From contig NZ_JALCYY010000005.1 in NCBI RefSeq assembly GCF_022690685.1, positions 1 to 64,000 on the forward strand: a stretch of 64,000 nt of DNA. The letters run 5' to 3'. The notes below the pieces were generated by a model. The model saw only the letters and a list, made by a program, of their open reading frames with translations. It was not told where the DNA came from and did not search any database. Below are positions 1 to 64,000 of this stretch, one piece after another. The stretch's first letter is position 1, and every line of letters starts with the position of its first letter. Both the position numbers and the translations under genes were made by a program. Source of the DNA: Anaeromyxobacter terrae. GTDB taxonomy: Bacteria > Myxococcota > Myxococcia > Myxococcales > Anaeromyxobacteraceae.

Positions 1-90
1 GATCAGCTCGAGAGCTACATCCGCGGCGGCCGCGCCGGTCAGCTCTCCCAGCCGATCATGACGCTGTTCAGCCACGGCCGAGCTGCCTGA
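1..90 (+). CDS. 3' end of an unidentified protein (cut by window edge)
   Basis: Frame 1 is open from the first base to a TGA at 88-90 and encodes 29 residues ending in SHGRAA. The start lies outside the window. Nothing in the short tail identifies a family. The stop codon is followed after one base by the 180-bp palindromic element at 92-271. Whether the tail is the original C-terminus or was altered by insertion of that element cannot be judged here. Confidence 0.45.
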   Translation, partial: DQLESYIRGGRAGQLSQPIMTLFSHGRAA

Positions 91-91
91 C

Positions 92-271
92 GCGGAGCCC
101 GGTTGATCTGGGCGCGGCACGAGGCGCGCGATGGCGTCGGCGAGCCGGGCACACGACGACCGAGCAGCGCAGGCGGGCCTGGAAGGCCCGTCGAGCAGCG
201 CAGGGAGGAGTCTGCCCGGCGCAGCCAGCCAGCGTGCGCCGCAGTAGCGATCCAGATCAACCGGTCTCCGC
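92..271. repeat. Symmetric 180-bp palindromic element with 20-bp terminal inverted repeats
   Basis: The ends 92-111 and 252-271 are inverted copies matching at 19 of 20 positions, with core CCGGTTGATCTGG. Two further inverted pairs are nested on the same centre near 182: GCCGGGCA at 144-151 with 213-220, and GGGCCT at 175-180 with AGGCCC at 184-189, leaving a 3-base loop. A 13-bp direct repeat, CGAGCAGCGCAGG, sits on either side of the centre (161-173 and 192-204). It has no convincing ORF. It could be a MITE-like mobile element, a REP-type intergenic repeat or a structured transcript; copy number in the genome would decide. Confidence 0.7.
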
Positions 272-300
272 CATAGGCGGCCTCGCACGACGGGCGACCC

Positions 301-328
301 CGGCGGGCCCGCGATCGCGGGCCCGCCG
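301..328. terminator. 28-bp perfect palindrome, possible terminator stem
   Basis: Bases 301-328 equal their own reverse complement, centred on GATC, in the gap between the palindromic element and the methyltransferase gene. There is no T-run after it on either strand, so intrinsic termination is only a possibility. It ends 16 bases before the GTG start of the next gene, so a transcript reading through would place a very stable hairpin next to the ribosome binding region. Confidence 0.4.
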
Positions 329-344
329 TCGTTAGAAGCACCGC

Positions 345-905
345 GTGACGCTCGTCGCGCTCGTCGCCGCGCTGGCGGCCGCCCAGCTCGCGGAGACGCC
401 GCCCAGCGGCGGCCCCGAGGTGCCCTTCGTCACGACGCCGCTCGAGGTCGTGGACGAGATGCTGCGGCTCGCCGGAGTCGGCCCCGGCGACGTCGTCTAC
501 GACCTCGGCTGTGGCGACGGGCGGATCGTCATCCGCGCGGCCCGGGATCGCGGCGCGCACGGGGTCGGCGTCGACGTCGACGGCCGGCTCGTCGCGGAGG
601 CACGCGAGGCAGCGGCGCGGGCGGGCGTCGCGGACCGCGTGGAGTTTCGCGAGCAGGACCTCTTCGGCGTCGACCTGCGCCACGCGACGGTGGTGACGCT
701 GTACCTGTTCCGGCGGCTCAACCTGCAGCTGCGCCCGAAGCTCCTCGCCGAGCTCCGGCCTGGCGCGCGCGTCGTCTCGCACCAGTTCGACATGGGGGAC
801 TGGAAGCCGGACCGGATCATCGACGTGGGCGGACACCGCCTGTACCTCTGGACCGTGCCCGCCGATCCCGCGCGGCGCCGGGCGCTCGAGGCGGCGGGGC
901 GGTGA
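345..905 (+). CDS. Class I SAM-dependent methyltransferase, apparently exported
   Basis: 186 aa from a GTG start. The first 17 residues (MTLVALVAALAAAQLAE) look like a hydrophobic signal peptide. They are followed by PFVTTP and motif I DLGCGDG at about residues 53-59, an acidic strand end GVDVD near 76-80, and FREQDL near 103-108. This pattern matches the small class I methyltransferases that carry the P-F-V-x-T-P motif before the SAM loop. The substrate is unknown. SAM is not normally present in the periplasm, so the leader may be a membrane anchor rather than a cleaved signal, or the true start may be internal. Confidence 0.7.
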   Translation: MTLVALVAALAAAQLAETPPSGGPEVPFVTTPLEVVDEMLRLAGVGPGDVVYDLGCGDGRIVIRAARDRGAHGVGVDVDGRLVAEAREAAARAGVADRVEFREQDLFGVDLRHATVVTLYLFRRLNLQLRPKLLAELRPGARVVSHQFDMGDWKPDRIIDVGGHRLYLWTVPADPARRRALEAAGR

Positions 906-966
906 TCCCTCCCGCAGGCCGCGGCGCCGGCGTGCTTCCACGACCGGGCGGCGCTACCGTGGCGGC

Positions 967-1788
967 ATGGGGATCGACGTGAACGGGGTCCGCCTGTTCC
1001 ACACCACGCGCGGAGCGGGCGAGCCCGTCGTCCTCGTCCACGGCTCCTGGGGCGACCACCACGGCTGGGACGCCGTCGCTCCGCAGCTCGCCGAGCGGCG
1101 CGCGGTCGTCGCCTACGACCGGCGCGGCCACGGCCTCTCCGCCGCTGCGCGTCCCGCGACGGTCCACGATCACGTGGCCGACCTCGCCGCGCTCGTCGAG
1201 GCGCTCGGGCTCGGCCCCGTGCACCTGCTGGCGAGCTCGTACGGAGCGTCGATCGCGCTCCGCACCGCGGCGCTCCACCCCGAGCGGATCCGCTCGCTGT
1301 GCGCGCACGAGCCTCCGCTCATGCGGCTGCTCGACGACCACGCGCCCTCCGCCCCTGCCCTGCGCGCCTTCCGCGAGGCCTACCGGCGCATCGAGGCGCT
1401 CCTGCGAGCCGGGCGCCTCTCCGACGCGGCGCGCACGTTCGTGGACGAGATCGCGCTCGGGCCGGGGACCTGGGACCGGCTCGCCCCGGCGGGCCGCGAG
1501 ACGTTCATCCGGAACGCGCCCACCTTCCTCGCCGAGATCGAGGATCCCGACGCGCTCGCCATCGACCTGCGCGCGCTCCGGGCGTTTCGCGGGCCGGTGC
1601 TGCTCACGCAGGGCGACCGGAGCCCACCGCTGTTCGGACCCATCCTGGACCGGCTCGCCACGGCGCTGCCGCAGGCGACGCGCCACACGATCGCGGGCGC
1701 CGGCCACGTCCCGCACGCGAGCCACCCGCGAGCCTACGTCGAGCGCGTCGAGGCGTTCCTGGCCGGCTCCGGCGCCGCCGGGACGTAA
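967..1788 (+). CDS. Alpha/beta hydrolase
   Basis: 273 aa, usual size for the fold. The oxyanion-hole HGSWG is at residues 25-29, YDRRGHG at 50-56, the nucleophile elbow ASSYGAS near 89-95 (Ser91), an acid strand LLTQGDRS near 213-220, and the catalytic His in GAGHVPH near 248. The first Gly of the usual G-x-S-x-G elbow is Ala here, a common variant. The closest functional classes are esterases and haloalkane-dehalogenase-like hydrolases; the substrate cannot be read from sequence. It stands alone, 61 bp after the methyltransferase. Confidence 0.85.
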   Translation: MGIDVNGVRLFHTTRGAGEPVVLVHGSWGDHHGWDAVAPQLAERRAVVAYDRRGHGLSAAARPATVHDHVADLAALVEALGLGPVHLLASSYGASIALRTAALHPERIRSLCAHEPPLMRLLDDHAPSAPALRAFREAYRRIEALLRAGRLSDAARTFVDEIALGPGTWDRLAPAGRETFIRNAPTFLAEIEDPDALAIDLRALRAFRGPVLLTQGDRSPPLFGPILDRLATALPQATRHTIAGAGHVPHASHPRAYVERVEAFLAGSGAAGT

Positions 1789-1833
1789 GTCGTTCGACTG
1801 GCCTCGGCGGTCCGCCGACGGCATCGCAGGGTG

Positions 1834-3429
1834 ATGGAGATCCGCCACGTCGTCGAGGTGGTGGTCCTGATGGTGGCGGCCGTGGTGGCGCTCGCCACGC
1901 TCGCCAGACGCCTCGCCCTCCCCTACCCGATCCTCCTCACGCTCGGCGGCCTCCTGCTCGGGCTGGTCCCGGGGCTGCCCCAGGTGGTCCTCGCCCCCGA
2001 CCTGGTGTTCCTCCTGGTCCTGCCGCCGCTGCTCTACGCCGCCGCGTGGGACACCTCGTGGCGCGACTTCTGGTCCGCCCGCCGCGCCATCGGCCTCCTC
2101 GCGCTCGGGCTCGTCGCCGCGACGGTGGCCTCCGTGGCGCTCGCCGCGCACCTGCTCGTCGGGCTCGCGTGGGCCCCGGCCCTCGCGCTCGGCGCGATCG
2201 TCTCGCCCACGGATGCCATCGCCGCGACGGCGATCGCCGAGCGGCTCCACGCCCCCCGTCGGCTCATCACGGTCCTCGAGGGAGAGAGCCTGGTGAACGA
2301 CGCGAGCGGGCTCGTCGCCTACCGGTTCGCGATCGCCGCCACCCTCACCGGGAGCTTCTCGCTCGCCGCCGCGGCGGGTCAGTTCGTCCTCCTGAGCCTG
2401 GGCGGGATCGCGGTCGGCGTGGTCGTCGGCCGGCTGAGCCTGCGGCTCCTCGCGCGGCTCGACGACGGTCCCTCGGAGGTCCTCGCGGGGATGGTCACCG
2501 CGTACGCGGCCTACTTCCTCGCCGAGCGCGCCGGCGTGTCGGGCGTCCTGGCCTGCGTCGCGGGCGGGCTCTCCGGCTCGCGCATCGCGCCGAGGGTCGT
2601 GCGCCCCAGCACGCGGCTGCAGGCGTACGCGGTGTGGGACACGCTCGAGTTCCTGCTGAACGGCCTCGTGTTCATCCTCCTCGGCTTCCAGGTCCGCGAG
2701 GTCTGGTCCGAGATCTCGCGCGCGCCCCTCTCCACCCTGCTCCTCCACGGTGCCGCGATCTCCGCCACCGTGATCGCCACGCGGATGCTCTGGGTGTTCC
2801 CGACCACGTACCTGCCGCGGCTCGTGTCGGCGCGGCTCCGCGCGCGGGATCCGGCTCCGCCCTGGCCGCACGTGGTCGTCGCCGGCTGGGCGGGCATGCG
2901 CGGCGCCGTCTCGCTCGCGCTGGCGCTCGCGCTGCCGCGCGACGGCCGCACGTTCCCCGGCCGCGGCCTCATCGTCTACCTGACCTTCTGCGTGATCCTC
3001 GCGACGCTCGTCGGCCAGGGGCTCACGCTCGGACCGCTCATGCGCTGGCTGGGCGTGGTCTCGGAGGGCGGCGAGCCTCGCGAGGAGCTCGAGGCGCGGC
3101 GGGCCGCGACGCGCGCGGGGATGGCCCGGATCGAGGCGCTCCTCGGCGAGTCCTGGGTGCCGCGCGAGCGCGGCGAGCACCTGCGCGGTCATTACCAGGA
3201 TCGGCTCAGCGCCCTCGACGGACGGGCCGCGCACGCCGACGGCGAGATCGCCGATGCCGACGGGCGGGATCCGGGCGCGGAGGAGGCGCGCGCGTTCCGC
3301 AGGCTGCGGCTCGAGGGGATCCGGGAGGAGCGGCGCGAGCTGATCCGGCTCCGGAACGAGGGCGCCCTCGACGACGACGCCTTCCAGCGGATCGAGCGGG
3401 ACCTCGACCTCGCCGAGGAGCGCGCGTGA
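1834..3429 (+). CDS. CPA1-family Na+/H+ antiporter
   Basis: 531 aa, matching the bacterial NhaP/YjcE-type CPA1 exchangers. About 12 hydrophobic segments span residues 5-405. The ion-binding region reads IVSPTDAIAATAIAE near 130-145, followed by EGESLVNDASGLV near 150-162. Both are hallmark CPA1 segments containing the essential Asp residues. The last ~120 residues are charged and cytoplasmic. It exchanges protons for Na+ or K+ at the inner membrane. ATG 1834 is preferred over GTG 1831; neither has a strong ribosome binding site. It ends 9 bp from the convergent receiver gene. Confidence 0.85.
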   Translation: MEIRHVVEVVVLMVAAVVALATLARRLALPYPILLTLGGLLLGLVPGLPQVVLAPDLVFLLVLPPLLYAAAWDTSWRDFWSARRAIGLLALGLVAATVASVALAAHLLVGLAWAPALALGAIVSPTDAIAATAIAERLHAPRRLITVLEGESLVNDASGLVAYRFAIAATLTGSFSLAAAAGQFVLLSLGGIAVGVVVGRLSLRLLARLDDGPSEVLAGMVTAYAAYFLAERAGVSGVLACVAGGLSGSRIAPRVVRPSTRLQAYAVWDTLEFLLNGLVFILLGFQVREVWSEISRAPLSTLLLHGAAISATVIATRMLWVFPTTYLPRLVSARLRARDPAPPWPHVVVAGWAGMRGAVSLALALALPRDGRTFPGRGLIVYLTFCVILATLVGQGLTLGPLMRWLGVVSEGGEPREELEARRAATRAGMARIEALLGESWVPRERGEHLRGHYQDRLSALDGRAAHADGEIADADGRDPGAEEARAFRRLRLEGIREERRELIRLRNEGALDDDAFQRIERDLDLAEERA

Positions 3430-3438
3430 TTGGCCAAC

Positions 3439-3948
3439 CTACACCGCGGCGCTGCACAGGGGCGGGACGGGCGCGAACGCCGCACGCGCGAGCACGAGGG
3501 TGCCCCGCGCCGCCGGGTGCACCGGCGCCGCGGACCGGAGAGGCGCCGGCTCTGCACGCCGCGCTGCGACGTCCGCGATGGCCTGCGCCGCCGCCTCGGG
3601 CCCGAGCGCGCGGTCCACGACCGCGTCCGCGCCGAGGGCGACGAGCTGATCGCGAAGCCCGCGCGAGGCGCCGCCGGCGAGGACGACGATGCCGAGGTCG
3701 CGCTCGCCCCCCGCGTGGCGGACGAGGTGGACGAACGACACGGCATCACGGCCGGGCAGCTCCGAGTCGATGACGAGCACGTCGAGCTCGAGGAGCTCGT
3801 CGAGGAGCTGGTCGAGGCCGGTCGCCGCGTCCGTCGCGGCGCGCACCTCGAAGCCCCGCGCCTCGAGGGCGGTGCCGAGGAGCCGGAGCACGTTCGCGTC
3901 GTCGTCGAGGAGGAGCGCCCTGGGCCGCCGGTTCGTCGTCGCGTTCAT
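3439..3948 (-). CDS. Degenerate response-regulator receiver protein
   Basis: 169 aa, a single receiver domain (about residues 9-125) plus a tail of ~45 Ala/Pro-rich residues and no output domain. The acidic pocket DDD (15-17) and the phospho-acceptor Asp61 in VIDSELPG are intact. The conserved Thr/Ser of strand 4 is Ala91, and the conserved Lys of strand 5 is Arg113 (VVDRAL instead of a K-P pair). Phosphorylation switching is therefore probably impaired or altered. No kinase is adjacent. It ends next to the convergent antiporter gene. Confidence 0.7.
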   Translation of the reverse strand: MNATTNRRPRALLLDDDANVLRLLGTALEARGFEVRAATDAATGLDQLLDELLELDVLVIDSELPGRDAVSFVHLVRHAGGERDLGIVVLAGGASRGLRDQLVALGADAVVDRALGPEAAAQAIADVAARRAEPAPLRSAAPVHPAARGTLVLARAAFAPVPPLCSAAV

Positions 3949-4148
3949 GCCCTGCCGACGCGCCGCCGCGAAGGGCTATTCAGCGCGTGAAATCGCGCCG
4001 GAACCGCCGTGTCGACGGGCGCTTGCGACGCGTGAACGGCAGCCACAGCGTGAAGAGACGGCGCGACGCGCCTCCCGGGCGACCGGGACCTCTCTCGTCA
4101 CCCGTGAGGCCGGAGCGCGCGCGATGGCGTTCCCCTACATTCGCGACG

Positions 4149-5213
4149 ATGGCTCGACTCGACGTGGCGCGGAGGCGGATGCTCACCCAGCGCGTCATGG
4201 GGCCGCGGTTCGAGGCCCCGCTGGACGCGGTCCGCTGGCTCGGCGCCGTCCAGGCCCAGGACTACCTCGGGGCGCTGTGGGCGATCGGGCTGCGGACGCG
4301 GGGGGCGACCGAGGCCGCCGTGGAGCGCGCCATCGCCGATCGGCTGATCGTCCGCACCTGGCCGATGCGCGGCACGCTGCACTTCGTCGCCGCCGCCGAC
4401 GCCCGCTGGATGCTCGCGCTCCTCACGCCGAAGGTCATCCGCGCCAGCGCCGCGCGCCTGCGCCAGCTCGACCTCGACGAGGCGGTGTTCGCCCGCAGCC
4501 GGGACCTGCTCGCGAGGGCCCTCGAGGGCGGCCGGCGGCTATCGCGAGACGCGATCTACGCGCTGCTGCGCGACGCCGGCATCTCCCCCGCCGGCCAGCG
4601 CGGCATCCACATCCTGTGGCGGCTCGCGCAGGAGCGGCTCGTCTGCTTCGCGTCGCGCGAGGGCAAGCAGCACACGTTCGCGCTCCTCGAGGAATGGCTG
4701 CCGCCGGCGAGGGCGCTCGAGCGCGACGAGGCGCTGGCGGAGCTCGCCACGCGCTATTTCACCGGCCACGGCCCGTCCACGCTCGAGGACTTCGGCTGGT
4801 GGTCCGGGCTTCCCGCCGCCCTGGCGCGGGAGGCGCTCGAGCTCGCGAAGCCAAGGCTCGCCCGCGAGGTCGTGGGCGATCGCGTCCTCTGGGCCTCCGG
4901 CGCGGAGCGCGCGCTGGGGAGCACCCGCTCCGAGGCGTACCTCTTGCCGGCCTTCGACGAGCTCCTCGTCGGGTACCGCGACCGGAGCGCGTCGCTCGAC
5001 CCGGCGTACGCCCGGCGCGTGGGAAACCTCCTCTCCCCGACCCTCGTCCACGAAGGCCAGGTCGTCGGGACCTGGACGCGATCCTTCAGGAAGGACACGG
5101 TGGAGGTTCGCACCACCTTCTTCGAGCGCGCCGCGCCCTCGCGCGCCCGCGCCGTCGCGGAGGCCGCCGCGGGGTATGGAGCCTTCGTGGGCAGGCGCGT
5201 CGTGCTGCCGTGA
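4149..5213 (+). CDS. Winged-helix DNA-binding protein, AlkZ/YcaQ-like (HTH_42)
   Basis: 354 aa from ATG 4149. The frame is open upstream to 3987, but that part is Arg-rich and unlike the family. The core contains QAQDY near residue 37 (the Q-x-Q signature that is catalytic in AlkZ-type glycosylases), then RTWPMRGTLHFV near 73-84, and GRRVV at the C-terminus. AlkZ-type enzymes remove alkylated bases and unhook interstrand crosslinks. Many family members are uncharacterised, so glycosylase activity is inferred. It is divergent from the receiver gene and convergent with the DUF554 gene. Confidence 0.75.
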   Translation: MARLDVARRRMLTQRVMGPRFEAPLDAVRWLGAVQAQDYLGALWAIGLRTRGATEAAVERAIADRLIVRTWPMRGTLHFVAAADARWMLALLTPKVIRASAARLRQLDLDEAVFARSRDLLARALEGGRRLSRDAIYALLRDAGISPAGQRGIHILWRLAQERLVCFASREGKQHTFALLEEWLPPARALERDEALAELATRYFTGHGPSTLEDFGWWSGLPAALAREALELAKPRLAREVVGDRVLWASGAERALGSTRSEAYLLPAFDELLVGYRDRSASLDPAYARRVGNLLSPTLVHEGQVVGTWTRSFRKDTVEVRTTFFERAAPSRARAVAEAAAGYGAFVGRRVVLP

Positions 5214-5274
5214 GCCGCGAGCGCTCACCCCTGTTCTTCGTGCTGCACACCGTCGAGCTCGACGGGAGCGCCGC

Positions 5275-6033
5275 TCAGGGGACGACGTAGGCGAGGACGG
5301 CCGCGACGAACACGCCGGGCAGGAGATTGCCCACCGGCAGGCGCTTGATGCCGGTGAGATCGAGGCCGATGGCGGCGATGAGCAGCCCGCCGGCCGAGGT
5401 GAGCGTGGCAAGGACCGGGACGGTGAGGTAGCCGGCCACGCCGCTCGCGGCGGCCGTGATCCCCCCCTGGTACAGCGCGAGCGGCAGCACGGAGAGCCCC
5501 ACCCCCGGGCCGAGCGTGGAGGCGAGCACGATGGAGGTGATGCCGTCGAGCAGCGCCTTCACGAAGAGCACGTCGGGCTGGCCGGCGGCGTCCTGGATGG
5601 AGCCGATCACGGCCATGGCGCCGACGCAGTACAGCAGGGACGCCGTCACGAACCCCTCGACGAGGTCGTGGCCCTGCGGCGCCGCGTGGCCCGCCGTGGG
5701 GGGCGCCCGCCGCGCGAGGGACTGCATCCAGACGCCGAACCGCTCCAGGCGGAGCTCGAGCTGGAGCAGCTCACCCACGATCCCCCCCACCACGAGCCCC
5801 CCGATCACGACGAGCGGGTTGGGGTGGAACGGCCCGGCGCCCGCGTGGGCGAGCTTCGTCGCGTCGACGCGCGGATCGAGGGCCATCTGCAGCCCGACCC
5901 CGAGCACCGACAGCCCGATGGCAGCCATGGCGGTGGTGCGGACGCGATCGGGGATGAGGCGGCCGAAGAGCAGCCCGACGCCGGTCCCGGCGACGATGGC
6001 GCCGACGTTCACGAGGGTTCCGATGCCTGGCAT
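5275..6033 (-). CDS. DUF554 family membrane protein
   Basis: 252 aa. The N-terminal MPGIGTLVNVGAIVAGTGVG is typical of DUF554 (YdfK-like). Start ATG 6033 is chosen over the ATG at 6057 because GGAG lies 5-6 bases upstream and the family begins with this motif. There are about seven hydrophobic segments and Gly-rich repeats such as GGLVVGGIVGE and LDGITSIVLASTLGPGVGLS. The function of this inner-membrane family is not established. It is divergent from the first Liv operon. Confidence 0.8.
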   Translation of the reverse strand: MPGIGTLVNVGAIVAGTGVGLLFGRLIPDRVRTTAMAAIGLSVLGVGLQMALDPRVDATKLAHAGAGPFHPNPLVVIGGLVVGGIVGELLQLELRLERFGVWMQSLARRAPPTAGHAAPQGHDLVEGFVTASLLYCVGAMAVIGSIQDAAGQPDVLFVKALLDGITSIVLASTLGPGVGLSVLPLALYQGGITAAASGVAGYLTVPVLATLTSAGGLLIAAIGLDLTGIKRLPVGNLLPGVFVAAVLAYVVP

Positions 6034-6264
6034 TCGTTCTCCGGGAGCGGCGGCCACCGTGCGCGGCCCGACGCAGTGCGCCGCAAACTACAAGAAAGGC
6101 TCCGGCCGGGCGACGCCAAACCCGGCCTCGGGCCGGGGGCAAGGGAAAGACGAGCCGGGGGCCCGGGGTCCGCCGGACGGAACGGGCCCCCCTGCGTATT
6201 TCCCCTACCGGAGGGCGCCCGAACGATGCTGAGATGTCGCCTCCCGGGGTTCAAAGGAGGACAC
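6034..6264. promoter_or_regulatory. Divergent intergenic region upstream of livK1, GC hairpins
   Basis: This 231-bp gap separates DUF554 from the first liv operon. It holds a short hairpin at 6121-6137 (CCCGGCCTCGGGCCGGG) and a longer imperfect one whose arms GGGGGCCCG and CGGGCCCCCC lie near 6157-6165 and 6183-6192. A strong ribosome binding site AAAGGAGG at 6253-6260 fixes the livK1 start at 6265. I could not identify a confident -35/-10 pair. The hairpins could form in the livK1 leader. Confidence 0.4.
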
Positions 6265-7386
6265 ATGACGAAGCCGATGAGACTCGCAGTCGCGATGTCC
6301 CTGCTCGCATTCGGATCCGCCCGCGCGGCGGACACGGTCAAGATCGGGCTGATGGCCCCGATGACCGGCTCCTGGGCCAGCGAGGGTCAGGAGATGAAGC
6401 GCAACGTCGACCTGCTCGCCGCGGAGCAGAACGCACGCGGCGGCCTGCTCGGCAAGCAGATCGAGGTGGTGCTGGAGGACGACGGCGGCGATCCGCGGAC
6501 GGCAGCCCTCGCCGCGCAGCGGCTCACCACGAAGGGCGTCGTGGCCGTCATCGGCACGTACGGCTCGGCGGTGACCGAGGCCACCCAGAACATCATCGAC
6601 GAGGCGGGTCTCGTCCAGGTGGCGAACGGCTCCACCGCCGTCCGGCTCACCGAGAAGGGGCTCAAGCACTTCTTCCGGACCTGCCCGCGCGACGACGAGC
6701 AGGGGCGCGTCGGGGCCGCGACCCTCGAGAAGCTGAAGGCGAAGAAGGTCGCGCTGCTCCACGACAACTCGGCCTACTCGAAGGGGCTCGCGGACGAGAT
6801 CGCGGCGATCCTCAAGAAGCGCAACATCCCCATCGCCTTCTTCGACGCCCTCACGCCCAAGGAGCAGGACTACTCGGCGATCCTCACCCGGCTCAAGGCG
6901 GCCGGGCCGGACGTGGTCTTCTTCACCGGCTACTATCCCGAGGCCGGGCTGCTCCTGAAGCAGAAGAAGCAGATGGGCTGGAACGTGCCCTTCATCGGCG
7001 GCGACGCCATCAACAACCCCGATCTCGTCAAGATCGCCGGCAAGGACGCGGCGGCCGGGTTCCAGTTCCTCTCGCCGCCCGTCCCGAAGGACCTCGACAC
7101 GCCCGAGGCCAAGGCCTACGTCGCGAGCTACCAGAAGAAGTACGGCGAGGCCCCCAACTCGATCTACGGCGTCCTCGCGGGCGACGGCTTCCGCGTCGTC
7201 GTGAAGGCCATCGAGGCCACCAAGTCGACCGACGCCGACAAGCTGCGCGGGTACCTGGTCGGCCAGCTCAAGGACTTCCCGGGCTTCACCGGAAAGATCG
7301 CGTTCAACGAGAAGGGCGACCGCGTGGGCGAGCTGTACCGCGTGTACAAGGTCGACCCCGCCGGCAACTTCGTCCTGCAGAAGTAG
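6265..7386 (+). CDS. livK: Branched-chain amino acid ABC transporter, periplasmic binding protein (system 1)
   Basis: 373 aa. A Sec signal peptide is followed by an ARAAD cleavage region (near 22-23), and there is no lipobox. The periplasmic ligand-binding fold begins VKIGLMAPMTGSWASEGQEM, with the family pattern LAAEQNARGGLLGKQIEVVLEDD and the hinge sequence GTYGSAVTEAT. It captures the substrate for LivHMGF. The substrate may be branched-chain or other hydrophobic amino acids, or an unrelated carboxylate; this family is broad. It is the first gene of a five-gene operon, separated from livH by a hairpin. Confidence 0.88.
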   Translation: MTKPMRLAVAMSLLAFGSARAADTVKIGLMAPMTGSWASEGQEMKRNVDLLAAEQNARGGLLGKQIEVVLEDDGGDPRTAALAAQRLTTKGVVAVIGTYGSAVTEATQNIIDEAGLVQVANGSTAVRLTEKGLKHFFRTCPRDDEQGRVGAATLEKLKAKKVALLHDNSAYSKGLADEIAAILKKRNIPIAFFDALTPKEQDYSAILTRLKAAGPDVVFFTGYYPEAGLLLKQKKQMGWNVPFIGGDAINNPDLVKIAGKDAAAGFQFLSPPVPKDLDTPEAKAYVASYQKKYGEAPNSIYGVLAGDGFRVVVKAIEATKSTDADKLRGYLVGQLKDFPGFTGKIAFNEKGDRVGELYRVYKVDPAGNFVLQK

Positions 7387-7400
7387 CGCGTGCCCAGCGG

Positions 7401-7429
7401 AGCGGGGCCCCGCGGTCCGGGGCCCCGCT
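7401..7429 (+). promoter_or_regulatory. Intercistronic hairpin between livK1 and livH1
   Basis: A perfect 12-bp inverted repeat, AGCGGGGCCCCG (7401-7412 with 7418-7429), has a 5-base loop. It lies 14 bases after the livK1 stop and 24 before livH1. No T-run follows it. Equivalent hairpins occur at the other two livK-livH junctions (18105-18145 and 32220-32252). The likely role is partial termination or protection of the livK mRNA end, so that binding protein exceeds permease. Confidence 0.65.
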
Positions 7430-7453
7430 CGACCTCCGGAGCCGACCGATCCC

Positions 7454-8356
7454 ATGGAGCAATTCTTCCAGCAGCTGACGAACGGGCTCGCCGTCGGGAG
7501 CATCTACGCCCTGATCGCGCTCGGGTACACGATGGTGTACGGCGTGCTCCGGCTCATCAACTTCGCGCACGGGGACCTCTTCACCTACGGCGCGTACCTG
7601 GGGATGACGCTCCTCACGTCGTTCCTCCTCCACGACCACCTCGGCCTCGCGCTCGGGCTCGTCGTGCTGGCGGTGATGGTGATGGGGCTCGTCGCGGTCA
7701 TCGGGGTGATCCTGGAGCGGGCGGCGTATCGGCCGCTGCGGGAGTCCCCTCGCCTGTCGGCGGTGGTCTCCGCGCTGGGTGCCTCGATCTTCCTCCAGAA
7801 CGCCCTCATGCTCGTCTACGGGGCCCGCTACCAGGTCTACCCGGACATCCTCCCGCAGACGACGGTGTCGCTCCTCGGCCAGCAGGTGCCGGTGATGCGC
7901 ATCGCCGTGGTGCTGGTGTCGGTCACCATCATGGCGGCCCTGTACCTGTTCGTGCAGAAGACCAAGGTCGGCACCGCCATCCGCGCCGCCGCGATCGACC
8001 AGGGTGCGGCGCGGCTCATGGGGATCGACGTGAACAAGGTGGTCACGATCGTCTTCGTGATCGGCCCCGCCCTCGGCGGCGGGGCGGGCCTCCTCGTCGG
8101 CCTCTACTACGGGCAGATCAGCTTCACCATGGGCTGGATCTACGGGATGAAGGCGTTCACGGCCGCCATCCTCGGCGGGATCGGCAACATCCCCGGCGCG
8201 ATGGTGGGCGGGCTCCTGCTCGGCGTCGTGGAGGCGCTCGGCGCGGCCTACGTGTCGTTCGCCTGGAAGGACGCGTTCGCCTTCCTCGTGCTCATCCTCA
8301 TCCTCATCGTGCGGCCCTCCGGCCTCCTCGGCGAGCGCGTGGCGGAGAAGATCTGA
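7454..8356 (+). CDS. livH: Branched-chain amino acid ABC transporter permease LivH (system 1)
   Basis: 300 aa with 8 or so membrane segments. The family signature IYALIALGYTMVYGVLRLIN, followed by FAHGD, is near residues 17-42; ERAAYRPLR near 89-97 and the EAA-like loop AILGGIGNIPGAMVGG near 236-252 contact the ATPases. It is half of the inner-membrane channel with LivM. The TGA overlaps the ATG of livM in TGATG, so the two are translationally coupled. Confidence 0.92.
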   Translation: MEQFFQQLTNGLAVGSIYALIALGYTMVYGVLRLINFAHGDLFTYGAYLGMTLLTSFLLHDHLGLALGLVVLAVMVMGLVAVIGVILERAAYRPLRESPRLSAVVSALGASIFLQNALMLVYGARYQVYPDILPQTTVSLLGQQVPVMRIAVVLVSVTIMAALYLFVQKTKVGTAIRAAAIDQGAARLMGIDVNKVVTIVFVIGPALGGGAGLLVGLYYGQISFTMGWIYGMKAFTAAILGGIGNIPGAMVGGLLLGVVEALGAAYVSFAWKDAFAFLVLILILIVRPSGLLGERVAEKI

Positions 8357-9327
8357 TGGCGGCACGCACCACGACCCGCCTCGCGATCGGGTACGCCCTC
8401 GCGGTCGCCTTCATCGCGGCGGCGCCCCTCTTCCTCGACGCGTACTGGCTCGACGTGCTGAACAGCGTCGGGCTCTACGTCCTCCTGGCCCTGAGCCTCA
8501 ACCTCATCCTGGGCGACGCCGGCCTCTTCAACATGGGGCACGCCGCCTTCTACGCGGTGGGGGCCTACACCACCGCGATCCTCAGCACCCGGTTCCAGAT
8601 CCCCATCCTCTGGACGCTCCCGGCGAGCGCCGTGGTGGCGGCGCTCTTCGCGACGCTGGTGGCCCGCCCCGTCGTCCACCTGCGCGGCGACTACCTGCTC
8701 GTCGTGACCATCGGGCTCGGCGAGATCGTGCGGATCGCGCTCGTGAACGACGTCTTCGGGCTCACCGGCGGCGCGAACGGGATCTTCGGCATCGCTCGCC
8801 CGACGGTGTTCGGCCTCAAGATTCGCCGGCCCCACGAGTTCCTCTACCTGATCTGGGCCTTCGTGGCGGTTACGGTGCTCCTGTTCCACCGCCTCGAGCA
8901 GTCCCGCTTCGGCCGCGCCCTCAACTACCTCCGGGAGGATCCCGTCGCCGCGGAGGGCAGCGGCGTGAACACGGCCCGATACCGCCTGCTCGCCTTCGCG
9001 CTGGGTGCGGCCTGGGCGGGGATGACCGGCACCCTCTACGCCGCCAAGATGACGATCATCTCGCCCGAGTCGTTCGGCTTCTGGGAGTCGGTGGTCCTCT
9101 TCCTGATGGTGATCCTCGGCGGCTCCGGCTCCATCCCAGGCGTCATCCTCGGCGCGACCCTCGTCGTGGTGCTCCCGGAGGTGTTTCGCGGCTTCGCGAG
9201 CGCCCGCATGCTGGTCTTCGGCCTCGTGATGATGGTGATGATGGTCGTCCGGCCCCAGGGGCTCCTCGCGTTCCGCATCCTCCGCTTCAAGGAGTCCGAC
9301 GTGCGCCGGGCAGGAGCGTCGCAGTGA
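8356..9327 (+). CDS. livM: Branched-chain amino acid ABC transporter permease LivM (system 1)
   Basis: 323 aa from ATG 8356. The LivM signature ALSLNLILGDAGLFNMGHAA is followed by FYAVGAYTTAIL; later come LRGDYLLVVTIGLGEIVRI and the coupling loop VILGGSGSIPGVILGA. It forms the second half of the channel. GTG of livG overlaps its TGA in GTGA (9324-9327). A His-poor, charged C-terminal tail of about 15 residues is the only feature outside the family core. Confidence 0.92.
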   Translation: MAARTTTRLAIGYALAVAFIAAAPLFLDAYWLDVLNSVGLYVLLALSLNLILGDAGLFNMGHAAFYAVGAYTTAILSTRFQIPILWTLPASAVVAALFATLVARPVVHLRGDYLLVVTIGLGEIVRIALVNDVFGLTGGANGIFGIARPTVFGLKIRRPHEFLYLIWAFVAVTVLLFHRLEQSRFGRALNYLREDPVAAEGSGVNTARYRLLAFALGAAWAGMTGTLYAAKMTIISPESFGFWESVVLFLMVILGGSGSIPGVILGATLVVVLPEVFRGFASARMLVFGLVMMVMMVVRPQGLLAFRILRFKESDVRRAGASQ

Positions 9328-10091
9328 GCGCGCTCCTCGAGGTCCGCGGCGTCACGAAGAGCTTCGGCGGGCTCACCGCGGTGAGCGACGTCTCGTTCGA
9401 CGTCGAGGCGGGGTCCGTCGTCGGCCTCATCGGGCCGAACGGCGCAGGCAAGACCACCACCTTCAACCTCATCACCGGCAACTACCGCGCCGATCGCGGG
9501 ACCATCCGCTTCGAGGACCGGGCGATCGACCGGATGCGGACGCACAAGATCGTGCAGGCGGGGATCGCCCGCACGTTCCAGAACGTCCGCCTCTTCCAGC
9601 AGCTCTCCGCCGTCGAGAACGTCCTCGCCGGCCGACACTGCCGCACGAAGAGCGGGGCCCTCGGCGCGCTCCTCCGCCCGCCCTGGCAGGTCCGCGAGGA
9701 GCGCGAGGCGGCGGCGCGCGCGGTGGAGGAGCTCGCCTTCGTCGGCCTGAGCGGCCACGCCATGGAGCTCGCGAAGAACCTCGCCTACGGCGACCAGCGG
9801 CGCCTGGAGATCGCGCGGGCGCTCGCGGCGGACCCGCGGCTCGTCATCCTGGACGAGCCGGCCGGCGGCATGAACGAGCAGGAGACCGAGGAGCTCATCG
9901 GGCTCATCGGCCGGATCCGAAAGCGCGGCATCACCATCCTGCTCATCGAGCATGACATGAGCCTCGTGATGCGAGCCTGCGAGCACATCGTGGTCCTGGA
10001 GTACGGGGAGAAGATCGCCGAGGGTCCCCCCGCCTCGATCCAGGCGAACCCGCGCGTGATCGAGGCGTACCTCGGCACGGAGGAGGTCTAG
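9324..10091 (+). CDS. livG: Branched-chain amino acid ABC transporter ATPase LivG (system 1)
   Basis: 255 aa from a GTG start. Walker A GPNGAGKTT is at 37-45, followed by the LivG-specific IARTFQNVRLF. The signature segment LAYGDQRRLEIARAL, Walker B LVILDEPAGGMN and H-loop LLIEHDM follow in order. The LSGGQ motif is replaced by AYGDQ, normal for LivG. It hydrolyses ATP on the cytoplasmic face as a heterodimer with LivF. TAG overlaps the livF GTG by one base. Confidence 0.93.
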   Translation: MSALLEVRGVTKSFGGLTAVSDVSFDVEAGSVVGLIGPNGAGKTTTFNLITGNYRADRGTIRFEDRAIDRMRTHKIVQAGIARTFQNVRLFQQLSAVENVLAGRHCRTKSGALGALLRPPWQVREEREAAARAVEELAFVGLSGHAMELAKNLAYGDQRRLEIARALAADPRLVILDEPAGGMNEQETEELIGLIGRIRKRGITILLIEHDMSLVMRACEHIVVLEYGEKIAEGPPASIQANPRVIEAYLGTEEV

Positions 10092-10822
10092 TGGACGCGC
10101 CGCTCCTCGAGACGCGCGGCCTGCGGGTCAAGTACGGCAACGTCGAGGCCCTGCACGGCATCGACATCGCCGCCCGGCAGGGCGAGATCGTCAGCATCCT
10201 GGGCGCGAACGGCGCCGGGAAGTCCACCACCCTCCGCGCCATCAGCGGCCTGCTTCGCCCGTCCGGCGGCGAGATCCGCTACGACGGCAAGCCGGCGGCG
10301 GGCATCCCGGCGCACGAGCGGGTGCGGCTCGGGATCGCGCAGGCGCCGGAGGGCCGGCGGATCTTCGGCACGCTCACCGTGAGGGAGAACCTCATCCTGG
10401 GCGCGTTCACCCGGACCGACAAGGAGGAGATCGCCGCCTCCGCCGCGTGGATCTACAAGCTCTTCCCGGTGCTCGAGGCGCGGCGCCTGCAGCTCGCCGG
10501 CACGCTCTCCGGCGGCGAGCAGCAGATGCTCGCCATCGGGCGGGCGCTCATGGCGAAGCCGCGCGTCCTCCTCCTCGACGAGCCCTCCCTCGGCCTCGCC
10601 CCGCTGCTCGTGAAGGCCATCTTCCGCACGCTGCGCGAGATCAACGAGCAGACGGGCGTGACGGTGGTGCTGGTGGAGCAGAACGCCCGCGCGGCGCTGA
10701 AGCTCGCCCACCGCGGGTACGTGATGGAGGTCGGCCGGATCGTGCTCGAGGGCCCGGCCGCGACCCTCGCGTCCGATCCGAAGGTGCAGGCGGCTTACCT
10801 GGGGGGGAAGACAGGAGCCTGA
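10091..10822 (+). CDS. livF: Branched-chain amino acid ABC transporter ATPase LivF (system 1)
   Basis: 243 aa from GTG 10091. Walker A GANGAGKST, signature LSGGEQQMLAIGRAL, Walker B VLLLDEPSLGLAP and the LivF-type switch LVEQNAR (Gln in place of the usual H-loop His) are all present. It is the last gene of the system 1 operon, which then meets the convergent rarD gene across a 91-bp gap containing the G-rich repeat. Confidence 0.93.
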   Translation: MDAPLLETRGLRVKYGNVEALHGIDIAARQGEIVSILGANGAGKSTTLRAISGLLRPSGGEIRYDGKPAAGIPAHERVRLGIAQAPEGRRIFGTLTVRENLILGAFTRTDKEEIAASAAWIYKLFPVLEARRLQLAGTLSGGEQQMLAIGRALMAKPRVLLLDEPSLGLAPLLVKAIFRTLREINEQTGVTVVLVEQNARAALKLAHRGYVMEVGRIVLEGPAATLASDPKVQAAYLGGKTGA

Positions 10823-10839
10823 GCGACAGCCTCGCGGTC

Positions 10840-10875
10840 GGGGTCGGGGTCGGGGTCGGGGGGTCGGGGTCGGGG
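10840..10875 (+). repeat. G-quadruplex-forming GGGGTC tandem repeat
   Basis: Six runs of four or more G (10840-10843, 10846-10849, 10852-10855, 10858-10863, 10866-10869 and 10872-10875) are each separated by TC. This is a near-perfect hexamer tandem repeat in the gap between the convergent livF1 and rarD ends. The plus strand can form a G-quadruplex and so could stop transcription or replication. A repeat this regular is also likely to vary in copy number between strains. Confidence 0.7.
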
Positions 10876-10913
10876 CGAGGGCGAGGCGGATCGCCCAGGG
10901 CAGCCCCGGCCGA

Positions 10914-11813
10914 TCACCCCGCCTGCCGCCGCGCCAGCGCCAGCGCCTCGATCGAGTAGATCGCGAGCGAGAGCCAGATGCAGCCGAAGGTCAGGGCGTG
11001 CGCCGCGGAGAACGGCTCCCGGAAGACCAGCACGGCGATGGCGAACTGGACGGTCGGGTTCACGTACTGGAGGAGCCCGATCGTCGAGAGCCGGAGCCGC
11101 TGGACGCCCAGCGCGAACAGCATGAGCGGGATGGCGGTCACGACCCCGCTCGCGGCGAGGAAGGTCGTCACGCGCGCGCCGGCGCCGAAGTGGCCCGCGT
11201 GCGCCGCCCCGAGCGACGCGAGGTAGAGCGCCGCGATGGGCGTGAGGAGCGCCACCTCCCCGAGGAGCCCCGCGGTCGCGTCGACCCGCACCCGCTTGCG
11301 GATGAGCCCGTACAGGCCGAAGGTGAACGCGAGGGCGAGCGCGACCCACGGGAACGTGCCCGCCCGGACGACGAGCGCGACCACGCCGACCGCCGCGATG
11401 ACCACCGCGATCCGCTGCGCGCGCGTGAGCGGCTCGCGCAGGAACACCACGCCGAGGAGCACCGAGACGAGCGGGTTGACGAAGTAGCCGAGGCTCGCCT
11501 CCAGGACCCGCCCGGCGTTCACCGCCCAGACGTAGACGAGCCAGTTCGCCGAGATGAAGACCGCGCTCACGGCGAGGCTCGGGAGCGTCCGAGGCGCGCG
11601 GAGCTGCCGGAGGACGTCCCCCCAGCGCCGCTGGAGCGTCACGAGCGCGGCCACGAACAGCGTCGAGCAGACGATCCGGTAGGCCAGGATCTCGGGGGCG
11701 GGCACGCCGGCGAGGGCATGGAAGTAGAGCGGGAACAGCCCCCACATGAGATACGCGGCGGCGGCGTAGCCGACCCCCGCCGCGCGGCGGGCCCCTTCCG
11801 CAGGCGACTTCAC
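10914..11813 (-). CDS. rarD: RarD-type EamA permease
   Basis: 299 aa from GTG 11813, close to the usual RarD length (~295). Ten membrane segments include the diagnostic YLMWGLFPLYFHAL near 18-31, ISANWLVYVWAVN, and LEASLGYFVNPLVSVLLG. The C-terminal repeat is LLQYVNPTVQFAIAVLVF. RarD belongs to the drug/metabolite transporter superfamily; its substrate is not defined (chloramphenicol-sensitivity in name only). GTG overlaps the upstream eamA stop by 4 bp. It is the last gene of the 20.8-10.9 kb minus-strand train. Confidence 0.85.
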   Translation of the reverse strand: MKSPAEGARRAAGVGYAAAAYLMWGLFPLYFHALAGVPAPEILAYRIVCSTLFVAALVTLQRRWGDVLRQLRAPRTLPSLAVSAVFISANWLVYVWAVNAGRVLEASLGYFVNPLVSVLLGVVFLREPLTRAQRIAVVIAAVGVVALVVRAGTFPWVALALAFTFGLYGLIRKRVRVDATAGLLGEVALLTPIAALYLASLGAAHAGHFGAGARVTTFLAASGVVTAIPLMLFALGVQRLRLSTIGLLQYVNPTVQFAIAVLVFREPFSAAHALTFGCIWLSLAIYSIEALALARRQAG

Positions 11814-12778
11814 TGGCGCGCCGTCTCGACGCGGGAGAGGAGCAGCACGGCGCCGAGGATGAGCGCTCCGCCCGCGGCCCGGACCCAGGTCACCTGCTCG
11901 CCGAGCAGGGCGGCGGCGAGGACGAGCGTGGTCACGGGCTCGAGGGTGGAATAGACGGAGGCCCGCACAGGCCCGAGCCGCTCGAGACCTGCCAGGAAGA
12001 ACGCGACCGCGAGCACCGTGCAGACGATCGCGATGGCGAGCACCGCGGCCCAGCCCACCGGCGTCCGGGGGAGCTGCGGGCCCCGCAGCAGGACCACGCC
12101 CGCGAAGACCACGGCCGCGGCCGAGCTGACCACGGTGGTCGAGGCCGTCGGCGTGATGCCGGCCGGGAGCCGGCCCCCGGTGAGGATGTAGACCGAGTAG
12201 ATGAGCGCCGCGAGCACGCCGAAGAAGATGCCGAGCGGCGACCCGTCCACCGCCCTCCCGATGGTGAGCAGGCTCCCGAGGAGCGCCATGCCGATGGCGA
12301 CGAGCTGCGCGCCGGACAGGGGGTGGCGGAACACGACGCGGGCCAGGATCGCGACGAGCGCGGGGTAGAGGTACAGGAGCAGCGCGGCGAGCCCGGCCGA
12401 CGCGAGGCTCACCGCGGTGAAGTACGAGAACGCCTGCCCCGCGTACCCGATCGCCCCCATGCCGACCAGCATGGCGAGCCCCCTGCCCCGCGGGACCGCC
12501 GCGCCGCGGAGCGCGAGCACGAGCCACATGAGCGCGGCGGCGATGGTGAAGCGGAGGAGGAGGAGCGTGGAGGTGTCCACGCCCGACGCGTAGGCGAGGC
12601 GCGCGAAGATGGGCAGCGTGCCGAAGCACACCGCGGACGCCGCCACGTAGGCGACTCCGAGCGCCGTGCCGCGCCCGCGCGGATGGCGGCCGGCGCCGGC
12701 CGGCTCCAGTGCGCCGGGGCACGGCGGCACGGCTGCCTCGACGTCCACCTTCGTCGTCTGGGACTCGGTCGCGGGCAC
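11810..12778 (-). CDS. EamA family DMT permease
   Basis: 322 aa. About 38 hydrophilic residues precede two EamA repeats (about 42-175 and 185-315). The pattern VCFGTLPIFARLAYASGV opens repeat 1 and STLEPVTTLVLAAALLGEQ sits in the second half. It is probably an inner-membrane exporter of amino acids or other small metabolites, by family. It is coupled to rarD through a 4-bp overlap and lies 51 bp after lysE. Confidence 0.83.
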   Translation of the reverse strand: MPATESQTTKVDVEAAVPPCPGALEPAGAGRHPRGRGTALGVAYVAASAVCFGTLPIFARLAYASGVDTSTLLLLRFTIAAALMWLVLALRGAAVPRGRGLAMLVGMGAIGYAGQAFSYFTAVSLASAGLAALLLYLYPALVAILARVVFRHPLSGAQLVAIGMALLGSLLTIGRAVDGSPLGIFFGVLAALIYSVYILTGGRLPAGITPTASTTVVSSAAAVVFAGVVLLRGPQLPRTPVGWAAVLAIAIVCTVLAVAFFLAGLERLGPVRASVYSTLEPVTTLVLAAALLGEQVTWVRAAGGALILGAVLLLSRVETARQ

Positions 12779-12829
12779 GGCGCGAGGACATATCAGCCCG
12801 CGCGCCGAGGGGCAAAGGGCGCGGGCACG

Positions 12830-13462
12830 TCAGCGCGCGAGCGCGCTCAGCGCGCCGAGGCCCATGTAGACCGCGCCGCTCACGTAGCGCTCACCGCGGG
12901 CGAAGGCCGGGTTCTTTCGCAGCCAGGCCCCGAGGCCGCCGGCGAGGAGCACGTACCCGCTGTCGGTGACGATGGCGAGCGTCACGAAGACGAAGCCCAG
13001 GAGCAGGATCTGCACCGTCACCGAGGCACGCGCCGGATCGGCGAACTGCGGCAGGAAGGCGAGGAAGAACAGCGCCGTCTTGGGGTTGAGCGCCGCCACC
13101 AGGAAGGCCTGACGGAGGACCGCGCGCGGCGGAGCGGCTGCAGGAGCGGCGTCCGCGGCCCCGAGCGACGCGCCGCGATCGAGCACCCGGCGGACGCCGA
13201 GGAGCACGAGGTAGGCGGCCCCGAGGTACCTCACGAAGGAGAAGGCCACGGGGGAAGACGCGAGCAGCGCCGCGAGGCCGAGGGCGGCCGCGGCGGCGTG
13301 GACCGTGTTCCCGAGCCCGACCCCCAGCACCGACATGAACCCGGCGCGCCGGCCGAGGCTCATGCTGCGCGCGACGATGAACAGCACCGCCGGGCCCGGC
13401 GTGAGCGTCAGGGCGAGCGTGGCGGCGACGAAGAGCGCGAGCTTCTGTGGCGGGATGGGCAT
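12830..13462 (-). CDS. LysE/RhtB family amino-acid exporter
   Basis: 210 aa, six hydrophobic segments. It has the family N-terminus LTPGPAVLFIVARSMSLGRR and GNTVHAAAAALGLAALL, and FLVAALNPKTALFFLAFLPQF in the middle. RhtB-type proteins export amino acids such as threonine, homoserine, leucine or lysine by proton exchange. It starts 12 bp after azlD on the same strand, directly linking it to the branched-chain export pair. Confidence 0.9.
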   Translation of the reverse strand: MPIPPQKLALFVAATLALTLTPGPAVLFIVARSMSLGRRAGFMSVLGVGLGNTVHAAAAALGLAALLASSPVAFSFVRYLGAAYLVLLGVRRVLDRGASLGAADAAPAAAPPRAVLRQAFLVAALNPKTALFFLAFLPQFADPARASVTVQILLLGFVFVTLAIVTDSGYVLLAGGLGAWLRKNPAFARGERYVSGAVYMGLGALSALAR

Positions 13463-13474
13463 GGCGGCGCCGGC

Positions 13475-13795
13475 TCAGGCCGGGACGAGCGCCTGCAACG
13501 TCCAGAGCGCCGCCATCCCGACGGCGATGGTGAGGACCACGTTCCGCGTCCGCCAGGCGACGAGGGCCGCGACGACGCCCGCCACGAGCCGCAGGTTCCC
13601 GGGGCGCAGGTCGAGCGCCCCCTCGCGCACGAGCAGCTCCGGGAAGACGATCGCGGAGAGCACGGCGGGCGGGACGAAGCGCAGCGCGTGGGTGACGATG
13701 GGCGGCAGCTCCACCTTCCCGAGGAGCGCGATGAAGGAGAGCCGGATGGCGAAGGTGACGAGCCCGGCGACGACGAGGACCGGAAACCAGCTCAT
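13475..13795 (-). CDS. azlD: AzlD family branched-chain amino acid export subunit
   Basis: 106 aa, four hydrophobic segments, usual length for AzlD. RLSFIALLGKVELPPIVTHA (loop) and LRFVPPAVLSAIVFPELL are typical of the family. AzlD is the small partner of AzlC in exporting leucine, isoleucine and valine (and 4-azaleucine). ATG overlaps the azlC TGA by 4 bp, consistent with stoichiometric synthesis. Confidence 0.9.
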   Translation of the reverse strand: MSWFPVLVVAGLVTFAIRLSFIALLGKVELPPIVTHALRFVPPAVLSAIVFPELLVREGALDLRPGNLRLVAGVVAALVAWRTRNVVLTIAVGMAALWTLQALVPA

Positions 13796-14508
13796 GCCCG
13801 CCTCGCGTCCACGAGCAGCCCGACGAGGATCCCCACCAGCGCGGCGAGCACCAGGCCGAGCTTGTACGGGACCCCCACCACCATCACCGCGAGGAGCCCG
13901 GCGGCGATCGCGGCCGCGGCGGCCGCCACGTCCTTCAGCGCGGGGATGACGAGCGCGATGAAGGTGAGCGCGAGCGTGAAGTCGAGCGACCAGCGCTGCG
14001 GCACCGCGGCGCCGAGGAACACTCCCGCGGCGGTGCTGGCCTGCCAGGCGGCCCAGAGGGTCAGCCCGGCGCCGAGGAAGTACCAGTGGCGGTGCGGCGA
14101 GACGTCGGGCCGGTCGCCGTCGCGCGCGTAGCGTGAGGCCGCCACGGCGTAGGCCTCGTCGGTGAGGAGGTAGGCGAGGACGAGCTTCCAGCCCGTCCCC
14201 AGGTGCTGGAGGCGCGGCGCGACGGAGGCGCTGTACAGCGCGTGGCGCAGGTTGACGACGAACACGGTCACCACCAGGACCACCGCCGGCGCGCCCTCGC
14301 GGATGAGCTGCGTCGCGATGAACTGCGCCGACCCGGCGAACACCACCGAGGACATCGCCTGGGCGGTGAGCGCCGGGAGGCCCGCGCCGAGCGCGAGCAG
14401 GCCGTAGATCATCCCGAAGGGCGCGACGCCGAGCAGGATGGGGAGCTCGTCGCGGCAGCCGGCCAGGAACTCCCGGCCCTGCGCCGAGCGCGGTGAGGCG
14501 ATGGACAT
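13792..14508 (-). CDS. azlC: AzlC family branched-chain amino acid export subunit
   Basis: 238 aa from ATG 14508; the open frame extends 20 codons upstream, but ATG 14508 fits AzlC length. LLGVAPFGMIYGLLALGAGL, SSVVFAGSAQFIATQLI and VFVVNLRHALYSASVAP are canonical. It forms the large subunit of the exporter with AzlD. It begins 56 bp after livF2, so an exporter of branched-chain amino acids lies immediately downstream of an importer on the same strand. Confidence 0.92.
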   Translation of the reverse strand: MSIASPRSAQGREFLAGCRDELPILLGVAPFGMIYGLLALGAGLPALTAQAMSSVVFAGSAQFIATQLIREGAPAVVLVVTVFVVNLRHALYSASVAPRLQHLGTGWKLVLAYLLTDEAYAVAASRYARDGDRPDVSPHRHWYFLGAGLTLWAAWQASTAAGVFLGAAVPQRWSLDFTLALTFIALVIPALKDVAAAAAAIAAGLLAVMVVGVPYKLGLVLAALVGILVGLLVDARRA

Positions 14509-14564
14509 CCCGGAAAGATAGCGTCCCGGCGCGCGCGTGGACACACTGCGCGCGCCCGCCCGCG

Positions 14565-15287
14565 TCACTCGCCGAGATACGCCTTGCGGACCTCCGGCGA
14601 GGCGAGCAGCTCCTTGCCGGTCCCCTGCATCACCACGTTGCCGGTCTCGAGCACGTAGGCGCGGTGCGCGAGCTGGAGCGCCTTGTGGGCGTTCTGCTCG
14701 ACGAGGAGGAGCGAGACGCCCGACGCGTTCACCTCGCGCAGCACGCTGAAGATCCGCTCGACGACCTGCGGCGCGAGGCCCAGCGACGGCTCGTCGAGCA
14801 GCATCAGCTTCGGCCGGCTCATGAGCGCGCGGGCGACGGCCAGCATCTGCTGCTCGCCGCCGGAGAGCGTGCCCGCCACCTGGTTGCGGCGCTCGGCGAG
14901 GATCGGGAACAGCGAGAACTGCTTCTCGGCGTCCTCGGCGATCCCGGCCCGGTCCTTCCGGAGGTACGCGCCGAGGTCGAGGTTCTCGCGCACCGTGAGG
15001 TTGAGGAAGATCCCTCGCCCCTCGGGCGCGTGCGCCATGCCGCGGGCCACGAGCGCGTGCGAGGGGAGCTTCGTGACGTCCTCCCCCTGGAAGTGGATCG
15101 CGCCGGTGCTCGGCTTGAGCATCTTCGAGACGGCGCGCAGGGTGGTGGTCTTGCCCGCGCCGTTCGCGCCGATGAGCGCCACCACCTGGCCCTGCGAGAC
15201 CTCGAGCGAGACCCCGCGGAGCGCCTCGATGGCGCCGTAGTGGACCCGCAGGTCCCTCACCTGGAGGATGAGGCCGTTGCCGGTCAT
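14565..15287 (-). CDS. livF: Branched-chain amino acid ABC transporter ATPase LivF (system 2)
   Basis: 240 aa. Walker A GANGAGKTT, signature LSGGEQQMLAVARAL, Walker B LMLLDEPSLGLAP and LivF switch LVEQNAHKAL are present. It pairs with LivG. The ATG overlaps the livG2 stop in ATGA. It is followed 56 bp later by azlC. Confidence 0.93.
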   Translation of the reverse strand: MTGNGLILQVRDLRVHYGAIEALRGVSLEVSQGQVVALIGANGAGKTTTLRAVSKMLKPSTGAIHFQGEDVTKLPSHALVARGMAHAPEGRGIFLNLTVRENLDLGAYLRKDRAGIAEDAEKQFSLFPILAERRNQVAGTLSGGEQQMLAVARALMSRPKLMLLDEPSLGLAPQVVERIFSVLREVNASGVSLLLVEQNAHKALQLAHRAYVLETGNVVMQGTGKELLASPEVRKAYLGE

Positions 15288-16093
15288 CGCGCGCCCTCCG
15301 GGGTGATCGCGATGTGCTTCTCCTCGAGGTACGCGTCGCCCAGGTAGGCCTCGATGACCTTCGGGTTCTTCCGGATGGCCTCGGGCTTGCCCTGCGCGAT
15401 GGTCACGCCGTGGTCGAGCACGAGCAGCCGCTCCGAGACGCCCATCACGAGCCGCATGTCGTGCTCGATGACGAGGATCGAGATGCCGAACCGATCGCGG
15501 ATGTCGCGGATGAGCTGCATGAGCTCGACCTTCTCGGCGGCGTTCATGCCGGCCGCCGGCTCGTCGAGGCAGAGCACCTTGGGGCCGGTCGCGAGCGCCC
15601 GGGCGATCTCCAGCCGGCGCTGCTCGCCGTAGGGCAGGTTCCGCGAGACCTCGTCGCGCCGGTGCGAGAGCCCCATCACCTTCAGGTACTCCTCGGCGCG
15701 GGCGAGGATGCGGGACTCCTCGGTGCGGTGGCGCGCGGTGAGGAACAGCGCGTCGAAGAAGCCGCTCGTCGCCCGCGCGTGGCAGGCGACCCGCACGTTG
15801 TCGAGCGCGGTGAGCTGCTTGTAGAGGCGGATGTTCTGGAAGGTCCGGGCCACGCCCTTCGCGCAGATCTCGTGCGGGCGCTGGGCGTTCACGAGCTCGC
15901 CCGCCACCCGGACCTCGCCCTCGCTCGGCGTGTACACGCCGGTGATGGCGTTGAAGGCGGTGGTCTTCCCGGCGCCGTTCGGGCCGATGAGGCCGACGAG
16001 CTCGCCGGGCTGCATCACCAGGTTGAAGTCGGCGAGGGCCTTGAGGCCCCCGAACCGCATGGTGACGGACTTCGCCTCGAGGGGCGCGCTCAT
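15284..16093 (-). CDS. livG: Branched-chain amino acid ABC transporter ATPase LivG (system 2)
   Basis: 269 aa from ATG 16093, a few residues longer than LivG1 because of a C-terminal tail DAYLEEKHIAITPEGAR. Walker A GPNGAGKTT, the LivG segment VARTFQNIRLYKQL, NLPYGEQRRLEIARAL, Walker B VLCLDEPAAGMN and H-loop LVIEHDMRL are intact. It overlaps livM2 by 4 bp (ATGA) and livF2 by 4 bp. Confidence 0.93.
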   Translation of the reverse strand: MSAPLEAKSVTMRFGGLKALADFNLVMQPGELVGLIGPNGAGKTTAFNAITGVYTPSEGEVRVAGELVNAQRPHEICAKGVARTFQNIRLYKQLTALDNVRVACHARATSGFFDALFLTARHRTEESRILARAEEYLKVMGLSHRRDEVSRNLPYGEQRRLEIARALATGPKVLCLDEPAAGMNAAEKVELMQLIRDIRDRFGISILVIEHDMRLVMGVSERLLVLDHGVTIAQGKPEAIRKNPKVIEAYLGDAYLEEKHIAITPEGAR

Positions 16094-17136
16094 ACGACCC
16101 CCTTGGTCGAGTCGTCGCGGACCTCGGTCGGCGAGGCGCCCGCGGGTCCCGTCGCGGCGAGCTGCCGGGTCCGGAACAGCCGGCGGACGATGGCGAGGTC
16201 CCAGATCTCGCGCGTGCCGAAGATCCCCTGCGGGCGGAGCAGCATCAGCGCGATGAGGAGGATCGCGTAGACGACCATGCGGTAGGCCTGGAACTCGCGG
16301 AGCAGCTCCAGCGCGATGGTGAGGGTGCAGGCGGCGACGATCGAGCCCGTGATGGAGCCGAGGCCGCCCAGCACCACCATCACCACCACCTCGATGGAGC
16401 GGACGAAGGTGAACATGCGCGGCGTGGCGAGCAGGATGGCGTGCGAGATGAGCGCTCCGGCCAGGCCCGCGTAGGCGGCGGAGATGACGAACGCCCGCAC
16501 CTTGTAGCCGGTGGTGTCGACGCCCATCGCCTCGGCCGCCACCTCGTCCTCGCGGATCGCGAAGAGCGCCCGGCCCTGGGTCGAGACGGCGAGCCGGCGC
16601 GCCATCACCACCGTGGCGATGGCCGAGACCCCGACCCACACCAGGTTGGTGCGCGGGGGCAGGCCGGAGAGGCCCGTCGCCTGCCCGAGGGTCTTCATGT
16701 TCTCGATGATGGAGCGGATGATCTCGCCGAACCCCAGCGTCACGATGGCGAGGTAGTCGCCGCGCAGGCGCAGGGAGGGCATGCCCACCAGGAACCCCGC
16801 GATCGCCGCCGTGCCCATGCCGGCGGTGAGCGCCAGGGCGAAGATGGCCTGGTCGGAGAAGGACTGCGGGACGAAGGGCAGGTCCACGCCCACGAGCCCG
16901 GTGGTGATCTTCGCGGCGGTGTACGCGCCCACCGCCATGAACCCGGCGTGCCCGAGCGAGAACTGGCCGGTGAAGCCGTTCACCACGTTGAGCGAGACCG
17001 CCAGGACGACGTTCACCCCGACGCTCACCAGGATGAGCGCGTAGTCCGGGGGAGTGATCCCCTGGATCGCGAAGAGGATCGGCAGCCCGAGGAGGAAGGG
17101 CAGGACCGACCGGAACACTGCCTGCGCGCGCGCCAC
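16090..17136 (-). CDS. livM: Branched-chain amino acid ABC transporter permease LivM (system 2)
   Basis: 348 aa from GTG 17136. AVSLNVVNGFTGQFSLGHAG, FMAVGAYTAAKI, LRLRGDYLAIVTLGFGEIIR and the coupling loop VVLGGLGSITGSIVAA identify it. The C-terminal ~25 residues are an extra hydrophilic tail. Its GTG start shares one base with the TAG of livH2, so translation is coupled. Confidence 0.92.
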   Translation of the reverse strand: MARAQAVFRSVLPFLLGLPILFAIQGITPPDYALILVSVGVNVVLAVSLNVVNGFTGQFSLGHAGFMAVGAYTAAKITTGLVGVDLPFVPQSFSDQAIFALALTAGMGTAAIAGFLVGMPSLRLRGDYLAIVTLGFGEIIRSIIENMKTLGQATGLSGLPPRTNLVWVGVSAIATVVMARRLAVSTQGRALFAIREDEVAAEAMGVDTTGYKVRAFVISAAYAGLAGALISHAILLATPRMFTFVRSIEVVVMVVLGGLGSITGSIVAACTLTIALELLREFQAYRMVVYAILLIALMLLRPQGIFGTREIWDLAIVRRLFRTRQLAATGPAGASPTEVRDDSTKGVV

Positions 17137-18080
17137 TACACCTTCTCCACGGTGACGCGGCCGAAGAGGCCCGCGGGTCGGACGAGCAGCACGAGGATGA
17201 GCACCGTGAACGCGATGGCGTCACGGTAGGACGAGTCGGTGTAGCCGGCCACGTACTCCTCGGTGAGCCCGAGCAGGAGCCCGCCCGCCATCGCGCCGGG
17301 GACGCTCCCGATGCCGCCGAGCACCGCCGCCACGAAGGCCTTGAGCCCGGAGATGAGCCCGAAGAGCGGCTCGATCTTGGGGCGCGAGGAGGCGTTGATG
17401 ATGCCGGCCGCGGCGGCGAGCGCGCTGCCCAGCATGAAGGTCCAGGAGATGATCCGGTTCACGGGGATCCCCATGAGCCCGGCTACCTGCGGGTCGAAGG
17501 AGACGGCGCGCATCGCGGTACCGAAGCGCGTCCGGTACACGATGAACTGGAGCACGAGCATGAGCCCGAGCGCGACCCCGAGCCCGAGCAGATCGATCTT
17601 GGGCATCGTCGCGCCGAGGATCTCGATCGAGCGCTCGCCGCCGAAGTCGATGAGCGGCGGGAAGAAGCGCGGGCTCGGCCCGGGCGGGAACTGCACCGGG
17701 GTGCGGATCCAGGGGGACAGCTGGAACCCGTACTCGAGCAGGAACGAGACGCCGATCGCCGTGATGAGCGCCGTGAGCCGGGCCCGGTGGCGGAGCGGCC
17801 GGTAGGCGAAGCGCTCGATCACGAACCCGAGCAGCGCACACGCGATCATCGCGCCGAGGGTCACGTACGCCGCCCGGAAGAACGACGGCTCGCCTCCCCC
17901 GCCGACGATCCCCAGGTAGTAGCCCGAGAAAGCCCCCACCATGTAGACGTCGCCGTGGGCGAAGTTGATGAGCTTCAGGACGCCGTAGACCATCGTGTAG
18001 CCGAGCGCGATCAGGGCGTAGATCGTCCCGACGGAGAGGCCGTTCACGAAGTGCTGCAGGAACTCGGTCACGCGGGACAC
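17136..18080 (-). CDS. livH: Branched-chain amino acid ABC transporter permease LivH (system 2)
   Basis: 314 aa from GTG 18080; an in-frame GTG at 18071 is closer to the usual LivH start. IYALIALGYTMVYGVLKLIN then FAHGD near 20-45, ERFAYRPLRHRARL and AVLGGIGSVPGAMAGG mark the family. An insert rich in Pro and Gly (around PFPPGPSPRFFPPL, residues ~130-145) sits in a periplasmic loop. The hairpin at 18105-18145 separates it from livK2. Confidence 0.92.
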   Translation of the reverse strand: MSRVTEFLQHFVNGLSVGTIYALIALGYTMVYGVLKLINFAHGDVYMVGAFSGYYLGIVGGGGEPSFFRAAYVTLGAMIACALLGFVIERFAYRPLRHRARLTALITAIGVSFLLEYGFQLSPWIRTPVQFPPGPSPRFFPPLIDFGGERSIEILGATMPKIDLLGLGVALGLMLVLQFIVYRTRFGTAMRAVSFDPQVAGLMGIPVNRIISWTFMLGSALAAAAGIINASSRPKIEPLFGLISGLKAFVAAVLGGIGSVPGAMAGGLLLGLTEEYVAGYTDSSYRDAIAFTVLILVLLVRPAGLFGRVTVEKV

Positions 18081-18104
18081 CCGGGGCGATGGGGTGCGAC
18101 ACGA

Positions 18105-18145
18105 TAGAGAAGGGAAGGGGCCCGATCAACCCCTCCCCTTCTCTA
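18105..18145 (-). promoter_or_regulatory. Intercistronic hairpin between livK2 and livH2
   Basis: The arms 18105-18120 and 18130-18145 are complementary at 15 of 16 positions around a 9-base loop, giving a long purine/pyrimidine stem (AGAGAAGGG type). It lies 14 bases after the livK2 stop, and no U-run follows in the direction of transcription. It matches the position of hairpins in the other two liv operons and is a plausible partial terminator or RNA 3'-end stabiliser. Confidence 0.65.
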
Positions 18146-18159
18146 CGGAAGGCTGAACC

Positions 18160-19341
18160 TTACGGCTCGACGGTCGTGACGTACTTGGGGGTGTTCTTCT
18201 CGATGCCGATCACGACGGCCGACTTCACGGCGTTGTGGTTCTCGTCGAGGGTGATGTTGCCCGCCACGCCGTGGAAGTCCTTCGTCTTCTCGATGGCGTC
18301 GCGGATCGCCGGGCCGGTGAGGTCCGTGGCGCGCTTCATGGAGTCGATCGCGACGAGGGCCGCGTCGTAGCCGAGGGCGGCGAGCGCGTCCGGCACCGAG
18401 CCGTAGGTGTCCTTGTACTTCTTCACGAAGTTCTGGACGCGCGGGTCCGGGTTCTCGTGGGTGTAGTGGTTCGAGAAGTACGAGCCGTCGAGCGCGCCCT
18501 GGGCGATCTCGTAGAGCTTGGCCGAGTCCCAGCCGTCGCCGCCGGCGAGCGGGCCCTTGAATCCAAGCTCGCGAGCCTGGCGGCCGATGAGGGCGACGTC
18601 GGTGTAGTAGGCGGGGACGTAGATGAGCTGGGGGTTCTTGTTCTTGATGGCGGTGAGCTGGGCCTTGAAGTCCTGGTCACCGGCCTTGAAGCTCTGATCG
18701 CTCACGACCTCGCCGCCGAGCTCCTTGAACTTGGCGGAGAAGTAGTCGGCGAGGCCGACCGAGTAGTCGTTCCCGACGTCGCGGAGGATCGCGACCCGCT
18801 TCAGCTTCAGGTTCTCGTGGGCGAACTTCGCCATCACGGTGCCCTGGAACGGATCGATGAAGCAGACGCGGAAGACGTAGGGCCGGGTCTTGTCGCCGTC
18901 CTTCGTGACGCGCGGGTTCGTCGAGGTCGGGGAGATCTGCGGGACCTTGTTCGTGTCCGCGATCGGCGCGATCGCGAGCGAGCGGCTGGAGGCGACCTCG
19001 CCGAGGAGCACCGCGACCTTGTCCTGCACGATGAGGCGCGTCGCGGCGACGGCGGCCTCCTCCGGCTTGCCCTGGTCGTCATACGTCTTGAGGGCGAGCT
19101 TCTTGCCCTTCACGCCGCCGTTCGCGTTCGCCTCCGAGATGGCGAGCTTGATGGCGTTGTCGGTCGACTCCCCGAACGTCGCCTGCTCGCCGGTGAGCGA
19201 GGCGACGTGGCCGATCAGGATGGTGTCCGCCGCCGGTGCCGCCGCCTGCTGCTTCCCCGCGGCGGCGGGTTCCTGCTTCTTCTCGCAACCGGCTACGGCA
19301 AGAGCGAGTGCCGCAACCGTCAATGCTCGCGCGAAACGCAT
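18160..19341 (-). CDS. livK: Branched-chain amino acid-type ABC transporter binding lipoprotein (system 2)
   Basis: 393 aa. Signal peptide with lipobox LAVAGC (Cys about 19) followed by an Ala/Gln-rich linker, so it is membrane-anchored, unlike LivK1. The binding fold begins ILIGHVASLTGEQATFGEST and contains PQISPTSTNPRVT and YVFRVCFIDPFQGTVMAKFA. The last phrase is nearly identical in LivK3 (32269-33417), so the two are close paralogs. A candidate promoter lies at 19377-19405 and a GGAGG site precedes the ATG. Confidence 0.9.
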   Translation of the reverse strand: MRFARALTVAALALAVAGCEKKQEPAAAGKQQAAAPAADTILIGHVASLTGEQATFGESTDNAIKLAISEANANGGVKGKKLALKTYDDQGKPEEAAVAATRLIVQDKVAVLLGEVASSRSLAIAPIADTNKVPQISPTSTNPRVTKDGDKTRPYVFRVCFIDPFQGTVMAKFAHENLKLKRVAILRDVGNDYSVGLADYFSAKFKELGGEVVSDQSFKAGDQDFKAQLTAIKNKNPQLIYVPAYYTDVALIGRQARELGFKGPLAGGDGWDSAKLYEIAQGALDGSYFSNHYTHENPDPRVQNFVKKYKDTYGSVPDALAALGYDAALVAIDSMKRATDLTGPAIRDAIEKTKDFHGVAGNITLDENHNAVKSAVVIGIEKNTPKYVTTVEP

Positions 19342-19376
19342 GGGCGCCTCCCAGTGGTGAAGAAACCGAAGCTTCC

Positions 19377-19405
19377 GTCATACAAAACGCAAATGTGATG
19401 GGCAA
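19377..19405 (-). promoter_or_regulatory. Candidate sigma-70-type promoter of livK2
   Basis: On the minus strand TTGCCC (19400-19405) and TATGAC (19377-19382) are separated by exactly 17 bp, about 36 bp before the livK2 ATG. The surrounding bases are more A/T-rich than the rest of the window. The upstream part overlaps a motif GGTTGCT..TGCCCAT that also occurs upstream of the neighbouring porin gene (20918-20933). Confidence 0.45.
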
Positions 19406-19500
19406 TGAGCAACCCGGGCCTCGTCGATCGCCACCCGGAGCCGCCGTGCTCGTTTCGCAGGCACCGCTCACCGCCGGTGCATGGCGCACCGCGCCGAAGC

Positions 19501-19547
19501 GATGAAAACGAAAACGGGGGCGGCGGCCGCGCTCGGCCACCGCCCCC
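19501..19547 (-). terminator. Intrinsic-type terminator of porin 1
   Basis: A 14-bp stem (19534-19547 with 19516-19529, 13 of 14 paired, GGGGGCGG/CCGCCCCC type) is followed on the minus strand by the T-rich tail CGTTTTCGTTTTCATC (19515-19500). It starts 18 bases after the porin stop codon. It is the best intrinsic terminator in the window and separates porin transcription from livK2. Confidence 0.7.
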
Positions 19548-19565
19548 CGGAACTACCCGCGCCGC

Positions 19566-20816
19566 CTAGAAGAAGTTGTAGCGGGCGAGGGCGTTGACGC
19601 GGTGCTGCGTGCCCTCGTTGTTCGAGGTGGGCTCACCGGCGGCGATGAGGCCCGCGTCGAAGACGGTGCGGCGGCCGTAGGCGTACTCGAGGCCGACCTC
19701 GACGCCCTTCACCGGGCTGTAGAACGTGTTCACGAACCCGGCGTCGATGCGCTTGTTGGCGAGCGTCTCCAGCGTGCCGGCGAGCGCGTCGTCCTTCGAG
19801 ATGAAGGTCTGGGTCCAGATGAGGTTCGAGCGGAGGGCCGGCGACCAGTTGTGGGTGAGGCCCACGTGGTAGGCGACGGCGCTCCAGAGCTCGATGTCGT
19901 TGCCGACGAACGCGGCGCCCTGGAACAGCGTCGTGAACATGTAGCGGCCGATGCCGTCGCCGCCCTGGACCGACCACACGAGGCTGTCGAGCCCGCCGAG
20001 CTTCACGCTACCGGACGCCCCGGCGCCCCAGGCCCAGCGGCTGTCGTGGACGCCGGCCGCGGTGCGGCCCTGGTACTCGAAGGTCACGGCGCGCAGGTTC
20101 AGGTGGCCGAGCGAGAACGGCACCGTGAGGTTCGCCGAGACGTCCGGGTACCGGTCGAACTCGCGCCCGACGGTGAGCGTGCCGGGAGCCTTCTCGGTGT
20201 TGATCACGATGCTCTGCGGGTTCTCGAGCGCCACCGCGAGGGTCGGCCCGCCGAAGTTGGCGGTGTACCGGACGCCGGGCGAGCGGGTCAGCGCGAACGC
20301 GCCGTGCGGGTTGAAGTCCACCGTGTCGGGCAGCGAGCCGAGGTCCATGAAGTTGGCCCAGGTCTGGCCGACGAGGAACCCGGCGTACTCGCCGTAGGCG
20401 TGGCGGATGCGGAAGTTCGTGCCGTTGGTGGTCGCCTCGGTGGAGTAGTTGAAGGCCGACGGCGAGTTGAAGTCGCCCTCGACCCGCGTCACGAGGTTCC
20501 CGTGGGCGGTCGGCGTGGTGGTGGTGAGGCCGACGCGCGAGGTGCGGGCCGTGACGTAGAGCCGGTTCTTGTCGCGCTCGCCCGCGTCGAGGGGCTGGAA
20601 CTCGAGGAACGTCGCCCAGTCGTCTCCGCGGATGTCCTCGTCGGCGCCGCTGAAGTCGTAGATGGCGTCGAGCTCGACGAACCCGTTGAGCTTGAGCATC
20701 GTGTTGGTGCCAGGGATCTTGAACTCGCCGGGCTTCGCGTCCTGGGCGTGACCGGCGGCGGGCAGCGCCAGCGCGGCGCTCACCAGCGCGATCGCCCTGA
20801 GCTTCGAGAAGTTCAT
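19566..20816 (-). CDS. DcaP-like outer-membrane porin (porin 1)
   Basis: 416 aa with a Sec signal peptide cut near AGHAQ (about residue 24). The mature N-terminus FKIPGTNTMLKLNGFVELDA is the DcaP-type opening strand. Alternating beta strands and short turns continue to a C-terminal aromatic residue (ARYNFF), the usual BAM recognition end. DcaP-type porins admit dicarboxylates and other anions, but the substrate here is unknown. It has GGAGG 6 bases before ATG. It is directly upstream of lipoprotein livK2, an arrangement repeated at 33.5-35 kb. Confidence 0.8.
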   Translation of the reverse strand: MNFSKLRAIALVSAALALPAAGHAQDAKPGEFKIPGTNTMLKLNGFVELDAIYDFSGADEDIRGDDWATFLEFQPLDAGERDKNRLYVTARTSRVGLTTTTPTAHGNLVTRVEGDFNSPSAFNYSTEATTNGTNFRIRHAYGEYAGFLVGQTWANFMDLGSLPDTVDFNPHGAFALTRSPGVRYTANFGGPTLAVALENPQSIVINTEKAPGTLTVGREFDRYPDVSANLTVPFSLGHLNLRAVTFEYQGRTAAGVHDSRWAWGAGASGSVKLGGLDSLVWSVQGGDGIGRYMFTTLFQGAAFVGNDIELWSAVAYHVGLTHNWSPALRSNLIWTQTFISKDDALAGTLETLANKRIDAGFVNTFYSPVKGVEVGLEYAYGRRTVFDAGLIAAGEPTSNNEGTQHRVNALARYNFF

Positions 20817-21024
20817 CGTGCCTCCATAACGGTGGGTGATGCCTCAGTGAACCGGGTGCAGTGCGCGGCATCAAAGCACACTCGGAGGCCCCGATTCACC
20901 CGCCTCGCGCATTTTTCTCATGGGCAAGCAACCGCGCGTCACGGCGACGACGCGTCGCGCAAGCGGAGGCCCCAGGTTGCGAGTGATCAAGCGGACTTCG
21001 GCGCGAGGGCGCCGCGGCCGGACG

Positions 21025-21939
21025 TCACGCCTGTTCGGCGGAGTCCGGCACCGCGGCGGGCCGTGCGGGGGCTGCGGCGGCGCGCACCGGCGCTCCGGTC
21101 GCGAGCCACGACCCGGCAAGGATCAGCAGGAACCCGATCACGGTCCCCACCGTCAGCGGCTCGCCGAGGACGGCGACGCCGGCCGCTACGGCAACCGCCG
21201 GATTGACGTACGCGACCACGGTGGCCCGCACCGGCCCGATCTCGGCGATGAGCCGGAAGAAGAGCACGAAGGCGAGCGCCGTGCAGAAGACGCCGAGCAC
21301 GACCACCGCGAAGATCACCTCGGGCGCCGGCAGCGCGGCCGGGAGCTGGGCGACGCCGAACGGCGCGTAGCCGACGGCGCCGAGCAGGAGCGACACCGCG
21401 ACCACGTCGAGGGTCGGCACGTCGGTGAGGCGCCGGGACACGACCATGGGGCCGACGGCGTAGCCGATCACCACGAGCACCATCTCGCCCACCGCGCGCA
21501 GGTCTCCCCCGCGCACGTCGAGGCCGAGCAGCGCGACCACGCCCGCGAGGCCGACCCAGAGCCCGGCGAGGCGGCGTCCTCCGAGCGGCTCCGGGACCCC
21601 GCTCAGCCGGGCGATCACCACCCCGACCAGCGGCACGGACGCCACGAGGAGGCCCGCGAGCGAGCTCGGCAGGCGTCGCTCGGCGTCCGAGAGCAGGAGC
21701 CACGGGATGGCGAGCTCGGCCACCGTGAACAGCACGATGGGGCGCCAGCGCGGCAGGAGGGCGCGCAGGTTGCCGCGGGAGAGGAGCACCACCGGCAGGA
21801 GCACGAGCGCGCCGATGGCGGTGCGCAGGAAGACGAGGCTCGCCGGCGTGATCTCCCGGACCGCCACCTTGATGAGCAGGTACGGGATCCCCCAGATCAC
21901 GCACAGCGCGACGAACAGCAGCCAGCCTCGACGGGTCAA
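21025..21939 (-). CDS. EamA family DMT permease
   Basis: 304 aa from TTG 21939. An AGGAGG box lies 9 bases upstream, and the protein then begins [20 protein letters not shown], the normal EamA opening. The open frame extends 33 codons further up, but that part is hydrophilic and Arg-rich. Two EamA repeats are present: [20 protein letters not shown] in the first and [20 protein letters not shown] in the second. It is a likely exporter of a small metabolite. The triple RTGCAC site lies 81-108 bp upstream of the start. Confidence 0.82.
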
Positions 21940-22019
21940 AGGTACCACCCTCCTCGCTCCGGGCGTCCGGACGCTCGACGAACCTGTACCGGAATCCGGG
22001 CCCAGGCGCTCGCGCGGAG

Positions 22020-22047
22020 ATGCACGGGGGCCGTGCACGGATGCACG
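22020..22047 (-). promoter_or_regulatory. Triple RTGCAC site upstream of eamA
   Basis: Three hexamers lie in tandem: ATGCAC 22020-22025, seven bases, GTGCAC 22033-22038, two bases, ATGCAC 22041-22046. The same arrangement with identical spacings and a 16-base exact match (22032-22047) occurs at 38857-38884, at the same distance and orientation relative to the DUF2917-GST genes. This is a strong candidate operator for a shared regulator. Confidence 0.6.
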
Positions 22048-22077
22048 TCCGCGCGGGGGCGCCTCGAGGCTCCCGCG

Positions 22078-22815
22078 TCAGGTCCGCTTCACGCGCTGCA
22101 GGAACTGCCGGGTCCGCTCGTGGCGCGTGCGCTGGAAGACGTCCTCGGCCGCGCCCTCCTCGACGATGCGCCCCTCGTCCATGAAGATCACGCGCTGGGC
22201 CACCTCGCGCGCGAACCCCATCTCGTGGGTGACGACGAGCATCGTGACGCCGTCGCGGGCGAGGCCGCGCATCACGTCGAGGACCTCGCCCACGAGCTCC
22301 GGGTCGAGCGCGGAGGTCGGCTCGTCGAAGAGGATGACGTCGGGCTCGAGCGCCAGCGCCCGGGCGATGCCGACCCGCTGCTGCTGGCCGCCGGAGAGCT
22401 GGGACGGGAAGTACGAGAGCCGATTCGAGAGGCCGACGCGCGCGAGGACCTGCTCGCTGCGGGCGCGGGCGTCGGCGCGCGGGAGCTTCCTCACGACGAG
22501 GAGCCCCTCCATCACGTTCTCGAGCGCGGTCTTGTTGCGGAACAGGTGGTAGTGCTGGAACACCATCGCCGTCCGCCGGCGCAGCGCCGCCGCCTCGGCC
22601 TTCGTGGCCCGGTGCGCGTCCACGGTGAGGTCGCCGACGCGGATCGTCCCGCCGTCGGGGCGCTCCAGGAAGTTCACGCAGCGCAGGAGCGTGGACTTGC
22701 CGGAGCCGCTCGGACCGAGGATGACGACGGACTCCCCCTCGTGGACCTCGAGGCTCACGCCGCGCAGGGCCGGCACGCCGTTGAACGCCTTCGTGACGTC
22801 GCGGAGCTCGATCAT
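22078..22815 (-). CDS. Polar amino-acid (cystine/glutamine-type) ABC transporter ATPase
   Basis: 245 aa. Walker [10 protein letters not shown], the family segment [17 protein letters not shown], signature [15 protein letters not shown], Walker [15 protein letters not shown] and H-loop VTHEM are all intact. It belongs to the HisP/GlnQ/TcyN class. Its ATG overlaps the permease TGA by 4 bp. Together with the next two genes it forms an SBP-permease-ATPase operon best matched to L-cystine import. Confidence 0.9.
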
Positions 22816-23543
22816 GCCGGCGAGAGCCCCTCGAACCGCCTCACCCGGCGCTCCAGCACGGCCATGCCCCGCTCGATCCCGATGCAGATGACCCAGTAGA
22901 CGAGCGCCGCCACCACGTACACCTCGAAGAACTGGAGCCCGCGCGCGGCCTGGATCTTGGCCTCCCCCATGAGCTCCACCACGGAGACGAGGAAGGCGAG
23001 CGAGGTGTCCTTGAGCAGGGCGATGACGGTGTTCCCCAGGCTCGGCAGCGCGATGGTGAGCGCCTGGGGCAGCACGACCCGGCGCATCCCCTGCCAGCGG
23101 GTCATCCCCACCGAGAGCGCGGCCTCCATCTGCCCGCGATCGATCGCCTCGATGGCCGCGCGGAGGGTCTCCGAGGCGTACGCGCCCACGTTCAGCGTGA
23201 AGGCGAGGTAGATGAAGGCGATGGCCGGGATGCTGCTCACGTCGAACGTCCAGCCGTAGCGGTCGCCGAGGTGGTTCAGCAGCTTCGGCAGGCCGTAGTA
23301 GGCGAGGTAGATCTGGACGAGGAGCGGCGTCCCGCGCATGAACGAGACGTAGAGCGCAGCCACGTGCCTGAGCACGGGGACGCGGGAGATCCGGACGAGC
23401 GCGGTGGCGAGCGCGAGCGGCAGCGCCAGGCTCATCGACACCACGGTCACGTTCAAGGTGACGGGCAGCGCCCGCAGGAGCGCGGGCACCACCGACACCA
23501 TGAACGAGTAGTCGAGCAGCGGCTCCATGCCGGCACCGTCCAC
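22812..23543 (-). CDS. Polar amino-acid ABC transporter permease (cystine-type)
   Basis: 243 aa from GTG 23543, with GGGAGG 8 bases upstream. The HisM/TcyL-type sequence includes [40 protein letters not shown] and the coupling [20 protein letters not shown]. It has about five membrane segments. It is 18 bp after the binding protein and overlaps the ATPase by 4 bp. Confidence 0.9.
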
Positions 23544-23561
23544 GCGCGCCCCTCCCGCCGT

Positions 23562-24341
23562 CTAGCGCGTGTAGTCGGCGCCGAACCACTTCACCGAGAG
23601 CTTCGCGAGCGTGCCGTCCCGCTTCGCCGCCGCGATGGCCTCGTTGAGGCGCTTCACGAGCGCCTCCCCCTCCGGCCCCTTGCGGACCACGAAGTGCGAG
23701 GGGACGAGGGCGAGCGGCGCGCCGACCAGCTTCACCGGGAGCGCGAGCTTCTTCACGTTGTACCCCACCGTCAGGCGGTCGTTCACGGTCGCGTCGAGCC
23801 GACCCGCGACGATGTCCTGCAGGACCGTGGTGAGGGTCCCGTCGTAGTACTTGATGTCGATGCCGGGGGTGTGGCTCGCGTTGTAGGCCTCGAGCAGCTT
23901 GCTGTAGTTGCTCCCCACGCCCGTGCCGACCTTGAGGCCCGCGAGGCTCTCGAGGCCGGAGAACGTCCCCGCGCGCCCGTCCTTCACGATGATCTGGGCG
24001 CCGGAGACGAGGTAGTCGTCGGTGAAGAGGTACTTCTTCTCGCGCTCGGGCGTCTTGCCGATCTGGTTCGCGACGAGGTCGAACTTCCGCGACTCGAGGC
24101 CGAGGAAGATGCTGTCCCAGGGGGTCGGGGCGAAGACCGGCTCGAGGCCCGCGCGCCGGGCGATCTCCCGGACGACCTCGACGTCGTAGCCGGTGAGCTT
24201 CCCGTCGGCGTCCTGGAAGGTGAACGGAGCGTAGACGCCCTCGGTGCCGACCTTGAGGGTCTGGGCGGGCGCCGCGCGGGCGACGCCAGCGAACGCGACG
24301 ACGGCGGTGACGAGCAGCGGGAGGGTCCGGACGGCGCTCAT
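23562..24341 (-). CDS. ABC transporter substrate-binding protein, cystine-type
   Basis: 259 aa, Sec signal peptide ending near GVARAAP (about 24). The mature domain has [33 protein letters not shown] and [16 protein letters not shown], then [16 protein letters not shown]. This closely fits the TcyJ/TcyK (FliY-like) cystine-binding group. Location next to the methionine system suggests a sulfur-amino-acid locus. AAGGAGA lies 9 bases before the ATG. It is divergent from metN. Confidence 0.85.
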
Positions 24342-24504
24342 GATGAAGTCTCCTTCCGTGATAACGGATGTTCATCCCATACGGGAGATCGGGGCGGGGA
24401 GCAACGCAGCGATCGCGCTCGGGAGCCTACTCCGCCAGCCCACCTCGCGCCGCGCGGGCTCCTCCAGTATAACGGACACCCCGCGTCCATCGCCGCGAAG
24501 CACG
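24342..24504. promoter_or_regulatory. Divergent control region, cystine operon / metNI
   Basis: The 163-bp gap has short A/T-rich patches unlike its surroundings. A TATAAC hexamer at 24468-24473 could be the metN -10, but no good -35 is found. A 12-bp imperfect dyad, CCGTGATAACGG, lies near 24356-24367 close to the cystine gene start. I looked for a SAM riboswitch or S-box fold and saw none. Confidence 0.35.
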
Positions 24505-25560
24505 ATGATCGAGATCCGAGACCTCACGAAGACCTTCCACGCCGAGGGCGGCCCCGTGCACGTCCTCAAGGGCGTCTCCCTCGCCATCCCCAAGGGCGAG
24601 GTGTTCGGCGTCATCGGTCGCAGCGGCGCCGGCAAGAGCACGCTCGTCCGCTGCATCAACCTGCTCGAGCGGCCCACCTCCGGCCAGGTGGTGGTCGAGG
24701 GCCGGGAGATCACCGCGCTCGGCGGCCGGGCCCTCCGCGAGGCCCGCCACGCGATCGGGATGATCTTCCAGCACTTCAACCTGCTCTCCTCGCGGACCGC
24801 GCTCGACAACGTCGCCCTCCCCCTCGAGCTCGCCGGCCGCTCGCGCGCCGACGCCCGCGCCGCCGCGGCCCCGCTCCTCGAGCTGGTCGGGCTCGCTGGC
24901 AAGCACGGGCGCTACCCCGCGGAGCTCTCCGGTGGCGAGAAGCAGCGGGTCGGCATCGCGCGGGCGCTCGCCTCCGAGCCGTCGGTGCTGCTCTGCGACG
25001 AGGCCACCTCCGCGCTCGACCCCGAGACGACGCAGGCGATCCTGGCCCTGCTCCGCGACATCAACCGGAAGCTGGGGCTCACCATCGTCCTCATCACGCA
25101 CGAGATGCCGGTCATCAAGGAGATCTGCGACCGCGTGGCGGTCCTGGAGCACGGCGAGATCGTGGAGCTCGGCCCCGTCTTCGACGTCTTCACCGCGCCC
25201 ACCGCCGAGGTGACCCGGCGCTTCGTCCGCGATCTCGTCGACCGGGCGCTCCCGGCGAACCTCGTCGCGCGCCTGGCCGCGCCGCCCCCCGACGGCGGGA
25301 ACCCGGTCCTCCGGATCGTCTTCCGCGGCCCCTCCGCGAACACCCCGGTCGTGTCCGAGGTCGTCCGGCGCTTCGGGATCCTGCTCAACATCCTGCAGGC
25401 GCAGGTCGACTACATCCAGGGTGAGCCGTACGGGAACGTCATCGTCGAGGCGATCGGCCGCGCGGAGGACGTCGCGGCCTCCCTCGACTTCATCCGCAGC
25501 AAGGACCTGAAGGTGGAGGTGCTCGGCCATGTCGCCGGCGATGCTCGGACTGCTGCTTGA
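24505..25560 (+). CDS. metN: Methionine ABC transporter ATPase MetN
   Basis: 351 aa. Walker A GRSGAGKST, the segment [35 protein letters not shown], Walker B VLLCDEATSALDPE and H-loop ITHEM are present. A C-terminal NIL domain (about residues 265-345) contains ILLNILQAQVDYIQGEPYGN. In MetNI this domain binds methionine and inhibits transport. It drives uptake of L- and D-methionine. It overlaps metI by 32 bp. The binding protein gene metQ lies downstream but on the other strand. Confidence 0.93.
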   Translation: MIEIRDLTKTFHAEGGPVHVLKGVSLAIPKGEVFGVIGRSGAGKSTLVRCINLLERPTSGQVVVEGREITALGGRALREARHAIGMIFQHFNLLSSRTALDNVALPLELAGRSRADARAAAAPLLELVGLAGKHGRYPAELSGGEKQRVGIARALASEPSVLLCDEATSALDPETTQAILALLRDINRKLGLTIVLITHEMPVIKEICDRVAVLEHGEIVELGPVFDVFTAPTAEVTRRFVRDLVDRALPANLVARLAAPPPDGGNPVLRIVFRGPSANTPVVSEVVRRFGILLNILQAQVDYIQGEPYGNVIVEAIGRAEDVAASLDFIRSKDLKVEVLGHVAGDARTAA

Positions 25561-26206
25561 CGCGTTCCTCGAGACCCTGCTCATGGTGGCCGTCTCGTCC
25601 ACCCTGGCGGCGCTCGTCGGCGTGCCGCTCGGCGTCGTCCTCGTCGCCACGAGCCCCGGCCACATCCGCGAGCACCCCGTGCTGAACCGGGTGCTGGGCG
25701 CGGTCGTGAACGCCGGCCGCTCGACGCCGTTCATCATCCTGCTCGTGGCCATCATCCCGTTCACGCGGCTCCTCGTCGGCACGTCGATCGGCACGGCCGC
25801 GGCCATCGTGCCGCTGACCATCGCGGCCATCCCGTTCGTGGCGAGGCTCGCCGAGGCGGCGCTCCGCGAGGTGGACCCGGGCCTCATCGAGGCCGCGCAG
25901 GCCATGGGCGCCTCGCCCGTGCAGATCGTGACGAAGGTCCTCGTCCCCGAGGCGCTGCCCGGCCTCGTCGCGGCGCTCACCATCACGGTGGTGAACCTCA
26001 TCAGCTACTCCGCCATGGCCGGCGCGGTCGGCGGCGGCGGGCTCGGGGACCTCGGGATCCGGTACGGCTACCAGCGCTTCCTTCCGGAGGTCATGCTCGC
26101 GGTGGTGGTCGTCCTCATCGTGCTCGTGCAGGGCGTCCAGTCGCTCGGCGATCGCGTGGCCCAGCGGCTCAACAAGCGGCTCGTGCGCTCGCGGCCGAAC
26201 GCGTAG
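25529..26206 (+). CDS. metI: Methionine ABC transporter permease MetI
   Basis: 225 aa, five membrane segments. GRSTPFIILLVAIIPFTRLL, PFVARLAEAALREVDPGLIE, AAQAMGASP and SAMAGAVGGGGLGDLGIRYG are canonical MetI. ATG 25529 lies inside the last 32 bp of metN. An in-frame ATG at 25541 would shorten the overlap but loses family residues. It forms the membrane channel with MetN. Confidence 0.92.
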   Translation: MSPAMLGLLLDAFLETLLMVAVSSTLAALVGVPLGVVLVATSPGHIREHPVLNRVLGAVVNAGRSTPFIILLVAIIPFTRLLVGTSIGTAAAIVPLTIAAIPFVARLAEAALREVDPGLIEAAQAMGASPVQIVTKVLVPEALPGLVAALTITVVNLISYSAMAGAVGGGGLGDLGIRYGYQRFLPEVMLAVVVVLIVLVQGVQSLGDRVAQRLNKRLVRSRPNA

Positions 26207-26567
26207 GAGCAGCTAGTCCACCCACCCCGCCCGCAGCGCGCCGCCCCACGTGGCGGGACCTCGCGCCCGCAGGCGGGCCACTGGACGCGGTAGGCACCGC
26301 CCCGACCCACGGACCGCAATGCAACGCGGTTGGCCACGGCGACGTCGCCCATGTGCAGTCAGCGCCCGCAGCCCCGCGTTGCCGGCGGCGTCTGGCGGAC
26401 GGCACCGCCCCCCGTACCTTGTCCCCGTCCATCGTGGCCCGCCGAGGACGTGAGGTCCCGTCCCGGCGGCGCGCCAAGGTGACCTCGCCCGCGGCGATGC
26501 CGCTTCGAGCGACCCTCCGCGACGAGCGATAAGATCGTGCGGGCGCGGTCGAGGTCGCGATGTAGAA
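26207..26567. other. Intergenic stretch between convergent metI and metQ
   Basis: About 360 bp contain no ORF that I believe; the open frames here have Arg/Pro-rich translations and no family likeness. Some short inverted pieces occur, but no clear tRNA, small RNA or repeat. The metQ terminator hairpin follows at 26568-26596. Confidence 0.4.
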
Positions 26568-26596
26568 AGGCCCACCCCCACGCGGGGGACGGGCCT
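26568..26596 (-). terminator. Hairpin terminator after metQ
   Basis: The arms AGGCCC-A-CCCCC and GGGGG-AC-GGGCCT enclose a 4-base loop, 34 bp beyond the metQ stop codon. On the minus strand it is followed by TTTCTACATC, a short T-rich tail. It would also be a block for read-through from metI on the other strand. Confidence 0.6.
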
Positions 26597-26629
26597 CGGT
26601 TCCGCCGGACGCCTCTCCGCTGGGCGCTG

Positions 26630-27424
26630 CTACCAGCCGGGGACTACGACCCCCGGCCACTTCGTGTCGATGAGCTTGCGCACCTCGGCCGAGTGGTAGG
26701 CGGCGACGAGCTTCTTCACCCAGGGCTTGTCCTTGTCCGCCTGCCGCACCACGAGGAGGTTCACGTACGGTGAGTCCTTCGACTCGCGGGCGATGGCGTC
26801 CTTGGCCGGGTCGAGCTTCCCCTGGATCGCGTAGTTCGTGTTGATGATGGCGGCGGACACGTCGGGGAGGAAGTTGGGGAGCTGGGCGGCGTCCGCCTCC
26901 ACGATCTTCACGTTCTTCTTGTTCTCGACGATGTCGATCGGGGTCGGCGTGATGCCGCTCCCGGGCCGGAGCTTCAAGACCCCGTTCGCCTGCAGGAGGA
27001 GGAGCGCCCGGCCTCCGTTCGACGGGTCGTTGGGGATGGCGATCTTGCCGCCCTGGGGGAGCTCGGCGAGCGACTTGATCTTGCGGGAGTACACGCCCAT
27101 CGGGAAGACCACGCTCTTCGCCACGCCGACGAGCTTGTAGCCGCGAGCCTTGACCTGCTCGTCGAGGTACGGCTGGTGCTGGAACGAGTTGGCGTCCAGA
27201 TCGCCCTGGTCGAGCGCCGGGTTCTGCTGGGCGTAGTCGGAGAGCTCGATGACCTTCACGTCGATGCCGTCCTTCGCGACGAGGGTCTTCACGAGCTCGG
27301 CGATCTCGGCGTGGGGCCCGTTCTCGACGCCGAGCTTGATGACCTGCCCGGCCGCCGCCGGGCGGGCGACGAGCCCGCAGAGCGCGAGCGTGGCGGCGAC
27401 GAGGATGCGGATGTTGCGCTTCAT
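26630..27424 (-). CDS. metQ: Methionine-binding protein MetQ/NlpA family
   Basis: 264 aa. The NlpA-family phrases VENGPHAEIAELVKTLVAKD, VIELSDYAQQNPALDQGDLD, ANSFQHQPYLDEQ, VVFPMGVYSRKIKSLAELP and IPNDPSNGGRALLLL are clear. The leader has Cys16 in LALCG, but this is not a proper lipobox; cleavage after ARPAAA (about 25) as a soluble periplasmic protein is more likely. It delivers methionine to MetNI. It sits on the strand opposite metNI, with its own promoter and terminator. Confidence 0.88.
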   Translation of the reverse strand: MKRNIRILVAATLALCGLVARPAAAGQVIKLGVENGPHAEIAELVKTLVAKDGIDVKVIELSDYAQQNPALDQGDLDANSFQHQPYLDEQVKARGYKLVGVAKSVVFPMGVYSRKIKSLAELPQGGKIAIPNDPSNGGRALLLLQANGVLKLRPGSGITPTPIDIVENKKNVKIVEADAAQLPNFLPDVSAAIINTNYAIQGKLDPAKDAIARESKDSPYVNLLVVRQADKDKPWVKKLVAAYHSAEVRKLIDTKWPGVVVPGW

Positions 27425-27474
27425 TCTGATGTCTCCTGCGCGCGCACTCGGAGGAGCGCGACGGGTGGCCCTGT

Positions 27475-27503
27475 TCCTAAATGACGGACGGCTGTCCAGT
27501 CAA
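27475..27503 (-). promoter_or_regulatory. Candidate sigma-70-type promoter of metQ
   Basis: On the minus strand TTGACT (27498-27503) and TTAGGA (27475-27480) are 17 bp apart, 50 bp upstream of the metQ ATG. The spacer contains the dyad GGACAGCCGTCC, a possible operator overlapping the promoter. An AGGAGA ribosome binding site lies 7 bases before the ATG. Confidence 0.45.
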
Positions 27504-27559
27504 GCGGATCCACCCAGGGGCGGGCGCGGCAGGGCTCAGACGCATGCCCGGGGCTCGCG

Positions 27560-28723
27560 CTACGCCCGGCGGAGCACGACGAGCGCGACCACGCCCGCCA
27601 CGAGCCCCCAGAAGGCCGAGCCGATCCCGAACAGCGACACGCCGGACGCGGTGACGAGGAAGGTGAGGAGAGCCGGCTCCCGGCCGGACTCGTCGCGCAC
27701 CGCCGCGGCCAGGCCGGCGCCGATGGTGTTCACGAGCGCGAGCCCGGCCACCGCCATCACGAGCTCCTTCGGGAACGCCGCGAACACCGCGCCCACGGTG
27801 GCGCCGAAGAGGCCGGTGAGCAGGTAGAACCCGCCGGCGGCCACCGCGGCCACGTAGCGTCGGTCCTTGTCCGGGTGGGCCTCGTGGCCCATGCAGAGCG
27901 CCGCGGTGATGGCCGCGAGGTTGAAGGTGTAGCCGCCGAACGGCGCGAGGAGGACGGTGGTCGCGCCCGTCCAGCCGATGAGCGGCGACACCGGCGTCTC
28001 GCCGTACCCCGACGCGCGCATCACGGCGACGCCCGTCACGTTCTGCGAGGCCATGGTGACGACGAAGAGCGGGACGGCCACGCCGACGAGCGCGCTCGCG
28101 CTGAAGGTCGGCGCCGTGAAGACCGGCCGCGTGAGCTCGAGGTGCACGCCCGAGAGCGCGAGCAGCCCCTCGATCCCGGCGACGGCGACGCCCACCGCGA
28201 GCACGCCGACCACCGCGTAGCGGGGCCACAGCCGGCGGCCGACGAGGTAGGCCACGACCATCGCCAGCGCGAGGGCGAGCTGCGTCCGCATCGCGACGAA
28301 GGTGTCCATCCCGAAGCGGAGCAGGACCCCGGCCAGCATCCCCGCGGCGATCGGCATCGGGATGCGCGACATGCCGCGCTCGAACCAGCCGGTGACGCCG
28401 AACAGGAGCAGGAGCGCGCCGCAGACGAGGAAGGCGCCGATCGCGGCCGACATGGGCAGCCCGGCCGCGCTGGTCGCGAGGAGCGCCGCGCCGGGGGTGG
28501 ACCACGCCGTGACCACCGGCACGCGGTAGCGCAGCGACAGGCCGATGCACGTGATCCCCATGCCGAGCCCGAGCGCCCACATCCAGGAGGCGATCTCGGC
28601 GGGACCGGCGCCGCACGCCCGGGCCGCCTGGAAGACGATCACGGCCGAGCTCGTGTAGCCGACGAGGACCGTGACGAAGCCCGCCACGACGGCGGACGCC
28701 GAGAGATCGCGGAGGAGGCGCAT
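27560..28723 (-). CDS. benE: BenE-type benzoate/H+ symporter family protein
   Basis: 387 aa, about 12 membrane segments. Diagnostic BenE phrases are AGFVTVLVGYTSSAVIVFQA, VVTAWSTPGAALLATSA, RIPMPIAAGMLAGVLLRFGM and PFGGYTFNLAAITAALCMG. The family imports benzoate in Acinetobacter; other members are only inferred to do so. It starts 36 bp after livF3 on the same strand, so it is probably co-transcribed with that importer, hinting that aromatic acids may be among the substrates. Confidence 0.88.
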   Translation of the reverse strand: MRLLRDLSASAVVAGFVTVLVGYTSSAVIVFQAARACGAGPAEIASWMWALGLGMGITCIGLSLRYRVPVVTAWSTPGAALLATSAAGLPMSAAIGAFLVCGALLLLFGVTGWFERGMSRIPMPIAAGMLAGVLLRFGMDTFVAMRTQLALALAMVVAYLVGRRLWPRYAVVGVLAVGVAVAGIEGLLALSGVHLELTRPVFTAPTFSASALVGVAVPLFVVTMASQNVTGVAVMRASGYGETPVSPLIGWTGATTVLLAPFGGYTFNLAAITAALCMGHEAHPDKDRRYVAAVAAGGFYLLTGLFGATVGAVFAAFPKELVMAVAGLALVNTIGAGLAAAVRDESGREPALLTFLVTASGVSLFGIGSAFWGLVAGVVALVVLRRA

Positions 28724-28759
28724 GGGCCGGCAATGTAGCCCAGCGGGGCCCCGCTCAGC

Positions 28760-29472
<713 letters not shown>

Positions 29473-29473
<1 letters not shown>

Positions 29474-30234
29474 CACTGGGCTCCCAGGTACGCTTCGATG
29501 ACCTTGGGGTCGTTCTGGATCGCGGCCGGATCGCCCTGGGCGATGGTCTGGCCGTACTCGAGCACGTAGATCCGGTGGCAGACCCCCATCACCACCTGCA
29601 TGTGGTGCTCGATGAGGAGGATGGTCAGGCCGAACTGGTCGCGGATCCGCCGGATGAAGTGCATGAGCTCGAGGGACTCGTGCGGGTTCATGCCCGCCGC
29701 CGGCTCGTCGAGGAGGAGCATCGACGGGCGCGTGGCCAGGGCGCGCACGATCTCGAGGCGCCGCTGCTTCCCGTAGGGGAGGCTCGTCGCGAGCTCGTCC
29801 GCGTTCGACTCGAGCCCCACCTCGCGCAGGAGGTCCATCGCGAACGCGCGGGCCTCGGCGTCCCGGCGACGATAGCCCGGCAGGTGGAGGGTCGCCTCGA
29901 AGAGGTTCGGGTGGAGCCGCAGGTGGCAGCCGACGAGCACGTTCTCGAGGACCGACATCTCCTTGAAGAGCCGGATGTTCTGGAACGTCCTCGCGATGCC
30001 GCGCCTCGCGATCTGGTGGCGCGCCATGCCGGTGATGTCCTCGCCGGCGAAGAGCACCCTCCCCTCCGTCGGCGTGTTCATCCCGGTGATCACGTTGAAG
30101 GCGGTGGTCTTCCCGGCGCCGTTCGGCCCGATGAGGCCGACGATCTCGTCCTTCTCGATGCGGACGTCGAGGCGGGACACGGCGGTCAGCCCGCCGAAGC
30201 GCATGGTGACGCGCTCGGTGCTAAGCAACGCCAT
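29473..30234 (-). CDS. livG: Branched-chain amino acid-type ABC transporter ATPase LivG (system 3)
   Basis: 253 aa. Walker A GPNGAGKTT, IARTFQNIRLFKEMSVLENV, the signature SLPYGKQRRLEIVRAL, Walker B MLLLDEPAAGMNPHE and H-loop LLIEHHMQVV. The usual HD after the glutamate is HH here (EHHM instead of EHDM), a mild variation that leaves the switch His in place. It overlaps livM3 by 14 bp. Confidence 0.93.
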
Positions 30235-31300
30235 GCGTCCCTCCGTCCGTGCCGGCCGGCCCGCCCTTCCGCCACGGCAGCCTCGCCCTGGACAGCATCT
30301 CCCACGAGAACTCGCGGCTGCCCATGAGCCCGCGCTGCCGGAAGAGCACGACGGCCATGAGCAGCGCCGAGAACACCACCATGCGCAGCCCGGGGCGTGC
30401 CTCGAGCTGGAAGACGCCCAGGTCGAGCGGGCCGTCCAGGAAGCGGAGCGCCTCCATGAGGATCGTCACGCCGATGGACGCGATCACCGAGCCCGTGATC
30501 GAGGCCATGCCGCCCAGCACGACCACGAGGAGGATGTTGAACGTCAGCATGAACGTGAACATCTTCGGGTCGATGGTCGTGAGCAGGTGGCCGAGCAGCG
30601 CGCCGCCGACCCCGGCCATGAAGCTCGAGACGGTGAAGCTCACCACCTTCGTGCGGAACACGTTCACGCCCATGGCGCCGGCGGCGATCTCGTCGTCGCG
30701 CACCGCCTTGAGCGCCCGCCCGTAGGCGGAGCGCGTGAGGAGGACCATGAACGCGACCGACAGCGCGGCGCACCCCCAGACCTCCCAGGTCCCGGCGAAC
30801 TTGGGCAGCCCCTTGAGCCCCAGGGCGCCGTTGGTGATCGACTGCGCGTTCGTGAGGACGACGCGGATGATCTCGGCGAAGCCGAGCGTGGCGATGGCGA
30901 GGTAGTCGTCCCTGAGCCGCAGGGCGGGCGCCGCGATGACGAAGCCGAGCGCCGCCGCGACGAGCCCCGCGACCACCAGCGCGGGGATGAACGGGATGGT
31001 GACGTGCGCGAGCCAGGGCGCGATGGGCTCGAGGAAGAAGTTCATCTCCTTCTGCTCGGGCGTCATCGTGAGCAGCGCGCAGGTGTACGCGCCCACCGCC
31101 ATGAACCCGGCGTGGCCCAGCGAGAAGAGGCCGGTGAACCCGTTCACGAGGTTCAAGGAGAGCGCCAGCACGATGTAGATGGCGCACAGGTCGAGGACGC
31201 GCAGCGAGAAGGCGTCGAGCGTCGCGTCGGCGACGCCCAGGAGCACGGCGAAGGCGACGGCCGCCGCGAGCGAGTAGAGGTGCGTGCGCTTCGGCTTCAT
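30221..31300 (-). CDS. livM: Branched-chain amino acid-type ABC transporter permease LivM (system 3)
   Basis: 359 aa. ALSLNLVNGFTGLFSLGHAG, FMAVGAYTCALL, LRLRDDYLAIATLGFAEIIR and the coupling loop VVLGGMASITGSVIAS are typical. An additional loop (PEQKEMNFFLEPIAPWLAHV) lies between segments 3 and 4. It begins 4 bp after livH3 and overlaps livG3 by 14 bp. Confidence 0.92.
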   Translation of the reverse strand: MKPKRTHLYSLAAAVAFAVLLGVADATLDAFSLRVLDLCAIYIVLALSLNLVNGFTGLFSLGHAGFMAVGAYTCALLTMTPEQKEMNFFLEPIAPWLAHVTIPFIPALVVAGLVAAALGFVIAAPALRLRDDYLAIATLGFAEIIRVVLTNAQSITNGALGLKGLPKFAGTWEVWGCAALSVAFMVLLTRSAYGRALKAVRDDEIAAGAMGVNVFRTKVVSFTVSSFMAGVGGALLGHLLTTIDPKMFTFMLTFNILLVVVLGGMASITGSVIASIGVTILMEALRFLDGPLDLGVFQLEARPGLRMVVFSALLMAVVLFRQRGLMGSREFSWEMLSRARLPWRKGGPAGTDGGTHGVA

Positions 31301-31304
31301 GGCG

Positions 31305-32198
31305 TCACACCTTCTCGACGTGGCGCCCGCCGAGGAGGCCGGAGGGCTTCACGAGGAGGACGACGATGAGGAGCACGAACGCGAACGCGTCACGGTAGCC
31401 GGTGAGGGTCGGCAGGAACGCGAGGGTGAGGAGCTCGATCCCGCCCAGCAGGAAGCCGCCCAGGACCGCCCCCCAGATGCTGCCGATCCCGCCGATGACC
31501 GCGGCGATGAAGCACTTGAGGCCCGGCATCGTGCCCATGAGCGGGTTGAGCTGCGGGTACTTGTAGGACCACATGATGCCGCCGACCGCGGCGAGCAGCG
31601 AGCCGGCGCCGAAGGTGAAGGAGATGATGCGGTTCACGTCGATCGCCTGGAGGCGCGCGGCGTCGAGATCGGTCGAGACGGCGCGCATCGCCATCCCGGT
31701 CTTCGTCCGGTGCACCACCCAGAGGAGGATCGCGAGCACGGCGAAGGTGAGGACCGGGATGACGACGCTCACCGACATGACGGAGACGCCGCCCAGGCCG
31801 AGCCTGACGTTCATGACGTCGGGGACCTGGACGCCCTTCGGGCGGCCGCCGAACACCACGATGCCGACGTTCTCGATGAGGAACGAGGCGCCGATGGCGC
31901 TGATCATCACCGAGATGCGCGGCGAGTCGCGCAGCGGGCGGTAGGCGACGCGCTCGAGCACCACCCCGAACAGCGCCGTCACCAGGATGGCGAGGAGGAA
32001 GGCCGCCCACCACGGCAGGAGGAACGTCGCGACGGCGTAGAACGCCAGGTAGGCGCCCAGCATGAAGACGTCGCCGTGGGCGAAGTTGATGAGCCGGAGG
32101 ATGCCGTACACCATCGTGTAGCCGATGGCGATGAGGGCGTAGAGGCTGCCCAGGGACAGGGCATTCGCCAGGTGCTGCAGGAAGAGCGCGAGTGTCAT
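31305..32198 (-). CDS. livH: Branched-chain amino acid-type ABC transporter permease LivH (system 3)
   Basis: 297 aa. LYALIAIGYTMVYGILRLIN then FAHGDVFMLGAY, ERVAYRPLRDSPRISVMIS and AVIGGIGSIWGAVLGG identify LivH. It is separated from the lipoprotein gene livK3 by 70 bp containing the hairpin 32220-32252. Confidence 0.92.
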   Translation of the reverse strand: MTLALFLQHLANALSLGSLYALIAIGYTMVYGILRLINFAHGDVFMLGAYLAFYAVATFLLPWWAAFLLAILVTALFGVVLERVAYRPLRDSPRISVMISAIGASFLIENVGIVVFGGRPKGVQVPDVMNVRLGLGGVSVMSVSVVIPVLTFAVLAILLWVVHRTKTGMAMRAVSTDLDAARLQAIDVNRIISFTFGAGSLLAAVGGIMWSYKYPQLNPLMGTMPGLKCFIAAVIGGIGSIWGAVLGGFLLGGIELLTLAFLPTLTGYRDAFAFVLLIVVLLVKPSGLLGGRHVEKV

Positions 32199-32219
32199 GA
32201 CGCCTCTGGGCCTCGCCAG

Positions 32220-32252
32220 GCGGCGCGGGGGGCCCGCTGGCCCCCCGGCCGC
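32220..32252 (-). promoter_or_regulatory. Intercistronic hairpin between livK3 and livH3
   Basis: Arms GCGGCGCGGGGGGCC (32220-32234) and GGCCCCCCGGCCGC (32239-32252) pair almost fully around a 4-base loop, 16 bases after the livK3 stop. It is very GC-rich and has no U-run. Position and form match the hairpins at the other two livK-livH boundaries. Confidence 0.65.
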
Positions 32253-32268
32253 ACGGTGACTCCTGGCC

Positions 32269-33417
32269 CTACGGCTGAACCGTGGTCAGGTAGGTGAACT
32301 TCCCGCCCTTGACGACCTTGATGACCGCGCTCTTCGTGGCGTCGCGGTTCTGGTCGAACGTGATGTGGCCGGCCGCGCCGGGGAAGCGCTGCGTGGCGGC
32401 GAGCGCGTCGCGGACCTTCGGGCCGTCGAGGCTGCCCGCCTTCTCGATGGCCGCGCGCACCACGAGGTAGCCGTCGAAGCCGAGTGCGGTCACCGCGGCC
32501 GGCTCCTTGTTGTACTGCTTGCGGTACGCATCGAGGAAGGTCTTGCTCGTCTCGGTGATGGGCACCTCGGTCGCGAAGAAGGTCGAGAACACCGCGCCCT
32601 CCACCGCCTGCTTGCCCACGTCCATGAACTCGGGGGTCTCCCAGGTGTCGCCGCCGAGGAACGGAGCGGTGATGCCGAGCTCGCGCGCCTGCTTGATGAG
32701 GAGCGCGCTCTCCGTGTAGTTGCCCGGCGCGAAGATCACGTCGGGGTTCATGGACTTCGCGGTGGTGAGCTGGGCCGTGAAGTCCTGGTCGTTCGTGTTG
32801 TAGTTGAGCTCGGAGAGGATGGCGCCCTCGTCGCCGGTGAGCTTCTTGAAGCTGTCGGAGAAGAACCGGGCGAGGCCCACCGAGTAGTCGTTCGAGACCT
32901 CGCGGATGATGACCGCCTTCTTGGCCTTGAGCTCCTTGAAGGCGTAGTTCGCCATCACCGTGCCCTGGAACGGGTCGATGAAGCAGACGCGGAAGTAGTA
33001 CTCGTTGCCCTTCGTCACGAGCGGGTTCGTCGCGGAGAGGGCGACGGCCGGGACCTTCTTGTCCTTCACGATCGGGCCGGCGGCCATGGACAGCGAGGAT
33101 CCCCAGGAGCCGAGGACGGCGGCGACCTTGTCCTGATCGACCAGCCGCTGGGCGGCGTTGGCCGCCTCGACCTTGTCGGACTTGTTGTCCGAGATGACGA
33201 GCTCGATCTTGAGCTCCTTGTCGCCGACCTTCACCGTCGGGAACATCTCGTTGGCGAGCTTGATCCCCTCGACCTCCATCGCGCCGCCAGCGGCGTTCGC
33301 GCCGGTCATCGGCTCGAAGACGCCGATCTTCACGGTGGTCGGCGCGGAGGACTTCTTCTGGCAGGCGCCGAGCGAGACGAGCGCGACGGCGCCGAGGACG
33401 AGACCGAAGCTGCGCAT
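32269..33417 (-). CDS. livK: Branched-chain amino acid-type ABC transporter binding lipoprotein (system 3)
   Basis: 382 aa. Lipobox SLGAC (Cys about 19), then KKSSAPTT linker and binding fold VKIGVFEPMTGANAAGGAME. It shares YYFRVCFIDPFQGTVMANYA and SNDYSVGLARFFSD with LivK2, showing common descent. LivK2 and LivK3 both follow a DcaP-like porin. AGGAGG precedes the ATG. The ligand is not predictable; the family includes amino-acid, amide, urea and aromatic-acid binders. Confidence 0.9.
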   Translation of the reverse strand: MRSFGLVLGAVALVSLGACQKKSSAPTTVKIGVFEPMTGANAAGGAMEVEGIKLANEMFPTVKVGDKELKIELVISDNKSDKVEAANAAQRLVDQDKVAAVLGSWGSSLSMAAGPIVKDKKVPAVALSATNPLVTKGNEYYFRVCFIDPFQGTVMANYAFKELKAKKAVIIREVSNDYSVGLARFFSDSFKKLTGDEGAILSELNYNTNDQDFTAQLTTAKSMNPDVIFAPGNYTESALLIKQARELGITAPFLGGDTWETPEFMDVGKQAVEGAVFSTFFATEVPITETSKTFLDAYRKQYNKEPAAVTALGFDGYLVVRAAIEKAGSLDGPKVRDALAATQRFPGAAGHITFDQNRDATKSAVIKVVKGGKFTYLTTVQP

Positions 33418-33538
33418 GTGTAGCCTCCTGACGAGATCGAGACGCCGCTGCTCGGGTCTCGGTTGGGTACCAACGAGATGAGAGGGCCCCGCAGGGTTGC
33501 ACGCCGGCTTTTGGCGGGCAAGCGCGCGAGGAGGCGCG

Positions 33539-35044
33539 TCAGTTGACGTAGTACTTCACCGACAAGTCGAGGCGCAGATCCTCGCCCCGCTCGCCGGCGA
33601 GCGTCCTCCGCTGAGCCCAGATGCCCTCCACGCCGAGGTCCACGCCCTTCACCGGCGTGAAGATCGGGCCGACGTGCGCCTGCTGCACGAAGCGGTTCAC
33701 GCCGTAGCGGCCGGAGTCGAGGCCAGTCGCCCTCGCCACGTCCGCGTAGTCGCCGCCGAGGTTGCGCGTCGCCCCGTAGACGAAGTTCATGCGCACCCAG
33801 CCGGCGGGCTTGAGCTGGTAGCCGGCGACGACGCCCACGGCGCGCTCGGTCCGGATCTCGCCGGCCGCGCCGTCGTAGAGGGCGCCCTCGATGTAGTTCA
33901 GGTAGCGGCCGATGCCGTCGCCGCCCGTGACCTGCAGCGCGAGCCAGTCGGCGCCGCCGCGCAGCTTGAACGACGCGCTCGCCGCGGCGCCCCAGCCCCG
34001 CGCCGACGCCTTCGTGCCGTCCCCGTCGTCGAAGCGGAGCTCCTGCGTCATCGCGCGGGCGCCGAGCGCGCCCCACTGGAACCCCCTGTCCCAGCGGGCC
34101 ACCACGTCGGGCACGCGCGAGAGGCTCGTGGGGATGGGGAGGCCGTAGTCGGGGTTCGGGGCGTCGGCCGGGCCGGCGCGGGAGTCGAGCACGTAGCTCG
34201 AGGAGTTCTCGAGCGCGACGGTGAAGCCCCCGGCCGACTGCGTCGCGTAGGTGTAGCGGATGACGGGCTGGCGGATGAACGTCGCGCCGGTCGGGCCGTT
34301 GAAGTCCACGGTCTCCGGGTAGTTGTCCACGTCCATGAAGGTGGACCACGTCTGGCCGACGAGGAGGCCGCCGAACACGCCGTACAGGTGGCGGACGCGG
34401 AAGCCGTAGCTGCTCGTGGACTGCTGGCTGAACACGTTGTCGGCCGTGCCGTACTGGGCGGTGTTGCCGGTGCGCGGCTCGTTGTTGAAGTCGCCCTCGA
34501 TCTTGACGCCGAGGACGCCGTAGCGGGTCGGCGTGGCCGCGTCGATCCCGAGCCGCGAGGTGCGCGCGGTGAGGTAGTCGCGGTTGGTGCGCCGGCCTCC
34601 GGCCGTCCCGTCGAGCGGCAGGTAGGGCGCGAAGGTCGCATAGTCGATGTCGGAGTTGTCCGGGCCGAACGCGTGCACCCAGTTCAGCTCGGCGAACCCG
34701 TACAGCCGGAGCGAGAGCTCCGTGCCCGGGACCCGGAACGAGCCGGGCACGTCGCCGGCCACCACCGCGTCCTTCTGCTGGATCTCGACCACGTCCACGC
34801 GCTCCGCGAGCGCGGCCACCGCCTCCGCCGCCGGGGCCGGCGGCGGCGTGTAGGACGCCGGGATGGGCGCGGCCGCCTTCGCCTTCAGCGCCTCGAGCTC
34901 CTCCGCGAGCCGCTTCACCTCGGCCCGCAGGGCCTCGATCTCGCCCTTCTCCGGCGGGGCCTTCGCCGGCTCCTCGGCGCGGGCGCCCCCGCCGAGCAGC
35001 AGGGCCGCGAGGGAGAGGACGGCGATCGCCTTCTTCGTGCTCAT
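33539..35044 (-). CDS. DcaP-like outer-membrane porin with N-terminal coiled coil (porin 2)
   Basis: 501 aa with signal peptide cleaved near GGGARAEE (about 23). A coiled coil follows at about 32-57 (KGEIEALRAEVKRLAEELEA), then a Pro/Ala linker, then the DcaP-type barrel beginning FRVPGTELSLRLYGFAELNW at about 103. The last residues VKYYVN are a typical aromatic-rich barrel end. The coiled coil may trimerise the porin or contact peptidoglycan. Porin 1 lacks the coiled coil. It lies 121 bp upstream of livK3. Confidence 0.82.
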   Translation of the reverse strand: MSTKKAIAVLSLAALLLGGGARAEEPAKAPPEKGEIEALRAEVKRLAEELEALKAKAAAPIPASYTPPPAPAAEAVAALAERVDVVEIQQKDAVVAGDVPGSFRVPGTELSLRLYGFAELNWVHAFGPDNSDIDYATFAPYLPLDGTAGGRRTNRDYLTARTSRLGIDAATPTRYGVLGVKIEGDFNNEPRTGNTAQYGTADNVFSQQSTSSYGFRVRHLYGVFGGLLVGQTWSTFMDVDNYPETVDFNGPTGATFIRQPVIRYTYATQSAGGFTVALENSSSYVLDSRAGPADAPNPDYGLPIPTSLSRVPDVVARWDRGFQWGALGARAMTQELRFDDGDGTKASARGWGAAASASFKLRGGADWLALQVTGGDGIGRYLNYIEGALYDGAAGEIRTERAVGVVAGYQLKPAGWVRMNFVYGATRNLGGDYADVARATGLDSGRYGVNRFVQQAHVGPIFTPVKGVDLGVEGIWAQRRTLAGERGEDLRLDLSVKYYVN

Positions 35045-35114
35045 CCGTGGACTCCGTGACTTCGTGGCTGGACTCCCGTCCTCGAGCGAGCGCTCCGGCG
35101 GGCGGGCGTGACTC

Positions 35115-35909
35115 TCAGTGCGTGATCTGACCCAGGAACGCCCGGATCCGGTCGTTGCGCTGGCGCTCGAAGAACTCGTCCACCGGCGCGTCCTGCAGCA
35201 GCTCGCCGTGGTCGAAGAAGAGGATGCGGTCCCCGACCTCGCGCGCGAACCGCATCTCGTGCGTGACGACGATCATCGTCATGCCCGAGCGCGCCAGGTC
35301 CTTCATCACGTCGAGGACCTCGTTGATCATCTCCGGGTCGAGCGCGCTCGTGGGCTCGTCGAAGAGCAGCACCTTCGGGTTCATCGCCAGCGCGCGGGCG
35401 ATGGCGACGCGCTGCTGCTGGCCGCCGGAGAGCTGGAACGGGTGCTTGCGGACGTGGTCGGCGAGCCCGACGCGGGTGAGCAGCTCCAGCGCGGCGCGGA
35501 TCGCCTCGCCGCGCGGCGCGCCGCGCACCCGGCGGGGCGCGAGCGCCACGTTCTCGAGCGCGGTGAGGTGCGGGAAGAGGTTGAACTGCTGGAACACCAT
35601 GCCCACCTCGCGGCGGATGGCGTCGAGGTTCCGCACGCTGTCGTCGAGCTCGATCCCGTCCACCACGATGCGCCCGGAGTCGTGCTTCTCGAGGCGGTTC
35701 AGGGTGCGGAGGAACGTGGACTTGCCGGAGCCGGAGGCGCCGATGATGACGGCCACCTCGCCCTCGTAGAAGCGCGTCGTCACGTCGCGCAGCACGTGCG
35801 CCGCGCCGAAGTGCTTGTTCACGCCCTCGGCCACGATGAGCGGCGGCCGCTCGGCGGTGGGCGAGGGGGCGGGGTGGACGAGCGACATGGGGGGCGTCCT
35901 CTCGCTCAT
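35115..35909 (-). CDS. Polar amino-acid ABC transporter ATPase (HisP/GlnQ-type)
   Basis: 264 aa from ATG 35909, which overlaps the permease TGA in ATGA; an internal ATG at 35888 is possible. A ~22-residue hydrophilic extension precedes the domain. Walker [45 protein letters not shown], Walker [15 protein letters not shown] and H-loop VTHEM are complete. It is followed 70 bp later by porin 2. Confidence 0.9.
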   Translation of the reverse strand: MSERTPPMSLVHPAPSPTAERPPLIVAEGVNKHFGAAHVLRDVTTRFYEGEVAVIIGASGSGKSTFLRTLNRLEKHDSGRIVVDGIELDDSVRNLDAIRREVGMVFQQFNLFPHLTALENVALAPRRVRGAPRGEAIRAALELLTRVGLADHVRKHPFQLSGGQQQRVAIARALAMNPKVLLFDEPTSALDPEMINEVLDVMKDLARSGMTMIVVTHEMRFAREVGDRILFFDHGELLQDAPVDEFFERQRNDRIRAFLGQITH

Positions 35910-36691
35910 CGGCGCTGCTCGACGTCGAGGCGCTGCTCGATCGCCCCGGAGATGCGGGTGAGCACGGTGGTGAGGACGAGGTAGATCGTCGCGGTCGTGG
36001 CGAGCGTCGGCACGGGCTCGAACGTGGCGGCCTGGAGCCGGTTGCCGACGTTGGAGAGCTCCACCACCCCGATCACGTAGGCGAGCGACGAGTCCTTGAG
36101 GAGCGCCACCACGTTGTTGACGAGCGGCGGGAGCGCGATCTTGAACGCCTGCGGGAAGACGACGTCGCGGAAGGTCTGCACGGGCGACAGGCCGAGCGCG
36201 CGGGCGGCCTCGGTCTGGCCCTTCGGCACCGCGACGATGCCGGCGCGGATCGCCTCCGCGTTGTAGGCGCCGACGTTCACCGCGAGCGCCACCACCGCCG
36301 AGCTGAAGTCGGAGAGCTGGAGGCCCGGGACGATCGCCGGCAGCGCGAAGTACACGAACAGCACCTGCACGAGGAGCGGCGTGCCCCGCACGGCCCAGAC
36401 GTACAGGTCGGCCGCCCAGCGGATCGGCGGGAACGGCGCGAGCTTCGCCACGGCGCTGAGGACGCCGATGGCGATCCCGCTGAGGCCGGAGGCGAGCGTC
36501 AGCCAGACCGTGACGCGCGTGCCGCTCGCGAACTCCTCGGCGACCGGCCCGATGGGATCGGGCAGCCACGAGAGCGGCTTCGCGACGCCCCACATGAAGA
36601 GCACGAGCAGCGCCGCCGAGGCGGCGATGGTCGCGGTGCTCCGCTGCTGGCGGGTCCAGCGCGCGGGCCAGACGCCGAGGGCGACGTTCAT
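35906..36691 (-). CDS. Polar amino-acid ABC transporter permease
   Basis: 261 aa, about six membrane segments, with one extra segment near the N-terminus (about 21-40). [40 protein letters not shown] and the coupling EAARALGLSPVQTFRDVVFP are typical of HisM/ArtQ/GltK permeases. It starts 37 bp after the binding protein and overlaps the ATPase by 4 bp. Confidence 0.9.
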   Translation of the reverse strand: MNVALGVWPARWTRQQRSTATIAASAALLVLFMWGVAKPLSWLPDPIGPVAEEFASGTRVTVWLTLASGLSGIAIGVLSAVAKLAPFPPIRWAADLYVWAVRGTPLLVQVLFVYFALPAIVPGLQLSDFSSAVVALAVNVGAYNAEAIRAGIVAVPKGQTEAARALGLSPVQTFRDVVFPQAFKIALPPLVNNVVALLKDSSLAYVIGVVELSNVGNRLQAATFEPVPTLATTATIYLVLTTVLTRISGAIEQRLDVEQRR

Positions 36692-36728
36692 GGGACCAGC
36701 TCGAGGGCGGCGCCGCGGAGGCGTGGGC

Positions 36729-37490
36729 TCACCGGCAGCGGACGTCCTCGTTCAGGTACTTCTTGGAGATCTTCTCATACGTCCCGTCGGCCATGATCTC
36801 CGCGAGCGCCTTGTTCAGCGCCTGCTGGAGCGAGCTGTTGCCCTTCTTCACGGCCATGGCGATCCGCTCCACGAACACGAAGTCGCCGATCTTGAGCCCC
36901 GCGCCGCCGTTCGACTCGACGGCCGCCTTGGCCACGAAGCGATCGGTCACCCAGGCGTCCACCCGGCCCGCCGCCAGCGCCGAGCGGGCGTCGGTGTCCT
37001 TGGGGAAGTTCTTCACTTCCTTGATGCCCGGGATCTTCTGGACGTGCGCGAGGTACGTCGTCCCGGTCTGCACCGCGACGACCTTGCCGGCCAGGTCCTT
37101 CACGGTGCGGATGGCGGGGTCCTTCGCGACGATCACGCCGCCCGAGCAGTAGTGCGGATCGGTGAACGTCACGGCCTTCGAGCGCTCCTCGGAGACGCCG
37201 AAGGAGGCGATCACCATGTCCCAGCGATCCTGGCGGAGCCCGGCGAGCAGCGCGTCGAACGACAGGGCCCGCCACTCGATCCCGACGCCCATCTTCTTCG
37301 CGACGGCGTCCGCGACGTCGATCTCGAAGCCGGTGAGGGTCGGGCCGCGGAAGAAGTTGAAGGGAGGGAACGCGCCCTCCGAGGCCACGACCATGGTCCC
37401 CGACGCCTTGATCTCCTCGAAGGTGCGGGCCTGCGCCGGCAGCGCGGCGAGGGTCAGCGTGAGGGCCAGGAGCTTCGTGAGGGTCTTCAT
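36729..37490 (-). CDS. Polar amino-acid ABC transporter substrate-binding protein
   Basis: 253 aa from ATG 37490, Sec signal peptide ending near LPAQART (about 22). The SBP family 3 fold has GTMVVASEGAFPPFNFFRGP, TGFEIDVADAVAKKMGVGI, DMVIASFGVSEERSKAVTFT and GKVVAVQTGTTYLAHVQ. Two Cys residues, one near residue 115 and one at the C-terminus (DVRCR), could form a disulfide. It is the first gene of a possible ten-gene train ending in benE. Ligand unknown. Confidence 0.88.
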   Translation of the reverse strand: MKTLTKLLALTLTLAALPAQARTFEEIKASGTMVVASEGAFPPFNFFRGPTLTGFEIDVADAVAKKMGVGIEWRALSFDALLAGLRQDRWDMVIASFGVSEERSKAVTFTDPHYCSGGVIVAKDPAIRTVKDLAGKVVAVQTGTTYLAHVQKIPGIKEVKNFPKDTDARSALAAGRVDAWVTDRFVAKAAVESNGGAGLKIGDFVFVERIAMAVKKGNSSLQQALNKALAEIMADGTYEKISKKYLNEDVRCR

Positions 37491-37798
37491 CGCGCGATTC
37501 CCAGGTGTCCGAGGAGCGCGGACCCGCCGCGCCGGATGCACACGAGGCCGCCGGGGGCAAGCGTGAACGGCCCCTGGTGCTCGGCGGGGGGTGGTAGCCC
37601 GCGCGGGGCGCGATTGTCAATCGGTCGCCGGAACGAGTCGTCGTGGCACGGCCCATCGAGCGGGCGAGGCCTCTCTCGCCGCCCGCGGCGCGCTACCGGA
37701 GCCCGCGGATCAGGCCACGCGCGCGGGCAGCAGCTCGTCCGCCGCCCGGGCCGAGTCGCCGGTCGTACTTCTCCGGGATGGAGTGGTGCCTGCCGGTC
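37491..37798. promoter_or_regulatory. Intergenic region with candidate promoter of the polar amino-acid operon
   Basis: About 308 bp. On the minus strand TTGACA (37615-37620) is followed after 17-18 bp by a weak -10 (TACCAC, ending near 37591), about 100 bp before the binding-protein ATG. The remainder, 37621-37758, shows no believable ORF. The duplicated 13-mer at 37759-37771 lies at its far end. Confidence 0.4.
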
Positions 37799-37817
37799 CT
37801 AGGCCCGGTCGTACTTC
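37759..37817. repeat. 13-bp direct repeat at the GST gene end
   Basis: CCGGTCGTACTTC occurs at 37759-37771 and 37805-37817. The second copy encodes the final GST residues KYDR; the first, translated on the minus strand, again gives PEKYDR followed by a run to a stop. It may be the relic of a duplicated or exchanged gene end. Confidence 0.45.
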
Positions 37818-38446
37818 GAGATGGACTCCTGCTCCGCCGCGGCGCCCGCGACCCACTTCACGACGGCGGGGTGACGCCAGACCGCGTCGGCGTACGCGGC
37901 CTCCGGGCCGTCCAGCGCGACGCCGTAGGTGCGAAACCGGCCGACCACCGGGGCGAACATGGCGTCGGCGATGCCGAACCGGCCGAACAGGTACTCGCCG
38001 TCGCGCGGGACGGAGCGGAGCTCCCGCCAGATCTCGCGGATGCGGGTGACGTCGGCGAGCACCTCCGGCGCCAGCGGGCCGACCGTCCGGCGGAGCCGCA
38101 CGTTCATCGGCAGGGTCGAGCGCAGGGCCTGGAAGCCCGAGTGCATCTCCGCCGACACGGCCCGGGCCACCGCCCGCGCGCCGCGGTCCGCGGGCCAGAG
38201 CCCCGCCGCAGGGAACCTCTCCGCGAGGTGCTCGCAGATGGCGAGCGAGTCCCAGACGACGAGCCCCTCGTCGCGGAGGACCGGCACGCGGCCGGCGGGC
38301 GAGAACTCGCGGATCCGCCGCGCGGTGTCCGGCCGGTCGAGCGGGACCCGGAGCTCCCGGTACGGCGCCCCCGTCAGCTCGAGCGCGAGCCAGGCCCGCA
38401 TCGACCACGACGAGTAGTTCTTGTTTCCGATGACGATCTCGAGCAC
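37799..38446 (-). CDS. Glutathione S-transferase family protein
   Basis: 215 aa from GTG 38446; another GTG at 38455 overlaps the DUF2917 stop and is an alternative. The N-terminal thioredoxin-like domain reads IGNKNYSSWSMRAWLALELT, with SPAGRVPVLRDEGLVVWDSL then AICEHLAERFP binding glutathione. An all-helical domain follows from about residue 90. NYSSWS is typical of the GST subgroup that uses Ser or no Cys. It is probably in operon with DUF2917; the role, such as detoxification, is inferred. Confidence 0.85.
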   Translation of the reverse strand: MLEIVIGNKNYSSWSMRAWLALELTGAPYRELRVPLDRPDTARRIREFSPAGRVPVLRDEGLVVWDSLAICEHLAERFPAAGLWPADRGARAVARAVSAEMHSGFQALRSTLPMNVRLRRTVGPLAPEVLADVTRIREIWRELRSVPRDGEYLFGRFGIADAMFAPVVGRFRTYGVALDGPEAAYADAVWRHPAVVKWVAGAAAEQESISKYDRA

Positions 38447-38451
38447 GCGCC

Positions 38452-38769
38452 TCACCCTCGCTGAACGGAGGCCGGGAGGATAGCCGCGGGGCGGGCAGCG
38501 GTCACCTCGCGCCGCGGCTCGGACACGAAGAGGCGCGAGGGCGCGAGCGCGAAGGCCACGACGCGCCCGCGGCCCGGCAGCCGCAGCTCCTCGCCGGCCG
38601 AGAGGACGTGGTCCTCGGGATCGCCCGACTGCGTGACGTGGAGGAGCCCGGCCTCCGCGCGGAGGACCACCCCGCGGCGGCCCGGCTGCACCCGCGTCGT
38701 CGCCTCCGCCGGGAGAACCCGGCTGCCCGTACCCCGATCGCTCCACCCGAACGGCCAAGCTCCGAACAT
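38452..38769 (-). CDS. DUF2917 domain protein
   Basis: 105 aa from ATG 38769, with GAGGAAGG upstream. The DUF2917 core GLLHVTQSGDPEDHVLSAGE and ELRLPGRGRVVAFALAPSRL is at about 41-80. The function is unknown. A small cupin-like beta barrel is predicted from the alternating pattern (inference). It ends at the GST start and is divergent from a LysR gene, with the triple RTGCAC site between them. Confidence 0.65.
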   Translation of the reverse strand: MFGAWPFGWSDRGTGSRVLPAEATTRVQPGRRGVVLRAEAGLLHVTQSGDPEDHVLSAGEELRLPGRGRVVAFALAPSRLFVSEPRREVTAARPAAILPASVQRG

Positions 38770-38847
38770 GACGCCTTCCTCGCTTCCGGCGACGGCTTCC
38801 CCGCCGCCCTCGAGCCAGATCTTGCCCGCTCCGCCCGCCGGCGTATC

Positions 38848-38884
38848 TGCACGTTTGTGCACTCCGGGCGTGCACGGATGCACG
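38848..38884. promoter_or_regulatory. Multiple RTGCAC operator between DUF2917-GST and lysR
   Basis: TGCAC (38848-38852) faces GTGCAC (38857-38862) as an inverted pair; then come seven bases, GTGCAC (38870-38875), two bases, and ATGCAC (38878-38883). The last three hexamers and their spacings match 22020-22047 upstream of eamA, with 16 identical contiguous bases. It lies 88-115 bp before the DUF2917 start and just before the LysR start. Confidence 0.6.
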
Positions 38885-38896
38885 GTCTCGGACAAG

Positions 38897-39850
38897 ATGA
38901 GGCGCATGTTCGCCTGGGACGACCTCCGCATCTTCCTCGCCGTCCACCGTGCCCGCAGCCACGCCGGCGCCGCGCGCGCGCTGCACACCGCCTCCACCAC
39001 CGTCGGCCGGCGCCTGGCCGCGCTGGAGGCCGCCGTCGGGGCGCGTCTCTTCACCCGCACGCCGGAGGGCCTCGCGCCGAGCGCGGCCGCGCAGCGGCTC
39101 CTGCCGCACGCGGAGCGCGTGGAGGCGGAGCTGCTCGAGGCCGAGCGCGCCCTCTCGGGCGCCGACTCGCGCCCGACGGGCTCCGTGCGCGTCACGACCG
39201 GCGACGGCTTCGCCTCCTTCGTCCTCGCGCCCGCCCTGCCCGCGTTCCTCGAGGCCCACCCCGGCCTCACGCTGGAGATCCGCGCCGACGTCCGCGCCCT
39301 GGATCTCACCCGCGGCGAGGCCGACGTCGCGGTCCGCCTCTTCCGCCCGCGGGAGCGATCGCTCGTGGCGCGCCGCCTCGGCCTCGAGCGCTACGCGTTC
39401 TTCGCCGCGCCCGCCTACCTCGCCCGCCGCGGCACGCCGCGCCACCCGCGCGACCTCGCGCGGCACGACCTCATCCTCTACGACCAGGACTTCGACCGGA
39501 TGCGCACGCAGTCCTGGGTGCGCCAGACCGCGGCCGGAGCGCGCGTCGCCGTCCGCGCCAGCACGACCACGACGATGCACGCCGCGTGCGCCGCCGGCGC
39601 GGGCATCGCGCTCCTCACGGTGAGCACGGTGCGCGACGACCCGGCGTTCGCGGCGGTGCTGCCCTCCCTCCGGCCGCCGCCGAACGAGATCTGGGCGGTG
39701 ACGCACCCCGAGCTGCGGGCGACCGCGCGCGTGGCCACGGTCCTGCGCTGGCTCGAGGCGCTCGTCCTGGCGAGCGAGGGGCCCGCGGGGGCGGCGGACG
39801 CGCCCGGCCTCAGCGCCGGGCCGTGGCCAGCCGCACGCCGAACCCGATGA
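38897..39850 (+). CDS. LysR family transcriptional regulator
   Basis: 317 aa from ATG 38897 (ATG 38906 also possible). The N-terminal winged HTH has FAWDDLRIFLAVHRARSHAG, ALHTASTTVGRRLAALEAAV and GARLFTRTPEGLAPS, then a linker helix and a LysR substrate-binding domain from about 93. It probably controls the divergent DUF2917-GST genes. The frame is open much further upstream, but that part crosses the operator and is not family-like. Its 3' end overlaps the convergent lysE by 41 bp. Confidence 0.88.
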   Translation: MRRMFAWDDLRIFLAVHRARSHAGAARALHTASTTVGRRLAALEAAVGARLFTRTPEGLAPSAAAQRLLPHAERVEAELLEAERALSGADSRPTGSVRVTTGDGFASFVLAPALPAFLEAHPGLTLEIRADVRALDLTRGEADVAVRLFRPRERSLVARRLGLERYAFFAAPAYLARRGTPRHPRDLARHDLILYDQDFDRMRTQSWVRQTAAGARVAVRASTTTTMHAACAAGAGIALLTVSTVRDDPAFAAVLPSLRPPPNEIWAVTHPELRATARVATVLRWLEALVLASEGPAGAADAPGLSAGPWPAARRTR

Positions 39851-40433
39851 GCAGGAGGCCGGTGGCGCTCTCCAGCGCGCGGTTCACCTTGGGGTCGGCG
39901 AGCACGCCACGGATCCGCGCGACGAACAGGGTGACGAGCGACAGCCAGATGACGCCTTCGGTGAAGTGGATGCCGGCGAGGAGGATCGACTTCGCCAGCA
40001 CCGGGTCGCCGGGGCCGATGAACTGCGGCAGGAAGGCGAGGTAGAAGATCGCGACCTTGGGGTTCAGGACGTTGTTCAGCATCCCCTCCACGAAGGCGCG
40101 ATGAGCGCCGATCGGCTCCGCGGCCTGCGCGATGACGGCGCCGCTGCGCGCCGCGCTCCAGATCGCCTGGAGGCCCAGGAAGACGAGGTAGGCGGCGCCG
40201 GCGAGCTTCACGATCTCGAAGGCCCTCGCCGAGCGCACGAGGATCACCGAGAGCCCGAGCGCGGACAGCGTGGCGTGGACGAAGAGGCCGGCGCAGACGC
40301 CGAGGACCGTGAGCATGCCGGCGCGGCGCCCGCGGACGAGCGCGCTGCGGACGACGAGCATGGTGTCGGCCCCCGGCGTGAGGGTGATGAGCGCGGCGAT
40401 GCCGGTGAACGCGAGGACGCGGGCGTCGAGCAT
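39810..40433 (-). CDS. LysE/RhtB family amino-acid exporter
   Basis: 207 aa from ATG 40433. LTPGADTMLVVRSALVRGRR, GLFVHATLSALGLSVIL, GAAYLVFLGLQAIWSAAR and FVEGMLNNVLNPKVAIFYLA then FLPQF are the family core. It has six hydrophobic segments and is an inner-membrane exporter of amino acids. Its stop lies inside the end of the lysR gene on the other strand (41-bp tail-to-tail overlap). It is divergent from osmC. Confidence 0.9.
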   Translation of the reverse strand: MLDARVLAFTGIAALITLTPGADTMLVVRSALVRGRRAGMLTVLGVCAGLFVHATLSALGLSVILVRSARAFEIVKLAGAAYLVFLGLQAIWSAARSGAVIAQAAEPIGAHRAFVEGMLNNVLNPKVAIFYLAFLPQFIGPGDPVLAKSILLAGIHFTEGVIWLSLVTLFVARIRGVLADPKVNRALESATGLLLIGFGVRLATARR

Positions 40434-40537
40434 CCACCTGCCATACACCCGCGGCCTCGAACGGGGAAACACCTGGGGCGCGCGGGCCCTCCGCGCCGGC
40501 TACACTCTCCACGCGTCCCTTTCCGAGGAGGTCGCTC

Positions 40538-40972
40538 ATGGCCGGCGTACCCGGCGTACGGATGTCCGCCCAGATCGAGGGCCTCACCTGCCTGCTCACC
40601 CACGGCCCCTCCGGCACCACCCTCACCACCGTGCCGCCCAGGGACAACGGCGGCACCGGGCAGAGCTTCTCGCCGACCGACCTCGTGGGAGCGGCGCTCG
40701 CCTCGTGCGCGCTCAGCACGATGGCGCTCGTGGCCCAGCGCGAGGGGCTGGCGTGGGGCGACGCCCGCGCTGAGGTGGAGAAGCGCATGACGCCGCCGCC
40801 GCGCCGCATCGGCGAGCTGGTGCTCGTCATCGACATGCCGCGCGAGGCGCGCCCCGAGGAGCGGGCGCGCCTCGAGGAGATCGCGCGCACGTGCCCGGTG
40901 GCGCGGAGCCTCCACCCGGACGTGAAGGTGCCGATGGAGTTCCGGTACCCGGCGCTCGATCCCGCGAGGTGA
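40538..40972 (+). CDS. OsmC/Ohr family protein
   Basis: 144 aa. The first conserved Cys is in SPTDLVGAALASCALSTMAL (near 58) and the second in RTCPVARSLHPDVKV (near 117), the two cysteines of OsmC-type peroxidases. GAGGAGG lies about 9 bases upstream of ATG 40538. It reduces organic hydroperoxides in characterised members; the substrate here is not known. It is convergent with the PKD lipoprotein across a hairpin. Confidence 0.85.
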   Translation: MAGVPGVRMSAQIEGLTCLLTHGPSGTTLTTVPPRDNGGTGQSFSPTDLVGAALASCALSTMALVAQREGLAWGDARAEVEKRMTPPPRRIGELVLVIDMPREARPEERARLEEIARTCPVARSLHPDVKVPMEFRYPALDPAR

Positions 40973-41009
40973 GGCGAGCCCGACCTCGCTCGCGAGCGCC
41001 GAGCGCGAA

Positions 41010-41048
41010 GGGCCGGCGCGCCGCGCGGAGGGCGCGACGAGCCGGCCC
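41010..41048. terminator. Bidirectional hairpin between osmC and the PKD lipoprotein gene
   Basis: The arms GGGCCGGC (41010-41017) and GCCGGCCC (41041-41048) are complementary, with a GC-rich 23-base interval that can fold further. It lies in the 101-bp gap of two convergent genes. No T-run on either side, so termination efficiency is uncertain. Confidence 0.45.
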
Positions 41049-41073
41049 CGAGCGGCCGCGACGGCGAACGGTG

Positions 41074-42987
41074 TCAGTACCCGACGACCCCGTACGGCGT
41101 CAGCAGCCCCGAACTGGCGTCCACCTCGAAGAGGACGAAGCGCCTCGCGCCGTCGCTGGAGAAGAACGCGAACCGCCCGTGCGCCAGGAAGCCCTTGCCG
41201 CCCACGCCGACGCGCGGAAACGCGATCGTCTCCTGCCTGGCGAGGAAGTCGTCGCCGAACACCCGGAGCTCCGCGTCGGCGGCCGGCTGCGGAGGGTAGG
41301 TCGAGCCGTCGGCCGGGATCGCAAGCACCTGGCGCGCCGCGAGCGAGTGATCCACCCAGCGCACGCGCGAGGTCGCCTCCAGGGCGCCGGCGTAGGTCAT
41401 GTCCGCGCCCGACGCCGAGCCGGCCGTGGTGTTCGAGTGGAAGGTGTTGCCGCAGGCGGTGAAGATCTGCAGCCCGTCCTCCGAGATCCAGAGGTCCCCG
41501 CACATGGCGTAGTCGCCGTGGTACGGCGAGTCGTACAGGTACTTCGCCGTGCCGGCCGTGATGTCGTACTTCTCGAGGTCCAAGGGTGAGCCGGTGGTGC
41601 CTTCGCCGTAGATGGCCGCGCCGCCGGGATGCAGCTTCGCCTTGGTCCGCTCGTAGATGGCCCAGCTCGAGCTCAGCGTCTCGACGCCGGTCGAGACGTT
41701 CAGGCAGTGGATCTCCACCCACTGATCGATGCGGGGGAACGCGTACGCGAAGCCGTTCCCCGCCAGCACCACGTCGAAGACGTCGGCGGTGGTCGCGATG
41801 ACCCTCTCCACGGTGACCGGCGCGGGCGAGAGCCGCACGTACGACACGTAGCCGTTGTGGCCGACGGCGGCGTGGAGCCCGTCCGGCGAAACGCTCACGG
41901 CGGTCGGCGCGAGCGAGAGGACCACGGACTGCTCGGTCCCCGCGACGGGATCGGCGACGTAGAGGCGATTGGGCGAGGTCCCCACCGTCACCACGCGGTC
42001 GAGCGGCCGCGAGTACTCGGCGTCCACCACCGAGTGGCCCAGCAGCCAGACCTTCCTGTGCACCGTGACCTGGACGACGTCGGCGGCCACGCTCACGAGC
42101 GAGCCGTCGCTCACGAGGAGCGAGAAGGCGTAGACGCCCTCGGCGTCGAAGGTCACCGTCGGGCTGCACGCGGCCGCGTCGGAGAGCGCCGCGCCGCTGC
42201 CGGTCGGGCGGGCGGTTAGGGTCCAGGCGCAGGTGAGCGGGTCGCCGTCCGGGTCGGTCGAGGCGCTCGCCGAGAGGGCCAGCGTGGCGCCGTCGTTCGA
42301 CTCCAGATCCGGGCCGGCGTTTGCCACCGGCGCGTGGTTGCGCACGGTGAGGGTCACGTCGTCCGCCGAGGAGAGCGCGCCGTCGCTCACCGTCAGCCGG
42401 ACCACGTACGTGCCGAAGACGTCGGGGGTGATCGAGGCGGCGGCGGTGGCCACGCCGGACAGGGCCGCCGCGCTGCCGATGGGGCGCGACACCAGGGTCC
42501 ATGCGTAGCTGATGGGATCGCCATCGGGATCGTGGCTCGCCGCGCCCGAGATCGAGAGCGCGACGCCGCGACTGCCCTCGCGGTCCGCGCCGGCGCTGGC
42601 GACCGGCGGCTGGTTCTCGCAGGTGATGGTCACCTCGTCGTTCACGGGCGGGTTCAGGCCGTCGGAGACCTGAAGGCGCACGACGTAGAGGCCCGGGACG
42701 TCCGCGGTGAACCGCGTGACCTCCGAGGTGGGGTCCTGCAGGATCGCGGTGCTCCCCGCCGGCCTCGAGACCATCGACCAGAGGTGCGTGAGGGGGAAGG
42801 CCTCGGGGTCCACGCTCGCCGAGCCGTCCAGCGTGACGACGGCGTTCTTGCCGACCGAGCGATCGAACCCGGCCTGCGCGATCGGCGGGCGATTGCCCGG
42901 GATCCCCGGGGCTGGCTTGTCGCTGCTGCTGCAGGCGACGAGAGCGCAGAGCGCGAGCGCGGCGGCGCCGCGGCAGGTGACGTTCAT
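41074..42987 (-). CDS. Lipoprotein with three PKD-type domains and a propeller-like region
   Basis: 637 aa from ATG 42987 with GGGAGGG upstream. Lipobox ALVAC (Cys about 19), then three Ig/PKD-like domains at about 32-115, 117-208 and 210-302. Each contains NRPPIAQAG or NHAPVANAG-type openings and the DPDGDP-SYAWTL motif. The rest (about 303-637) has repeating VSPDGLHAAVGHNG-type blades, resembling a beta-propeller or a periplasmic surface protein. It may bind a surface ligand. It is 188 bp downstream of ackA. Confidence 0.75.
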   Translation of the reverse strand: MNVTCRGAAALALCALVACSSSDKPAPGIPGNRPPIAQAGFDRSVGKNAVVTLDGSASVDPEAFPLTHLWSMVSRPAGSTAILQDPTSEVTRFTADVPGLYVVRLQVSDGLNPPVNDEVTITCENQPPVASAGADREGSRGVALSISGAASHDPDGDPISYAWTLVSRPIGSAAALSGVATAAASITPDVFGTYVVRLTVSDGALSSADDVTLTVRNHAPVANAGPDLESNDGATLALSASASTDPDGDPLTCAWTLTARPTGSGAALSDAAACSPTVTFDAEGVYAFSLLVSDGSLVSVAADVVQVTVHRKVWLLGHSVVDAEYSRPLDRVVTVGTSPNRLYVADPVAGTEQSVVLSLAPTAVSVSPDGLHAAVGHNGYVSYVRLSPAPVTVERVIATTADVFDVVLAGNGFAYAFPRIDQWVEIHCLNVSTGVETLSSSWAIYERTKAKLHPGGAAIYGEGTTGSPLDLEKYDITAGTAKYLYDSPYHGDYAMCGDLWISEDGLQIFTACGNTFHSNTTAGSASGADMTYAGALEATSRVRWVDHSLAARQVLAIPADGSTYPPQPAADAELRVFGDDFLARQETIAFPRVGVGGKGFLAHGRFAFFSSDGARRFVLFEVDASSGLLTPYGVVGY

Positions 42988-43175
42988 GTTCCCTCCCTGG
43001 AGCACCGCAGCTCGCGCGTCGGGCCTTCCGCGCACCGACGGTTGCTTTTCGACCGGGCGTGCATCGTAGCCGAGCCGGATCGGTCCCGGCGAGCAAGCGG
43101 CTCCGCGCCCACCGCGGCGCACGTCACCCCACCCCGCCTTCCGCCGGCCGCGTGGCCGCCGGCGACGCGGGTGCG

Positions 43176-44390
43176 TCAGCGCTCCCGGCGCGCCGCCGGA
43201 GCCTGCGTCCGCTCGATGACGGCGGCGGTGTCCATCGCGATCATGAGCTCCTCGTTCGTCTGGACCACCGCCGCCATCGGGCGCGTGGTCCGGGTCACCC
43301 GGCCGCACAGCGCCTTTCCGTGGGTGGCGTTCGCGTCCGGATCGAGCACGAGCCCGGTGAAGCCGAGCAGCTCCACGACCTTGGCGCGCACGTGGGCCGC
43401 GTTCTCGCCGATGCCGCCGGTGAAGACGAGCGCGTCGAGCCGCCCGAGCGCGACGGTCATGCCCGCCGCGGCCTTCGCGACGGAGTGGCAGAACTTGTCG
43501 ATCGCGAGCGCGGCGCGCTCGTGCCCGCCCTCCGCGGCGCGCTGCAAGGTCAGCATGTCGGCGCTGAGCCCCGAGAGGCCGAGCAGGCCGGAGCTCTTGT
43601 TCAGCTCGTCCATCACGTGATCGGCGTCGCACCCGAGCGACGTCTTCATGTGCGCGATGATCGAGGGGTCGATGGAGCCGCTGCGCGTGTCCATGACCAC
43701 GCCGTCGAGCGGCGTGAGGCCCATCGTCGTGTCCAGGCTCTTGCCGTTGCGGACCGCCGCGAGCGAGCAGCCGTTGCCGAGGTGCGCCGTGACGATCGCG
43801 TGGTCCTCCGGATCGAGACCGAGCTGCGTCACCGCCCGCAGCGACACGTAGTGGTGGCTCGTGCCGTGGAACCCGTAGCGTCGCACCTCGTGCTGCTCGA
43901 ACCACTCGTACGGGACCGCGTACAGGTACGCTCGCGGCGGCATCGTCTGGTGGAACGCGGTGTCGAAGACCGCGACCTGGGGCACCTTCGGGAAGAGCTG
44001 CTGCGCGAGGCGGATGCCGAGCAGGTTGGGCGGATTGTGGAGCGGGCCGAGGTGGACGCACTCCTCGATCTTGGCGACGACCTCCGGGGTGATGAACATC
44101 GACCCCGAGAACCTCGCCCCGCCGTGGACGACGCGGTGCCCGATGCCCAGCATCCGATCGGCGAGCCCCACCTCGCGCAGGACCTCCACCACCGCGCGCA
44201 GGGCCGCCTCGTGGTCGCCGCCGCCGTCCAGGGGCCGCGACCGCTTGCGCCCCTCGTGCTGGAGCTCGAGCGTCGCCTGTGGGGTCCCCAGGTGCTGCGC
44301 GATCCCCGAGACGTGCTCGTGACCGTTCGACGAGTGGACGACGGCGAACCTCACCGACGAGCTGCCGCAGTTCAGGACGAGGACGTTCAC
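43176..44390 (-). CDS. ackA: Acetate kinase
   Basis: 404 aa from GTG 44390, with GGAGA 5-6 bases upstream. The kinase motifs are in order: NCGSSSVRFA (7-16), GHRVVHGG, FDTAFHQTMP, YGFHGTSHHYVS, IVTAHLGNGCSLAAV, DTRSGSIDPSI, VFTGGIGENAAHVR. It catalyses acetate plus ATP to acetyl phosphate plus ADP and works with phosphotransacetylase, which is not adjacent here. The upstream gene is a divergent helical protein of unknown function. Confidence 0.95.
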   Translation of the reverse strand: MNVLVLNCGSSSVRFAVVHSSNGHEHVSGIAQHLGTPQATLELQHEGRKRSRPLDGGGDHEAALRAVVEVLREVGLADRMLGIGHRVVHGGARFSGSMFITPEVVAKIEECVHLGPLHNPPNLLGIRLAQQLFPKVPQVAVFDTAFHQTMPPRAYLYAVPYEWFEQHEVRRYGFHGTSHHYVSLRAVTQLGLDPEDHAIVTAHLGNGCSLAAVRNGKSLDTTMGLTPLDGVVMDTRSGSIDPSIIAHMKTSLGCDADHVMDELNKSSGLLGLSGLSADMLTLQRAAEGGHERAALAIDKFCHSVAKAAAGMTVALGRLDALVFTGGIGENAAHVRAKVVELLGFTGLVLDPDANATHGKALCGRVTRTTRPMAAVVQTNEELMIAMDTAAVIERTQAPAARRER

Positions 44391-44630
44391 CGGCTCTCCA
44401 TGGGCGTGGCGGGACGCCACACTCGCACCCCGGGATGCCGCTCTGCAAGCCACGCCGGGCGCTCCGCCAGACCCGCCGGGTCGGGTTCGCGGGCGCTCGC
44501 GTTCGCCGGCGTGCGTGCCATGCCTGGCGGTTATCGTAGCCATTCCCAGAATGCCTTTTCCTCATCCAGCAAACCTCGCTAAGGTGCGCCCATCGTGGGC
44601 GGATCCTCGCCCCGGGGAGAACGGTCGGCC

Positions 44631-45122
44631 ATGAACGTCGAGGACCTGCTGATCACGTACGAGCCGGCCATCGTGGAGGAGGCCGCGCACGCGACCGAGG
44701 AGATCGCGCGCTACGGCCGCGACGGAACTCTGGCGACGCGGCGCCGCATCGAGGAGCTCTATCATCGGCTGACGGATGCCATCCGCGCGCGCGACGTCAG
44801 CGAGCTGCTCGCGTACGTGCGTCAGATCGCGCGCGAGCGGTCCGAGGCGGGCTTCGAGCTCTCGGACGTCCAGGCCGCGTTCGACGCGCTCGAGGACGCC
44901 ATCTGGCACGGCGCGGTGGCCGAGCTGCCCGCTTACGACCTCCCCTTCGGACACGGCCTGGTCTGCACCGCGCTCGCGCACGGCAAGGAGACGCTGCGGC
45001 ACGCCTTCGACCCGGCCGCCCCGCACGTCCCGGCGCCCTTCCCCGATCTGACGCCGCTGTACCGGGGCACGCAGTCGGTCCTCGCGCCCTGCCCCTCCGA
45101 GGAGATGGTGTTCGCGGCCTGA
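44631..45122 (+). CDS. Small helical protein, possibly RsbRD N-terminal-like
   Basis: 163 aa from ATG 44631. It is almost all helical and acidic, with [40 protein letters not shown] and [20 protein letters not shown]. The pattern of a four-helix unit with AGF-LSDVQAA-ALE resembles the RsbRD N-terminal domain of stressosome-type sensors, but this is only a similarity by eye. There is no STAS domain. It is divergent from ackA, sharing a 240-bp control region. Confidence 0.5.
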
Positions 45123-45191
45123 CGGCTCGGGGAGCCTCGAGGTCGCGCAGAAGCCGCGATCGCTCCGTTCGCCGGGCCGGCTCCCCTTTCC

Positions 45192-46202
45192 TCAGGCCGC
45201 CCGCGCCGGCGCGAGCGAGCGGATCCACTCGGCGGTCTCGGCCACCGCAACCTCGGGGGCGGTGGGCTCCACCCCGAAGGCCTCGCGGAAGCGCCGGTCG
45301 TCGATGACGTAGGGCACCTTCCACTGGTAGGTCATCTCGGCGGCGGCTCCGAGCACGGGGCTCAGGAGGCCTGCCGCGCGCATGAGCCAGTCGGGCATCG
45401 GGCGCACCCGCCCGCGCCGGCCCAGCGCCGCGCCGATCGCCTCGACGAGGCCGCGCGTGGTGCCGGTCCACGAGAGCGGGAGGTGCCACACCTTCCCATC
45501 GGCGGACGGGTTCGCGCCCAGCACCGCGAGGCCGCGGGCCACGTCGGGCCCGTAGCTGTACCCGTGGGGCTGGTCGGGGTCGCCGCCCATCTCGATGGGC
45601 TTCCCCGCGAGGATCCGCTCGGCGAAGCGGGCGCCGAGGAGCGCCGTCGGCACGTCGGGCCCGAAGTAGTCGGAGGCGCGGCCGGTCGTGGCCCGGACCT
45701 CGCCTCGCGCGTGCGCCTCGGAGAGCTCGCGCGCCAGCATCGCCCGCAGCTCGCCCTTGTGGCTGCAGGGGCGCATGGGCGTGTCCTCGTCGAACGGCGT
45801 GCGGTCCGGGCTCCCGTACATGTACAGGCAGTCGAGCACCACGAGCCGCGCGCCGGCGCGGGCGGCGGCCTCGCGCACGCCCCGCTTCAGCGGCGGGAGC
45901 AGCTCGTCCCAGCGGTGGTACTCCGCCGGGTTGGCGCAGTCGTAGACCACCGCCGCGCCGCGGGCGGCCTCGGCGGCGGCCTCGCGGTCTGCGACGTCGG
46001 CGCGGCGCCACTCCACGCCGGGGAGCGGGTGGGCCGGCTGACCGCGTCGGACCATCCGGACGCGGAGGCCGCGGGAGAGGAGCTCCGTCGCGAGGCGGGT
46101 ACCGATCTGCCCGGCGCCGAAGACGACGTGGAGCTCCGGCGGGCCGGGATCGACGGGCCGATCGGGCTTGCTGCTCTGCGCTGCATTCTCCGGGAGGGTC
46201 AT
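45192..46202 (-). CDS. NAD-dependent epimerase/dehydratase family protein
   Basis: 336 aa from ATG 46202, AAAGGA upstream. The Rossmann motif [20 protein letters not shown] begins near 26, and [20 protein letters not shown] contains the Y of the extended-SDR site, although the usual Y-x-x-x-K is not obvious. [17 protein letters not shown] and [19 protein letters not shown] are further typical parts. The first 20 residues are a hydrophilic extension. The substrate, perhaps a nucleotide-sugar, is unknown. It is divergent from a LysR gene. Confidence 0.8.
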
Positions 46203-46294
46203 GGCGTGGGGTCCTTTCGTGTCCTGACGTTCCGGGATCTGGCCCCCGCACGGGCGCATGGCAATGCGCAGTCTTGCGGGCTAGCTCTGCATCC

Positions 46295-47221
46295 ATGCAA
46301 AGGCTCCGCTGGGACGACGCGCAGGTGCTGCTGGCGCTCCTGCAGGCCCGCTCCTTCTCCGGCGCCGGCGCGCGGCTCGGCGTGAACGCCTCCACCGCCT
46401 CGCGCCGGCTCGACGCGCTCGAGAGAGCGCTCGGCGCCCACCTGTTCGATCGGACTCCGGACGGCGTCCTCCCCACGGCGCTCGCAGAGGAGCTCGGGCC
46501 GCACGCCGAGGCCATGGAGCGGGCCGCCGCCGGCCTCGCGCTCGCCGTTCAGGGGCGAGAGGCGCTGCCCGAGGGCGAGGTCCGGCTGACCGCGCCGCCC
46601 GGGGTGGCCGAGTTCCTCGTGGCGCCCGCGCTGCCGCGGCTCCTCCGCCGTCACCCGCGCCTCCGGCTCTCCATCGACGCGAGCGTTACCTACGCGGACC
46701 TGACCCGCCGCGAGGCCGACCTGGCGCTGCGGACGACGCGCCCCGCCTCGGGGGACCTGGTGGTGAAGAAGCTCGGAGAGACGCGCGGCGGGGTGTACGG
46801 CGCCCCGGCGTACGCGTCCGAGCTGGGCGTGCTGCGCCGCCTCGACGAGGCCCGCTGGATCACCTGGGGTGACGACCTCGGCCATCTGCCGCCCGCCCAG
46901 CTGGTGGCGCAGCGGGTGCCGCAGACGTCGGTCGTGCTCAAGACCAGCCACATGGGGGCGCAGTTCGCGGCCGCCTCCGCGGGCACGGGGGTCCTCCTGT
47001 CCGATCCGCACACCGCGAAGGTCTGCGGCCTCGTGGAGATCACGCTCGCGCCGGCGCTCCGCCGCTCGCTGCCGCCGCTGCGCGGGGGCGCGCTCTGGCT
47101 CGTCGCGCACCGCGCCTTGCGCGACGTTCCGCGCATCGCGGCGCTGTGGGCGTTCCTCGAGGAGGAGGCGCGCGGGGCCGGGCTCGTCCAGGATCGCCGC
47201 GACGAGGGCACCGGCGCGTGA
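46295..47221 (+). CDS. LysR family transcriptional regulator
   Basis: 308 aa from ATG 46295 (an earlier in-frame start at 46274 is weaker). The HTH domain [40 protein letters not shown] and [16 protein letters not shown] is followed by the LysR substrate domain from about 90. The ATG sits in the palindrome TGCATCCATGCA (46288-46299), a candidate auto-regulatory site. It probably regulates the divergent epimerase gene. Confidence 0.88.
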
Positions 47222-47300
47222 GCGCCGGTCGAGCGGGGCGAGCGCCGCCGCGGCGGCAGCTGCCGGCGGCGGTGGTTACTGATGACGAACGGGGGCGATC

Positions 47301-48218
47301 ATGGACGTGGGGTTCATCGGGCTGGGTTCGATGGGGCAGCACATGGCGCGCAGCCTCCTGCGCGCGGGTCACCGCGTGACCGTCTGGAACAGGACGCCCG
47401 CTCGCGCCCAGGCCCTCGCGACCGACGGGGCGACCGTCGCGAGCACGCCGGGAGAGGCGGCGCGCGCCGGCTTCGTGCTCACGATGGTCTCCGACGACCG
47501 CGCGCTCGAGGCCGTGGTCTCCGGCCCGGACGGGCTCCTCCCCGGCCTGCCGCGCGGCGGGGTGCACGTGTCGATGAGCACGATCGGCGCGGACACGGCG
47601 GAGCGGCTGGCGCGCCAGCACGAGGAGGCGGGGCGCCAGTTCGTATCGGCGCCCGTGTTCGGCCGACCCGACGCCGCCGCAGCGGCCCGGCTCTCGATCG
47701 TCGCCGCGGGGCGCGAGCCCGCCGTCACCCAGGCCATGCCGCTGCTCCAGGCGATGGGCCAGCGGGTGTTCGTCGTCGGCGAGCGCCCCGCCGAGGCGAA
47801 CATCGTGAAGCTCGCGGGGAACTTCCTCATCACCGCCGCCATCGAGGGGCTGGCCGAGGCGACCGCCGTCGTCGCGAAGGCGGGGGTCGATCGGCGCCAG
47901 TTCCTGGACGTGCTGCTGGGCACGCTCTTCGACGCGCCGGTCTACCGCGGGTACGGCAGCCTCCTGCTCGAGGAGCGGTTCTCGCCCCCGGGGTTCGCGC
48001 TCCCGCTCGGCATCAAGGACAACCGGCTGCTGCTCGAGGCCGGAGAGCGGCTCGCGGTCCCGCTCCCCCTCGCGAGCCTGATCCGCGATCGCATGCTGGC
48101 GGCGCTCGCGCGCGGCTACGGCGGGCTCGACTGGTCCGTCTTCGCCCGGATCACCGCCGAGGAGGCAGGGCTCACCGGAGCCCTGCCCGCCGCGACCCCG
48201 GACGCCGGCGCGCGGTGA
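47301..48218 (+). CDS. NAD(P)-dependent beta-hydroxyacid dehydrogenase family protein
   Basis: 305 aa. N-terminal VGFIGLGSMGQHMARSLLRA (NAD(P)-binding GxGxxG) and WNRTPARAQAL are followed by GGVHVSMSTIGADTAERLA, with the catalytic Lys in the NIVKLAGNFLITAAIEGLAE helix, and FALPLGIKDNRLLLEAGERL near the end. It belongs to the 3-hydroxyisobutyrate / glyoxylate reductase (GLYR1-like) group. Substrate not determined. The Arg after WN (WNR) favours NADP(H). Confidence 0.88.
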   Translation: MDVGFIGLGSMGQHMARSLLRAGHRVTVWNRTPARAQALATDGATVASTPGEAARAGFVLTMVSDDRALEAVVSGPDGLLPGLPRGGVHVSMSTIGADTAERLARQHEEAGRQFVSAPVFGRPDAAAAARLSIVAAGREPAVTQAMPLLQAMGQRVFVVGERPAEANIVKLAGNFLITAAIEGLAEATAVVAKAGVDRRQFLDVLLGTLFDAPVYRGYGSLLLEERFSPPGFALPLGIKDNRLLLEAGERLAVPLPLASLIRDRMLAALARGYGGLDWSVFARITAEEAGLTGALPAATPDAGAR

Positions 48219-48285
48219 GCCGCCTCGCCGGCACGCCGTCCGACCGCAGGTGACGGCTGCGTCATCCCCTCACCGTCCAGAAACG

Positions 48286-48319
48286 GAAGCCCCGGTCACC
48301 TCTCGGCGACCGGGGCTTC
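48286..48319. terminator. Bidirectional hairpin terminator between convergent dehydrogenase genes
   Basis: A perfect 12-bp stem (GAAGCCCCGGTC with GACCGGGGCTTC, 48286-48297 and 48308-48319) has a 10-base loop, 68 bp after the dehydrogenase and 23 bp after mdh. On the minus strand it is followed by CCGTTTCTGG, a weak T tail; on the plus strand by GATCTTCG. Confidence 0.65.
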
Positions 48320-48341
48320 GATCTTCGAGTCGCGGGAGGAT

Positions 48342-52065
<3,724 letters not shown>

Positions 52066-52959
52066 TCACCCGTCGACCCAGCGCGCGCGGCGCGCCTCGA
52101 GCGCCGGGAGCAGCGAGCGCGCGCCGAGCTCGTCGCACCACGCCTCGAAGCGCGCCCGCGGGATGCCCCGCCAGCACAGGTCCTCGAGCGACTCCGCGAG
52201 CGGCACGTCGCTGACGAGCGTGGCGAGCCGCCGGTACAGGACGGCCGCCTCCCGTTTCGCGTGGAGCTCGCGGGCGAGCGTCGCTGCGCCGCGGATGCCC
52301 GCCGGCCAGCGCGCGGAGTCCCGGGGGATGTCCTCGAGGTGGACGTGCTGCGCGAGCAGCGCCGACGCGGTCCGCTCTCCGAAGCCGGCGAGCCCGGGGA
52401 TCCCGTCGGCGTCGTCGCCGACCAGCGCCAGGTAGTCGGGCACGCTCTCCGGCCGGATGCCGCGGCGGGCGAGGAGCGCCCCCTCGTCGAGCTCGCGCTT
52501 GCGGATGCGGTCCACCTGCACGACCTGGCGCCCGGACAGGCACTGCCCGAGATCCTTGTCGGGCGAGAGGATGCGCACCTGGACCGCCGCGTCGCGGAAG
52601 CGGGCGGCGCCGGTGGCGAGCGCGTCATCGGCCTCGAACTCGCGCATCGACCAGACCGTCACGCCGAGCGCGCGGACCGCCGCCTCGGCGGCGTCGAACT
52701 GCGCGAGCAGCTCCGGCGGCACTCCGTCCTCGGTCTTGTAGCCGGGCCAGAGATCGTTCCGGAAGGAGCGGATGGGGTTGTCGAACGCCACCGCGACGTG
52801 GGTGACCGCCTCGGTCTCGTCGTGCAGGAGCGCGAGCAGCGAGCTCGCGAGCCCCACGGTGGCCTTCGCCTCCCACCCTGCGGGCGCGCGGTGACCGGGC
52901 CGCTTGGAGAAGTGCGCCCGGAACAGCTCGAAGGTCCCGTCGACGAGGTGCACCCGCAT
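52066..52959 (-). CDS. Standalone 5'-3' exonuclease (Pol I FEN domain-like)
   Basis: 297 aa from ATG 52959. The acidic metal-binding pattern is VDGTFELFRAHF (residues 6-17), VAVAFDNP, YKTEDGVPPE, MREFEADDALATGAARF and RILSPDKDLGQCL. The H3TH clamp VGDDADGIPGLAGFGERTAS comes next. This is the FEN domain found at the N-terminus of DNA polymerase I, here without a polymerase, as in ExoIX-type proteins. It removes 5' flaps. It is divergent from the first sigma factor gene. Confidence 0.85.
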   Translation of the reverse strand: MRVHLVDGTFELFRAHFSKRPGHRAPAGWEAKATVGLASSLLALLHDETEAVTHVAVAFDNPIRSFRNDLWPGYKTEDGVPPELLAQFDAAEAAVRALGVTVWSMREFEADDALATGAARFRDAAVQVRILSPDKDLGQCLSGRQVVQVDRIRKRELDEGALLARRGIRPESVPDYLALVGDDADGIPGLAGFGERTASALLAQHVHLEDIPRDSARWPAGIRGAATLARELHAKREAAVLYRRLATLVSDVPLAESLEDLCWRGIPRARFEAWCDELGARSLLPALEARRARWVDG

Positions 52960-53094
52960 GGCAGCGGAATATAGGACCCCACCGGGAGCCGCGCGGCCCG
53001 ACGTCCGAAGGCCTGACGGGTCGTGCCGGGTAAAAAGCGGTTCACGCGTCGAACTGGCGGAGCGCCGTCCGTGGCGACGGTAGAAAGGCGAGGA

Positions 53095-54417
53095 GTGGCG
53101 CGAGCACGAGCGGGAGTTCCGGGAGCGCGTGGAGAGCGCGAGGAGGCGGACGCGAACGCCTCCGCGACGCATCGCGCGATCGTCGCGGTGTGGAGGATCG
53201 AGTCGGCGAGGCTCATCGCCGGGCTCGCGCGGTTCGTGCGGGACGTCGGGGTCGCCGAGGAGCTCGCGCAGGACGCGCTCGTCGCCGCGCTCGAGCGGTG
53301 GCCGGAGTCGGGCGTTCCCGAGAACCCGGGCGCCTGGCTCATGGCCACCGCGAAGCACCGCGCGATCGACCTCCTGCGCCGGGGGAGGCGGCTCGAGGAC
53401 AAGCACGAGGAGCTCGGTCACGAGCTCGAGGCGGAGCGGGAAGGGCCGGATCTCGACGCCGCGCTCGACGATCACGTCGGCGACGACCTCCTGCGCCTCG
53501 TGTTCATCTCCTGCCACCCGGTGCTCTCCACCGAGGCGCGCGTCGCGCTCACCCTGCGGCTGCTGGGAGGCCTGACGACCGAGGAGATCGCGCGGGCGTT
53601 CCTCGTCCCGGAGGCGACGGTCGCCCAGCGGATCGTCCGGGCCAAGCGGACCCTCGCCGAGGCGCGCGTTCCCTTCGAGGTCCCCCGCGGCGCCGAGTTC
53701 GCGGCCCGACTGTCCTCGGTGCTCCAGGTCGTCTACCTCGTCTTCAACGAGGGCTACACGGCGACCGCCGGTGACGACTGGATGCGACCCGCGCTCTGCG
53801 AGGACGCGCTCCGCCTCGGCCGCATCCTCGCCGAGCTCGTCCCCGCCGAACCGGAGGTGCACGGGCTCGTCGCGCTCATGGAGATCCAGGCGTCGCGCTC
53901 GGGGGCGCGGGTCGGCCCGTCGGGAGAGCCCGTCCTCCTGCTGGAGCAGAACCGGGCGGGCTGGGATCAGGTGCTCATCCGCCGTGGTCTCGCGGCGCTC
54001 GCGCGCGCCGAGGAGGTCGGCGCCGCCCTCGGGCCGTACGCGTTGCAGGCCGCGATCGCCGCCTGCCACGCGCGAGCTCGGACCGCCGCAGAGACGGACT
54101 GGGCGCGGATCGCGGCGCTCTACGACGCGCTCGCGGAGCTCGCGCCCTCCCCGGTCGTGGAGCTGAACCGCGCGGTCGCGATCGCGATGGCGTTCGGTCC
54201 CGCCGCGGGCCTCGAGCTCGTCGACGCGCTCACCGCGGAGCCGTCGCTCCGCGGCTACCACCTCCTGCCGAGCGTGCGAGGCGACCTCCTCGCGAAGCTG
54301 GGCCGCCTCGACGAGGCGCGAGCGGAGCTCGAGCGGGCGGCCGCGCTCACGCGCAACGCACGCGAGCGCGACCTGCTGCTCGAGCGCGCGGCGGCGTGCG
54401 CGAGCACATCGCGCTGA
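53095..54417 (+). CDS. ECF-type RNA polymerase sigma factor, ECF42-like (copy 1)
   Basis: 440 aa from GTG 53095 (AAAGG upstream); GTG 53071 is also open. Region 2 is RFVRDVGVAEELAQDALVAA, with LMATAKHRAIDLLRRGRRLE; region 4 is TTEEIARAFLVPEATVAQRI. A long C-terminal extension (SSVLQVVYLVFNEGYTATAG then WDQVLIRRGLAALARAEEVG) is typical of the ECF42 group (DUF6596). This domain replaces a separate anti-sigma factor in the family. Unlike the second copy it has no YCII-type partner beside it. Confidence 0.85.
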   Translation: MARARAGVPGARGEREEADANASATHRAIVAVWRIESARLIAGLARFVRDVGVAEELAQDALVAALERWPESGVPENPGAWLMATAKHRAIDLLRRGRRLEDKHEELGHELEAEREGPDLDAALDDHVGDDLLRLVFISCHPVLSTEARVALTLRLLGGLTTEEIARAFLVPEATVAQRIVRAKRTLAEARVPFEVPRGAEFAARLSSVLQVVYLVFNEGYTATAGDDWMRPALCEDALRLGRILAELVPAEPEVHGLVALMEIQASRSGARVGPSGEPVLLLEQNRAGWDQVLIRRGLAALARAEEVGAALGPYALQAAIAACHARARTAAETDWARIAALYDALAELAPSPVVELNRAVAIAMAFGPAAGLELVDALTAEPSLRGYHLLPSVRGDLLAKLGRLDEARAELERAAALTRNARERDLLLERAAACASTSR

Positions 54418-54711
54418 CCCGGGGGCTGCTCCCTCAGGATTCATCACATCTCAGGGCCGTACGCCGATGGACCGGCGCATGGATGCGCACATCGGACTCG
54501 GGCATGGACGAGGTGGGATCGCGCTGTCCGGGCACGGTTCCGAGCAGCCCAGCCGGAGTGGCGGGTGCAGGCGAGCGTCTCCACCGAAAGCGCCTTGCCG
54601 TGTGCGCTCTGAGGCGAGCCCGGATGCGGCGCATGAGCTTGCGCTAATTCACTGCAAGTAACAACTATCGCCAGAGGTAGCGCCGGTCGTCTTAGCGCGC
54701 GTCATGGCGAT
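54418..54711. other. Intergenic stretch between sigma factor and HNH pseudogene
   Basis: About 294 bp with no believable gene. The last 75 bp (about 54640-54715) have conspicuously more A/T than the surroundings (GCTAATTCACTGCAAGTAAC area), with a small inverted repeat CTTGC/GCAAG at 54638-54658. This may be the edge of a transferred or deleted segment. Confidence 0.35.
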
Positions 54712-55460
54712 GTGAATGTCGCCCGCGCCGCGTACCGGACCCGCGCCGAGGTCGAGCACCTCGTCGCCTCCATCCAGGCCCGCGCCGCGCCGCGCGCGGG
54801 GATCCGAAAGCTCCCGGAGCGCGAGCCCGCGAGCGCGGCGCTGCCGCTCACGGCGCCGGATGCTGGCGCGGAGCGCGCCGCGCCGTCGAGCGGAGCGCCC
54901 GCACCCGCAGCGCCGGTGCCCGATGCGCGCTCGACGTCGCCTGCCACGCGCGAGGTCGAGAGCGAGAGGCCGAGGCGCAGGCCGGAGACCGTGGCGGTCA
55001 CCGAGAGCCACTGGTCGCTCCGCGTCACCCTCGACCGCGCCTGCAAGGAGGACCTCGAGACGCTCCGGTCCCTTCTCTCGCACAAGATCCCGGACGGCGA
55101 CCTGGCGGCGGTGCTCCGCGAGGCGATCCGCTGCGCCATCGAGAAGCACGGCAAGCGCAAGGGCGCGGTCGCGCCGGAGCGAAAGACGCAGCGCCCGGAG
55201 CCGACGGCGGCGAGGTCCCCGGAGGCGACCTCCACGATCCCAGCGATAGTGCGCCGCGCGGTGTGGAAGCGCGACGGCGGGCGCTGCGCCTGGGTCGGTC
55301 CGGACGGGTGCCGCTGCAGCAGTCGCTGGAAGCTCGAGCTCGACCACATCCAACCCGCCGCGCTCGGGGGCCCTCGACGATCGACAATCTACGGCTCGTC
55401 TGCCGAGCTCATAACCTGCTTCACGCTGAGAGGATCTTCGGACGCGAACAAGAATGGTGA
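54712..55460 (+). pseudogene. HNH endonuclease, frameshifted
   Basis: From GTG 54712 the reading frame gives an Ala/Pro-rich ~90-residue part, then SHWSLRVTLDRACKEDLETL and an HNH start VWKRDGGRCAWVGPDGCRCS then WKLELDHIQPAALGG near 55258-55370. The frame then slips. The next frame continues GPSTIDNLRLVCRAHNLLHA and ERIFGREQEW to a stop at 55460, completing the HNH motif. One extra G in the run GGGGGCCC near 55367-55374 would join both. It may be a real mutation or an assembly error. The N-terminal part also seems short for these enzymes. Confidence 0.75.
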
Positions 55461-55540
55461 GGGCTGCCCCCGCCCCCGCCCGAGCAGAGTTCCGCGCGGT
55501 GCGCGCCCCGGCGCTCGCTTCGCTCGCCTGTCACGAACCG

Positions 55541-56749
55541 TCAATCGCCGGACAGCGCGCCCGTGGTCTCCGCCAGCCTTCGCTCGAGGAATCGCCGCTC
55601 CGCGTCGTTCGTGACGAGCGCCAGCGCCTGCCGGTACGCGGCGGCCGCCTCGGCGCGACGGCCGAGCCGGCGCAGGAGGTCCGCGCGCGCGGCCGGAAGG
55701 AGGTGGTAGCCGGGCAGCTGGAGGGTGTCGAGCAGCGCGAGGCCTCGCTCGAGCCCGTCGGCCATCGCGACGGCGACCGCGCGGTTGAGCTCGACCACCG
55801 GGGACGGGTGGATGGCCGCGAGCACCCCGTAGAGCGCCGCGATCTGCGGCCAGTCGGTCTCTCTCGCCGACCGGGCCCGCGCGTGCAGCGCCGCGATGGC
55901 CGCCTGGACGGCGTACGGCCCCGTCGGGCGGCCACGCAGGGCCTGCTCGAGGAGCGCCGAGCCCTCCGCGATCTTCGCGGCGTCCCAGCGCGAGCGGTCC
56001 TGCTCCTCGAGCAGGACGATCGCGCCCTCGGCGTCCGTGCGGGTGGCGCGGCGAGCGTCGTGGAAGAGCATCAGCGCGAGGAGCCCTTTCGGCTCGCGCT
56101 CGCCCGGGAGCAGCCCGACCAGCATCCGGGCGAGCCGGATGGCCTCGGCGCACAGGTCCGCCCGCACGAGGTCGTCCCCGAAGCTGGCGGAGTAGCCCTC
56201 GTTGAAGACCAGGTAGACGACCGCCATCACCGCGCCGAGCCGCTCGGCCAGCACCTCGTCTCCGGGCACCTCGTACGGGATGCGGGCGATCTTGATCTTG
56301 GCCTTGGCGCGGACGAGGCGCTGCGCCAGCGTCGGCAAGGGCACGAGGAACGCGCGGGCGATCTCGTCGGTGTCGAGGCCGCAGACGGTGCGCAGCGTGA
56401 GCGCCACCTGGGCCTCGGGCGCGAGCGCCGGGTGACAGCAGGTGAAGACGAGCCGCAGCGAGTCGAGCGGCACCGGCGCGTCGTCCTCCGGCGCGGCCCA
56501 GGCCGCGAGCTCGTCCCGCTTGCCCTCCGCCAGCGAACGGCGGCGCAGCACGTCGATGGCCTTGTGCCGCGCCGTCGAGACGAGCCAGGCCACGGGGTGC
56601 TGCGGCGGCCCCGCGGCCGCCCACTGCGCCAGGGCGGCCTCGAACGCCTCCTGCAGGGCGTCCTCGGCGACGTCGAAGTCCCCCACGCCGCGGATGACGG
56701 TCGCGAGGATGCGCCCGTACTCGCGCTGGTGGAGCTCCCCGACGATCAG
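55541..56749 (-). CDS. ECF-type RNA polymerase sigma factor, ECF42-like (copy 2)
   Basis: 402 aa if started at CTG 56749. No ATG, GTG or TTG lies near the family start; the nearest upstream in-frame GTG is deep inside the YCII gene. Region 2 GVGDFDVAEDALQEAFEAAL with STARHKAIDVLRRRSLAEGK, and region 4 LDTDEIARAFLVPLPTLAQR are clear, then the ECF42 extension MAVVYLVFNEGYSASFGDDL. The CTG overlaps the YCII stop in CTGA (56746-56749), so translation is likely coupled. Function: stress-type transcription, targets unknown. Confidence 0.85.
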   Translation of the reverse strand: MIVGELHQREYGRILATVIRGVGDFDVAEDALQEAFEAALAQWAAAGPPQHPVAWLVSTARHKAIDVLRRRSLAEGKRDELAAWAAPEDDAPVPLDSLRLVFTCCHPALAPEAQVALTLRTVCGLDTDEIARAFLVPLPTLAQRLVRAKAKIKIARIPYEVPGDEVLAERLGAVMAVVYLVFNEGYSASFGDDLVRADLCAEAIRLARMLVGLLPGEREPKGLLALMLFHDARRATRTDAEGAIVLLEEQDRSRWDAAKIAEGSALLEQALRGRPTGPYAVQAAIAALHARARSARETDWPQIAALYGVLAAIHPSPVVELNRAVAVAMADGLERGLALLDTLQLPGYHLLPAARADLLRRLGRRAEAAAAYRQALALVTNDAERRFLERRLAETTGALSGD

Positions 56750-57102
56750 ACGGAGACGGGGGTCGGCGCCACCGGCCGCACCTCCACCGCGCCGCCAGTC
56801 CGGATCGACGGGATCCGCCCGGCGATCGAGATCGCCTCGTCGAGATCCTTGCACTCGACCAGGATGTAACCGCCGAGCTGCTCCTTCGTCTCGGCGAACG
56901 GCCCGTCCATCGTCACGCGCTTGCCGTTCACCTCGCGTACCGTGGTGGCGGTCGAGCTCGGGTGCAGGTACCCGCTCCCGCGGAAGTTCCCGCTCTTCAC
57001 GATGTCGCGGAGGAGCTCCGCGTACTGGTCCATGAGCGCGTCCCGCTCGTCCTTCGGCATCGTCCACGATCTCTCGTCGATGATCATGAGCATGTAGAGC
57101 AT
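56746..57102 (-). CDS. YCII/DGPF-domain protein
   Basis: 118 aa. MLYMLMIIDERSWTMPKDER opening, then RGSGYLHPSSTATTVREVNG and the DGPF motif VTMDGPFAETKEQLGGYILV near 72-91. The motif gives the family its name. These small proteins are the normal genomic partners of ECF42 sigma factors. The molecular role is not established. It overlaps the sigma gene by 4 bp. Confidence 0.9.
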   Translation of the reverse strand: MLYMLMIIDERSWTMPKDERDALMDQYAELLRDIVKSGNFRGSGYLHPSSTATTVREVNGKRVTMDGPFAETKEQLGGYILVECKDLDEAISIAGRIPSIRTGGAVEVRPVAPTPVSV

Positions 57103-57362
57103 GGCGTCCCCCTTTCTAGCCGTCGTCGGACGACCCGCCGCGCGATCGACACCCGTCGACCACCGGGGGCGCGTCTCGCGTTCGGGCGCGCGGCCGGCAC
57201 GCCCTTCCGGGGGCTGACTTCCTCCCCCACCGGTCCCTGAGCGCCCGCGATGTCGATCCGGCCGCGGCTGGTTCGACGTGGATCAAGGAGGAGCCCGGCG
57301 GACGAAGGACGGCGTCGTGCTCGCAGGGAATGACCGACGGACCTGGAACGAGGGCAGCGCAC

Positions 57363-58064
57363 ATGGCGACGAGGCTCAGGACCGCTCCGGACTCCGAGGC
57401 GATCGCACGCGCCCAGGACCTCGAGCAGAGGTGCCTGGAGGTGGCTCACGAGCTCAAGAACCCGCTCACCGGCGTGAAGGCGCTCGTGCAGCTCGGGCTG
57501 CGCGCTCCTGCGGAGTCTCCCTCTCACGAGCGCCTTGCGCTGATCGAGCGAGAGGTCACGCGCATGCAGGAGATCCTGCGCCGCTACCTCTCGCTCGCCC
57601 GGTCGCTGGAGGAGGTGGCGCCGACGCGCCTCGCGCTCGGGCCGCTCGTCGAGAGCGCGCTGTGCGTGCTCTCGGCCCGCGCGAGCGCCGCGCGGGTGCG
57701 ACTCTCGACGAGGGGGAACGCGACCGTGGAGGCCGACCCGCGCCGGCTCGAGGAGGCCCTCGTCAACCTCGTCGCGAACGGCATCGAGGCCACCCCGCCC
57801 GGCGGAGAGGTGATCGTCGAGGTGTGCGCGCGCGGGGGCGAGGCCGAGATCGTGGTGCGCGACACGGGTCGCGGAATGGCGCCGGAGACCCTGCACCGCC
57901 TCGGCACGCCGTTCTTCACGACGCGCGAGGACGGCACCGGGCTCGGCGTGGTGCTCGCGCGCGCGGCGATCGCGGGGCACGGCGGCTCCCTGCGCTACGA
58001 GAGCGAGCCGGGCAAGGGGACGACGGTGCGGGCCACGCTGCCGCGCCGCGCGCGGGCTGCATGA
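57363..58064 (+). CDS. Small soluble histidine kinase without sensor domain
   Basis: 233 aa from ATG 57363, preferred over ATG 57330 because GAGGG lies about 8-10 bases upstream. No membrane segment or PAS domain is present. The HisKA helix has LEVAHELKNPLTGVKALVQL (His29), and the ATPase has N box NLVANGIEATPPGG, G1 VVRDTGRGM, FFTTREDGTGLGVVLARAAI, and G2. It must receive its signal from a partner protein. No response regulator is adjacent. Confidence 0.87.
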   Translation: MATRLRTAPDSEAIARAQDLEQRCLEVAHELKNPLTGVKALVQLGLRAPAESPSHERLALIEREVTRMQEILRRYLSLARSLEEVAPTRLALGPLVESALCVLSARASAARVRLSTRGNATVEADPRRLEEALVNLVANGIEATPPGGEVIVEVCARGGEAEIVVRDTGRGMAPETLHRLGTPFFTTREDGTGLGVVLARAAIAGHGGSLRYESEPGKGTTVRATLPRRARAA

Positions 58065-58136
58065 CGAGAGCGCCACCCGCCGGATCGTCGCGGCAGCCTC
58101 GTGACCGCAGCTCGGGGAGCTGATGGGGCGCGCCGG

Positions 58137-59381
58137 CTACCGCAGGAGGCCGCGCCACCAGCGCCAGGTGCACACGTTCGCCTCGTGGTTCATCGCCATC
58201 GCGGTGCCGTCCGCCCCGACGAACGCCCAGGCGCAGCCGTCGAGCGGTAGCTGGACCTTCCCGCATGACTTCCCGGACGGCGCCACGAGCTCGATCTCGG
58301 CGGTGGAGGGACAGGCGAGCTGGATCCCGACCACCGCGTTCGCGCGACCGCCACGCACCACGTAGACCCGCGTCCCCGGCCGATCGGCGAGCCACTGCGG
58401 GGCCGGTGACGCAGCCGCGTTCCCCGGCGCGAAGACGTGGGTCCAGACGCCGTTCACGCGCAGCGCCACCGTCCCGTCCGCCAGCGCGGCGGTGTCGTCG
58501 CCCACGGTCGTCGCTCCGAGCGGAGGCGAGAGCGGGAACCAGCCGGTGAGCGGTGCGGCGTCCCGCCCGAACCAGCGCGCTCCGTCCCGGGCGACGACGA
58601 GCGCCTCGCCGGTGCGCGCGACGCCGAGCTGGTACGGGTCGCGATCGAGCTCGCTCGCGCCGAGGCGCGTTCCGTCCTCGCTCACGTACTCCAGCCGCTC
58701 GATCGGGCTTCCATCCGGGTGGCGGTCAGTGAACATGCCCTCCGTCGTCGTCAGGAGCGCGCTCCCGCCTCCGGGAACCGGCTGGATGCGGCGCACGCGG
58801 CCGAGCGGTCCGCCCTCTCCGAGGAGGACTCCGCGCGCGTCACGGCGCTCGAAGAGGCCCGGCAGGTAGTCGCCGCCGCGGTTCAGGTGGTAGCCGTGCG
58901 GCTGGGGCGCGATGGGGAAGCCCTCCGTGAGCAGCGACACCTGGAACGCGGGGGTCTCCTCTCCGGCGCCGGTCGCGGCGTCGAGGAACCGGTACGCGCT
59001 CTGCTTGTAGCCCGTGCCCACGCCGATCCAGTCACCCGTCCCGTCGGTGATCGGCTCGCGGCAGAAGTAGAAGCCGTCGAGCGGCACGCGGTACTCGACC
59101 GTCTCGCCCAGCGCGGCGGGCACGAGGCTCTCGCACGCGTCGGCCGTTGGGTTCGACGGGGGCGGCGTGTCCGAAGAAGGCGGAGGCGCGGGCGAACCCG
59201 CCGGCGGCGTCGCGGCGGGAGGCGAAGGGGGCGACTCCGGCGCGGTCGGGCCGGGCGAAGGCGCGGTCGGAGCGGGAGACGGCGATGGCGCCGGACTCGG
59301 GGCCGGCGCCGATGGACCGCCTCCACAGCCCGCGAGGAGGAGGACGACCGCCCACGGAAGAACGCAGAACGCTCGCCGCAC
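58137..59381 (-). CDS. Lipoprotein with proline-rich linker, unknown function
   Basis: 414 aa from GTG 59381, which gives a clean lipoprotein leader MRRAFCVLPWAVVLLLAGC; the frame also opens at ATG 59429. After Cys19, a Pro/Ser/Ala linker runs to about residue 78, then a compact domain (about 80-414) with blades of LTTTEGMFTDRHPDGSPIER and VARTGEALVVARDGARWFGR type. It resembles a small propeller. It may be a surface or outer-membrane protein. No family recognised. Confidence 0.65.
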   Translation of the reverse strand: MRRAFCVLPWAVVLLLAGCGGGPSAPAPSPAPSPSPAPTAPSPGPTAPESPPSPPAATPPAGSPAPPPSSDTPPPSNPTADACESLVPAALGETVEYRVPLDGFYFCREPITDGTGDWIGVGTGYKQSAYRFLDAATGAGEETPAFQVSLLTEGFPIAPQPHGYHLNRGGDYLPGLFERRDARGVLLGEGGPLGRVRRIQPVPGGGSALLTTTEGMFTDRHPDGSPIERLEYVSEDGTRLGASELDRDPYQLGVARTGEALVVARDGARWFGRDAAPLTGWFPLSPPLGATTVGDDTAALADGTVALRVNGVWTHVFAPGNAAASPAPQWLADRPGTRVYVVRGGRANAVVGIQLACPSTAEIELVAPSGKSCGKVQLPLDGCAWAFVGADGTAMAMNHEANVCTWRWWRGLLR

Positions 59382-59629
59382 GCCTCGCCATGCCTGCGCC
59401 TCCCTCGCCGAGCCTGCGCCCTCCCGCATGCGAGGCGCCCCATCGTGAATGTGCGCTCGCAGCGAACCCCGCGCCAGGGGCGCCCGAGCTGGGTCTCCAC
59501 GATGGGCGAGCTCGAGCCCGCCCATCGCGCAAACTGGCAGGTGGAGTTCCGCCGGCGCGCAGCGCGGGCGGGCGGAGCCCTCCCCGAGCGCCGACCCACC
59601 GTCGTCGACGGGGAGAGTGGGCCGGGCCT

Positions 59630-59989
59630 CTACTTCGACTTCCAGAGGCCCAGGACGGCGCCCGTCGGATCCGCGATGATGCTGAACCAGCCGGCGTCGG
59701 GGACCTCGGTGACGTCCTTCACGACGGTGGCGCCGAGCGACTGCGCCTTCTTCGTCGCTGCCGCGACGTCCTCCACGAGGACATACGCGAGCCAGGACGA
59801 GGGCGCGCCCGGCATCGGGTGCTTCATGAGCCCGCCGCCGGTCCCCTCGCCGACGTTGATCATCGTGTACGTGTGGCCCGATCCCATCGGCATGTCTTCC
59901 AGCTTCCAGTCGAACAGCTTGCCGTAGAACGCCTTCGCCTTCTCGGGATCGGTCGTGTTCAGCTCGACGTGTACGAACGGGTTTGCCAT
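59630..59989 (-). CDS. VOC family (glyoxalase/bleomycin-resistance-like) protein
   Basis: 119 aa. MANPFVHVELNTTDPEKAKA then FYGKLFDWKLEDMPMGSGHT, followed by GGLMKHPMPGAPSSWLAYVL, and TEVPDAGWFSIIADPTGAVL, fit the two beta-alpha-beta-beta-beta units of the vicinal oxygen chelate fold. The ligands likely are His7, Glu9 and a later residue. A common metal-dependent enzyme or binding protein; the substrate is unknown. GGAGGA is upstream of the ATG. Confidence 0.85.
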   Translation of the reverse strand: MANPFVHVELNTTDPEKAKAFYGKLFDWKLEDMPMGSGHTYTMINVGEGTGGGLMKHPMPGAPSSWLAYVLVEDVAAATKKAQSLGATVVKDVTEVPDAGWFSIIADPTGAVLGLWKSK

Positions 59990-60174
59990 GCGCGATCCTC
60001 CTCTCCGGCTCTTCTAGCGCGGGTGCCCGGGCACGCCGACACGTCACGGGGGGCCTGGTGAGAAGTCGCGTCGGCCGCGAGCAGACGGCGGGCAAGCGGC
60101 GATGCCAGCGCCGAGCGATCCGGGCAGCCGTCGAAGCGCCCGGTCCACGAGCGGCGCGTCGCCGGAGAACCGGC

Positions 60175-60864
60175 TCAGGGCTTCGAGAGAGCAGCGGCTC
60201 CGCGCGCGAGCTCGTTGATGTCGCGGGTCTCGAGCACCGGGCTCTTCGCCCCCCGCTTCGCGACGGCCAGCATCGCGCGGCCGATCCGCTCCGTCGTCGT
60301 CACCTGGTCCGGGAGGAGCGCGTTCAGCACCGGGAAGAGCGGCGACAGGAGCGGGTACAGCGCCCGGTAGAGCCTCGTCCGCGAGGTGATGCCATGGAGC
60401 GCCTGGATGAAGCCGGGCCGGAACATGTACGCCGAGGCGAACGGGAGCCGCAGCAGCGCGTTCTCGGTCTCCCCCTTCACCCGGGCCCACATCGACCGCG
60501 CGCGCCCGGTGCTGTCCGTGCCCGCTCCCGACACGTAGACGAAGGTCATGCGAGGGTTGCAGGCCACCAGCGTCCGCGCGACCGCGAGCGTGAGCTCGTA
60601 GGTCACGCGCCGGTAGTCGCGCTCCGACATCCCCGCCGAGGACACGCCGAGACAGAAGAAGCAGGCGTCGCAGGCGGCGAGCTCGCCCTCGAGCCCGGAC
60701 AGATCGGACGGATCTGCCCGGACCACCTCGCGGAGCTTCTCGTCACGCTGACCGGTCGGGCTGCGTCCGATCGCGAGGACGCGCTCGACGTCGGGGTCGC
60801 GCAGGCACTCCCGGAGCGCGCCCTGCCCCACCATCCCGGTCGCCCCGAAGAGAACGATCCTCAT
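60175..60864 (-). CDS. NAD(P)-binding atypical SDR family protein
   Basis: 229 aa. The Rossmann motif VLFGATGMVGQGALRECLRD at 4-23 is followed by LGVSSAGMSERDYRRVTYEL and VYVSGAGTDSTGRARSMWAR, with VKGETENALLRLPFASAYMF. The Y-x-x-x-K triad is not obvious, as in NmrA/HTATIP2-like proteins. It likely binds NADP(H) and may act as a redox sensor or enzyme of unknown substrate. Confidence 0.85.
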   Translation of the reverse strand: MRIVLFGATGMVGQGALRECLRDPDVERVLAIGRSPTGQRDEKLREVVRADPSDLSGLEGELAACDACFFCLGVSSAGMSERDYRRVTYELTLAVARTLVACNPRMTFVYVSGAGTDSTGRARSMWARVKGETENALLRLPFASAYMFRPGFIQALHGITSRTRLYRALYPLLSPLFPVLNALLPDQVTTTERIGRAMLAVAKRGAKSPVLETRDINELARGAAALSKP

Positions 60865-61050
60865 CTCGGCTCACCTCGTCTTCCGTGCGAGACGCTCATG
60901 GGGATTCCTGACGCCGGTCGGCGCGGCCGGCTCGAGGCCGCGACCACGCCGTTCGATCGGATCATACACGTCCTGGCGAACGAGACTCCTTGCCGGCTCC
61001 GCACCCTCCGTGCAAGCATCCTCCGCCCAGCACCTCCGGAGGAGACATCC

Positions 61051-62586
61051 ATGCGCACACCTCGCGGCGCGCCGCGCCTCCTCGGCAAGCTCCGCCGGAT
61101 CACGATCGCGATCCTCGCCGCGACCGCGGCGTGCGGCTCGTCCAGCGATCCCGCGCCCCGGGCGCAGTCCGCCCTGTACGCGGCGCGATGTGCCGTCCCG
61201 CGAACCGGCGTCGATCCCTCCACCGGCGCGCCGTACGCCGACAAGCAGGGCACGCTCGACGACGAGAAGGCCTGGCTCCGCGCGTGGGTCGACGAGCTCT
61301 ACCTCTGGTACCGCGAGGTGCCGAACGCCGACCCCGCGCAGTACCCCACGCCCGAGAGCTACTTCGACGTGCTGAAGACGCCGGCGCTGACGGATTCGGG
61401 GCGTCCGAAGGATCGCTTCCACTTCACCTACCCGACCGATGCCTGGGTGGCGCTCTCGCAGTCCGGCGTGGAGGCGGGGTACGGCGTGCAGTGGCTGATC
61501 CTCGCGCCGTACCCGCCGCGCCGGACGGTGGCCGCGTACGTGGAGCCGGGCTCGCCGGGCGCGCAGGCGGGCATCGCGCGCGGCACCGAGGTCCTGGCCG
61601 TGGACGGCGTCGACCTCGTGAACGGCGCCGACGTCGCCGCGCTGAACGCCGGCATGTTCCCGTCGGCCGCGGGCGAGACGCATACCCTGACGCTCAGCGA
61701 TTCGCTCGGCGTCCGCACGGTGCCCGTCACCTCGGCGAACGTGGAGGGCACGCCGGTGCTGGCGACCCGCACGATCTCGACCGGCAGCGGCACCGTCGGG
61801 TACGTGCTCTTCAACGATCACTTCGCGACCGCCGAGGCGCAGCTCGTCGCCGCGATCGGCCAGCTCCGGAGCGCGGCGGTCGACGACCTCGTGCTCGACC
61901 TCCGCTACAACGGCGGGGGCTACCTCGCCATCGCGAGCGAGCTCGCCTACATGATCGCCGGACCCGCCGCGACGGCCGGAAAGGCGTTCGAGCGCCTGGT
62001 CTTCAACGACAAGATCGTCACGCGCGACCCGGTCACCGGCGAGCCGCTCGCCCCGATGCCGTTCCTCGCCACGACGCAGGGGTTCTCGAGCACGCCTGGC
62101 GCGGCCCTGCCCGCCCTCGGGCTCGGCCGCGTCTACGTGCTCACGGGGTCGGGAACTTGCTCGGCGAGCGAGTCCATCATCAACGGCCTGCGCGGCGTGG
62201 GGGTGCAGGTGATCCAGATCGGGGCGACGACCTGCGGCAAGCCCTACAGCTTCTACCCGCGCGACAACTGCGGCACGACCTACTTCGCCATCCAGATGCA
62301 GGGCGTGAACGAGCAGGGCTTCGGGAGCTACGGCGACGGCTTCGTGCCAGGCGGGAGCGGCGCCGCCGGCGTGCCCGGCTGCGCCGTCCCGGACGATTTC
62401 GGCCACGCTCTCGGCGACCCCGCCGAGGCGCGGCTCGCTGCGGCGCTGTCGTATCGTGCGACCGGGAGCTGCCCGGCGACGGCGACGGCGACCGCGACAC
62501 GCGCGCTCGCTGCGCAGGCGGCGCTCGCGGGCGAGGGCGAGGTGATCAAGTCACCGTGGCGCCAGAACCGGATCGTGAGGAGGTGA
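61051..62586 (+). CDS. S41 family C-terminal processing peptidase-like lipoprotein
   Basis: 511 aa from ATG 61051 with GGAGGAG upstream. The leader has a lipobox-like TAAC (Cys28), so it is membrane-anchored. A PDZ domain at about 155-235 contains YGVQWLILAPYPPRRTVAAY and GSPGAQAGIARGTEVLAVDG. The S41 domain has VGYVLFNDHF, LDLRYNGGGYLAIASELAYM, Ser371 in GTCSASESIING and Lys397 in TTCGKPYSFYP, the expected Ser/Lys pair spaced 26 apart. It has several Cys pairs, unusual for the family. It is a periplasmic protease. Confidence 0.87.
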   Translation: MRTPRGAPRLLGKLRRITIAILAATAACGSSSDPAPRAQSALYAARCAVPRTGVDPSTGAPYADKQGTLDDEKAWLRAWVDELYLWYREVPNADPAQYPTPESYFDVLKTPALTDSGRPKDRFHFTYPTDAWVALSQSGVEAGYGVQWLILAPYPPRRTVAAYVEPGSPGAQAGIARGTEVLAVDGVDLVNGADVAALNAGMFPSAAGETHTLTLSDSLGVRTVPVTSANVEGTPVLATRTISTGSGTVGYVLFNDHFATAEAQLVAAIGQLRSAAVDDLVLDLRYNGGGYLAIASELAYMIAGPAATAGKAFERLVFNDKIVTRDPVTGEPLAPMPFLATTQGFSSTPGAALPALGLGRVYVLTGSGTCSASESIINGLRGVGVQVIQIGATTCGKPYSFYPRDNCGTTYFAIQMQGVNEQGFGSYGDGFVPGGSGAAGVPGCAVPDDFGHALGDPAEARLAAALSYRATGSCPATATATATRALAAQAALAGEGEVIKSPWRQNRIVRR

Positions 62587-62591
62587 GCGCG

Positions 62592-62978
62592 ATGCGCGCC
62601 GCGCCGGGTGCCTTCTTCGTCGCCTTCGCGCTCCTCGCGGCCGGCTGCCGGACGGCCCGCTCGGAGCCGCGCGAGGTACGTGCGGTGATCGTCTCGCCGA
62701 CCGACGCGAGCCGCGCCGCGCTCGCCGCCGCCGTGTCCGCGGCGCTGCACGGCGCTCAGGTCACGCTCGCCGGCGACGCGCTCACGCGATCGAGCACCCT
62801 CACCGTCGAGCGGACGCAGGTCCGCGACGCCTCCGGCGTGCCGGTCCAGGGGCGGGAGCTCGGAACCCCCGAGCGGTTCAGGCTCCTGAAGCGGGGCGGC
62901 GCGTGCGTGCTCGTGCACGAGCGCACCGGGCGGACTGTGGTGCTCGAGTCGACGACCTGCACGGCACGCGACGGCTGA
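62592..62978 (+). CDS. Small lipoprotein of unknown function
   Basis: 128 aa from ATG 62592. GTG 62583, in frame and overlapping the protease stop in GTGA, is an alternative start. Signal with lipobox LLAAGC (Cys19), then a basic domain VRAVIVSPTDASRAALAAAV and LTVERTQVRDASGVPVQGRE, ending CTARDG. Two further Cys residues may form a disulfide. It is probably co-transcribed with the S41 protease and may be its partner or substrate. Confidence 0.7.
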   Translation: MRAAPGAFFVAFALLAAGCRTARSEPREVRAVIVSPTDASRAALAAAVSAALHGAQVTLAGDALTRSSTLTVERTQVRDASGVPVQGRELGTPERFRLLKRGGACVLVHERTGRTVVLESTTCTARDG

Positions 62979-63019
62979 GCGTCCCCGCGCCGGAAGCCGC
63001 GCGCGAGCCTCGCCGCGCC

Positions 63020-64000
63020 TCACGAGCGCGGGAGCCGGACCTCGAAGCGGGTCCCGTCCGCGGTGGACTCGGCGGTGAGCGTTCCGCGGTGCGCCTCGAC
63101 GATCGACCGCGCGATGAACAGGCCGAGCCCGAGGCCGGTGCGGCGCTCGCGATCCGGGTGGTGGAAGGGCTCGAACAGACGCGCGAGCGTCTCGGGCGCG
63201 ATGGGCGGCCCCCGGTTCTGGTTCGCGACCTGGAGCACCGCGTCCCCGGCCTCCGCGCGGAGCGACAAGCGCACCGGCGGCGCGCCGTGCTGGATCGCGT
63301 TCGCCACGAGGTTGTGGACCACCTGCTCGAGGCGGTCACGATCCCAGAAGCCCTCGCACGCGGGCCCGAGGGCGAGCTCGAGCCCCGCCGGAGTATCGGA
63401 GAACGCGGCGTCGGTGGCGACCTCCTCGCACACCTCGCGGAGATCGAACCAGCTGGGCTGGAGCCCGATCGTGCCCGAGCGGCTCCGCGCGAAGTCCAGG
63501 AGCTGCGAGATGAGGCGCGACATCCGGCTCACGCTCCGCACGGTCCGCGCGGCGATCCGCTGGACGTCGGGCTGCAGCGCCGCGGAGGAGCGGAGCAGGA
63601 GATCGGCGCCCGTCCGGATGACGCCGAGCGGGCCCCGGAGGTCGTGGCCCAGCGCGGCGAGGAAGAGATCGCGGTCCTGCTCGGCGCGCTGGAGCGCGGC
63701 GAGCGCGCGCTCGGCGTTCACCTGATCCGTCACCTTCAGCGTGAACGCGACCGCGCCGAACACCCTGCCGTCCTCCGCGACCACCGGGCTGAGCCCCCAG
63801 CGATAGTGGACGGTCTCCTCTCCCTCGAGGTGCGTGTAGTCCTGCCACTCGAGCGGGCGGGCGGAGCGAATGCGCTCGCGCTGCTCTCGCTCGGCCGCCG
63901 CGCTCTCGGGCGTCCCCCAGACCTCGCTCGACGTCTTCCCGATCGCGGCCGCTGGCGTGAGGCCCGTCTGCCGGCACCACTCCGCGTTCACCGCGACGTG
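63020..64000 (-). CDS. Histidine kinase with PAS-like domain (partial, runs past window edge)
   Basis: 327 codons to the window end; the start is beyond 64000. The visible part holds the C-terminal half of a PAS domain (LTPAAAIGKTSSEVWGTPES then LEWQDYTHLEGEETVHYRWG), a HisKA helix with LAALGHDLRGPLGVIRTGAD, and an ATPase with NLVANAIQHGAPP, QVANQNRGPPIAPETLARLF, and TGLGLGLFIARSIVEAHRG. It is a hybrid of cytoplasmic sensor and kinase. The N-box region NRGPPI replaces the usual D-x-G in G1, as in some sensor kinases of this class. Confidence 0.88.
   Translation of the reverse strand, partial: HVAVNAEWCRQTGLTPAAAIGKTSSEVWGTPESAAAEREQRERIRSARPLEWQDYTHLEGEETVHYRWGLSPVVAEDGRVFGAVAFTLKVTDQVNAERALAALQRAEQDRDLFLAALGHDLRGPLGVIRTGADLLLRSSAALQPDVQRIAARTVRSVSRMSRLISQLLDFARSRSGTIGLQPSWFDLREVCEEVATDAAFSDTPAGLELALGPACEGFWDRDRLEQVVHNLVANAIQHGAPPVRLSLRAEAGDAVLQVANQNRGPPIAPETLARLFEPFHHPDRERRTGLGLGLFIARSIVEAHRGTLTAESTADGTRFEVRLPRS

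Follow-up and report, generated by a model that had tools for sequence, protein, structure and literature searches.

The DNA analyzed here, a stretch of 64,000 nucleotides from Anaeromyxobacter terrae that we refer to as the window, begins with the end of a gene that is followed almost directly by a 180-bp palindrome (Table 1). What kind of element is this, and what maintains it? An earlier note, made from the letters alone, had judged its nested symmetry unlikely to be due to chance and had considered a non-autonomous mobile element, a genome-wide repeat or a structured RNA. We favor, with a probability of roughly 0.7, a non-autonomous DNA transposon (a palindromic MITE) that carries a conserved structured core.

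A dispersed hairpin and its copy in the window

The earlier note had described three nested stems and a pair of 13-bp direct repeats. The terminal repeats, the exact middle pair and the inner stem are all real and lie where they had been placed, but this description understates the structure: the full 180 nt fold as one nearly continuous rod. The direct repeats were likewise correctly located; they are not independent repeats, but the two sides of GA/GCA internal loops. Folding of both strands, which the note had proposed, gave this single rod with -126 kcal/mol on the plus strand and -113 kcal/mol on the minus strand, and the 130-nt interior reached z = -5.05 on the plus strand and -2.67 on the minus strand relative to dinucleotide shuffles.

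Table 1. Coordinates of the window copy (positions in the window) and features of related elements
Feature	Position	Strand	Remarks
3' end of upstream gene	1..90	+	TGA stop at 88-90, 1 nt from the element
Whole palindromic element, one copy of the family (subfamily A)	92..271	+	Full-length matches elsewhere; continuous hairpin
Left terminal inverted repeat	92..111	+	19/20 against 252-271
Right terminal inverted repeat	252..271	+	Pairs with 92-111
Conserved core hairpin	116..248	+	Match to covariance model R1, 141 bits, positions 1-133; alignments A1, A2
GA/GCA internal loop 1, GA side	121..122, partner 241-243	+	GA/GCA in 36/36 sequences
GA/GCA internal loop 2, GA side	142..143, partner 221-223	+	GA/GCA in 35/36
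Middle pair	144-151/213-220		GCCGGGCA/TGCCCGGC, exact
Tandem GA/GA loops	155..159 (GA at 155-156 and 158-159)	+	Partners 208-209 and 205-206; GA/GA in 36/36 and 32/36 sequences
First 13-nt box, CGAGCAGCGCAGG	161..173	+	GA 162-163 and GCA 169-171, internal loops 3 and 4; loop 3 is GA/GCA in 30/36 sequences
Central hairpin of the rod	172..190	+	
Inner stem	175-180/184-189		
Second 13-nt box, CGAGCAGCGCAGG	192..204	+	GA 193-194 and GCA 200-202, partners of the first box
Arms by subfamily			GCGGAGCCCGGTTGATCTGG (window, A); TGGCGCCACCCGCTTGCGTTGAGC (C2); TAGCGCCTCCCGTTCGCGTGGGGCCC (D); GAGGTCGTGAAACATTCCCGAGCC (L086)
Element ends for matching to partner insertion sequences			CTAGGAGG..., GCGGAGCCC..., TGGCGCCACCC...
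Family 2 hairpin	L200:1147-1312; G000:C1:24488; C80:31490 (G000 is the window's genome)		Invariant tandem GA loops, IS1182-like ends

The window's own genome has two further places with full-length matches at 97-98%, and A. soli has one. Across the whole assembly (5.65 Mb, 142 contigs), 26 match rows were obtained, which reduce to about 20 separate places when inverse and split rows are left out, and 27 of 41 related genomes, the window's own counted in, hold copies. Of 117 genomes in the order, 31 were matched by a covariance model of the 133-nt core, with at least 28 matches in the richest genomes and with E values of about 1e-20 in other families; all copy numbers are lower bounds. Five genomes from other genera or families of the order (G017, G036, G076, G109, G116) gave between 12 and at least 28 core-model matches each. 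When 84,980 species genomes were searched for the core pattern, matches came only from records of Anaeromyxobacter, Anaeromyxobacteraceae and Myxococcaceae, among them A. oryzisoli SG63, A. soli SG29, PSR-1 and MAGs; the search of viral contigs, plasmids and phages gave no match. No Rfam family matches the element above its gathering score, and literature searches retrieved no description of this hairpin family. The proposal of a genome-wide repeat is therefore borne out, and the roughly 20 places together with the covariation seen in relatives exclude a chance palindrome, as they do the outcome that would have refuted the earlier note, namely a single copy without covariation.

The gene upstream of the window copy has an intact counterpart on contig C55, a 158-aa ORF that we take to be a CBS-domain protein. 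Positions 1-91 of the window are identical to C55:168162-168252, the end of that intact gene, and an element copy follows there too. In A. soli, the same gene is followed by a terminator-like palindrome resembling window positions 301-328, which suggests that one of the two element joins (window or C55) probably reflects a misassembly at this repeat. The palindrome at 301-328 is itself a perfect 14-bp one (CGGCGGGCCCGCGA/TCGCGGGCCCGCCG), lies between the element and a methyltransferase-like ORF, lacks a T-run, and has a similar counterpart in A. soli, where it follows the ortholog of the upstream gene.

The core, its ends and the strand under selection

The copies have in common the core of about 133 nt. 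Outside it, the subfamilies differ strongly in arms of 20-25 bp that nevertheless remain mutually complementary, and in other myxobacterial families the same core is framed by still other, near-perfect arms of 25-30 bp, mostly CTAG-tipped. The terminal repeat of the window copy is common to subfamily A copies at unrelated sites. The element spreads as units of about 150-180 bp without a conserved reading frame; three loci (L021, L022, L089) display an identical internal-deletion junction at different sites, and A. oryzisoli harbors nested and reduced copies. Two further repeats were observed in that species: a palindrome CGTTCGCCCTGAGC...GTCGAAGGGCGA inside element copies, replacing the central hairpin or the core (L187, L189, L193, L196), and another, separate palindromic repeat, AGAGCTCGTCGAAGAATTCGACGAGCTCT, that lies next to copies of the element or occupies orthologous sites (L110, L160, L192).

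In 36 distinct copies, compensatory changes were evident at 30 of the 57 pairs, and 95.1% of the cells of the core alignment pair, as against 30-43% for slid structures; none of 500 shuffles reached the observed covariation. The core thus meets the criterion for a structured RNA that covariation support its fold. In 20 copies that come from other genera and families, the pairs flanking the GA/GA and GA/GCA loops have been swapped, but most of the loops themselves are retained. In the outer stems, a strand-blind comparison counted 38 distinct G.T states and only 5 A.C states (p ~1e-7; counts collapsed by subfamily, not corrected by a full tree), and substitutions at Watson-Crick pairs yielded 29 G.U and 9 A.C. 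This excess argues for selection on one of the strands in its single-stranded form. The whole hairpin shows no such bias (3.5 G.T and 3.2 A.C per copy), our explanation being that the conserved internal loops contribute A.C mismatches, and the test was for this reason confined to the outer stems. There is good support for the view that the core is preserved as a single strand with a fixed polarity.

Complementary arms alone would not require this, since template-switch repair corrects long hairpins: an ordinary MITE could retain its palindromes through such quasi-palindrome correction while its single strand remained functionless, and the outer arms are indeed complementary in every subfamily. 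However, correction of this kind would erase internal loops, of which the GA/GA and GA/GCA ones are invariant, and it predicts no bias of G.T over A.C, in conflict with the ratio of 38:5; an excess of C>T at unpaired positions is also missing (4 vs. 4). We give this scenario very little weight.

It is an inference, made without transcript data, that the selected strand is RNA. The structured-RNA proposal of the earlier note hence holds as far as a conserved, strand-specific structure with covariation is concerned, and is only inferred with respect to RNA. The plus strand could also be selected as a single-stranded DNA hairpin during replication or transposition, recognized by a recombinase or transposase in the manner in which Y1/RAYT transposases recognize REP hairpins. 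The strand bias would be compatible with this, DNA hairpins also tolerate both G.T pairs and tandem G.A mismatches, and RAYT-like Y1 proteins are present in the genus. Yet the RAYT loci examined lack a strong core match, and the persistence of the core through changing ends and an apparently changing type of duplication fits poorly with a single recognizing enzyme; moreover, Y1 enzymes are not known to make 3-bp target duplications such as those described below. We consider a DNA hairpin of this kind unlikely, without dismissing it.

Occupied and empty sites

Empty sites were located in relatives by the joined flanking sequences. At locus L082, the filled site reads GAGTGA-element-TGACAGCGCG, with TGA on both sides, and the empty counterpart GAGTGAGCGCG occurs in the window's genome and in A. 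soli, the uninterrupted site being present in six genomes. At L083, the filled site ATGCGTCTGA-element-TGAAGGCGG contrasts with the empty ATGCGCCTCCCGGCGG of two relatives; here the insertion falls within codons 3-4 of a gene, and the last A of the element together with the duplicated TGA creates a new in-frame ATG, which we infer to serve as the start of that gene. As to the window copy, the ortholog of its upstream gene has no element in A. soli or in four further relatives.

In 23 of 40 copies from subfamilies B-E, the three bases to the left and right of the element agree (17 TCA/TCA, 6 TGA/TGA, none crossed), while shuffling gave a mean of 12.5 and not one of 20,000 shuffles reached 23. 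The 3 bp that these subfamilies duplicate follow the pattern TNA and are mostly TGA/TCA. In subfamily A, the element lies one base away from stop codons, with TGA, TAG or TAA on its left and mostly TTA or TCA on its right, and it may duplicate TA within YTAR; in other families, a TA duplication was read by eye and is not firm, given the self-complementary tips. With presence and absence at orthologous sites and target duplications both found by the comparison that the earlier note had called for, the mobile element that it proposed is supported, the duplications being those of subfamilies B-E, and mobility is close to certain.

Copies often adjoin stop codons. In 17 of 23 cases, the duplicated TGA terminates a reading frame that had been open over at least 100 codons, compared with 7 of 23 background TGAs, and in 17 of the 23 copies with clear target duplications the structured strand runs antisense to the neighboring gene, so that read-through would not produce the RNA there. 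Such a position at gene ends might point to an immobile host element, either a bidirectional terminator or an mRNA stability element. This is hardly tenable in view of the empty sites and duplications, the insertion inside codons 3-4 at L083 and the common internal-deletion derivatives; in addition, no T-run terminator was found and the window's site is not conserved at orthologous genes. A repeat derived from a retron or msDNA, as has reportedly been described for the myxobacterium Nannocystis, would agree with a myxobacterial host and a long hairpin with complementary ends, but the target duplications are of DDE type and we regard such a derivation as next to impossible. For the window's own genome a retron origin is refuted: no reverse transcriptase (RVT_1) was found there or in its close relatives G001-G005, several of them copy-rich.

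Transposase, proposed cargo and known systems

A candidate for a partner transposase, at least of a related hairpin family, comes from G004, which we take to be A. dehalogenans 2CP-1, with nine full copies of an IS1182-family element (NF033551, 370 bits). This element has TCA on both sides, and several of its copies adjoin a hairpin of about 165 nt (family 2), for which G004 gave about 43 match rows, some in head-to-tail arrays, and which is also found in the window's genome. The family 2 ends resemble those of the IS1182 element (GAG..CGTGAA..ATC), the flanks of 11 aligned copies are TCA/TCA in seven and TGA/TGA in three, and its tandem GA loops are invariant (consensus energy -112 on the plus strand, -72.5 on the minus strand). 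L086 joins ends of the family 2 type to the core of the window's family. The IS1182 element resembles these hairpins in the TCA duplication at gene ends and, in the case of family 2 and L086, in its ends, which makes an IS1182 derivation possible for them; its ends, in contrast, do not match those of subfamily A.

For the window copy, a link to an IS1182-type transposase is therefore an inference. The window's genome yielded no IS1182 homologue and no PF01609 (DDE_Tnp_1) or PF13586 (DDE_Tnp_1_2), other transposase families lying outside this search; a terminal-repeat pattern search found no insertion sequence in which subfamily A ends enclose a transposase, returning only element ends and background-level singletons; and when the ends of IS1182 relatives from other genomes were sought automatically, none of the inverted repeats obtained was convincing. 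Several Anaeromyxobacter genomes encode 222-aa Y1 proteins like REP-associated tyrosine transposases (L127, L128, L138, L139, L130, L140), about two per genome, and L127, the one scanned, fell below the NCBIfam cut-off. A REP/RAYT system was considered and rejected, since the Y1 proteins found were all weak and none of the examined RAYT loci matched the core strongly.

We propose that a DDE transposase acting in trans would recognize the outer inverted repeats, and that for at least one related family it may be of the IS1182 type. Sites with TGA, TCA or TAG are presumably tolerable in GC-rich genomes mostly at gene ends only, which could explain why surviving copies lie flush against stop codons. 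Across the order, the core hairpin of one strand persists, while lineages differ in their ends and, apparently, in their type of duplication. As the core outlives these changes, it is not simply the site of one transposase. It may rather be cargo that depends on no particular transposase, the likeliest candidate being a structured RNA produced from the plus strand, although transcript data are not available. Our preferred guess is that this RNA would benefit the element itself, e.g., by protecting transcripts of the host or by using the repeated GA modules to bind a protein. Tentatively, and at somewhat less than even odds, we suggest a new class of transposon-borne structured RNA, a rod of GA/GA and GA/GCA loops found order-wide that swaps its terminal repeats and hence its transposase.

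MITEs are usually viewed as ends without content; here, it is the content that selection preserves, while the ends are exchanged. Should the core be RNA, it represents a family of RNAs that has not been described and that is present in many copies per genome, and the natural set of inserted and empty sites makes the element directly testable. Landing on stop codons, and at times leaving a usable start as at L083, renders its survival compatible with dense, GC-rich genomes.

The REP/REPIN/BIME sequences associated with RAYT are likewise palindromic, intergenic and multi-copy, and weak RAYT-like proteins occur in the genus. The element, at about 180 nt rather than 20-40 nt and with 3-bp duplications, differs from them; no copy was found beside a RAYT gene, and the criterion of GTAG/CGTC-type palindromes of 20-40 nt next to such a gene is not met. 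HEARO/omega RNA elements, which insert at TGA-containing sites, also place a structured RNA (inferred in our case) on a mobile element, whereas the present one has no Rfam match and no ORF, and has a target duplication. Closest in form are the bacterial MITEs, whose criteria of small size, multiple copies, absence of a transposase gene and terminal inverted repeats are all met: both are short and dispersed, without a conserved frame, with inverted-repeat ends, target duplication and internal-deletion derivatives, and both lie near gene ends. MITEs, however, usually keep their ends and lose their interior, whereas in this element it is the ends that vary and the interior that is conserved, showing compensatory evolution across the order and a strand-specific structure.
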